Assembly: GCA_022563535.1 (NCBI GenBank)
Contig: JADFNE010000045.1
Coordinates: forward strand, 1 to 35,322
Origin: Myxococcales bacterium
Lineage (GTDB): Bacteria > Myxococcota_A > UBA9160 > UBA4427
Direction: 5' to 3'
DNA length: 35,322 nucleotides
A program made the translations under genes and the position numbers. The notes under the pieces were generated by a model, which saw nothing but the letters and a program-made list of their open reading frames with translations, did no database searches and was not told the DNA's origin. Positions 1-35,322 of this stretch are shown piece by piece (positions within the stretch are counted from its first letter, which is position 1; each line of letters opens with the position of its first letter).

Positions 1-1
1 C

Positions 2-451
2 CGTGACCCTGCGGCGATGCTCGACCACGACTGGATCGAGGTGAACGGACAAGCGTCCACCGCCGGATTGCTTGCACTGATCGGATTTAGCCTGTTATCC
101 GCAAGCAGCTTCCCATCGCGCACGGCTCTGGGTGGCCCTCGGGCCCAGGTGTTCTTCGTGGCACTCTTCCTGTCCCTGGTCGGGATCAGTGCCGTCACCA
201 ATCAGCTCCATTGCTGGGCTCACGCGGCTCGTCCACCCGCAATCGTCCGGCGTCTTCAGAGCGCGGGAATCATTTTGTCTCGGGTCGAGCACGCCCAGCA
301 CCATCGCGCTCCCCACATGCACGGCTATTGTATTTCGACCGGCTGGCTCAACCGACCCCTGGATGCGATTCAATTTTGGCGTGGACTCGAAAGGTGTATC
401 ACCGCACTTTCGGGCATCGAGCCGCGCAAGGATATCGAGGTACATCGTTGA
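2..451 (+). CDS. carF: Plasmanylethanolamine desaturase, CarF/PEDS1 (TMEM189/Kua) family, 5'-partial
   Basis: The frame is open to the left edge, so only the C-terminal ~149 residues are present. The family is an integral-membrane di-iron desaturase that makes the vinyl-ether bond of plasmalogens. In Myxococcus the CarF product is needed for light-induced carotenogenesis. What is visible matches the family closely: an RDP...HDWIEVNG block, two hydrophobic segments, a NQLHCWAH histidine box, an HAQHHRAPH box, a YCISTGWLN block, and the closing FWRGLE...GIEPRKD pattern. Normal family length is ~250-280 residues, so the first histidine clusters lie outside the window. The reading frame is intact to a TGA at 449-451. 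The next gene, a GTP cyclohydrolase I, starts about 130 bases downstream. Family assignment is confident from the histidine boxes; desaturase activity is inferred. Confidence 0.88.
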   Translation, partial: RDPAAMLDHDWIEVNGQASTAGLLALIGFSLLSASSFPSRTALGGPRAQVFFVALFLSLVGISAVTNQLHCWAHAARPPAIVRRLQSAGIILSRVEHAQHHRAPHMHGYCISTGWLNRPLDAIQFWRGLERCITALSGIEPRKDIEVHR

Positions 452-582
452 TCATCGTTCTATGATCTCCGACTGCATCCGTTGCTGGGTGCGTCGGTTA
501 GATTAGACAGGATCTCAAAGCATCTCCGCACCTTTTATCGCTGCACCCAGGCACCTACGTGGCTGCTTACTCGGGAGTTCGA

Positions 583-1101
583 ATGAAACTGGTCGATTGG
601 CTGAAGGCACAGGTGATAGACGACCACCGCGCGCTAGCTTGGTTTGATGAAGACGGCGCTGACGATCGTATCGCGCGCGCATACAAGGATTTGCTCGCCG
701 GGTACCGGATTGACCCCGGTACGATCCTCAAGACGACACGAATGCTCAAACCGGGAGAGAAGCCGGGTTTTGTGGAAGTCCGAGACATCGGCTTTCACTC
801 GATCTGCGCCCATCACTTTTTGCCGTTTTTTGGTCAGGTCGATTTGGCGTACGAGCCGGGCGACCGCATTCTCGGCCTCGGGAAACTGCCGAGACTCGTC
901 GACGCCTACGCGCGTCGCTTTCAGATTCAGGAAGACCTCGTGCGCGACATTGCCCACGCCATGATGGAGCACGGGCATGTACGCGGAGTCCGCGTAAAGG
1001 CTCGTGGACAGCATCTTTGCATGTGCAGCCGCGGCCCATCGAGCCCGTCTTCAATTACGCACACGGAGTTCGCGCTTGGTACGTTGGCCGACAACGCTTG
1101 A
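583..1101 (+). CDS. folE: GTP cyclohydrolase I (FolE family)
   Basis: GTP cyclohydrolase I converts GTP to dihydroneopterin triphosphate, the first step of folate and tetrahydrobiopterin synthesis in the cytoplasm. From the ATG at 583 the product is 172 residues. It shows the zinc and catalytic motif S-I-C75-A-H-H78-F-L-P-F, the GLGKLPRLVDAYARR core with F-Q-I-Q-E, and the distal zinc ligand block H-L-C146-M-C-S-R-G. The ATG at 583 is preferred over an upstream GTG at 559 because a GGGAG lies 6 bases before it. The N-terminal arm is shorter than in E. coli FolE, and the RG segment continues as PSSPSSIT rather than the usual RGV. It heads a close-packed run with a cytochrome, a membrane protein and an MFS transporter, so a role in pterin-linked metabolism rather than housekeeping folate supply is possible. 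Confidence 0.9.
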   Translation: MKLVDWLKAQVIDDHRALAWFDEDGADDRIARAYKDLLAGYRIDPGTILKTTRMLKPGEKPGFVEVRDIGFHSICAHHFLPFFGQVDLAYEPGDRILGLGKLPRLVDAYARRFQIQEDLVRDIAHAMMEHGHVRGVRVKARGQHLCMCSRGPSSPSSITHTEFALGTLADNA

Positions 1102-1108
1102 CTCGCAT

Positions 1109-2035
1109 ATGCGAGCTGTCCCAATGCTGGGGTTGGCCACACTACTCGTGTGTGTTTCCGTGGCTCTGTTCCCCGGTCTGCTTCCAGGCGCTGAGATCGG
1201 AGCCGGAAACGCTCTGACACGGAGTCGAAGCGATGTGTCCGGCACCCTGCGTTTTTTGCTGCGGGGAGAGGTTCAATCCACCAAGGTGTTCGACGATCTC
1301 GTAAAGATTGTTTCGCCGAGCAAGGTTCGCGTCTTTGAGCCGTACGAACAGGCACCCGCCGATTTTTATGCGCTGCCGTTCAACGCGGTTCTCGACGGGA
1401 TCTACGGCGAACAATGGCGCGTGCAAGACGAAGTGCTCCTCACCTGCGCGGACGGGTATCAGCCCGTCTTTTCCGTGCGTCGCCTGCTCGACTACAAGGC
1501 GTGGCTGGCCTTCGATCGCGCAGATGCTCCGGAGTTTTCGATTCTCAAGTTCGAATCCGGGGAGCGTCGCCGCGTTGATCTCTCGCCCTACTACCTGATC
1601 TGGGACAACTACGATGATCCCGAACTGCGTCGTCAGGGCGACTACGGTTGGCCGTATCAATTGATCGGCGTCGATTTCATTCGCGCGCAGGATCGTTTTC
1701 CCAAGATGACACCAGCGGCAGGGGCATCGACCCAGGTGCTAGCCGGGTTTGCCTCGTTTCGCGCCCACTGCACTCGCTGCCATGCGATCAATGGCGAGGG
1801 TGGGAGCGTTGGGCCGGAGCTGAATGTACCGCGGAACCCCGTCGAATATCGGGAGGCGACATGGCTGCGTCAATGGATCGACGACCCCAGCAGCTTGATC
1901 GCAGGAGCGCGAATGCCCGCCCTCAATAAAGAGTTGGTAGACCGCGACCAGGTGATCGATGACATCCTGGCTTATCTCAGTGCGATCTCACAACAGAAGA
2001 TCCCGCCAAAGGCAGTCACCCGAGATGAATCCTGA
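1109..2035 (+). CDS. Secreted monoheme c-type cytochrome with an N-terminal ~200-residue domain
   Basis: The chosen ATG at 1109 lies 7 bases after folE and begins a hydrophobic export signal of about 28 residues; the frame is open further upstream but that part overlaps folE. The C-terminal third is a class I cytochrome c domain: a single CTRCH heme site at residues 221-225, a G-P-E-L-N segment, and an A-R-M-P candidate axial Met at 269, followed by a terminal helix (VIDDILAYLSAI). The N-terminal ~200 residues contain YALPFNAVLDGIYG and DLSPYYLIWDN and recall the substrate-binding fold of periplasmic molybdopterin oxidoreductases, but no cofactor ligands are evident and that resemblance is tentative. 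The protein is probably periplasmic. The downstream membrane protein starts inside this gene, indicating one transcript. Confidence 0.75.
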   Translation: MRAVPMLGLATLLVCVSVALFPGLLPGAEIGAGNALTRSRSDVSGTLRFLLRGEVQSTKVFDDLVKIVSPSKVRVFEPYEQAPADFYALPFNAVLDGIYGEQWRVQDEVLLTCADGYQPVFSVRRLLDYKAWLAFDRADAPEFSILKFESGERRRVDLSPYYLIWDNYDDPELRRQGDYGWPYQLIGVDFIRAQDRFPKMTPAAGASTQVLAGFASFRAHCTRCHAINGEGGSVGPELNVPRNPVEYREATWLRQWIDDPSSLIAGARMPALNKELVDRDQVIDDILAYLSAISQQKIPPKAVTRDES

Positions 2036-2714
2036 GATGGGAATCTTCGAAGCATTCTACGAGAGTCCCTTACAACACCCCATTCTCCTATGGCTTTCCG
2101 CAGTGCTCGCAATGGCACTCTGCGCAAAGCGTCGTGGCCTGGACACGAGCTTGCGGCGGTACTGCATGGCACTGGGCGTGCTTTCACTTCTCGATGCGTG
2201 GTTGAGCAGTCGGCAGATCTACGGCATTGGCACTCTATCGGAAACGCTCGCGACCGTGGTTCCGCTGTTCTTCGTGTTGGCCGGAGACTTTCGCTTCCTG
2301 TTGTTCGCGGTCTCGGCTACATCCGGCGGGCGAATCGAGTGGACTCGCGGACGAACCGCCCTTGCGTTGGGCGTGACGCTGATCGTTCCACTCTCGACTC
2401 AACTCGTCCTGCACCTGCTCCCCAGTTCCCTCGACACACCTCGAGTCATGTTCTTCGTTTATGAGGTTGCGTTTGTTGCGTTGACGTTGTGTTTGCTGCG
2501 GTTTCACGAAAATGTGCGCAATGTTGGGTGGGTCCGCCGCGTGAGTCGTTTTGTGGTCGTGTACTACAGCCTCTGGGCAACCGCAGACCTGATTATCTTG
2601 ACGACTGGCGCCGACATTGGCTACCTGCTCCGGGTGGTTCCGAACGTGCTGTACTATGGGGGCCTGATCTTCGTGATGGCACAATTTGCGCCGGCGACGC
2701 AAGACCCCGACTAG
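2025..2714 (+). CDS. Polytopic inner-membrane protein of unknown function
   Basis: The ATG at 2025 overlaps the cytochrome stop codon by 11 bases; a second ATG at 2037 lies just after that stop and is an equally good start. The ~229-residue product shows about seven hydrophobic stretches separated by short Arg-rich loops, for example around PILLWLSAVLAMALC, TLSETLATVVPLFFVLAG, ALALGVTLIVPLS, VMFFVYEVAFVALTLCLLRF and VVPNVLYYGGLIFVMAQF. I do not recognise the family and see no catalytic motif. Its tight coupling to a c-type cytochrome suggests it might pass electrons or anchor the complex, but no heme-ligating His pairs are obvious, so that remains speculation. Confidence 0.7.
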   Translation: MNPEMGIFEAFYESPLQHPILLWLSAVLAMALCAKRRGLDTSLRRYCMALGVLSLLDAWLSSRQIYGIGTLSETLATVVPLFFVLAGDFRFLLFAVSATSGGRIEWTRGRTALALGVTLIVPLSTQLVLHLLPSSLDTPRVMFFVYEVAFVALTLCLLRFHENVRNVGWVRRVSRFVVVYYSLWATADLIILTTGADIGYLLRVVPNVLYYGGLIFVMAQFAPATQDPD

Positions 2715-2738
2715 GCGTCGGGCGTCTCTGCGGAGATT

Positions 2739-4055
2739 ATGAGCCGCCAGCGGAGGGCCTATACTCGCGCGATGTCATCCTCTGCCGCACGTCCCAATTC
2801 GTATCGCTGGTATGCGCTCGGCCTGCTCACAGTTGTTTACGTGATCAACTTCGTCGATCGGCAGATCCTGTCGATCCTGCTGCCCTCGATCAAAACCGCC
2901 TTCGACGTCTCGGACACCGCCCTGGGTTTTCTTTCTGGGATCTCGTTCGCCCTCTTCTACGCAACCCTCGGCATTCCCATCGCCATGTGGGCCGACCGGG
3001 GGAACCGGCGCAATATCATCACCCTGGCGCTGACGGTGTTCAGCATCATGACGGCACTCTGTGGGTTGGCTGCAAATTTTGTGCTGCTTGCCGTGGCGCG
3101 AATTGGCGTGGGCGTGGGCGAAGCGGGCGCGAGTCCTCCGTCGCACTCGATCCTTTCCGATCTCTTCTCACCGAAAGAACGCGCAACCGCCATGGGGATC
3201 TTCGCCACGGGGGTCAACATTGGCATCATGATCGGTTTTTTCGTCGGAGGCTGGATCGACGAACTCTACGGTTGGCGCGCAGCATTCATGGTGGTCGGTG
3301 CTCCCGGACTGATCCTCGCGGTGATCGTGCGCTTCAGCCTGAAGGAACCCGTTCGCGGGGCCTCCGAAGGTCGCGTGGAAGAAGCGCAGGCCGAGGCGCC
3401 ATCCATTGCGACTGCCGCAAAAATGTTTTGGCGCGTTCGAGCTCTGCGTCACATTTCGTTTGGAGCCGCATTGTCCGCCTTCGTGGGCTACGGCGCGGTC
3501 GCCTGGCTCCCTTCGTTCCTGGATCGTTCGTACCAGATGTCGAGCGGCGACATCGGGACCTATTTGTCCCTGATCCTCGGGGTCGGGGGTGGGGTGGGGA
3601 CTTTTCTCGGCGGCTACTTCGCAGACAAACTCGCCAGGCGCAACGTGCGCTGGAACCTGTGGTTGCCCGCTGGGGTCACCTTGGCCGCAATGCCCTTTAC
3701 CTTCGGCGTCTATCTCTCCACTACCGGTACCGCGTCGCTTCTGTACTTCATCGTTCCCGCGATGGCGGGGACGATCTACCTCGGTCCGAGCATCGCAATG
3801 GTTCACGCATTGGTGCCCTTGCGCATGCGCACGGTGGCATCCGCATTTTTGCTCTTCGTGATCAACATCATCGGCCTGGGCCTCGGCCCCCAGATGGTGG
3901 GAATCTTGAGCGATCTGTTGAGCGATCGCTTCGCAAACGAGTCGATGCGCTATGCCTTGTTCTTCAGCGGCTTCGTCAACATTTGGGCGGCGTTCCATTT
4001 CTTCATGGGTGCGCGGTACCTGAAGACCGAACTCGCCGAAGCGCGAGTTCCCTGA
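2739..4055 (+). CDS. MFS transporter, Spinster-like (SPNS) family
   Basis: This is a 12-helix major facilitator of ~430 residues. After a short Ser/Arg-rich leader, helix 1 carries VVYVINFVDRQILSILLPSIK, which with SDTALGFLSGISFALFYATLGIPIAMWADRGNRRN (helix 2 to motif A) is typical of the Spinster-like subgroup common in Proteobacteria. Further family features are RIGVGVGEAGASPPSHSILSDLF in helix 4 and a Gly-rich helix 8. An alternative start at 2772 would remove 11 residues and cannot be excluded, since the Shine-Dalgarno spacing is poor for both. It is the last gene of the run beginning with folE, 24 bases after the preceding membrane protein. The substrate is unknown; characterised SPNS members carry lipids or sphingosine phosphate. 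Confidence 0.88.
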   Translation: MSRQRRAYTRAMSSSAARPNSYRWYALGLLTVVYVINFVDRQILSILLPSIKTAFDVSDTALGFLSGISFALFYATLGIPIAMWADRGNRRNIITLALTVFSIMTALCGLAANFVLLAVARIGVGVGEAGASPPSHSILSDLFSPKERATAMGIFATGVNIGIMIGFFVGGWIDELYGWRAAFMVVGAPGLILAVIVRFSLKEPVRGASEGRVEEAQAEAPSIATAAKMFWRVRALRHISFGAALSAFVGYGAVAWLPSFLDRSYQMSSGDIGTYLSLILGVGGGVGTFLGGYFADKLARRNVRWNLWLPAGVTLAAMPFTFGVYLSTTGTASLLYFIVPAMAGTIYLGPSIAMVHALVPLRMRTVASAFLLFVINIIGLGLGPQMVGILSDLLSDRFANESMRYALFFSGFVNIWAAFHFFMGARYLKTELAEARVP

Positions 4056-4102
4056 ATCGCTAGCCCCTGTATATTCCCAATAACTCGAATGCAGGAGTTC
4101 TC

Positions 4103-4471
4103 ATGGATGACTACCCCCGATCATTCGATCACATGCTTGCGGCCTGGAACGAACACGACCTGGGCAAGGTTCGCAGCCACCTCGACCAGGCGCTCTCACC
4201 AGATGTTCGCTTCATCGACCCCAGTATCGAGACCCATGGGATCGATGAATTCGAAAAGAATGTGCGCGGGTTTCGCAGCCGGCTGCCGGACGCGCGGTGT
4301 GTCCGCGCTTCGGGGGTAGACTCTCACCATCGCCTGCACCGTTATGCATGGGAGATCTATCGCGGCGACGAGTTGATCTTGTCGGGGTTCGATGTCGTCG
4401 AGGTCGACGAAGCGGGATTGGTGCTGCGGGTAGAAGGCTTCTTCGGCCCCCTGCCCCCTCGACCTGCCTAG
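4103..4471 (+). CDS. SnoaL-like / NTF2-fold small protein
   Basis: The product is 122 residues. It starts with an ATG six bases after an AGGAG. It has the NTF2-like pattern: an N-terminal helix with W-N-E-H-D, then LSPDVRFIDPSIETHGIDEFEKNVRGF, and later strands RYAWEIYRGDEL and GFDVVEVDEAG.V.RVEGFFG. Such domains include polyketide cyclases, ketosteroid-isomerase-like enzymes and non-enzymatic binding proteins. No diagnostic Asp/His catalytic pair can be assigned securely. It is convergent with the glutaredoxin-like gene, the two stops being only seven bases apart. Confidence 0.72.
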   Translation: MDDYPRSFDHMLAAWNEHDLGKVRSHLDQALSPDVRFIDPSIETHGIDEFEKNVRGFRSRLPDARCVRASGVDSHHRLHRYAWEIYRGDELILSGFDVVEVDEAGLVLRVEGFFGPLPPRPA

Positions 4472-4478
4472 CTCTAAC

Positions 4479-4979
4479 CTAATTTGGGCACTGAGACCGC
4501 AGCATGAAGGTCCGGTTGCCGTCGATCATGCACTCGACCAATGGATCCGCGAGATGCTGAGTGGCCGCGACTGCTCCAGGGTCGGCGCGACGTTCATCCA
4601 CTTCGCGGGTCTTGCTTGCGCTGGCAAACTGCTGGTATTGATCCGCAACGGCGTTGGCATTGGGACGAATGGAGAGCGAGGCGTTGACGTCGACGACGGG
4701 AAGGTTGTAGCGCCGCGTGCTGAGACCGGCTGTCTCCATCCGTGAATGAAGCTCATTGGACACCTGGGCATCGTCCACGCGCTTGTACTCGTATGGAATA
4801 TTCGAGCGGTCGAGATCCAAAAGCAATCGCTGGGTAATGCCACAGGTATCACGGCCGTAGACGACCACGTACGAAGAGGCGTGCAATGGCTCGAGGCCCC
4901 CATTCTCGGAAAGGTCGAATTTGCCCCAGAGCCCATACCCAATAAAGCCGACCGCCGCGATCATGAGCAACGTCTTCAT
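4479..4979 (-). CDS. Membrane-anchored glutaredoxin-like thioredoxin-fold protein
   Basis: The 166-residue product begins with a hydrophobic segment (MKTLLMIAAVGFIGYGLW) that is probably an uncleaved signal anchor, placing the domain in the periplasm. The thioredoxin-fold core follows: strand SYVVVYGRDTCGITQ with a C-G-I-T active site, the helix QRLLLDL, strand IPYEYKRVDD, and a cis-Pro loop N-L-P-V-V-D-V-N. The second active-site Cys is replaced by Thr, so it is monothiol-like. Additional Cys residues lie near the C-terminus (VECMIDG, RSQCPN). It is likely to act on thiols or mixed disulfides outside the cytoplasm, but no partner is evident. The gene is downstream of, and on the same strand as, the Rieske oxygenase, separated by a 188-base gap containing a strong hairpin. 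Confidence 0.72.
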   Translation of the reverse strand: MKTLLMIAAVGFIGYGLWGKFDLSENGGLEPLHASSYVVVYGRDTCGITQRLLLDLDRSNIPYEYKRVDDAQVSNELHSRMETAGLSTRRYNLPVVDVNASLSIRPNANAVADQYQQFASASKTREVDERRADPGAVAATQHLADPLVECMIDGNRTFMLRSQCPN

Positions 4980-5141
4980 CCCTGGTCTTCTCCGGAAGGT
5001 TCAGTCTTCTTTCTTTACTTCTTCCTTCTTTCTTGTCGGCACTCTGGAGTGTAGGGTTGAGGTGGAAAGGCTTCCCTTGCGCGCAAGACTTACGCAACTG
5101 ACGCTGCAAGCGAGATCACTGGCGTATGACCACCATGGGCG

Positions 5142-5161
5142 ACCGCGAGCAAGCTCGCGGT
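5142..5161 (-). terminator. Hairpin just downstream of the Rieske oxygenase gene
   Basis: A perfect 9-bp inverted repeat (ACCGCGAGC / GCTCGCGGT) has a 2-base centre. It lies seven bases past the oxygenase stop codon. No T-run follows on either strand, so it is a weak candidate for intrinsic termination. The GCGAGCAAGCTCGC core also resembles REP-type palindromes found between genes in some Proteobacteria. Its exact role is uncertain. Confidence 0.4.
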
Positions 5162-5167
5162 GGGTCG

Positions 5168-6313
5168 TCAGCGACCTGCGAGCAGCTTGCGAGCCCAGAT
5201 GCGCTGAAAGCTTTGCGGGGTGGCGTCCCACGCTTCGGAAGGCTGTGTGTCGCCGCCGACGTCCATGCTTCGCGTTTGTTGCAGACCTGCCAGCAGGATC
5301 GCGTCCTGATCGTTGACCTTAATGGAATCGCGGCGCAGCTCCGCGCGCTCGGTCGCCATCGATTCTGCCTGCGAGGCGTCCGACACGACGTAGTTCGCGA
5401 AGGTTTCGCTCGTGGCCTCGGCGCTCTGGGGGCGCAACACGATGACCTGCGCACAGTCCGGTTCGACGATCAGCAGGGTGTTGGGGAAGATGGAGAAACC
5501 CTCCAGGCGTTTCTGTCTATCTGCACCCAGGTCGGGGAAACGCGGCAGCATCCATTCCTCCTGCCCCGAGTCGTCTCCATAAGCCTGATGCATCACGAAG
5601 CCGACGATGTCGTCCGACACCTCGACGTGTTCGGTCGACAGCGCGGGATTGAAGTCCACGCCTAGCTGCGCGTGCACCACGGGCAGGTGGTAGACGTCGA
5701 GGAAGTTTTCGGCCGCGAGCTTCCAGTTTGCCTGGATCTCGTACTCGTCGGTGCAGAGTGGTCGCAACTCGGACTCCGGCCAGTGGGTGATGCGTTCCGC
5801 GAGAGGTCGGATGAAATCTTCGAAAGGCTTGGCGTCGCCGGAGAGATTGACGAACACGATGTCGCGCCAGACAGCGGACCGAATAGAAATCAGACCCAGA
5901 CTGTCCATTTCCTTCTGAGTCAGCGGCCCCCTTTTTTCGTCGCGATGAAGGTGGGGCGCCGACTTGAACTGCCCATCGACCCCATAGACCCAGGCGTGAT
6001 AGGGACAGGAGATTCGCCCGCCCCGGGCATGGCAGGGTTCGTCTACCAGGCGCGCGCCCCGGTGTCGACACAGGTTGTAGAAGACCCGCACCCGACCCTC
6101 TTCGTCCCTGGCCACGAACAGGGACTGCCCGGCGATACGAATGGGAAAGAGATCGCCGGAGTTGGGCACGTTCTGACCGCAGGTGATGCTGGTCCAACCC
6201 GTTCGGAACATCTCGGCAACCTCGGCCTCGTATACATCTTGATCGCGGTAGGCCAGGCCCGGCAGGGCGCGCCCGGCCTCGTAACTAGCCCTGATTTCGG
6301 AAAACTGATCCAT
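5168..6313 (-). CDS. Rieske non-heme iron oxygenase, alpha (terminal oxygenase) subunit
   Basis: The 381-residue protein has the two-domain structure of ring-hydroxylating oxygenase alpha subunits. The Rieske [2Fe-2S] motif is C82-R-H84-R-G-A-R-L with C103-P-Y-H106-A-W-V-Y-G. The catalytic domain shows N-W-K-L-A-A-E-N-F-L-D206-V-Y-H209-L-P-V-V-H214, where His209 and His214 ligate mononuclear iron and Asp206 bridges to the Rieske centre of the next subunit; D337 in NDQDAILLAGLQ is the likely third ligand. No beta subunit, ferredoxin or reductase gene is adjacent, as is usual for single-component-type alpha subunits acting on carnitine, choline-like or aromatic substrates. The substrate cannot be told from the sequence. 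It is divergent from a TetR regulator with a shared palindromic operator, which suggests induction by its substrate. Confidence 0.9.
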   Translation of the reverse strand: MDQFSEIRASYEAGRALPGLAYRDQDVYEAEVAEMFRTGWTSITCGQNVPNSGDLFPIRIAGQSLFVARDEEGRVRVFYNLCRHRGARLVDEPCHARGGRISCPYHAWVYGVDGQFKSAPHLHRDEKRGPLTQKEMDSLGLISIRSAVWRDIVFVNLSGDAKPFEDFIRPLAERITHWPESELRPLCTDEYEIQANWKLAAENFLDVYHLPVVHAQLGVDFNPALSTEHVEVSDDIVGFVMHQAYGDDSGQEEWMLPRFPDLGADRQKRLEGFSIFPNTLLIVEPDCAQVIVLRPQSAEATSETFANYVVSDASQAESMATERAELRRDSIKVNDQDAILLAGLQQTRSMDVGGDTQPSEAWDATPQSFQRIWARKLLAGR

Positions 6314-6384
6314 GACCCAATGATCCTTTCGAATTTCCCGGCAGGTCGCCGAGGGTACGCGTCTGCAGAAGCAGGAACAAGGGG

Positions 6385-6425
6385 AAACTTATCACTTGAT
6401 CAGTAATTGATCAAGTGATAAGTTT
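6385..6425. promoter_or_regulatory. Perfect 18-bp inverted repeat, probable TetR operator for the divergent pair
   Basis: The arms AAACTTATCACTTGATCA (6385-6402) and its exact reverse complement (6408-6425) flank a 5-base centre GTAAT. The site fills much of the region between the Rieske oxygenase start (6313) and the TetR start (6432). It is AT-rich in a GC-rich neighbourhood. TetR dimers bind palindromes of this kind, often in the divergent promoter they control, so autoregulation and repression of the oxygenase are the natural reading. Binding itself is inferred. Confidence 0.8.
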
Positions 6426-6427
6426 TA

Positions 6428-6433
6428 TATAAT
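6428..6433 (+). promoter_or_regulatory. TATAAT hexamer overlapping the annotated TetR start codon
   Basis: A consensus -10 hexamer occupies the bases immediately before and including AT of the ATG at 6432. A TTGATC at 6407-6412, half inside the palindrome, lies 15 bases upstream and could serve as a -35. If used, transcription would begin near 6440, past that ATG, and translation would have to begin at the in-frame ATG at 6474. It may also be coincidental in AT-rich DNA. Confidence 0.4.
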
Positions 6434-7028
6434 GACGGAACACGGACGACGGAATCTCTCGGCCGAGCGGCAGATGGAAATCCTAACAGCCTTCAAGCGC
6501 TGCATCGTCGAGCACGGGCTCGACAAGAGCTCCATGCGGCTGGTGGCCGCCGAGGCGGGGGTCAGCCAACCTCTGCTCGCCCATCACTTCGGTTCTCGAG
6601 CCGGGCTCGTCGAAGCGCTCGTCCGCCATGTGGTCGACGAATACGACGACGCCCTGGCGCTGGCTCTCGAAAGATTGAGCCAGGAGGGTGGCGCAGAAGT
6701 ACTGCTCGAATACCTCTTCAGTGGCCCCTACAGCGAAGTCTCCAAGCGCGACGACATGCTCTTCACCGAACTCGACGCCGCCGCGATGCGAGATCCGGCA
6801 ATACGCACGCAACTCGCGAAGGCGTACGCACGCTACCAGCACATTCTCGCTGGCCACCTCCGCAAGACCTGCCCCAAGGCGAAAGCCACGGAATGCCGGC
6901 GCGTCGCATACGGGCTGATGTGCCTGGCAGAGATGAACGAGATCTTCCGCGCCTATAACCTTCCCGGACGCCGCTCGCGAGATGCGCTCGAAAGCGGTCG
7001 CGTGCTGATCGATTCCCTGCCGGGCTAA
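6432..7028 (+). CDS. TetR/AcrR family transcriptional regulator
   Basis: The product is 198 residues, normal for the family. The N-terminal helix-turn-helix domain covers roughly residues 14-62: ILTAFKRCIVEHGLDKSSMRLVAAEAGVSQPLLAHHFGSRAGLVEALV, with the recognition helix in SQPLLAHHFG. The remainder is a helical ligand-binding and dimerisation domain. No Shine-Dalgarno is seen before the ATG at 6432; ATG 6474 would give a 184-residue protein starting just before the first helix. It is divergent from the Rieske oxygenase across a perfect inverted repeat and is likely its repressor. The inducer is unknown. Confidence 0.9.
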   Translation: MTEHGRRNLSAERQMEILTAFKRCIVEHGLDKSSMRLVAAEAGVSQPLLAHHFGSRAGLVEALVRHVVDEYDDALALALERLSQEGGAEVLLEYLFSGPYSEVSKRDDMLFTELDAAAMRDPAIRTQLAKAYARYQHILAGHLRKTCPKAKATECRRVAYGLMCLAEMNEIFRAYNLPGRRSRDALESGRVLIDSLPG

Positions 7029-7149
7029 CCTGGGCAGAGATTTTATTGCACCACAGTGGGGCGGTCTCTCTGTTAAACTCATTCGGGAACGCAGCATCAC
7101 CGTAGATCAGCTGCCGAAGGCGACTCTCAGCAAGCAAAGCGAATTGACC

Positions 7150-8199
7150 ATGCGATTCAGCAGCCAGACGATCACTCTCTTAGCAGCCATAGCCATTTTG
7201 GCCTGCACCGGATGCGGTCAGAGCGGGAGTAGCGACAGCAACGAGTTCGCGGGCACTTGGAGTGGAACGTTCGTGTCGGCTGGTGCAGACGACGACTTCG
7301 GAACGTTTTCGATCAACGTTGGAGACGACGGGTCGGTGACAGTTACGGGTCTAATTGTCAAGTCGGTGGCGGCGATCGATGCAACGACAGACGTTAACGA
7401 CTCAACGGAAATCATCATGATGATTGGGCACCCGTTCATCGACGGGGAACTCGTTCAGGCGACTCTCGATTCTGGTGTTCTTGCCGGAGGTCTCTCGTTG
7501 GGGACCGACTACTATGTCGAAGATGAGACGGCGAACTCTGTTTCGCTGCATCTCACTCGCGCGTCTGCGCTTGCAAGTGATCCGCCGGTCGATCTCACCG
7601 ATGCAGTGGGTGAGTTCACGATCACGCTCGAGCCGTACATTCTCAGGAGCGGGCCGGGTGGGGTGTCAGATATCCGGAATTCATCCGACCTGCGGCCGCC
7701 CTCCCGCAATTCCGTGTCAGTAATTAATGCGACGACCGACGTTGACAACTCTACGGAGATCGTGACGATGATGAGTCATCCGTTCAGCGACGGGGAACAC
7801 GTTCAGGTTACTCTCGATTCCGGTGATCTTGTGGGCGGCCTTGCGTTGCTGACCGATTACTACGTCGAAGTTGAGACGATGGACTCTGTCTCACTGCACA
7901 GAACGCGCGCGGCTGCACTTGCAAAAGATCCGCCGATCGATCTCACCAATGCTGTGGGAACATTCACGATGGCGCAGGAACCGGTGGCGATCGGCATATT
8001 CAACGTGGGCAGGCCCGCTAGCAAGAACCCAAAAACCTGGGGAGGCGTCTTCTTCACACTCCGGGTCGAGGATGGTGGGGGGGCGTTCCATATCGAGCGA
8101 GGTGTGGAGGGCGACTGGTTCGACGACACATTGTGCGTCACTTTCTTCTGCAATCCGATGCGGCTAGGAACGGGGACGTTCACAGGCTTGAAAGACTAG
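7150..8199 (+). CDS. Lipoprotein with two tandem phage-tail-like 'TDYYV' repeats
   Basis: The signal peptide (MRFSSQTITLLAAIAILAC) ends in a lipobox ILAC, giving a lipidated Cys. The mature N-terminus has a short beta domain (FAGTWSGTF...GTFSINVGDDGSVTVTG). Two ~90-residue repeats follow, residues 73-162 and 189-278, sharing TEI..M..HPF.DGE.V..TLDSG.L.GGL...TDYYVE....SVSLH.TRA.ALA.DPP.DLT.AVG.FT. This is the module seen repeatedly in phage tail and large adhesin proteins, where it usually reads HG...GD.V....G.LP.GL...T.YYV...D...L. The C-terminal part (W-G-G-V-F-F-T-L ... G-T-G-T-F-T-G-L-K-D) looks like the closing strands of the N-terminal GTWSGTF domain, as if the repeats were inserted into it. 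Function is unknown; surface binding is plausible. Confidence 0.75.
   Translation: MRFSSQTITLLAAIAILACTGCGQSGSSDSNEFAGTWSGTFVSAGADDDFGTFSINVGDDGSVTVTGLIVKSVAAIDATTDVNDSTEIIMMIGHPFIDGELVQATLDSGVLAGGLSLGTDYYVEDETANSVSLHLTRASALASDPPVDLTDAVGEFTITLEPYILRSGPGGVSDIRNSSDLRPPSRNSVSVINATTDVDNSTEIVTMMSHPFSDGEHVQVTLDSGDLVGGLALLTDYYVEVETMDSVSLHRTRAAALAKDPPIDLTNAVGTFTMAQEPVAIGIFNVGRPASKNPKTWGGVFFTLRVEDGGGAFHIERGVEGDWFDDTLCVTFFCNPMRLGTGTFTGLKD
7366..7983 (+). repeat. Two in-frame ~270-base repeats inside the lipoprotein gene
   Basis: Copies at 7366-7635 and 7714-7983 are offset by 348 bases. They encode clearly homologous ~90-residue units that differ at many codons, so the duplication is old. A 26-residue linker rich in Ser, Gly and Arg separates them. 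Confidence 0.8.
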
Positions 8200-8294
8200 C
8201 TTCGTGTTTAGTCCGCAACGGCACATCGTCCGTTGCAGCGGTGTTACGACCCAAACTTCCCCCCACCCTCTGCGGGATTGGCGGCCGGATTAAT

Positions 8295-8332
8295 CACCGC
8301 ATTCACGATTCTCCGCACCGTATTCACAATCC
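8295..8332 (+). promoter_or_regulatory. Two imperfect 17-bp direct repeats upstream of the PEP-CTERM gene
   Basis: CACCGCATTCACGATTC (8295-8311) and CACCGTATTCACAATCC (8316-8332) match at 14 of 17 positions. Their starts are 21 bases apart, two turns of the helix, as for tandem regulator sites. They lie about 120-160 bases before the start codon at 8453, inside a 253-base intergenic region that otherwise shows a GAATCGATTC palindrome near 8370 and no clear promoter. Confidence 0.4.
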
Positions 8333-8452
8333 AACTTCTTGCTTGACTTTCTTACCCCCAGAGGGAAGAATCGATTCGGGGGATTCCTTCTCTTTTGGGA
8401 AAACGTGACAAGCACCGTTGGAGCTGTATCGCCTAGTTGGAGTTCGTTGTAG

Positions 8453-9847
8453 ATGCATACCCGTAGAACCAGTAGAAATCTCAAGGTATGTCACCGGGTC
8501 GCGTTCGTATTCCTTCTATTATTCACTCTGCTTGCGGCGAGCAGCCAGTCGCTTGCTGGCAACAGGATGTACGACGCCTCGTGGATTGCGGAGTCGTTCG
8601 GCAACGACAATGTAAACATCGGAACCGGCAACTCGCGGTACTTCGAGGTTTACGCAGTTCCGTGGGGCAATCAGGGTCACTCTCTTAATCCGCTCTGCGA
8701 CATCTCATCGACACCGGTCACGACGGCCGGAGTCGGTACGGCGTGGGCTCCCCGCGGTCCCGGCTGCCGGCCGCTCACGGCTGGAGAAATGCCCCGCCCC
8801 GCGAAGTATGGGACGCTCACACCCCTCGGCGGTTCATGCCCAGGCGCACCGCTCTTAGTGTGTTCTAAAACACCGCCGCTTTATCGGAACCCTCTGTTCT
8901 TCACCGCGGGTGGCGTGGCGCGTCACACCTTGATCCAAGGCTACACCACAGTCGGTGGCTCCCCGGCGACCATGTATCTGGGCCCGGGCGACCCCAACCG
9001 CGGAAGGGGCATGAAGGGTGCCCCACTTGAGGGCGGCGGAACTGCGACGACGACGACAGCCCCTGCCATCCCCGGCAAGTTCGCCTTCAACTTCCCAGCG
9101 GCCAACCCGGTGCCGGCGACGGACGGCTTTCGTCGGACGACGATAGGTTCGTTCCCAAGCGTCTTCCCGTACCTCTACAGTTACACGTACGCCAACCTGC
9201 GAAACGACGCGGGTAGTTTTGGAGCCGGTCAGGGCTTCTTCTCTACGGGTGCCGCGACCATTGGCGGAGCAGACCGAACCATGGCGACGTTCACGCTAAA
9301 GATCGGCGGAGGCCCCGTCCAAACGGCCAGAGTTACGAGGGGAGCGAACACGTTCGGCGGTGTCATGAAGCTCCTGGGAAGCTACACCAATAAGGTTTGC
9401 TACTTCTACGTGGGCGTCTGTGCGCTCGGCTACGGTACGTGGTTATACGAGCTCATCGGAGCGGCGGGCTACAAGAATGTTGTGGACAAGTATCATCCTA
9501 ACGCCAGCTCGGTCGCAACGAAGTCGTTCACCACGATCAAGACGTTCAACTACCAAAATACGGCGCTTGGGTCTGGTTACACGCGAACCCTCGTCGCGCA
9601 GCGCTGGCCGTGGACGACCGGAACCGTGACGGTCCAAGCCACCGGCCGCGGGCCGCACGATACCTTCGCACGCCGCGTGGGCTTCGATAACCGCACCGCA
9701 ATGGGCGTCGGGACAGTCCAGCTCGTGAGCCCCGTCATCACGCAATGGCTGGGGGCCACCTCCTCCTCAATGAACGAAACCGGCGGCATCGCGGTCATGC
9801 AAATCCGATTCGTTCCGGAACCCGGAGTGGCCGCAAGCCTGATCTGA
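8453..9847 (+). CDS. Secreted PEP-CTERM protein with the anchor interrupted by an in-frame TGA
   Basis: A GGAG lies 10 bases before the ATG. The long N-terminal signal (VAFVFLLLFTLLAASSQSLAG) is followed by a Gly/Thr-rich, low-charge secreted body with no recognised catalytic motif. Near the C-terminus, a PWTTGTVTVQ...GTVQLVSP block is shared with the protein at 21978-23144. The protein ends R-F-VPEPGVAASLI, then TGA at 9845-9847. Reading on in the same frame gives GLSLLMVLKRYRS and TAA at 9887-9889. Together these form a textbook PEP-CTERM signal: VPEP motif, hydrophobic helix, basic end. The stop therefore falls mid-helix. As written, the product would lack the complete sorting signal and be released, or handled differently. 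A point mutation, a sequencing error and stop readthrough are all possible. Confidence 0.82.
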   Translation: MHTRRTSRNLKVCHRVAFVFLLLFTLLAASSQSLAGNRMYDASWIAESFGNDNVNIGTGNSRYFEVYAVPWGNQGHSLNPLCDISSTPVTTAGVGTAWAPRGPGCRPLTAGEMPRPAKYGTLTPLGGSCPGAPLLVCSKTPPLYRNPLFFTAGGVARHTLIQGYTTVGGSPATMYLGPGDPNRGRGMKGAPLEGGGTATTTTAPAIPGKFAFNFPAANPVPATDGFRRTTIGSFPSVFPYLYSYTYANLRNDAGSFGAGQGFFSTGAATIGGADRTMATFTLKIGGGPVQTARVTRGANTFGGVMKLLGSYTNKVCYFYVGVCALGYGTWLYELIGAAGYKNVVDKYHPNASSVATKSFTTIKTFNYQNTALGSGYTRTLVAQRWPWTTGTVTVQATGRGPHDTFARRVGFDNRTAMGVGTVQLVSPVITQWLGATSSSMNETGGIAVMQIRFVPEPGVAASLI

Positions 9848-9944
9848 GGCCTATCGCTCCTGATGGTGCTCAAGCGCTACCGCTCCTAAGCTTGATCGCG
9901 AGCAATCCTGCTGGAAGACAACAAGAACATTTGGAGGACGCGCA

Positions 9945-10340
9945 ATGGAGTGGCTCGGTGGGTGTCTGTGTGGTGATGTTCGTTATCGGGCGACAGGTGA
10001 ACCTTGGTGGGTGGGACACTGTCACTGCCTGACGTGTCAACGGATATCGGGCGCGTCCTTCGTGACAGCGGTGATGTTTGCCAAAGAGGCGTTCGAATGG
10101 ACGAAGGGGAAACCTACCTATTACCAATCGTCGGAGACCGCCAAGCGTGGGTTTTGTGCGCGCTGCAGCAGTCTCTTGTGCTGGGAAACGGAAGATGAAT
10201 TCAGCCTCCTGGCGGGGAGCATGGACCGACCCGAGGACATCAAGCCGACCTGCCACATCTGGGCAGCGGAAATGCGGCCCTGGATCAAGCTGGACGATGG
10301 CTTGCCACGCCATCCGGGCGAAGAACCGACTGAGAGTTAG
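9945..10340 (+). CDS. GFA/CENP-V-type zinc-binding protein
   Basis: The 131-residue product has the metal-binding pattern of the glutathione-dependent formaldehyde-activating (GFA) family: G-G-C7-L-C9-G-D-V-R-Y near the start, then H-C26-H-C28-L-T-C31-Q-R, and F-C71-A-R-C74-S-S-L-L. These seven Cys bind two zinc ions in the family. The ATG at 9945 follows a GGAGG seven bases upstream. The founding member binds S-hydroxymethylglutathione, but most members have no proven substrate, so a formaldehyde role should not be assumed. It is convergent with the VOC gene, only 11 bases away. Confidence 0.88.
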   Translation: MEWLGGCLCGDVRYRATGEPWWVGHCHCLTCQRISGASFVTAVMFAKEAFEWTKGKPTYYQSSETAKRGFCARCSSLLCWETEDEFSLLAGSMDRPEDIKPTCHIWAAEMRPWIKLDDGLPRHPGEEPTES

Positions 10341-10351
10341 CGATCGAATCC

Positions 10352-10720
10352 TTAGACGAACGCGACCCCGGCCAGTTTATTACCGTCCAGGTCGCGGAAG
10401 TAGCCAGCATAGAAACCCTCTCCACGTTGTCCCGGGGGCCCTTCATCAGTCGCCCCCAGTTCCAGCGCCCGTGCGTAGAAGGCATCGACCGAGGCGCTGT
10501 CTTCGAAGCTCATCGCAACCATGACACCATTCCCTACCGTTGCGGCATTGCCGTCGTATGGCGGTGTAATTGCCAGAGCGGGCTGTTTCATTGAAATACC
10601 CCACACGACAAAACCATCGACTTCGAAAATACGTTTCTCGCCGATGGAACCCAGCAACGCGTCATAGAAGGCGCAGGCCTTCTCTGGGTCATTGGTGCCT
10701 AGCGTGGTATATCCAATCAT
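10352..10720 (-). CDS. VOC (glyoxalase/dioxygenase) superfamily protein
   Basis: The 122-residue protein is a single VOC domain: an opening strand MIGYTTLGTNDPEKACAFYDALLG, a central FVVWGI...ALAITPP strand pair, and the second half SFEDSASVDAFYARALELGA...G.GFYAGYFRDLDGNKLAGVAF. The last block is the usual F.DPDGN...... motif with L replacing P. Possible metal ligands are not all conserved, so a non-catalytic or resistance-type role is possible. An AGGAG lies seven bases before the start. Confidence 0.85.
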   Translation of the reverse strand: MIGYTTLGTNDPEKACAFYDALLGSIGEKRIFEVDGFVVWGISMKQPALAITPPYDGNAATVGNGVMVAMSFEDSASVDAFYARALELGATDEGPPGQRGEGFYAGYFRDLDGNKLAGVAFV

Positions 10721-10774
10721 GTCGATTCTCCTAGATGTATTGAGGATTGAGTCTAGTTTTCTGCGCGAAGCGGT

Positions 10775-13186
10775 CTAGTAACGAAAGCGGCTCGTAATTC
10801 CGATGATGTGAACCTCGTAGCCATCGTCGATGTGCCCGAGAAACAGATTCTGATTCAAGACGGGAGTAATTCCCTGCTGATGGAAGTCGTCAACCGTGGA
10901 GTACTGGAAGCGATAGAAGACCCGGATGCTGATCGCGTCGCTCCAGCGATAGGTCGCCGAGGAATCCACCACGTGATCCAGTTGACGCAGCGTCGGAAAA
11001 CGACCACGCACATCCGCTGCAACCACGTTGACTGGAAGCGCACCCCCCGCTGGATCGAATTGGGTATCGACAATTTCGTCAGTGCGCTGGAAACGGTAGT
11101 CAAGTCGTAGCTCGAGATTCGAATGCGGCCGGGCCGTCAGCCCCGCACCCACCGTGATCCCGACAGAATCCGAGTCCCAGGTCCAACGATTGGCCAAGGG
11201 AAAGAGCGCGCCCCCGGCAGTGAGATCGGTGAGCGGCGCCGAGGCAGAATTGATGGTCGCCATGCGTTGATTCCGCCATTCAAAGCTTGCAAAGCCGTGA
11301 GCGACGAAGCGAGGCGAAAGCTGAAAGCTCGTGTCCGCGGTGAGTTCAGCCACCCGCATGTCAGTCACGCCATAGGACGATGAAAAGTCGCGCACGTCAT
11401 AGCGCGCCACCAGAGAGAGATCGGTGCGATCGCCGAGCAGCCAATTTACGCGCAGATTGACTTCGTGGCGATCGTTGCTGGCGATATCGAATTGTCTGAA
11501 TTCCCGCAAGCTGAACTCCGGACCTGAAAAGCTGGAGACACCCGGAGCGCGCTCATAATAGCGACGATCTCGAGTGTTGTCGTAGTTGGATCCAGTTCGC
11601 CGCAAAAACGAATAGGCGACACGCAGTTGAGTATGGGGAATCAGGCCGGTCGAAACGTGGACACGCACTTGCTGATCTCGCACCTCTCGTCGGGCCCGGT
11701 TGTCGCGATGAATTGCCTTGTATTCGAGTTCGAGACCCGCTTTCGAACGCCTCGCGAAGCGCCAGTCGGCCTTGCCGCCGAGGCTGTAGCGACGCGTGTT
11801 GTAGGGAGCGGCGCCGACGCGCCTCGTCTCGTACAGGTCTTCGACCACGTAGCCGTAATTGCCATTCGACGGGTTCAACGCGAGATACTTCGTGTCGTTG
11901 TCTCGCAGAGAAAAGCGGAATTTCAGCTGGAGCGTGACCGCCCGAACCGGTTTCATTCGAAGCTTCGACTGAACCAGAAGATGGTCGATCCGGGCGTCGG
12001 CATTCGTCCGTGGGAGGACGTCGAAGAGCGTCAGGGTCGAGTTGATCGTGGCGGGCAGCAGTCTCTGGTTCTGGCGCATCCTGGTCCAGGAAACGCTCGT
12101 CGTGGAACGGCCCGAGAACGGAAGCCGGAAGCCGAAATCGCCGCTGAGCTGGTGAAGCTCATTATCCGGCGCGAGTGCGGCGCGCCCAAGCGGGGGACCG
12201 GGCGTGAGACCAAAGGCGTAGAAGGGATTCTCCCAGGTCAGAGAGGTGTTGCGATTGAGGTAAACCGAGCCGCGATAGCGGAGATTGGCCTGCACCTCCT
12301 CGGTTGCAAACTGAAGCGCCGTGGACCATTCATGGGTGTCGGACTCGACCGGAGCAATTGTCTCGGCAACGCTTCCCCTGATCTCGGAGCCAAAGGTAAT
12401 TCCCAGAGTTCCGCCGAAGGGTTTCTCTCCGTCGCGGCGACGGAGTCGATAGTCGGCAATCAGCGACAGGTCGGGCCGGATTCGCCAGCGAAACTCGACC
12501 TCATTGCGTTGCCGTGTTTGAGAGAGACGCGAGTTCCCGATCGTGTTGAAGGCCGCCTCGACCTCGGCCGCAGTATTGAGACCCGGGGCGAGGGACGACG
12601 GAAGGGTGAGCAGCTCGCTCCCCACCCCGCTGTAAAGAACCCGGGCGTCGTCCATCGCGAAATGCTCGAGAGAGTCGAACCCGCCCCGCAACCGGAACAG
12701 GCCGTGATAGCCGAACTCCACCCGATAGAACTGATCGCTGCGCCCCAGCGAGCCACCGCCGATCTCGAAGTAGCCCGCAGCATCGCGCTCGCGTGCTTCG
12801 ATCGTGAATCTTCGCAACCAAAAGCCATCGGACAGATCGGCGTACTTGCGGAAATCTGCTTCGCCGGTTTCCCCGCTGTTTCCCAAATAGCCGAGTTCGA
12901 CGAAGCCTCGCAGCAGGAACCTTTCGCCCGAATAGGGTGGAGGTTTCAAGGGATAGGGATATAGGATTCCACTGGGCGACCGGTGACGGGTGGAACGCAG
13001 CGTCGAGAGGCCGCGCTCGTCGATCTCGAGCAACGGCTCGAGACCTTCTCCGCTGAGCACACTACTTTGCTGATCGGCGCCGGCGGCTGGTTGCGCGGGA
13101 AGCACGACGACGCCAAGCGACGAGATCCAAAGCGAAGCCAACACCGCCCCAGGTAGACGCCCACGAAGCCATCGAGAGGCCCTCAT
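10775..13186 (-). CDS. MtrB/PioB/DmsF-family outer-membrane beta-barrel (decaheme-cytochrome sheath)
   Basis: The 803-residue product starts with a signal peptide (MRASRWLRG...AQPAAGA). Its body alternates short amphipathic strands with Arg- and Asp-rich loops throughout, for example FWLRRFTIEARERDAAGYFEIGGGSLGRSDQFYRVEFGYHGLFRLRGGFD near residues 100-150, and ends in an aromatic residue (ITSRFRY). In this family the barrel encloses a decaheme cytochrome and forms a conductive path across the outer membrane. The start codon overlaps the stop of the upstream decaheme gene as ATGA, so production is coupled. The length is closer to PioB (~800) than to Shewanella MtrB (~700), and no CXXC motif is present near the N-terminus. 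I identify it by architecture plus genomic coupling rather than by a signature motif. Confidence 0.85.
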   Translation of the reverse strand: MRASRWLRGRLPGAVLASLWISSLGVVVLPAQPAAGADQQSSVLSGEGLEPLLEIDERGLSTLRSTRHRSPSGILYPYPLKPPPYSGERFLLRGFVELGYLGNSGETGEADFRKYADLSDGFWLRRFTIEARERDAAGYFEIGGGSLGRSDQFYRVEFGYHGLFRLRGGFDSLEHFAMDDARVLYSGVGSELLTLPSSLAPGLNTAAEVEAAFNTIGNSRLSQTRQRNEVEFRWRIRPDLSLIADYRLRRRDGEKPFGGTLGITFGSEIRGSVAETIAPVESDTHEWSTALQFATEEVQANLRYRGSVYLNRNTSLTWENPFYAFGLTPGPPLGRAALAPDNELHQLSGDFGFRLPFSGRSTTSVSWTRMRQNQRLLPATINSTLTLFDVLPRTNADARIDHLLVQSKLRMKPVRAVTLQLKFRFSLRDNDTKYLALNPSNGNYGYVVEDLYETRRVGAAPYNTRRYSLGGKADWRFARRSKAGLELEYKAIHRDNRARREVRDQQVRVHVSTGLIPHTQLRVAYSFLRRTGSNYDNTRDRRYYERAPGVSSFSGPEFSLREFRQFDIASNDRHEVNLRVNWLLGDRTDLSLVARYDVRDFSSSYGVTDMRVAELTADTSFQLSPRFVAHGFASFEWRNQRMATINSASAPLTDLTAGGALFPLANRWTWDSDSVGITVGAGLTARPHSNLELRLDYRFQRTDEIVDTQFDPAGGALPVNVVAADVRGRFPTLRQLDHVVDSSATYRWSDAISIRVFYRFQYSTVDDFHQQGITPVLNQNLFLGHIDDGYEVHIIGITSRFRY

Positions 13187-14103
13187 CGGTGAAACCGTGC
13201 ACCCGACGGGTGGTTCGACCCGTGGATCTGGACATGACAGTTGACACAGCCTCGGCCGATGATGCGGGGATCTCGATTCAGCAACGCAGTGGGCGAAGCG
13301 AGATTTTCTCCGGTGAGCAGCTCGATTGGATGGTTCGCAAGACCGATCTGGGCATGACACTGCTGACACAGAAAGGGTGGCGAAGTCACGAGCAGGCTAT
13401 CGCGATTCGAACCGTGAGGGAGGTGGCAGCTCACACAGCCTTCGGTCACCGGAGCGTGTTCCCAGATGAATGGGCCGCGTTTGGCTGTGTGGCAATTCGT
13501 ACAGAGTTCGAACGTCGAGTTGGCGCGCAGCAGCGGATCCGTTGCAGACCCGTGTGGCTGATGGCAATCGTCGCAGTCGATCTTGCCCTCGAACAGAGGC
13601 ATGTGGGAACGCTTGCGAAATTCGACACGTTGAGCCGGATGGCAGCTGAAACAGGTCCGCTTGACACTCGCTTCCCGCAGCAGATCGGTCGTAGAGATAT
13701 TGCTCATCGGATTGTGGCAATCACTGCAGGCAAGATTCTCGGACTCGTGGACCGAGCCCGCCCAGTGGATTCGCGGTCCTCCCGCATGACATTGCAGGCA
13801 TACCCCGTTCAGCTCGCGCGACGGTCGACCACCCTCGCGCGTGAAAGCCACGATCTTGGAGCGGTCGCTGGTATCTTTGAGATGCTCACTGCCGGGACCG
13901 TGACAGGCCTCGCAACCGCGCCGTTCGAGAGCGGTCCTCGGATTCCGCAGAAAGACATCGGCGTGAATGGTGTCGGCCCAATGCTCGGACTCGACCTGGT
14001 GGCATGACTCGCAAGCGGCGCGACCGAGATATTCGGGCTCCTGGGCGTGGGCCAAGCCGGTGCAAATAACGAGGAACAGAATCGAGACCAGGACACGCAA
14101 CAT
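13183..14103 (-). CDS. DmsE/MtrA/PioA-like periplasmic decaheme c-type cytochrome
   Basis: From the ATG at 14103 the product is 306 residues with a signal peptide cleaved after AHA. A GTG at 14151 would add 16 residues before the signal and is unlikely. Ten CXXCH sites are visible at residues 31, 64, 102, 126, 151, 177, 201, 223, 246 and 286, in two groups of five with similar spacing, as in MtrA and DmsE. Further His residues (HWADTIH, RSHMPL, EHAPV, HPSG) can serve as distal ligands. The protein would take electrons in the periplasm and pass them through the barrel encoded next. In Shewanella, dmsE-dmsF precede the DMSO reductase genes; here no terminal reductase, surface cytochrome or quinol dehydrogenase is adjacent. 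Whether electrons flow outward or inward cannot be told. Confidence 0.93.
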   Translation of the reverse strand: MLRVLVSILFLVICTGLAHAQEPEYLGRAACESCHQVESEHWADTIHADVFLRNPRTALERRGCEACHGPGSEHLKDTSDRSKIVAFTREGGRPSRELNGVCLQCHAGGPRIHWAGSVHESENLACSDCHNPMSNISTTDLLREASVKRTCFSCHPAQRVEFRKRSHMPLFEGKIDCDDCHQPHGSATDPLLRANSTFELCTNCHTAKRGPFIWEHAPVTEGCVSCHLPHGSNRDSLLVTSPPFLCQQCHAQIGLANHPIELLTGENLASPTALLNRDPRIIGRGCVNCHVQIHGSNHPSGARFHR

Positions 14104-14177
14104 TGAGTTGGCTCTTCGAGAATCAAGTGGACCTGTATTGAACGATGACACGCCGCACGCTCGCCTTGAACTTCCAA

Positions 14178-14183
14178 ATTATA
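14178..14183 (-). promoter_or_regulatory. Consensus -10 (TATAAT) upstream of the decaheme gene
   Basis: On the minus strand TATAAT lies 75-80 bases before the cytochrome start codon. The only TTG-type -35 candidate (TTGTAT, 14204-14209) is 20 bases away, longer than ideal. The 163-base gap between the HxH lipoprotein stop and this gene contains no other clear signal, so this suggests a separate promoter for the decaheme-barrel pair. Confidence 0.45.
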
Positions 14184-14266
14184 CGACGCATGGCCGATTA
14201 CGGATACAACACTCGCAGCGGCAGGAAACGAGTCGACCCCGGGGGCGCTCAACTTTGGACGACGTC

Positions 14267-14668
14267 TCAAAAGAACGTGTAGTTGTGATCATGACCTGAG
14301 TCGAACGTTGTAGTGCCGTTGACTGCCATGCTGGCCGCGATATTGACCAGGTCTGCCTGGCTGAGTGTGACCGTATGAACATGTCCGCTGAAACTGGTTG
14401 CTGCGCTGAATCCGGCCCCCGGTGGCGTGTCGAGGGTGGCCTGAGGGATAAAAAAATCATGGGTGTGGCCACTCGCACTATCCACAGTGAACGTGACGCC
14501 GGGCGCCCCGCCCCCCGAGCCGCCAGAACTATTACCTCCCCCGCACCCCGATAAGCCCAGGCCCACAACAGAGAAAACCGCGGGAGCCAGCACGGTACCA
14601 CTCCCCGCCTCCACAACTCGAACCAGAAATGCGCGTCTCCCAATCTTGCTCTCGAGATCCATCTTCAT
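14267..14668 (-). CDS. Tat-type lipoprotein with three HxH motifs
   Basis: The ATG at 14668 is preferred because AGAGAGGA lies seven bases upstream; the product is 133 residues. The N-terminus has G-R11-R12-A-F-L, a twin-arginine-like motif, followed by a hydrophobic stretch and a lipobox L-S-G-C42, then a Gly/Ser linker. The remaining ~75 residues carry H68-T-H70-D-F, G-H96-V-H98-T-V and G-H126-D-H128-N-Y, spaced about 28-30 residues apart and each in a beta-like context (GHVHTVTLSQADL). Such repeats could bind a metal ion, and Tat export would suit a protein that folds with its metal in the cytoplasm. No enzyme motif is seen. It lies directly upstream of the decaheme-barrel pair on the same strand, hinting at a linked role. 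Confidence 0.7.
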   Translation of the reverse strand: MKMDLESKIGRRAFLVRVVEAGSGTVLAPAVFSVVGLGLSGCGGGNSSGGSGGGAPGVTFTVDSASGHTHDFFIPQATLDTPPGAGFSAATSFSGHVHTVTLSQADLVNIAASMAVNGTTTFDSGHDHNYTFF

Positions 14669-14931
14669 CTTCGTTTCCTCTCTTGTTCTCTGCTTGATCT
14701 CTCCGATTCTGTCTAGCATCGAGACCAGTCCAATCGCGTAAAGTTCCAAGTTCTGGAACCTGACACTCAATCGCTTCTGGTGGATATTACGTCCAGGTGA
14801 GACAATTGGTTTCGCCGATCTGATGGTTTCGACGGCGATTGGAAATTTAATATTCGCTTTCTGTTCCAGTGACCAGCGATCGAGTGTCAACTAGCTCGAT
14901 TATCCCGACAATTTGTCCAAATCCGGGGCGA

Positions 14932-15508
14932 TCACTTGCGTGCAGTGATCATCAGGTAGAGCCCGTGGTTGGCGCAGAAGCGCTTGATCAGGGGCCGTGG
15001 CCAAAATCGCCTTGGCGATCGTGAGGAGCAAGCCCTTGTGCCGCTGGCCCACTTCTCCCATCAGGAGCTCTCCGTGGTTTAGCTGCACCTTGATGTCGAC
15101 GCTGGAGAAGTTCCGGCAGAGTTCGCGGGCTTCTTCGACCGTATAGGCCTTGGTGCCGGGGCTCTCCAGGTGCTGATCGTAAATTTCGGAGAAGCTGCGC
15201 CAGGGCTTGCCTGCCAACAGGGCGTAGCGGAACCAGAGCATGCAGCCCGTGACCGAGCGTGAGTGATAGATCATGATCTTCGCGACGCCGCCCGGGCGCA
15301 GTACCCGCCAGACCTCCAGGAAGGCCCGCTCGGTATCGGGTCAATGGTGCAAAACTCCCCAGCTATAGACGCGATCGAAGGAGTCGTCGTCGAAGGGGAG
15401 ACTCTCGGCATCTGCGACTCGGAGATCGGATGCGAGGTCTTCGTGGGCGAGCTGACGCTGGGTATGCTCGATTGCGCGAGGCGTAAGGTCGACCCCATGA
15501 AGTGTCTC
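14932..15508 (-). pseudogene. Class I SAM-dependent methyltransferase pseudogene
   Basis: Reading the minus strand from ~15500 gives GVDLTPRAIEHTQRQL..., DLRVADAESLPFDDDSFD and VYSWGVLHH, then TGA at 15341-15343 where family members have Ser, then PDTERAFLEVWRVLRPGG, then a C-terminal region with MIYHSRSV. These are motifs II-IV of an UbiE-like methyltransferase. The N-terminal SAM-binding glycine motif is missing; a TAA lies at 15509-15511, just before the homology begins. Near 14995-15010 the frame shifts, and the natural C-terminus (ANHGLYLMITARK, TGA at 14932) is in another frame. One truncation, one nonsense codon and one frameshift together argue for genuine decay. Confidence 0.8.
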
Positions 15509-15778
15509 TTAGATTAGACCGCTCAAATCTCCGAATCTTGCTGGCGGGATACAGTACAACGAACTGGGGCAGGTCACTGATTCGGAAGCAAAGCCGATAC
15601 AGTAATGACCCAACATCGCAACAGTTCACCTGCTCTGGGAGCGCACAGTCGCTTTCCTGTCCCTTGATTTGGACCGTTCGATGCTGAGAACGGATGCCGA
15701 TCTAGATCGAAACATGTGACACAGTTACACTTTCGCAAACTATCAGGAGACTCTTGGTGGCGATGACGTTCGCGAAGC

Positions 15779-16015
15779 ATGCTGCAACTTGCAGTAAAAG
15801 TGTTTCTGAATCTCGGCATCATAGAGTACAAGCCGATCCAGAACTGCACCGTCAATCTCGTCGGATATCACCTGTCTGGCCTTTTTGATGACGAATTGAA
15901 CAAGCAAAACTACCTCGGCGGATTCGGCGGTTACCGAAACCTCGCGCCCAGCATTGGCCTGGACGTAAGCTGGCAATTGGGGCAAACCATTCACCGAACC
16001 GAAGAGCGTCGATGA
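15779..16015 (+). pseudogene. Short reading frame, possible 3' remnant of an outer-membrane receptor gene
   Basis: The frame gives 78 residues and has a TGA four codons before its first ATG. The sequence NLVGYHLSGLFDDELN...GGFGGYRNLAPSIGLDVSWQLG resembles the closing strands of TonB-dependent receptors, where NLFD.. and a Tyr/Gly-rich loop precede the last strand. Its stop overlaps the next start as ATGA, so it was probably once the end of a full gene in an operon with the YfiR-like gene, as is common. The 270 bases upstream (15509-15778) show no gene and probably hold the deletion junction with the methyltransferase pseudogene. It could instead be an unrelated small protein. Confidence 0.45.
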
Positions 16016-16596
16016 TGCGTTCGCCCTTTCCCCTCTTTCGAGTACTCGTCTCTTGTTTCGCGCTGACACTGGCCGTGTCGAGCGCAGCGGAATCGCCGCG
16101 CATCCCCAAAAATGTCTTAGACGTGGAGCTCAAGGCGACGTTTCTCTTTCGCCTTGGTTCCTATGTCGAGTGGTCGCCGCAGCATCTCCCTGAGTCCCTC
16201 GATACTCTGACGATCTGTGTTCTAGGCAAGAACCCAATGGGCTCGCTGCTGGACTACTACAACGGCCGTCCGATCCACGATCGCATTGCCCGAATCATCG
16301 AAATCGCATCGCTGCGTTCATCGAAAGCTTGCAATGTGATCTACTTGAGCAAGAAAGAACCCGGCGGCCTGAGACTGATGAGACAATTCGAGAAACTCAA
16401 GGGAGTATTGACTGTCTCCGATCGCGAGGACTTTACCTGCAGAGGAGGAATGGTTCGGTTCGTCTCCGAGAATAAGCGTCTGGCCCTCGAGATCAGTCAG
16501 CAGGCGGCCACCGACGCAGGGCTGAGTATTTCGTCGCAGCTACTCGCCATCGCCAAGTTCCCCGATTTCGACCGCTGCCGGGGGACGAGTCCGTGA
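16012..16596 (+). CDS. YfiR-family (DUF4154) periplasmic protein
   Basis: The 194-residue product has a signal peptide ending near SSAAESP. The family core is clear: DVELKATFLFRLGSYVEWSPQHLP, LTICVLGKNPMGSLLDYYNG, ACNVIYLSKKEPG, GVLTVSDREDFTCRGGMVRFV, RLALEISQQAATDAGLSISSQLLAIAKF. YfiR in Pseudomonas is a periplasmic redox-responsive repressor of the YfiN diguanylate cyclase; homologues commonly sit beside CHASE8-type sensor kinases. The start overlaps the preceding stop (ATGA), and its own stop overlaps the kinase start (GTGA), so the kinase is its likely partner. Three Cys in the mature part could allow disulfide-based sensing. Confidence 0.9.
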   Translation: MMRSPFPLFRVLVSCFALTLAVSSAAESPRIPKNVLDVELKATFLFRLGSYVEWSPQHLPESLDTLTICVLGKNPMGSLLDYYNGRPIHDRIARIIEIASLRSSKACNVIYLSKKEPGGLRLMRQFEKLKGVLTVSDREDFTCRGGMVRFVSENKRLALEISQQAATDAGLSISSQLLAIAKFPDFDRCRGTSP

Positions 16597-18017
16597 ATCT
16601 CCGGCCGGCCAGTTTTTCTCTGTCTCGCAGGCTCGCGCTGCTCGTGCTGGCGAGCACCTCATTCGCAGTTCTCGTCTCGTCCGTCGCCGTGATTACGTTC
16701 GAGACCCGCGCGCTGCGAGACTATCTCGTGCAGGAGCTGGGCATCACGGCCGACATGTTGGCCCAGAATAGCTCCGCGCCTGTCGCCTTCAGTGACCCAG
16801 AAGCCGCTACCAAAATTCTGAACTCCCTTCGCTCCCGAAAATCCGTGGTCTCGGCGGTCATCCTCGGCCTGGATGGCAACATTTTTGCCCAGTACCTCCG
16901 CGATGGGGCGGACGCGAGTGGCCTCCTAAAGGCAGCAACGGGTGAGGACGACCTCTCGTCCGACGGGGAGCACCTCCAAGTCCACCGTGTCATCATCAAT
17001 TCTTCCGGTGTTCTCGGCATCATTGTGATCCGATCCGATCTCGCAGAGTTGCATGGCCTGGCGAGCCGCTTCAAGGCTGTTGCGGGCATCGTCGCGGTCC
17101 TTTCCTGCATGATTGCAGTTCTTCTATCTTCGCGGCTTCAGCGCTCGATCTCGCTTCCGATCCGCTCGCTGGCCGAGATTGCCGGTCGCGTCCAGCGGGA
17201 AGCTGATTTCTCACTTCGAGCCAGCAAGTCCCTCGACGATGAAACCGGAGTCCTGGTGGATGCCTTCAACGAGATGCTCCAGAACATCGAAGAGCGCGAT
17301 CTGGCTCTCGCCCAATATCGCGACGAACTTGAACGACTCGTAGAAAGGCGCACTAAAGAACTCGCGGGATCGCAAACGCGGCTGCGGCGAGCCGAACGCC
17401 TGGCCTCCGTGGGCACACTTGCCGCTGGAATCGCACATCAGATCAACAATCCCATCGGCGCAATCTTGAACTCGGCCCAGCACGCTCTGCTGTGTGAAAA
17501 CGACGCCGATTTCAAGGCAGTGTGGAAAGATGCACTGAATCGGAATGAAGAACAGGCCGCTCGCTGCGGCCGGATCGTGCGCAGTGTTCTCCAGTTTTCA
17601 CGCAACGATGACACGGAGCGGTGGCCCAAAAATCTGGTGGATGTTTGCCGCAGGGCTTGCGACCTCGTCGAGGATTACGCGCGCGACCATCACGTCGTCA
17701 TCCGATTCACAAGCCCAGTCAACCCAGTGATCGTCCACCTCAGTCCAATCCAGTTGGAACAGGCACTCGTCAACCTGCTTCGAAACGCCGTAGAAGCGAT
17801 CGGGGACCAGGGAGGCGGCGTGGACGTGCAATTGGAGGCCGACGACAAATTTGCGCGCATCGAGATTCGGGACAACGGATGCGGCATTGCGCCCGACCAC
17901 CTTGCAAGAATTTTCGATCCCTTCTTTACGACAAGGCTAGCGGCAGACGGAACCAGGCTGGGGCTCAGCATGGTGTACGGCATCATCACCGACCATGGGG
18001 GGGAGACATCGAGGTAG
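16593..18017 (+). CDS. Membrane sensor histidine kinase, C-terminus displaced by a frameshift
   Basis: The protein is 474 residues as written. It has helix 1 (residues 14-36), a periplasmic CHASE8-like domain (~40-160), helix 2 (~163-182), a HAMP region (~183-235), a coiled coil, and a kinase core with phospho-acceptor H282 in GIAHQINNPIGA, N box LVNLLRNAVEAI, G1 box D427-N-G-C-G-I, F box FDPFFTTR and G2 region GTRLGLSMVYG. The family would continue HGG-x-I-x-V-x-S...GT-x-F-x-I-x-L-P; here it ends HGGETSR. In the +2 frame the expected tail follows at once (GGDIEVDSALGSGTRF...), ending with TGA at 18125-18127. The switch point is a G7 tract at 17997-18003; one extra G would restore a ~511-residue kinase. 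No response-regulator gene is adjacent. It is coupled to the YfiR-like gene. Confidence 0.85.
   Translation: MNLRPASFSLSRRLALLVLASTSFAVLVSSVAVITFETRALRDYLVQELGITADMLAQNSSAPVAFSDPEAATKILNSLRSRKSVVSAVILGLDGNIFAQYLRDGADASGLLKAATGEDDLSSDGEHLQVHRVIINSSGVLGIIVIRSDLAELHGLASRFKAVAGIVAVLSCMIAVLLSSRLQRSISLPIRSLAEIAGRVQREADFSLRASKSLDDETGVLVDAFNEMLQNIEERDLALAQYRDELERLVERRTKELAGSQTRLRRAERLASVGTLAAGIAHQINNPIGAILNSAQHALLCENDADFKAVWKDALNRNEEQAARCGRIVRSVLQFSRNDDTERWPKNLVDVCRRACDLVEDYARDHHVVIRFTSPVNPVIVHLSPIQLEQALVNLLRNAVEAIGDQGGGVDVQLEADDKFARIEIRDNGCGIAPDHLARIFDPFFTTRLAADGTRLGLSMVYGIITDHGGETSR
17997..18003 (+). repeat. G7 homopolymer at the kinase frameshift point
   Basis: Seven consecutive G follow CAT in the DHGG codons of the kinase ATPase domain. 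The out-of-frame continuation after this tract encodes the missing C-terminal strand. A +1 or -2 change here restores the frame, so slippage or a base-calling error is likely. Confidence 0.75.
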
Positions 18018-18093
18018 ATAGCGCCCTGGGCTCCGGCACTCGCTTCAGCATTCGCCTGCCCGTCGTGTCTCGGCCACCGAACGCCGACGCGGC

Positions 18094-19113
18094 TCAACGT
18101 GCTGAAGGCGGCTCTACCCCCGTATGAGTCTGCCAACGCGGTACGCCGGCGACTCCGTCGACGTAGGGGATGTCGCTGTTCACTGTGGGGTAGCGTGCCT
18201 TCTCGCCGCCGCGCAGGAAGTGCGCTAGCGGACCGACAGGCATGGGCGCCACGTTTTGGAAGAACAACACCGACTCGCGATCCTTCGCTAGTTCCAACAC
18301 GCGGTGACGAGTGGCCGGTATGGCTCCGTTGCTGAAGAGTTCCAGCCAGTCTCCTGGGATGACGAGGAAACAACCGTCGTCGAGCACAGGCACGGTCAAC
18401 CAGTTTCCGCCTGCCTTGACTTGCAGTGCTGCGGTGGTCTGGCGAAGCATCGTAAAGACGACAGCGTCGGAATGTTCGCCCAGGCCTATCTCGGCGCGCC
18501 TTTCCGCTTCGCCTATTCCTCGCGTGTTGGGTGATGCGCCCGGATAGGAGTTGAGACTGAGATAGCCGGGTTCATGACGCAGAAACCCCGGTTCCTGCCC
18601 GAGCACCGTCTCGAAGCAGGCGAGCAACCCCCGCGCGGATTGACCCAGTCGATCGGCGCAGGCAGAAACGTCGCGGCGAAACCCGGGACTCGTATCTTCG
18701 CTCGGCCATAGGCCGGGGCCCTGGTCGGTGTCGGGGCCGGTGTCGGTGTCAGTGTTGGCCTCACAGCCAAACTGTTCCTTGCAGCGCCCCGCATCCAGTT
18801 CGCTTGCATTCATGTGGCTCATGTACAGCGGCTCGTCCCGCAACCGCATCCAGCCCCCGCCCTCATCGCGTTCGGCCCGACAAATCTGTTTGGCCGAGTC
18901 GGGCAGTGCGTAGAATTGCCGCCACTGCCGGGTTGCGGCGTCGATCGTGGGGCCCGCCCCTTCGATGCGCAACACGAAACAGCCGACCTCGGCCAGTGCG
19001 CTGCGAATCCACTCGACGGTGGACTGACGCTCGCGGGGACCAGTGGGAGCTTCGACGAGCGAACTCGATACGATGGGAAGTTTCGAATGCAAAGAACAGG
19101 CAATGCTCTCCAT
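18094..19113 (-). CDS. 2-oxoglutarate/Fe(II)-dependent oxygenase, isopenicillin-N-synthase-like family
   Basis: From the ATG at 19113, preceded by AAGGG at nine bases, the product is 339 residues; ATG 19122 would add three. The N-terminal DIOX_N half covers LPIVSSSL...STVEWIRSALAEVGCFVLRIEGAG...ATRQWRQFYALPDSAK. The C-terminal jelly-roll has the facial triad H214-S-D216 ... H270, with R279 in RESVLFF for 2-oxoglutarate, plus LQVKAGGNWLTVPVLDDGCFLVIPGDWLELFSNG. An unusual Asp/Thr-rich insert (residues ~120-134, NTDTDTGPDTD) interrupts the linker. Family substrates vary widely and none can be named here. The gene is convergent with the kinase; a frame-restored kinase would overlap its end by 34 bases. 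Confidence 0.88.
   Translation of the reverse strand: MESIACSLHSKLPIVSSSLVEAPTGPRERQSTVEWIRSALAEVGCFVLRIEGAGPTIDAATRQWRQFYALPDSAKQICRAERDEGGGWMRLRDEPLYMSHMNASELDAGRCKEQFGCEANTDTDTGPDTDQGPGLWPSEDTSPGFRRDVSACADRLGQSARGLLACFETVLGQEPGFLRHEPGYLSLNSYPGASPNTRGIGEAERRAEIGLGEHSDAVVFTMLRQTTAALQVKAGGNWLTVPVLDDGCFLVIPGDWLELFSNGAIPATRHRVLELAKDRESVLFFQNVAPMPVGPLAHFLRGGEKARYPTVNSDIPYVDGVAGVPRWQTHTGVEPPSAR
18727..18756. repeat. GGTGTC hexamer repeats within the 2OG oxygenase gene
   Basis: GGTGTC occurs at 18727, 18739 and 18745, followed by the degenerate AGTGTT at 18751. On the coding strand it produces the Asp-Thr alternation in an otherwise conserved enzyme. It is an expandable in-frame tract. Confidence 0.6.
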
Positions 19114-19238
19114 GGCGTTCATCCCTTGCGCGATGCGGCCTTGCGCGCGCGCTCGACCCGCTCGAATATCTCGCGAGTACGAATATCGGGCAAGGAGGGC
19201 CCATGGGCAACACGATCGGATTTGACGGTGCTTGAGCT

Positions 19239-20219
19239 TTGACGCTAGCGGCGAGCCCACTTCAGAGCCTTCGCGCCCGTTTTGGAAGCCGCTGGCTGGC
19301 TGGCTTCCTCGCCGCCGCGTGTGCGATTGGCGGCGCGGCGTATCTGGCGCGAGACGCGGTGGCGCTCTGCGTTGCGCGTGGCGCACGGGACCTGCTGCTG
19401 GTCACTGCACCGCATCCCTACATCGCAGCGATCGAATGGATCGGCGGCCAGTTCGTGTTATTGAGCCCGTTTCTGTCCGGAGCGATCCAGATCGAAATGG
19501 TATCCATCTGGCTCATCGTGACGCTCCCTCCGGCGTTTGCGCTGAGTTTTCCCCAGAGCCGCAATCGCGTGGGGAGTGCAGCGGCTGCCCTGGCCTGCTC
19601 GTTCGTTGCATGTTGTTTGATGCTCGCGTTGGTCGCCGAGCTCGAAATCGGCATGGTGCTGAAGGAACAAGGGCTCAACATCGTGCAGCCGTGGCGCATG
19701 GAGTGGGTCAAGAACGCATTGAGGATCGTCGGCGATACGCTACCCGTCGCCTACCCCGTAGTCGCGTGCATCTGGATCACCCGGCGCCGCTCGAACACAC
19801 TGCCACCAGAGACATCGAACGGGCAAGTCAAAGCGCGCAGCACCCTGCGACGAAGACTTGTCCTGGCCGGAGTCATCCTCACTTTCGTCGCGGTGGGCGC
19901 CCGCGGACAGCACCTCGCACCAGACCGAGGCGTAACGGCAAAGCGGGCGGACTACGTCGCGCTCGAGCCGTGGAATTTAAACCTCGATACTCACCTAGTA
20001 CAGCGTGGCGAGCTCGAATCTGCCTCGGGCCACTACGAAAGGGCGGCGCGCTTCTTCCGTATGGCGCTCAGTTACGGGTTGCAAAGCGATGTACCCACGC
20101 TGGCCAGGATCAGAGTGCTGGCCAATGAGGGGAACCCTGCGGCGCGCGCGCTGCTCGAGAATCGCAAGAAGTTGCTCGAGAGTCGCAAGCGAGGCACCGC
20201 ACAGCCATCTCAAAACTGA
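19239..20219 (+). CDS. Polytopic membrane protein with a C-terminal TPR-like segment
   Basis: No ATG is available; an in-frame TGA at 19233-19235 leaves TTG 19239 as the first candidate start, giving 326 residues. Residues ~18-45, 70-105, 113-135 and 165-181 are hydrophobic, followed by an Arg-rich loop, another hydrophobic helix (207-221), and a soluble C-terminus (245-315) with TPR-like helices (GELESASGHYERAARFFRMALSYG). I cannot assign the family. The block ALAC120SFVACC, followed 39-42 residues later by N159-A-L-R162-I, is loosely like exosortase/archaeosortase spacing, and the locus contains exosortase-type substrates, but the usual C-S-G motif is absent. It could also be an exosortase-associated accessory membrane protein. 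Confidence in any of these is low. Confidence 0.6.
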   Translation: MTLAASPLQSLRARFGSRWLAGFLAAACAIGGAAYLARDAVALCVARGARDLLLVTAPHPYIAAIEWIGGQFVLLSPFLSGAIQIEMVSIWLIVTLPPAFALSFPQSRNRVGSAAAALACSFVACCLMLALVAELEIGMVLKEQGLNIVQPWRMEWVKNALRIVGDTLPVAYPVVACIWITRRRSNTLPPETSNGQVKARSTLRRRLVLAGVILTFVAVGARGQHLAPDRGVTAKRADYVALEPWNLNLDTHLVQRGELESASGHYERAARFFRMALSYGLQSDVPTLARIRVLANEGNPAARALLENRKKLLESRKRGTAQPSQN

Positions 20220-20289
20220 TCCTCCGAGGGGCGCCATCACATGTGCGGACAGCTTGAACGCGACCAGAGCTTCGTTAATGTCCGTCACT

Positions 20290-21510
20290 ATGAAGAATAA
20301 AATGAGCGTATTGATGGGTCTGGGGCTTGGTCTGGTTGCAATCGGATTGGGGGCTTGTGACGAGCAGTCTGCTCCGGAGCCTACCGAAAGCAAACCGATC
20401 GTCGTCCTGCCGCCGGTGCCCGAGATCGTGGAATCGGAGGCCAACCGTGTCGTGCGAGAATCGCTCGTCCGCATTCTCCAGGATGCGGATCCCTACTCCC
20501 GCGCCCGATTGCTTGGCGAATTCTTGCCCACCCTCGGCGCCGAGAACGTCAGCGTCGTTAAATCGCTCTTCAGCGATGGGAGGCTGGACCTCCTGGCGTC
20601 GGACACGGAGTTGCTGATCCACTTCTGGGCCATGCACGATCCGGTCAGTGCGACCCATTGGACGATCGATGACGGGCCGGTCGCCTACCGGATTCCCCTC
20701 TTTATCGCGGCTCTGACGATGTGGGCGAAGCTCGACCCGGTTGCTGCAGTGGCGGCCGGAGAAGCATGGCTGAGCCGTCCGGATGTTGGCAACGTGATCT
20801 CGCTCGCGCTGGTGCGCGGTTGGTACTCCGCCGGCGATCCACCGGAGCTGGCCGTCTTCATCGCCAATCAGAGCGCTGGGGTGCTTCGTCAGCGTTCGAT
20901 CAAGGCATATCTTCGTGCGCGGATGCAAGCCGAGGGAAGCGAGTCCGTCATGAGCTGGGCCCGAGCGGTCTCGGAAGACGACGAGTCGTACAAGCGCAGC
21001 ATCTTTCGCCAGACGGCGCAAGTCGTCACGACCTATGACCGCAACGCGGGCATGGCCTGGTGTGCTGCGCATTGTGATGGGCCCTATGGGAAAGACCTGC
21101 GGCGCTTGATCGCCGCCCGCCTGCTCGATGACGGTGCCAGTGCGCTCGTCTGGATCAGTACCGCGCCTCCCAGTCACGAGACCAACCTCGCCGTGCGCAC
21201 GACTTATTCGTCCTGGGTGAAGTTAGAACGACGTGAGGCCATGGACTGGATGGCAGCGCAAGGCACTGGCGGCAAAGTCGCGGATTGGCTGAAGCCCGCC
21301 CTTCCTGTCTACGTCAGACAGCTGGCTCTCGACATGCCCACGGAAGCGATTCAATGGGCGGAGCAGATCGAGCGCGACGGGGATCGCGAGTACGCGCTGG
21401 TCGCGGTCGTGAAAAGCTGGCTCAACTTGGATCGGGACGCGGCGATGGCTTGGCTGGACGCCTCATCGCTTTCGGACGAGGCCAAGGCGCGGGTTGCGCC
21501 GGCGGAGTGA
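20290..21510 (+). CDS. Lipoprotein built of Trp-containing alpha-solenoid repeats
   Basis: The product is ~406 residues from the ATG at 20290; ATGs at 20278 and 20302 are alternatives. The signal ends in a lipobox L-G-A-C. The body repeats a helical-hairpin pattern containing W and D-P/D-x-A-A: LIHFWAMHDPVSATHWTID, MWAKLDPVAAVAAGEAWLSRP, RGWYSAGDPPELAVF, WVKLERREAMDWMAAQ and SWLNLDRDAAMAWLDASSL, each about 30-35 residues apart. Similar 'W..-DP.AA..W' arrays are common as lipoproteins in Verrucomicrobia and Planctomycetes, without known function. It is probably a periplasmic scaffold. It follows the membrane protein by 70 bases on the same strand. Confidence 0.7.
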   Translation: MKNKMSVLMGLGLGLVAIGLGACDEQSAPEPTESKPIVVLPPVPEIVESEANRVVRESLVRILQDADPYSRARLLGEFLPTLGAENVSVVKSLFSDGRLDLLASDTELLIHFWAMHDPVSATHWTIDDGPVAYRIPLFIAALTMWAKLDPVAAVAAGEAWLSRPDVGNVISLALVRGWYSAGDPPELAVFIANQSAGVLRQRSIKAYLRARMQAEGSESVMSWARAVSEDDESYKRSIFRQTAQVVTTYDRNAGMAWCAAHCDGPYGKDLRRLIAARLLDDGASALVWISTAPPSHETNLAVRTTYSSWVKLERREAMDWMAAQGTGGKVADWLKPALPVYVRQLALDMPTEAIQWAEQIERDGDREYALVAVVKSWLNLDRDAAMAWLDASSLSDEAKARVAPAE

Positions 21511-21551
21511 GAGGGAGCTGCGAGCAAGCCCGTTGAGGAGACTCATCGGAT

Positions 21552-21878
21552 TCAGCGTCCCCGCCAGACAATCCTGTCGCCAATGGCATAGAGCACGCAT
21601 TCCGCTTGCATGCGGCGAACCTGGCGGCGCTCGGCACAGACCTCGAGCGCACTGACCTTGGCGTTGCGCACTGCTTCATGTCCTCCCGAGGCAGCCGTCA
21701 CCCAGGGTCCTCGGCCGGGGACTCCGGCGATCGCCAGAGCGCGTTTTCCTGGCAGCGCAGTGTACTCCCGCCAGACGGGCACGAGTTGACGGTGGAGCGT
21801 CGCTGGACCGTTGGCGCAGCTGATCAGCTGGCTGCAGAGGCAGAGGACGAGACAGAGAAAAGCGGATCCAAACTTCAT
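21552..21878 (-). CDS. Small predicted lipoprotein of unknown function
   Basis: The 108-residue product has a signal peptide with lipobox L-I-S-C21. The mature part contains VWREYTALPGKRALAIAGVPGRGPWVTAASGGH, a cluster AERRQVRRMQAEC and the ending LYAIGDRIVWRGR. The two Cys in EVCAERR...QAEC may form a disulfide. I do not recognise a named family. It lies downstream of, and on the same strand as, the CTERM-type protein, beyond two hairpins. Confidence 0.6.
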   Translation of the reverse strand: MKFGSAFLCLVLCLCSQLISCANGPATLHRQLVPVWREYTALPGKRALAIAGVPGRGPWVTAASGGHEAVRNAKVSALEVCAERRQVRRMQAECVLYAIGDRIVWRGR

Positions 21879-21901
21879 GACTCGGGAATCATAACGAGAA
21901 A

Positions 21902-21931
21902 GGGACGAACCGACTTACGTCGATTCGTCCC
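21902..21931 (-). terminator. Probable Rho-independent terminator of the CTERM-type gene
   Basis: GGGACGAA-c-CGAC-ttac-GTCG-a-TTCGTCCC forms a 12-bp stem with one mismatch and a 4-base loop. On the minus strand it is followed by TTTCTCGTT. It lies between the CTERM-type gene and the small lipoprotein. Confidence 0.65.
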
Positions 21932-21950
21932 CATTCGTTTGTAGAGAGTC

Positions 21951-21969
21951 GAGACTGTTTCTCAGTCTC
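21951..21969 (-). terminator. Second hairpin next to the CTERM-type stop codon
   Basis: GAGACTG / CAGTCTC arms of 7 bp flank a 5-base loop, nine bases past the stop codon. No T-run follows directly, so it may work with the stronger hairpin 20 bases further on or protect the 3' end. Confidence 0.4.
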
Positions 21970-21977
21970 TCAATCTC

Positions 21978-23144
21978 TCAGGCTGCAGTTCTGGCACCCT
22001 GGCGGCGGTACAGCAGGTAGCCCATCAGGGTCGCTGCCATGGCGATGCCGATCGGGCCCATGGCCGAACCGGATCCAACCGGAAGGAGAATCAACCGAAC
22101 CCAGCCGCGGTTGGCGTTCTGACCGGTGAACGACCGTATGCTAAGTGCGCCCGAGACCATCTGGATGGTTCGTTGACCACCCCCGGTGAACGTGTTCCCA
22201 CCGGTAAGGGTGAAGGTCTCCGGTCCGCCAAGGGCGCCCGGAGCTTTGATGATGATCTTGCCCGTGGTCCACGGGAAGCCCTTGCTAGTTGCCGCGTTGA
22301 GGGGAGCGGCATTGAAGCCACCCTCCGGCGTCAGAGCCGGTCCAAAGTTGAAGACAGCCGGGGTGCCTGCAGCATTCAATAGGGCAGGGCCCGCTCCGGG
22401 AATCAAGGCGCCTATTGCTACTGCCGCGGGCGTTCCACCGGGGGTCAGCACGCTGGCTAGGGTAGCCGCGCGGCCGGGGCCCCCGACACCGGTCGGCAGC
22501 GCGTACAGGATCGCCGCTACACAACCTGCGGACGGGAAAGGCGCCGTCATTCCCGGATCATAAACCGTGTGGGTACACGGCGGGGGAACGCCAACGGCCG
22601 CGTAGATCGTCACTGCGGCGAGCGGAGATAGGCCGCTCGTGACCGCGTTGGGGCTCAGCGCGAACTGCGCGGGGCCACCGAACTTGCTGTTGAGCGAGTT
22701 CGAGTAAGTGATGCTCTGGCTCGTAAGAGCAGTGAACGTTGTCGTCGTGGCGCCGGTACGGGCACCCGTCGAGAATACGGCCGCCGCCGTGGGCCAGGTG
22801 TAGTTGAGGTTCGTCCCCACAGCATAAACTGCGGGGTTCGAAGCAAACACGCCGACCGTTTGCTGGGTAGCCACCCTCTTCATGGCAGCAGCCGGCACGG
22901 TGACTTTCTGCTGAAAGGCCATCGCAGTGGTTCCCACGACATTGACGGGTTGTGCCGTAATCAGCAGCGGGGGAAAAGCGGCACCAGTCTGCGCAACGGC
23001 AGCTTGAATCGGTAGAGCCAGCCCTTGGCCGACGTGGAGCTGAGCACCACCACCGATCAGTGAATAGTTTCTCGCTTGAGCGCTCCCGGCACACAAAATA
23101 CCGAGCATCATCGCAGCAAACGCCACACGCTTGAGCATTAACAT
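21978..23144 (-). CDS. Secreted protein with a variant exosortase-type C-terminal tail
   Basis: The 388-residue protein follows an excellent AAGGAG seven bases before the ATG. It has a cleaved signal ending AQA, then a Gly/Ala/Thr/Pro-rich body with very few charges. The last ~115 residues (FPWTTGKIIIK...ETFTLTGGNTFTGGGQRTIQMVSG) are homologous to the same region of the PEP-CTERM protein at 8453. The C-terminus is tripartite: LPVGSGSAMGP, a hydrophobic helix (IGIAMAATLMGYLLY) and basic RRQGAR. The canonical PEP is thus replaced by a Gly/Ser motif, as in the non-PEP sorting signals known for other exosortase or rhombosortase classes. A near-consensus sigma-54 promoter precedes it and hairpins follow it. 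Function is unknown; surface or matrix placement is inferred. Confidence 0.8.
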   Translation of the reverse strand: MLMLKRVAFAAMMLGILCAGSAQARNYSLIGGGAQLHVGQGLALPIQAAVAQTGAAFPPLLITAQPVNVVGTTAMAFQQKVTVPAAAMKRVATQQTVGVFASNPAVYAVGTNLNYTWPTAAAVFSTGARTGATTTTFTALTSQSITYSNSLNSKFGGPAQFALSPNAVTSGLSPLAAVTIYAAVGVPPPCTHTVYDPGMTAPFPSAGCVAAILYALPTGVGGPGRAATLASVLTPGGTPAAVAIGALIPGAGPALLNAAGTPAVFNFGPALTPEGGFNAAPLNAATSKGFPWTTGKIIIKAPGALGGPETFTLTGGNTFTGGGQRTIQMVSGALSIRSFTGQNANRGWVRLILLPVGSGSAMGPIGIAMAATLMGYLLYRRQGARTAA

Positions 23145-23218
23145 GAAATCTCCTTCTGAATCGAACTTGTAGATGCACCGTGAAGTCGGGCTCTAGCTCT
23201 TGAAGCTACCCTCGGTAC

Positions 23219-23234
23219 AGCAAATTCCGTGCCC
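23219..23234 (-). promoter_or_regulatory. Sigma-54 (-24/-12) promoter for the CTERM-type gene
   Basis: On the minus strand GGGCACGGAATTTGCT matches TGGCACG-N4-TTGCW at every defined position except the first base. The invariant GG and GC are ten bases apart, as required. It lies 75-90 bases before the start codon at 23144, predicting an mRNA start near 23208. A short palindrome GGAGA-ag-TCTCC at 23317-23328 is ~85-95 bases upstream and could be an enhancer-binding site. Confidence 0.7.
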
Positions 23235-23352
23235 TATCTGCCATCCTGGAAAAGTATCAATAAATAATGTAAAAACAGTAGCTTAGGGCAGTACTGGCAT
23301 TCACTTTCGGGCGTCCGGAGAAGTCTCCAGGAAACAAAATTCAGTAACTGGG

Positions 23353-23380
23353 AAAAAACTTACCCCTGACTTTGAGTCAG
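23353..23380 (-). terminator. Weak intrinsic terminator after the TPR lipoprotein gene
   Basis: On the minus strand CTGACT-caa-AGTCAG forms a 6-bp stem about 32 bases beyond the TPR gene stop. Seven bases then separate it from TTTTTT. The stem is short and the spacing long, so efficiency is doubtful. Confidence 0.4.
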
Positions 23381-23411
23381 TATTTTGGCCTCACGACGGG
23401 TGCTTTTTGCA

Positions 23412-25748
23412 TCAGGCTTCGGGTTCTTCGACCGGTCGAGAATCGGATTTCGCGGCCGCGGACTCGCGGAGCACTTCGGCGCGGCGGCTGGCCTCGGCGG
23501 CCTCCTCCGTGTTGCCCCGTTTGGCGTAGACCTGGCTCAGCAGCCCGTGCGCATCCGCGCCGCCGCCAAAGCGCACGGCGCGCTTCGCCCGCTCCAGGGT
23601 ACGAGGGGTATCCACACCCTGCTGTAGGTCCAGGCGGACCTGAGTCATCGCTGCGTCAATCTCGAAGGGATGTTCCCCGAGCAGACGATCGAGTCGCTCG
23701 CGGGCCCCGTCCAACTCGCCCATGTCGATGAGCACGCGGACGGCCGCCATCGCGTGATCGGGATTGGACGAATCGATCGCGGCGGCTCGGTCGAAGTAGG
23801 CCAGCGCCTGCTCGGGATTGTCGGCCGCCTCGAGGCGTCCGAGGCCACTCAGCGCGTAGGCGTTTCTGGGCCCCAATTCCAGGGCTCGCAGATAAACTGC
23901 AAGTGTGGATTCCCTGGGCGCACCCGACATTTCGAGATCGAGTGCACGGATGTCCTCGAAGCTGCTGAACTCTGGTTGGCTGTCGAGTACCTTTTGGAGT
24001 CGGCTCGAAAAATCGCCTGGCGATCCGGCCGCGTGGGAGTAACGAACCAAATTGCGCAGGGCAGGAACAAATCGGGGATCCCCGTAGTCGACGCCCGGCG
24101 CGCGCGCCAGCATGCTGGCCGCCGCGGCGGGTCCGGCCCTCTCTTCTAGACCCTCGGCCGCGCGCGCCAGGCCCAAACCCGCCCAGGCTGGGTAACTTGC
24201 CTCGATATTCTCGAGTGTCTCGGCGATACCGGCCATATTGCCGCCCCTGCCTGAGAGGTACACCGAGAGGAGCATCGCATCGATATCGAGCGGCGCCTGT
24301 TCCACGCCGACGTAGAGCATCTGAATGGCTGCAGCCAGCCCGCCTCCTGCCAGCAAGAGCCTTGCTCCACGCGCGCGCGCGTCCGTCGCCCCGGGTGAGA
24401 TTCGTACCGCATAGCGATAGTCCTCGAGGGCCCGCTCAAACTCTCCGACGTCCTCGGCCGCCCGCGCCGAGTAGTAACGGGCCCAGGTATTGTCGGGCCA
24501 GAGCTTCAGGGCTTCGCTGAACTCGCTGAGCGCGAGCCGGGCGTTGCCTCTCTCCTGGGCGACGCGCGCGCGAATGAGTCGCCGATGCGCTTCGACCGGA
24601 AGATCCTCCGCAACCTCGAGGGCGCGCTCGAGGCGATTGGCCAGGATCAGCGCGTCAGCACGTTCGAAGAGCAGTTCGGGGTAGGCCGCGTCCTGTTCGA
24701 GCGCGAGTTCGACCGCCCGCTCGAGCGCGTCCGCGGCGGCCTCATGCTCGCCCATACTCTTGCGTAGCTTGGCCAGATCGGACCAGGCGATAGCCACGAG
24801 TTCCACCGGCTCGGTTTGTGTCGCCTCGGTCAGCAGCGCTTCGGCCTCGGCCGCCTTCCCCGACAGGCGCAGACGATCGGCGAGCAAGTTTCGATACTCG
24901 CGAGAGTTCGGTTGATCAGCCAGCGCCGCGCGGACGATCGAGAGTGACCGTTCGTGTTCCCCCTGCCCGTCATAGAAGACGAGCGCGTTGGTCAAGACCT
25001 CCGCATCAGTGGGATAGCTCTCGAGGCAGCGCTCCCACGTCTTTCGCGTTTTGTCCAGATCCCCAGCGTGTTCTTCGAAGGCCGCGGTCGTCGAGCAGTG
25101 CCAGGCGAGAACGCGCACTGTACCCTTGAGCTCTTTCAGCATCTCGCCCGCTGCGGCGAGATCGGCGCTGGCTTCCTCGAAACGTCCCAGATCCAGTAGC
25201 GCCAGAATCCGAGGTTCGTAGGCCTCGATCGCATTCGGATCAATTTCTAGCAGTCGATTCGCGGTTTCGAGGGCCTTTGCGGGATCCTTCTTCCAGTACG
25301 CATACGCATTCGCACGCACCAGGAGCGCACGCTTGTTGTCGGGTTCAATTTCGAGAATGCGATCGGTCAGCGCCACCACTTCGTTGAAGTCCCGACTCGC
25401 CAGGGCGAAATGGGCGAGCTGTTGTCCCGCCAGGATCAACCAGTCGGGATGTTTCATCGCCTTGCGCAACGACCAACTCGCGATGTGTTGCTGCCTCGTC
25501 AGCATCAGCGCCCTGCCGTATAGAAAATTGGCTTCTGGATCATCCGGTCGGGTCTTGAGCAGGGCCCGGAGCGGCTGGATGGACCCCGCATGATCCCCCG
25601 CCAACTGTTGCGCACGGATTGCCGTCAGCGAGTCTTCCGCACGGTCTTCACCGCATCCCGCCAGGATACAGAGGCCGAACAACAAGCAGAGGATTTGAGA
25701 AAGGAGGCGGACAGCGGACGGCTGAATGGGGGGTCTATCACGATGCAT
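23412..25748 (-). CDS. Large TPR-repeat lipoprotein, PrsT-like
   Basis: The 778-residue protein has a signal peptide with lipobox L-A-G-C32, and the rest is TPR-type helical repeats. Examples are AGSIQPLRALLKTRPDDPEANFLYGRALM, FNEVVALTDRILEIEPDNKRALLVRANAYAYWK, FERALEDYRYAVRISPGATDARARGARLLL and PEQALAYFDRAAAIDSSNPDHAMAAVRVL. Size, lipobox and repeat load match PrsT, the TPR lipoprotein of PEP-CTERM/exosortase loci, and an exosortase-type substrate is encoded next to it. I see no diagnostic residue that proves PrsT over a generic TPR lipoprotein. It is divergent from the sulfatase-fold gene with only 42 bases between starts, so they share a control region. Confidence 0.75.
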   Translation of the reverse strand: MHRDRPPIQPSAVRLLSQILCLLFGLCILAGCGEDRAEDSLTAIRAQQLAGDHAGSIQPLRALLKTRPDDPEANFLYGRALMLTRQQHIASWSLRKAMKHPDWLILAGQQLAHFALASRDFNEVVALTDRILEIEPDNKRALLVRANAYAYWKKDPAKALETANRLLEIDPNAIEAYEPRILALLDLGRFEEASADLAAAGEMLKELKGTVRVLAWHCSTTAAFEEHAGDLDKTRKTWERCLESYPTDAEVLTNALVFYDGQGEHERSLSIVRAALADQPNSREYRNLLADRLRLSGKAAEAEALLTEATQTEPVELVAIAWSDLAKLRKSMGEHEAAADALERAVELALEQDAAYPELLFERADALILANRLERALEVAEDLPVEAHRRLIRARVAQERGNARLALSEFSEALKLWPDNTWARYYSARAAEDVGEFERALEDYRYAVRISPGATDARARGARLLLAGGGLAAAIQMLYVGVEQAPLDIDAMLLSVYLSGRGGNMAGIAETLENIEASYPAWAGLGLARAAEGLEERAGPAAAASMLARAPGVDYGDPRFVPALRNLVRYSHAAGSPGDFSSRLQKVLDSQPEFSSFEDIRALDLEMSGAPRESTLAVYLRALELGPRNAYALSGLGRLEAADNPEQALAYFDRAAAIDSSNPDHAMAAVRVLIDMGELDGARERLDRLLGEHPFEIDAAMTQVRLDLQQGVDTPRTLERAKRAVRFGGGADAHGLLSQVYAKRGNTEEAAEASRRAEVLRESAAAKSDSRPVEEPEA

Positions 25749-25790
25749 CGCTGCAGGTTAGGCGACAACACACGACGATAACCAGGGGCA

Positions 25791-27236
25791 TTGCGCTATA
25801 TTCCTCCCGTGCCCAACCGACTGCTGGACCAGCGCTGGCCTTGGACTGCCATGGCAATTCTACTGCTGGTCTTTGTCATCGCAGTCATCGCACTGACACT
25901 CTTCGAGCATCGAGTTGGCGGTGATTGGGACAGTCGCCCGGTCGGAGACGCCGAGGACGTGGCCGCGTTGGCCAACCGGGACGACGTGAACGTCCTGTTT
26001 ATCCTGATCGACACGATGCGCGCCGAACGGCTCGGCAGCTACGGATACGAACGAGACACCAGTCCAGTGATCGACCGCCTGGCTGCCTCGGGCATTCGCT
26101 TTGAGCGCCACCTTGCGCAGTCCACCTGGACCAAGACCTCGATGGCCTCGCTCTGGACGGGCCTGTTGCCTACGCACACGGGCATCAGCCGCTTCGACCA
26201 CGTGATTCCCGAAGCCGCCAACATGGCCGTCGAGGTGTTTCGAAACGCGGGTTTTTTGACGGTCGGGCTCTACCGCAATGGCTGGGTCGCTCCGACCTTC
26301 GGCTTCGACCAGGGCTTCGCGATCTACCAAAGGCCCGGGCCCGCCCCAATGGCCCCGGGGATCCGGCGCGAGAATCCGACGGTGTCCGACAGAAGCACCG
26401 ACGAAGGGATCTTCGAGGCTGCTGTCGAGTTCCTGCGCGTCAACGCCAACGAGCGATTCTTTCTCTATATCCACCTGATGGACCTTCACGAGTACATCTA
26501 CGACGAACATTCCGCGCTCTTCGGCTCGAGCTACTCGGACGTCTACGACAACTCGATTCGCTGGACGGACGACTCGATCGGAATCATGCTCGAGCGCCTG
26601 GGCATGCTTGGCCTGCTCGACAAGACCGTGATCGCGATTGCCTCGGACCATGGCGAAGCCTTCCTCGAGCGCGGCTTCGAAGGCCATGCGCGCAGGGTCT
26701 TCCGCGAGACGACCGAGGTCCCGTTCTTGATCTCGCTGCCATTCCGATTGGAGCCTGGGGTCGAAGTAAAGACGCGCACAGCGAACGTCGACATCTGGCC
26801 CACGATCTTCGAACTCCTGGGACTCGAGTCGCCGACCGAGATCGACGGTCGCTCGCGCATGCCCGATATCGCAGCGGAACTGTCGGGAATCCCATTGGAC
26901 GACAAGGTGCGTGTTTCAATTGCCGATCTCGACCAGAATTGGGCAAAGCGCGACAGCGAGCCGTTGCCCACCATCGCGGTGGTCGAGGGACCCTACCGCT
27001 ACGTGCGAGTGGCGCACGAAGGTGAAGAAGAGGCCACCGAGGTGCTCTTCGATGCTCGGGAAGATCCCCTTGAACGAGTCGACCAATCAGAAGCAGAACC
27101 CGAAACGTTGGCGAGAATGCGAGCGGCGGCCGACGAATACCGGGCTCAGCAGCCCAGCTGGGGCGACTCGCCGACGCGCGAACTAGGAGAACTCGAACTC
27201 AACCTGCTGCGTGCGCTCGGTTACCAAGTCGAGTGA
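25791..27236 (+). CDS. Sulfatase-fold (alkaline phosphatase superfamily) membrane protein with Thr at the nucleophile site
   Basis: From TTG 25791 the product is 481 residues; GTG 25809 or ATG 25851 are possible starts and all keep the N-terminal membrane anchor (AILLLVFVIAVIALTLF). The metal-binding opening is NVLFILIDTMRAERLGSYGY (D74-T75), and later blocks are ASDHGEAF and GFEGHAR. In classical sulfatases the formylglycine motif C/S-x-P-x-R precedes ASLLTG; here the aligned residues are T114-K-T-S-M-ASLWTG, so both the Cys/Ser and the Arg are missing. Thr is the nucleophile in phosphoethanolamine transferases and LtaS of the same superfamily, so this may be a phosphotransferase or phosphodiesterase acting on envelope polymers. 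A catalytically dead protein is the alternative. It faces outward from the membrane. Confidence 0.82.
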   Translation: MRYIPPVPNRLLDQRWPWTAMAILLLVFVIAVIALTLFEHRVGGDWDSRPVGDAEDVAALANRDDVNVLFILIDTMRAERLGSYGYERDTSPVIDRLAASGIRFERHLAQSTWTKTSMASLWTGLLPTHTGISRFDHVIPEAANMAVEVFRNAGFLTVGLYRNGWVAPTFGFDQGFAIYQRPGPAPMAPGIRRENPTVSDRSTDEGIFEAAVEFLRVNANERFFLYIHLMDLHEYIYDEHSALFGSSYSDVYDNSIRWTDDSIGIMLERLGMLGLLDKTVIAIASDHGEAFLERGFEGHARRVFRETTEVPFLISLPFRLEPGVEVKTRTANVDIWPTIFELLGLESPTEIDGRSRMPDIAAELSGIPLDDKVRVSIADLDQNWAKRDSEPLPTIAVVEGPYRYVRVAHEGEEEATEVLFDAREDPLERVDQSEAEPETLARMRAAADEYRAQQPSWGDSPTRELGELELNLLRALGYQVE

Positions 27237-27266
27237 TTGTGGCAGCCGGCACGGAGGGCCACCGCG

Positions 27267-29978
27267 TCAGAACGTGACGCTCAGCTTGCCCCCGTAGGTA
27301 AACGGGTCGCCCACGAAGTAAATCGAGGTCTGATTGAACGTGGTGCCGTCAAAGGCGAAAGTCTTGTAGGACTGGTTCGTCAAGTTGCGCGCCCAGCCGG
27401 CGATCTCGAAGCGGCCGCTCGTCGGTCGATACGTCAGCTGCGCATTGTGAATCCAGAAGGCCGGCTGAGCCACCGTGTTGTTGGGCAGAGATTGGATGTT
27501 GTCGACATTGGGGAGGCCCACGCCCTCGGTGGCATCGTAGAAGGTCTTGTCGGTCCAGGCGCCGTCGTAGCGGAGGCTGAGCGAACCCAACCGTCCGAGC
27601 TCGAGGGTCTGCTCCCCTGTAATGCTGACCTTGTACCTCGGGGCATTCGGCAGCTGATTGCCCGTGTTCTGAAGCTCGCGATTGACGATAACCTGCTGGC
27701 CCATTACGCCAATGATGTCCTGCTGAATCTGCACGAAGTCAAGAAACCGGCTCTCGAGCCAGCCAAAGCGAACGTTGAGGAAGGAGCCGTCCCAGGGTCG
27801 CGCGACAGCGTCGACCTCGACCCCATAGACCTCGACTGACTCCGCATTCACGATGACGAATTCGGGCTGGCCACCGACGAATTGCTGTGCGATAAAGAGT
27901 TGGTACCCGTCGTAGGTGTAATGAAAGAAGGACCCGCCGAGATTGAAACGACCGTCGAACCAACTTCCTTCGATGCCTGTCTCGAAGGAGTCGATCGTTT
28001 CCTCGTCCGCGACCGAGACGCCCTGCTCAGGCGAACTCGTGGCGTTATACGTTCCGGGCTTCCAGCCTCGCGTGTACTTCCAGAAGACGTGTGTGTCATC
28101 CCGGAAGCGGTATGTGAGACGAATCGTGCCTGTCGGTTTTTGCCACACGTCGTCTAGCATTTCGATGCGTGGTGAAGGGATCCCGGGTGAGTTCAGCACG
28201 TAGTCGAGCTTCTTTCGTTCCCAGTTGTATCGTACGCCGCCATCGAGGGTGAAAACGCTCCAGAAGTCAAAAGCGACTCGCGCGTGGGCCGCTGCACTCC
28301 AGACGTCCTGGACATAATCGCGCCGGCCAACCCCGAAAGCAGCGGCTTGTCCAAATTCGTTTACTACGGCGACGTCGAGTTCTTCGCGCAGGAACCAACT
28401 GCCCAGGTCCCAGCGAATCTGGCCCTCCGAGCCGATCACACCGTCGAGCTTGACGTCCTGGTAAATTTGCCAACCCTCGTCATCGGTAATGATCTGGAAG
28501 AGAGTCTCTGGGGAAAAATCGAGATCGAGATCGATTGTTCGGTCATAAGAGTCATAGCTGGTCACCGTCTTGAGGGTCATTCCCGTAGGCAACACGATCT
28601 CGCCCTTCAGGTAGGCGCCATAGGTGTCGTTCGTCGTTGAACCGGTCCGGTTGAAATCACCTTCCCAGGGCTTGGAGTCGAGCTTGCGCGCCAGCTCTTC
28701 GGCGAGCTGGATCTTCGCGTTGTTGTTCGAAACTTTGTCGACCGAAGTAGAGCATTTGCCGAACGGCTTGTCTGGATAGGCTCTATTACACGGGGCCAAC
28801 TCTTCCAGCCGCCGCCGAATCTCGGGCGCCTGGTACCCTACACCGGCCAGCCCCTGCTTGGTGCCGAGAAGGCCCAAAATCTGCGTGCCCCCATCCTCAA
28901 TCCTGCCGCAGTTTTCGACGTCGAGACAGTAGAAGCCGCTCGTCCCGATGGACTGCCCGAGGCGGCTCAATTCGTCGCGCCTGGATCCGTGCCCGTTCAA
29001 GAGCCAACTCATGTCCAGCGTCGGGCGGAAAAGCAGCGTACCGCGTGCGGCCCAGTTACTGATGTCGTTCACGCGATCGGCGAGGCCGACCGGGATGTCG
29101 GAGATCCGGGGTAATTGTGGAGGACCCTGGAATGCGACGGGCTCGCCGCAGATCGACCAGGGCGCGTCAGTATTTCGAAGCCCGAGCACAATCGTGGTCG
29201 CTCGTGTTGGTACCGGGACCCGGTCGGCGAAAGCTGGCGCATTGCCACAGCGATTTTTCATCGTGCCGTCCCGTTCAGTCACGCGAAACGCAACCCGGGC
29301 GGCGAGGATGTCCTCGAAGAGCGGTGCTTCGAAGGCGCCCTCGATGTCCATGTAGTCGAAGTTGCCCAGGTCGGCACGCAAGTAACCACCGACCTCGCCC
29401 GTGGGCCTGGCGGCATAAATCTTGATGGCACCCGCCGATGCGTTGCGGGCCAGACCGGTGCCCTGCGGGCCACGCAACACTGTCACGCCCTCGATGTCAA
29501 AGAGGGTTGAAAGCTGAAGCGCGGGTGCGTTTCGCGCGACGCCATCCTCGTAGATCGCAACGGCGCCGGTGGAGTTGGAATTGAAGTCGTTCAGGCCGAC
29601 GCCGCGGATAAAGAATGTCGGCGTCGTTGCACCCGAAGTGACGATCTCGAGATTGGGTGTGAATGCGGCGACGTCCGATATGTCCTGCGCACCGAGTGCC
29701 GCGAGATCCTCGGCGCCGAAGCCGGTGACCGAGTCGGCGGTTTCGAAGTCGGCCGAGGTAACGGACGCTCCGGCACGCACCACGATCTCTTCGATTCCGG
29801 AGGGCGGCGGCTCGTTGGAGGGCGATTCCTGGGCGCCCGCCAAGCCGGCGGCGAAGCACGCAACCAGGCAGAACGCGACGGTGAGCACCCCGCGAAAGAC
29901 CTCCACACAGTGGCCCGGTCGCCCGCTCCGCCCCTTCGCTCGCGGTCTGGGCCATACTTCCATCATGCGACTATACAT
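27267..29978 (-). CDS. TonB-dependent outer-membrane receptor
   Basis: The 903-residue protein has a signal peptide ending AGA|QES; ATGs at 29966 and 29963 are alternative starts. It opens with a TonB-box-like I-E-E-I-V-V-R-A, then a plug domain with DISDVAAFTPNLEI, PTFFIRGVGLNDFNSNSTGAVAIYEDGV, DIEGVTVLRGPQGTGLARNASAGAI. The remaining ~700 residues form the 22-stranded barrel, including DTYGAYLKGEIVLP, TGTIRLTYRFRDDTHVFWKYTRGWKPGTYN and a terminal GGKLSVTF ending in Phe. This is the broad substrate group common in marine and soil bacteria whose ligands range from siderophores to glycans, sterols and aromatics. Cys pairs within the early loops (KNRCGNAP/SICGEP, CLDVENCGR) suggest disulfides. 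The ligand is unknown; energy would come from the TonB operon 1.2-5 kb away. Confidence 0.93.
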   Translation of the reverse strand: MYSRMMEVWPRPRAKGRSGRPGHCVEVFRGVLTVAFCLVACFAAGLAGAQESPSNEPPPSGIEEIVVRAGASVTSADFETADSVTGFGAEDLAALGAQDISDVAAFTPNLEIVTSGATTPTFFIRGVGLNDFNSNSTGAVAIYEDGVARNAPALQLSTLFDIEGVTVLRGPQGTGLARNASAGAIKIYAARPTGEVGGYLRADLGNFDYMDIEGAFEAPLFEDILAARVAFRVTERDGTMKNRCGNAPAFADRVPVPTRATTIVLGLRNTDAPWSICGEPVAFQGPPQLPRISDIPVGLADRVNDISNWAARGTLLFRPTLDMSWLLNGHGSRRDELSRLGQSIGTSGFYCLDVENCGRIEDGGTQILGLLGTKQGLAGVGYQAPEIRRRLEELAPCNRAYPDKPFGKCSTSVDKVSNNNAKIQLAEELARKLDSKPWEGDFNRTGSTTNDTYGAYLKGEIVLPTGMTLKTVTSYDSYDRTIDLDLDFSPETLFQIITDDEGWQIYQDVKLDGVIGSEGQIRWDLGSWFLREELDVAVVNEFGQAAAFGVGRRDYVQDVWSAAAHARVAFDFWSVFTLDGGVRYNWERKKLDYVLNSPGIPSPRIEMLDDVWQKPTGTIRLTYRFRDDTHVFWKYTRGWKPGTYNATSSPEQGVSVADEETIDSFETGIEGSWFDGRFNLGGSFFHYTYDGYQLFIAQQFVGGQPEFVIVNAESVEVYGVEVDAVARPWDGSFLNVRFGWLESRFLDFVQIQQDIIGVMGQQVIVNRELQNTGNQLPNAPRYKVSITGEQTLELGRLGSLSLRYDGAWTDKTFYDATEGVGLPNVDNIQSLPNNTVAQPAFWIHNAQLTYRPTSGRFEIAGWARNLTNQSYKTFAFDGTTFNQTSIYFVGDPFTYGGKLSVTF

Positions 29979-30062
29979 CAGAGTGCTTATGGCCCCGAGT
30001 CAGAAACGGATCGCGCAGTTCTTTGCAAACCCACTTGCCAAAACATACCCGCGCGTCCTAGT

Positions 30063-31106
30063 GTGAATCCAGTGCCGCCCAAGCGAAAACAGGAATCTAG
30101 TCCTCGTCTGTTGCTCGCGCTGATTGCGCTCCAGTTTGCGACCCCCCTCGCTTCGTTGGCGGCTGACGCGAAGTCATTTACACCTCCGATTGCCGAAAAC
30201 CGTTGGGTCATGTCCCTGGCGCTCACCTCAGGCCTGACCTTTCAGACACACGATGGCGCGGCAATCTCGACCATCACAGACACGATGACGCTCGTGTCGG
30301 GACCCCTACGAGATCCGTCGATGGGCGATGATTTCGCGGCGTCCCCCCTGATGGGTGGGGTGCTCGAGGTGATGACCCCTGCCCTGCCGATACCGCTGCG
30401 GCCACGTCTCTTTTTCAGCGGCGAGCTCCTGACGTTTTTCGCGCCCCGCCGCGCCGTCGCCTTCGAGGGGGATCCCAGCTGCTTGAAAGGACCCGAGGGC
30501 AAAGCAGTCTGCGCCAAAGATGAAGATGGCACTCGGGGCAGGGCCTTTGGCATAGGTGCGGCCAACGGTCTGGGGACGCAGGTCTCGGCGAGGGTTGATA
30601 CGTTGGCCTTCGGCTTGACTTTGGGTGCTGCCTTTCCCTTTGAGTACCGCGAGCGCAATTTTCGCCTGAAGCCGAGCGTGGGTTGGCTCAGGTACAAGGT
30701 CGAGGGCTTCGGGGTTGTTGTCGCCGGCGACTGCGGAATGGCAGATATATGCACCGACTACCTTGAACTTAATCTTAGCCCGCCCCCCGTGACCGTGACC
30801 GTTCCCGGCTTCAATCGGGAAACGATCCTCCGGGCACAATCCGGGCATCACTTCAACGCCATCGGACCCGGACTCGACCTCGAGATGGACGCGGGACACT
30901 ACGGCCCAGTCGGTGTCGCGCTCTTCATGGGCGCACGCGCTTATGCGGTTCTGGGCGACCGCAATTTTTCCTTCCGGGCGCAGAAGCCCTTCATCGACGC
31001 GGCCGGGAACGACGTCTCCACCGCAACCTACAATATCAAGGTTGATCCCTGGCTTTATCGGGCACATATTGGAATCCGCTTTCTTTACCTGGGAGGCGAG
31101 CGCTAG
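30063..31106 (+). CDS. Predicted outer-membrane beta-barrel protein of unknown function
   Basis: No ATG suits; GTG 30063 or GTG 30072 place the signal peptide (RLLLALIALQFATPLASLA) correctly, giving ~347 residues. The body has alternating strands and Gly/Pro turns: WVMSLALTSGLTF, PLRPRLFFSGELLTFF, TQVSARVDTLAFGLTLGAAFPF, RNFRLKPSVGWLRYKVEGFGVVVAG, VGVALFMGARAYAVLG and a final HIGIRFLYLGGER. Two Cys pairs may form loop disulfides (DPSCLKGPEGKAVCAK, GDCGMADIC). It is divergent from the TonB-dependent receptor and precedes the TonB operon by ~100 bases, so it may cooperate in uptake. Family not recognised. Confidence 0.65.
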   Translation: MNPVPPKRKQESSPRLLLALIALQFATPLASLAADAKSFTPPIAENRWVMSLALTSGLTFQTHDGAAISTITDTMTLVSGPLRDPSMGDDFAASPLMGGVLEVMTPALPIPLRPRLFFSGELLTFFAPRRAVAFEGDPSCLKGPEGKAVCAKDEDGTRGRAFGIGAANGLGTQVSARVDTLAFGLTLGAAFPFEYRERNFRLKPSVGWLRYKVEGFGVVVAGDCGMADICTDYLELNLSPPPVTVTVPGFNRETILRAQSGHHFNAIGPGLDLEMDAGHYGPVGVALFMGARAYAVLGDRNFSFRAQKPFIDAAGNDVSTATYNIKVDPWLYRAHIGIRFLYLGGER

Positions 31107-31213
31107 CACAGGAGCAGCGGGCAAGCGCAGGCAGTGATCCACAGACTGCTGAAACATTGGGGTATTCTTTGGCACCCGAGCGGGCTGCCGTTCGATTCAT
31201 TGAGGAGTTCTGC

Positions 31214-32047
31214 ATGAGGTGGTCAGCTTTGGGATGGTCGAAGCTCGTGATCGCGAGCGCAATCGGGGCCATCTGCACTCTCCCCGCTGGGTTCGCACAC
31301 GCCGAGGCGGATGCGGCGGGGAATGGCGAGATGCCGGCGCAACAGCAGGCGCTTGGCGACATGTTCGACTCCCGCGCCGAGCACAACGAAGAGTCGGCTG
31401 GCGTGCAGAGTCAGATCGATGAAATCAGCGATGCGACGGATGATTACCTCGCGAAATACCGCACCGCGCTGAAGCAGATCGATTCGATCGGCGTCTACAA
31501 CCGCCAGCTGCGTAATTTGATCGAGTCACAGGATGGCGAACTCGCTTCATTGCAAGACCAGCTCGACCGGGTCGAAGAAGTTGGCCGCAGCGTCACTCCG
31601 CTGATGCTGCGCATGATCGACGCATTAGAGGCCACGGTCGAACTCGACCTGCCCTTCCTGATGGAGGAACGCACGGAGCGGGTCACCGAGCTGCGCAAGG
31701 TAATGACCCGCGCTGCGGTCTCGACGTCCGAGAAGTATCGCTTGATCATGGAGGCCTATCAAACAGAGAACGAGTACGGCCGAACCATCGAGGCGTATCG
31801 CTCGTCGCTCGTGCACGAGGGCCGCGAAGTAAAGGTCAACTTCCTGCGCTTCGGCCGCATTGCCTTGATCTATCAGAGCCTGGACAGTCGCGAAGCGGGG
31901 GTCTGGAATCAGCAAACCAAATCCTGGGACCGCTTGGATGCGAGTTACCGCACGGCGATTCGCCAGGGACTGCGGATCGCGCGCAAGCAGGCCGCACCGG
32001 ATCTGATCCGACTGCCATTACCGGTGCCCGTCGGGGGTGACAGCTGA
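31214..32047 (+). CDS. DUF3450 family periplasmic coiled-coil protein
   Basis: The ATG at 31214 follows AGGAG by six bases; the product is 277 residues with a signal peptide ending AHA. The mature protein is predominantly helical and coiled-coil: QSQIDEISDATDDYLAKYRTALKQIDSIGVYNRQLRNLIESQDGELASLQDQLDRVEEVGRSVTPLMLRMIDALE. The C-terminal half has LDLPFLMEERTERVTELRKVM, EYGRTIEAYRSSL and KVNFLRFGRIALIYQSLD...G.WN. This is the DUF3450 signature, a family that almost always precedes TtpC-type TonB operons. It probably bridges the inner-membrane complex and the periplasm. Its stop overlaps the next start by one base. Confidence 0.9.
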   Translation: MRWSALGWSKLVIASAIGAICTLPAGFAHAEADAAGNGEMPAQQQALGDMFDSRAEHNEESAGVQSQIDEISDATDDYLAKYRTALKQIDSIGVYNRQLRNLIESQDGELASLQDQLDRVEEVGRSVTPLMLRMIDALEATVELDLPFLMEERTERVTELRKVMTRAAVSTSEKYRLIMEAYQTENEYGRTIEAYRSSLVHEGREVKVNFLRFGRIALIYQSLDSREAGVWNQQTKSWDRLDASYRTAIRQGLRIARKQAAPDLIRLPLPVPVGGDS

Positions 32048-33435
32048 TGCGAACCCTGCTTACGACACTGCTACTTTTCTTCGTGCTGTGGCCAACCGCT
32101 GCATTGCTTGCGGAAGAGACCGCCTCACCACCGAAGGCCTCCAAACCCCAGCCCAGGTCGCTGGACGAGTTGCTCATCATGGTGAGCGAAGGCTACGAGA
32201 CCGAACGCGAAATCAACCGGCGTCGCGTCGAAGAGTTCATCAAGAACCGTGACCATCAAGAGCGCCTGTTGGCCGATGCGATGGCCGTCATCTCTCGCGA
32301 AGAGGCCAAGAGTCAGATCCTCGAGGTCGAGTACAACGAGAACGAGTTGGCGATCGGAACCTCCCAAGCGCGCATGACCGAGCGCCTCGGTGAACTCGGC
32401 GAACTCTTTGGCGTAGTGCGACAGGTCGCGGCCGATCTCGGCGCGCAAACCTGGAATTCGCTCACCAGTTCCGACGGTGGATCCCAGCAGGAACTCCTCG
32501 ACCGTCTCGGTCGCAGCACCGAGCTACCGACAACGGCCGATCTCGAGAAGCTCTGGCTGGAGCTGCAGCGGGAGATCACCAAGCAGGGCAAAGTCTCGCG
32601 CTACCGAACCACGGTGCTCACGATCGAGGGGACCCAGGAGGAGCGCGAGGTGATTCGCGCCGGGCCCTTCAGCGCAATTTCAAATGGCCGCTATCTACTT
32701 TGGGAACCCGAAGATCAGCTGCTGCGTGAACTGGGGCGACAGCCCCCTTCGAACCACCTCGACACTGCTGAAAGCTTCGCGAACGCGACAACCTATTTCG
32801 CGAAGTTTTCGGTCGATCCCTCGCGCGGCGGTCTCCTGCTCGCCTTGATCGATACACCGAGTAGGACCGAAAGGGTGCAGCAGGGCGGCGCGGTCGGCGC
32901 GGTCATCATCGTGCTCGGCGTTGTGGCGCTGATCGTAGGCGTCTGGCGATGGATCGTAATCGCGATCACGAGCAGCAAGATTTCGGCACAGCGGAACAGC
33001 GAAACGATCGACGTCAACAATCCGCTCGGTCGGATTCTCGAGGTGGCCGAGCGCAACGCGAATTTCGATACCGAGACCCTCGAATTGAAGCTCGACGAAG
33101 TGGTGCTGCGCGAGTCGTCGAAGCTCGAGAACTTTCTCTGGTTGGTGAAGACCGTCTCGGTCATCTCACCACTGCTCGGGCTCCTCGGAACCGTGACCGG
33201 GATGATCCAGACCTTCCAGGCGATCACGCTCTTCGGCGCGGGCGACCCCAAGATGATGGCCGGCGGTATTTCACAGGCCCTCGTGACCACGATGCTCGGC
33301 TTGATCGTGGCGATTCCGCTGGTGCTGCTCTCGGATACATTGGCGAACAGCGTCCGCAAGTTGATCGACATCCTGGATGAAAAGAGCGCGGGACTGATCG
33401 CGTTGCGCTCCGAGAAAGACAATGTGGGAGGTTGA
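32047..33435 (+). CDS. TtpC-like MotA/TolQ/ExbB-family protein with a long periplasmic domain
   Basis: The 462-residue protein has a signal peptide, then a ~250-residue periplasmic domain rich in coiled coil (EGYETEREINRRRVEEFIKNRDHQERLLADAMAVISREEAKSQILEVEYNENELAI). An ExbB/TolQ domain with three membrane helices follows near residues 279-305, 361-385 and 410-430. The canonical blocks SVISPLLGLLGTVTGMIQTFQAI and GISQALVTTMLGLIVAIPLVLL are present. In Vibrio TtpC is needed in addition to ExbB2-ExbD2-TonB2 for iron-complex uptake; the gene order here is the same type. The next gene starts within its last 14 bases. Confidence 0.92.
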   Translation: MRTLLTTLLLFFVLWPTAALLAEETASPPKASKPQPRSLDELLIMVSEGYETEREINRRRVEEFIKNRDHQERLLADAMAVISREEAKSQILEVEYNENELAIGTSQARMTERLGELGELFGVVRQVAADLGAQTWNSLTSSDGGSQQELLDRLGRSTELPTTADLEKLWLELQREITKQGKVSRYRTTVLTIEGTQEEREVIRAGPFSAISNGRYLLWEPEDQLLRELGRQPPSNHLDTAESFANATTYFAKFSVDPSRGGLLLALIDTPSRTERVQQGGAVGAVIIVLGVVALIVGVWRWIVIAITSSKISAQRNSETIDVNNPLGRILEVAERNANFDTETLELKLDEVVLRESSKLENFLWLVKTVSVISPLLGLLGTVTGMIQTFQAITLFGAGDPKMMAGGISQALVTTMLGLIVAIPLVLLSDTLANSVRKLIDILDEKSAGLIALRSEKDNVGG

Positions 33436-33955
33436 AGCCTTCGCGGTAGTTCGGGGTTTCATCGAACAGGGCGGCGACGTCTTGTTGGTGATCGCCTTTG
33501 TCACCGCGGTGATGTGGACGCTGATCCTCGAGCGCATGTGGTATTTCCGCACGGGTTTTCGACACGACTTCGCGCAAGCCCAGGCGCTCTGGGATGCACG
33601 CACCGATCATAGTTCCTGGAACTCGAGGCAGATCCGCAGGGTGATCGTCTCCGATGTCAGGGTGGAGCTGTTTTGGGGCATGGGCATGATTGGGACCCTT
33701 GTTGCCCTGTGTCCGATGCTCGGACTGCTGGGAACAGTGACCGGAATGATCGAGGTCTTCGATGTGATGGCCGCCGGCGGCGGCAATACCCGGGGCATGG
33801 CGGCCGGCGTCTCCAAAGCGACGCTGCCGACGATGGCCGGCATGGTGGCCGCAATCTCAGGCATGCTTTTTCACGTGCAGCTCGAGCGCTTCGCCGAATC
33901 TGCAGCGAATCGCGTATCCGACAATCTCGAGATGTTCCCGGAGCAAAGCTCATGA
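33422..33955 (+). CDS. exbB: ExbB/TolQ-family proton channel protein
   Basis: The 177-residue product has three membrane helices: GGDVLLVIAFVTAVMWTLIL (17-36), MGMIGTLVALCPMLGLLGTVTGMI (82-106) and ATLPTMAGMVAAISGMLFHVQLE near the C-terminus. The LGLLGTVTGMIEVFDVMA block is the family signature lining the proton path. With ExbD it harvests the proton gradient to energise TonB. It overlaps TtpC by 14 bases and ExbD by ATGA, so it is strictly co-translated. Confidence 0.92.
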   Translation: MWEVEAFAVVRGFIEQGGDVLLVIAFVTAVMWTLILERMWYFRTGFRHDFAQAQALWDARTDHSSWNSRQIRRVIVSDVRVELFWGMGMIGTLVALCPMLGLLGTVTGMIEVFDVMAAGGGNTRGMAAGVSKATLPTMAGMVAAISGMLFHVQLERFAESAANRVSDNLEMFPEQSS

Positions 33956-34356
33956 GACGTAGAAGAGCGCGGGCGAAGACGGATAGCGAGGTGAACCTGA
34001 CGCCGATGCTCGACGTCGTGTTCATCATGCTGATCTTCTTCATTGTCACGGCGTCGTTCGTAAAGGAGTCGGGAATCGACATCACTCGACCAAGCGCCTC
34101 CACGGCCGTGCGAAAGGAACGTGGCAATATCCTGATCGCCATCACGGCGAACGATCAGATCTGGATGAATCGCCGGCAGATCGATCCGCGTGCGCTGCGC
34201 GCGAACATCGAGCGGATGCATGCGGAAAATCCGCAGGGTGCTGTGATCATCCAGGCGGATGTGGCGGCCAAGACCGGCTTGTTGGTCAAAGTGCTGGATG
34301 CCGCCCGTGCTGCGGGAGTGAAGAGCATCTCCCTCGCCGCCGACATTGTGAAGTGA
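33952..34356 (+). CDS. exbD: ExbD/TolR-family transport protein
   Basis: From the ATG overlapping the exbB stop the product is 134 residues. It has a basic N-terminus (MRRRRARAK), the N-L-T-P-M-L-D21-V-V-F motif, in which Asp21 is the essential proton-carrying residue of the single membrane helix, and a periplasmic domain with NILIAITANDQIWMNRRQID, LRANIERMHAENPQGAVIIQAD and VLDAARAAGVKSISLAAD. The frame is open for ~280 bases further upstream but that region is within exbB. TonB begins directly after the stop. Confidence 0.94.
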   Translation: MRRRRARAKTDSEVNLTPMLDVVFIMLIFFIVTASFVKESGIDITRPSASTAVRKERGNILIAITANDQIWMNRRQIDPRALRANIERMHAENPQGAVIIQADVAAKTGLLVKVLDAARAAGVKSISLAADIVK

Positions 34357-34959
34357 ATGGCGATCCGACTCCCCGTCGCAATCCTGCTCGCCTGTGTCGT
34401 GACCTTTGGACTCTTCTGGGGCATGCAGGCGCTGGTCAGTGTGAGCGGGGAGCTGAAAGAAGGGACGACGTCGCCCAGTCTCGAGTTCGTGCGGCTGAAG
34501 CGAGACAGCAAGCCCATCGAAAAAAAGCGTGAACCGCCCAAGCGCGAGAAGCCGAAGCAGCAGCCTCCGCCTCCCGAGATCGACCTCGCGAAGAATATCA
34601 ATCCGAGTAGCGCGGTCGGCGCAATCATCCCGATGCTCGACACCGCAGCCGAGCTCGGCAAGGCATCGAGCCTGGGCACCGGCGGCAACGACCGCGACGT
34701 CGTTCCCCTGGTCCGCGTCGACCCTCAATACCCGCCCCGGGCAAAGCAGCGAGGGATCGAGGGATACGTGGACATCGAGTTCACCATTGGTCCGGCCGGA
34801 ACCGTCAAGGACCCGAAGATCATTGGAGCCTATCCTCAGGGTGTATTTGAGCAGAACGCGCTGCGTGCCGTGCGTCGTTGGCGCTACAACGCAATGATGG
34901 TGGACGGAGAACCGGTGGCTCGCCACGGAGTCCAGGTGAGAATCCGATTCGAACTGTAA
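34357..34959 (+). CDS. tonB: TonB energy-transducing protein
   Basis: The 200-residue protein has an N-terminal anchor (PVAILLACVVTFGLFWGM), a Lys/Pro/Glu-rich periplasm-spanning segment (KKREPPKREKPKQQPPPPE) and a C-terminal TonB domain: VRVDPQYPPRAKQRGIEGYVDIEFTIGPAGTV, then FEQNALRAVRRWRYNAMMVDGEPVARHGVQVRIRFEL. The C-terminal domain contacts the TonB box of receptors such as the one at 27267-29978. The Pro-rich spacer is short, as in TonB2-type proteins, which fits the need for the TtpC partner. The start codon follows the exbD stop without a gap. Confidence 0.94.
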   Translation: MAIRLPVAILLACVVTFGLFWGMQALVSVSGELKEGTTSPSLEFVRLKRDSKPIEKKREPPKREKPKQQPPPPEIDLAKNINPSSAVGAIIPMLDTAAELGKASSLGTGGNDRDVVPLVRVDPQYPPRAKQRGIEGYVDIEFTIGPAGTVKDPKIIGAYPQGVFEQNALRAVRRWRYNAMMVDGEPVARHGVQVRIRFEL

Positions 34960-34971
34960 GGGCACTGAATC

Positions 34972-35322
34972 ATGCACACCCTCAAACAGAAACTTCAGCG
35001 GCTTTGGTTCGCAATGCTGCTCGCGCTTGTGGGGACGAACTCGGCACTTGCGGCCGAAGTTGGAACCGAGACTTCGGCACCCGCTGTCGCTGCGGTTCCG
35101 GCAATTGATCTCGATGCACTCAACAAAGACCGGAAGCAGAAGGCGGGTCTCTACCCGATCTCTCCCCGGGTCTCGCGCTACCTGGCCGCAGCGGCCGCCG
35201 CCGTCGACGATGAAGATCCCGCAGGGGCAAAACAGCTGCTTCTGAAGCTCCACCAAAACCGGCTCAATCTCTATGAGCGGGCGCTCGTGTTCCGGATGCT
35301 CGCCCACGTTGCTTCTGGCGCG
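34972..35322 (+). CDS. TPR-type protein of the TonB operon, 3'-partial
   Basis: The frame runs off the window after 117 codons. It starts with a signal peptide (RLWFAMLLALVGTNSALAA) and an Ala/Pro-rich linker, then SPRVSRYLAAAAAAVDDEDPAGAKQLLLKL and LYERALVFRMLAHVASGA, which begin a TPR solenoid. In DUF3450-TtpC-ExbBD-TonB operons the last gene regularly encodes a periplasmic TPR protein, and position and sequence agree. AAGG lies ten bases upstream of the ATG. Confidence 0.85.
   Translation, partial: MHTLKQKLQRLWFAMLLALVGTNSALAAEVGTETSAPAVAAVPAIDLDALNKDRKQKAGLYPISPRVSRYLAAAAAAVDDEDPAGAKQLLLKLHQNRLNLYERALVFRMLAHVASGA

Follow-up and report, generated by a model that had tools for sequence, protein, structure and literature searches.

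What becomes of a secreted protein when a stop codon interrupts the membrane helix in the sorting signal at its C-terminus? The question is raised by a gene in the stretch of Myxococcales DNA analyzed here (the window, 35,322 nucleotides in all), where a long ORF meets an in-frame TGA and the same frame then runs on through what looks like the remainder of the signal. The initial annotation of the locus had offered three options: loss of the anchor through one point mutation, read-through of the stop, or an erroneous base call. The first of these is now the best supported, and a probability of roughly 0.7 can be given to a nonsense mutation in a redundant PEP-CTERM paralogue, deleting its anchor and exosortase signal.

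A truncated ORF and its interrupted sorting signal

Direct reading of the sequence reproduced the ORF start, the in-frame TGA, the in-frame tail and the downstream TAA just as they were first described (Table 1). The residues before the TGA are ...FVPEPGVAASLI (a longer reading of the C-terminal end is ...MQIRFVPEPGVAASLI), and the frame continues past it as GLSLLMVLKRYRS. The PEP motif lies near the C-terminus of the protein, and its three residues (P455-E456-P457) are invariant in 14 homologues. The TGA follows directly after GVAASLI, and the translated product is left without most of the hydrophobic transmembrane helix and without the basic cluster KRYRS, which lies beyond the stop. The rest of the helix is present in the DNA past the stop, and the two paralogues described below have it uninterrupted. 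The proposal that the two halves make up one PEP-CTERM signal was borne out: read through the TGA, the region scored 16.4 bits against TIGR02595 in a scan of its own genome (cut-off, 16 bits), and the paralogues carry the uninterrupted form. Among the 36 TIGR02595 matches of that genome, the window copy was the only one flagged for an internal stop, and no such stop occurred in 148 matches across four related genomes.

At its other end, the protein has a charged N-terminus followed by a hydrophobic core, recognizable by eye as a signal peptide (MHTRRTSRNLKVCHRVAFVFLLLFTLLAASSQSLAG), and a structure model of low overall confidence predicts a helix at residues 6–35. No Pfam domain was found in the body of the protein, and the model of the body (mean pLDDT 43.8) was too poor for a fold search.

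Table 1. Coordinates of the interrupted gene, its sorting signal and the duplicated unit within the window
Feature	Position	Strand	Basis
Duplicated unit (gene, ~120 bp upstream and ~16 bp downstream)	8332..9905	+	blastn of flanks; boundaries identical in every comparison
Truncated ORF (ATG start), 464 aa, secreted PEP-CTERM family protein, function unassigned	8453..9847	+	Sequence, Pfam scan, homologue search
N-terminal signal peptide, MHTRRTSRNLKVCHRVAFVFLLLFTLLAASSQSLAG	8453..8560	+	Sequence; low-confidence helix 6–35
PEP motif	9815..9823	+	Sequence; invariance in 14 homologues
In-frame TGA, aligned with TGC (Cys) in the two paralogues of the genome and mostly with GCN (Ala) in homologues further away	9845..9847	+	Alignment
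Untranslated rest of sorting signal, GLSLLMVLKRYRS (remaining helix and basic tail)	9848..9886	+	Sequence, alignment
Original frame end, TAA (TGA in both paralogues)	9887..9889	+	Sequence comparison

A sorting system for such proteins is present in the genome, since five exosortase-family (PF09721) matches above the cut-off occur there together with about 36 PEP-CTERM matches. In the accepted model, the PEP-CTERM helix and basic tail anchor a protein in the inner membrane until the exosortase cuts them off and hands the protein on (PMC1569441, PMC12188702), and deletion of the exosortase in Nostoc lowered the amount of PEP-CTERM proteins that reached the medium (PMC12188702). The window gene resembles known PEP-CTERM (TIGR02595/PF07589) and exosortase (PF09721) systems in the PEP motif, helix and basic tail of its DNA and in its N-terminal signal peptide, as does its genome in encoding exosortases and dozens of further PEP-CTERM proteins. 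Unlike other PEP-CTERM proteins, however, its helix is cut by the TGA after the first residues, and the remainder stays untranslated along with the basic tail. Literature on PEP-CTERM and stop codons, represented mainly by titles and abstracts, gave no apparent instance of an interrupted signal.

Paralogues and the origin of the stop codon

The genome holding the window (4.63 Mb in 147 contigs, 97.9% complete) contains two close paralogues of the gene, on contigs C58 and C104. The C58 copy is intact, has 71% amino acid identity to the window copy and ends VPEPGVFASLI-C-GIALLMVLKRYHA, while the C104 copy is 88% identical over the first 304 residues and ends IPEPGVAASLI-C-GMTLLMVLKRYRA. The codon aligned with the window TGA is TGC (Cys) in both. 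This replaces the GGA, CGA or TGG expected in the initial annotation, and since TGC is shared by the two paralogues, the event is a single C>A transversion that converted Cys to a stop. Relative to its intact homologue on C58, the window copy carries a disabling lesion. Between the window and the paralogues, 9–10 of the 13 tail residues are identical, and DNA similarity runs on to about position 9905; the tail beyond the TGA is homologous. A chance tail was ruled out by the occurrence of the same uninterrupted tail in the two in-genome paralogues. The terminal stop itself is TAA in the window copy versus TGA in the other two.

By blastn, a block of about 1.57 kb is common to all three copies; it includes the upstream region and has equal boundaries in each, but the neighboring genes differ. 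Nucleotide identity to the window unit is 76% for C58 and 86% for C104. On this comparison, the copies are dispersed duplicates that kept their upstream region; identical boundaries with unrelated flanks look as if the gene and its upstream sequence had moved as a cassette. The C104 copy is also disrupted, by a +2 insertion (a 2-base slippage) in an AGAGAG run at about 2052–2080 of the minus strand (locus L007). Lesions are therefore found in two of the three copies (window and C104), and one (C58) is intact. The frameshift in C104 could be a sign that the small family is decaying in its own genome, or it could be an indel error in the contig.

Constraint and the age of the lesion

The window and C104 copies are separated by a dS of about 0.23–0.27, with dN/dS at 0.27 for the first 304 codons and at 0.68 for the 158 that follow, and the counts of synonymous and non-synonymous changes are similar on the two branches. 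By these values, the body was under constraint during most of the period after duplication, and with branch counts so alike, the lesion is probably recent. On the window branch, changes number 4/42 in the 13-codon tail versus 32/474 in the adjacent body (Fisher p = 0.52), and in simulation, with 0.05 substitutions per site, a neutral tail was still open in 97% of cases. As evidence for read-through, the open tail was accordingly set aside as lacking power, because an open and recognizable tail is what neutrality would leave at modest divergence.

Just six single-base changes create a stop in the C104 signal, and in the helix only the Cys codon can become one in this way. A single-base stop in the helix of such a copy therefore had to hit Cys.

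Homologues in related genomes

Of 192 genomes searched in all, 16 related ones contain homologues of the window protein, not counting the genome to which it belongs. A contig scan with a single protein query gave no match, and one with an alignment query gave 21 relatives, all of them Myxococcota, Myxococcales or Deltaproteobacteria MAGs, and each too distant to belong to the same species. Alignment of the homologues across the interrupted codon, with one spurious frame omitted, gave 30 distinct tails, of which 25 have Ala at this site and two, the in-genome paralogues, have Cys. A TGA at this codon occurs in the window sequence alone and in no homologue.

The window also holds a more distant relative of the family, a single-copy protein of 388 aa encoded at 21978–23144 on the minus strand, which shares with it the PWTTG...TIQMVS region (hhalign E 8.6e-6, probability 83%). 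Its C-terminus consists of LPVGSGS, a hydrophobic helix and YRRQGARTAA, has no PEP motif and is possibly a different C-terminal sorting signal. The adjoining gene (23412–25748, minus strand) encodes a TPR lipoprotein resembling PrsT of the XrtA/PEP-CTERM system, with a score of 149.5 bits that falls under the 312.2 cut-off. Elsewhere (10775–14151, minus strand), an MtrB/PioB-type outer-membrane porin lies beside a multihaem cytochrome whose CXXCH motifs are paired, and the two genes are likely an extracellular electron transfer conduit.

Alternative explanations for the TGA

The main rival to a nonsense mutation is an error in the consensus or the base call, in which case the true codon would be TGC and the signal an ordinary, complete one. 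Such an error is possible in a draft of 147 contigs, and it would fit the single substitution between TGA and the TGC of both paralogues, the intact remainder of the gene, and the rarity of interrupted signals in this genome and its relatives. The lesion in C104 makes assembly trouble across similar copies conceivable as well. However, the window and C104 copies differ at about 11–16% of bases, which makes mis-mapping unlikely, and neither paralogue has an A at the codon position, such that mixing between copies would not yield TGA. Consensus substitution errors are also rare, and this explanation is judged improbable, though it is the likeliest after the preferred one. Low-level or regulated read-through of the stop, which would yield mostly soluble protein and an anchored, sorted minority, is less probable again. 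UGA is the leakiest of the stops, the tail remains in frame with its helix and basic residues, and the last stop of the window copy has switched from TGA to TAA. An open and well-kept tail does weigh against a nonsense mutation, but only weakly given its little power, and for read-through the tail shows no extra constraint, its intactness being expected neutrally at the lesion's age. Nor is the TGA conserved in any homologue, and structure 3′ of it is unremarkable in an unconstrained fold (z = −0.8 to −1.3). Of the two options that the initial annotation set beside point mutation, then, both retain some probability and nothing specific favors either. Reassignment of TGA to Trp or Gly in an alternative code was rejected, as TGA serves as the stop of ordinary genes here, both paralogues among them.

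A selenocysteine replacing the Cys of the sorting-signal helix needed testing, since the genome encodes the full machinery: tRNA-Sec, SelA and SelB, together with a SelD whose gene itself contains an in-frame TGA. The loci are L097 (contig C15:56143-57069), L066 (C65), L088 (C31) and L121 (C11); SelD is a predicted selenoprotein with a good SECIS, and SelB adjoins a seryl-tRNA synthetase. From these genes, the genome decodes UGA as selenocysteine somewhere, and at the window TGA, alignment with Cys in both paralogues is the pattern that a selenoprotein would show. In the bacterial model, the SECIS lies 16–37 nt 3′ of the UGA and has a 4–16 bp stem with a G in the first two loop positions (PMC13188914). 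The best hairpin after 9845 reaches −6.1 kcal/mol with 4 bp before a mismatch, and of the 963 TGA triplets that the window contains, about 20% do no worse, whereas SelD of the same genome, used as the control, forms an 8-bp hairpin closed by a GGU loop, 27 nt from its UGA, at −11.0 kcal/mol. An Rfam search around the window TGA returned sub-threshold noise and no SECIS match, and a search for formate dehydrogenase as a second control turned up no in-frame TGA. Selenoproteins recognized by TGA/Cys pairing (PMC1088965, PMC13188914) resemble the window gene in having an in-frame TGA opposite Cys and the machinery in the genome, but the window TGA differs in lacking a SECIS, a conserved Cys and a redox site. 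The published rule asks that TGA/Cys pairs make up over 50% and that at least two sequences carry TGA (PMC1088965); here, Ala predominates and a single sequence carries TGA. Moreover, the residue would sit in the part thought to be removed by the exosortase, and as no helix codon other than Cys can become a stop by a single base change, a TGA opposite Cys is expected without any selenocysteine. This explanation is thus barely credible. It is also very unlikely, if a little less so, that the stop is a functional switch, where limited UGA read-through (or, less likely, selenocysteine without a typical SECIS) would yield a mostly soluble product and a minor exosortase-sorted form.

Consequences of a probable nonsense mutation

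If the base is real in the organism and the gene is expressed, a nonsense mutation that turned a Cys codon (TGC) of the sorting-signal helix into TGA, in one paralogue of the dispersed three, would give a protein made with an intact signal peptide and ending after VPEPGVAASLI. Lacking the basic tail and the greater part of the helix, such a product would not be held in the inner membrane for the exosortase. It should cross that membrane by means of its signal peptide and remain soluble in the periplasm, unsorted, or be degraded. The initial annotation had suggested that a surface protein becomes a soluble one that is released; solubility is upheld, but release to the medium seems less likely than periplasmic retention, since the tail is what holds the protein for the exosortase and loss of the exosortase lowers extracellular PEP-CTERM proteins in Nostoc. 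The lesion would be tolerated because the family is redundant, with C58 intact and C104 already frameshifted.

The window gene is comparable to recent nonsense pseudogenes of redundant paralogues in its single-base loss near the 3′ end, its intact paralogue and the frameshift of a second copy. Unlike such pseudogenes, only its last 14 residues are removed, and the secreted body could still be made. The lesion is most likely an ordinary one and not a new way of decoding. It also serves as a cautionary case, in which a TGA opposite Cys and a full selenocysteine machinery mimic a selenoprotein until paralogue, SECIS and codon-neighbor checks remove that reading. Together, the window copy and its paralogue amount to a natural truncation, a set of similar proteins with and without the exosortase anchor whose destinations could be compared.
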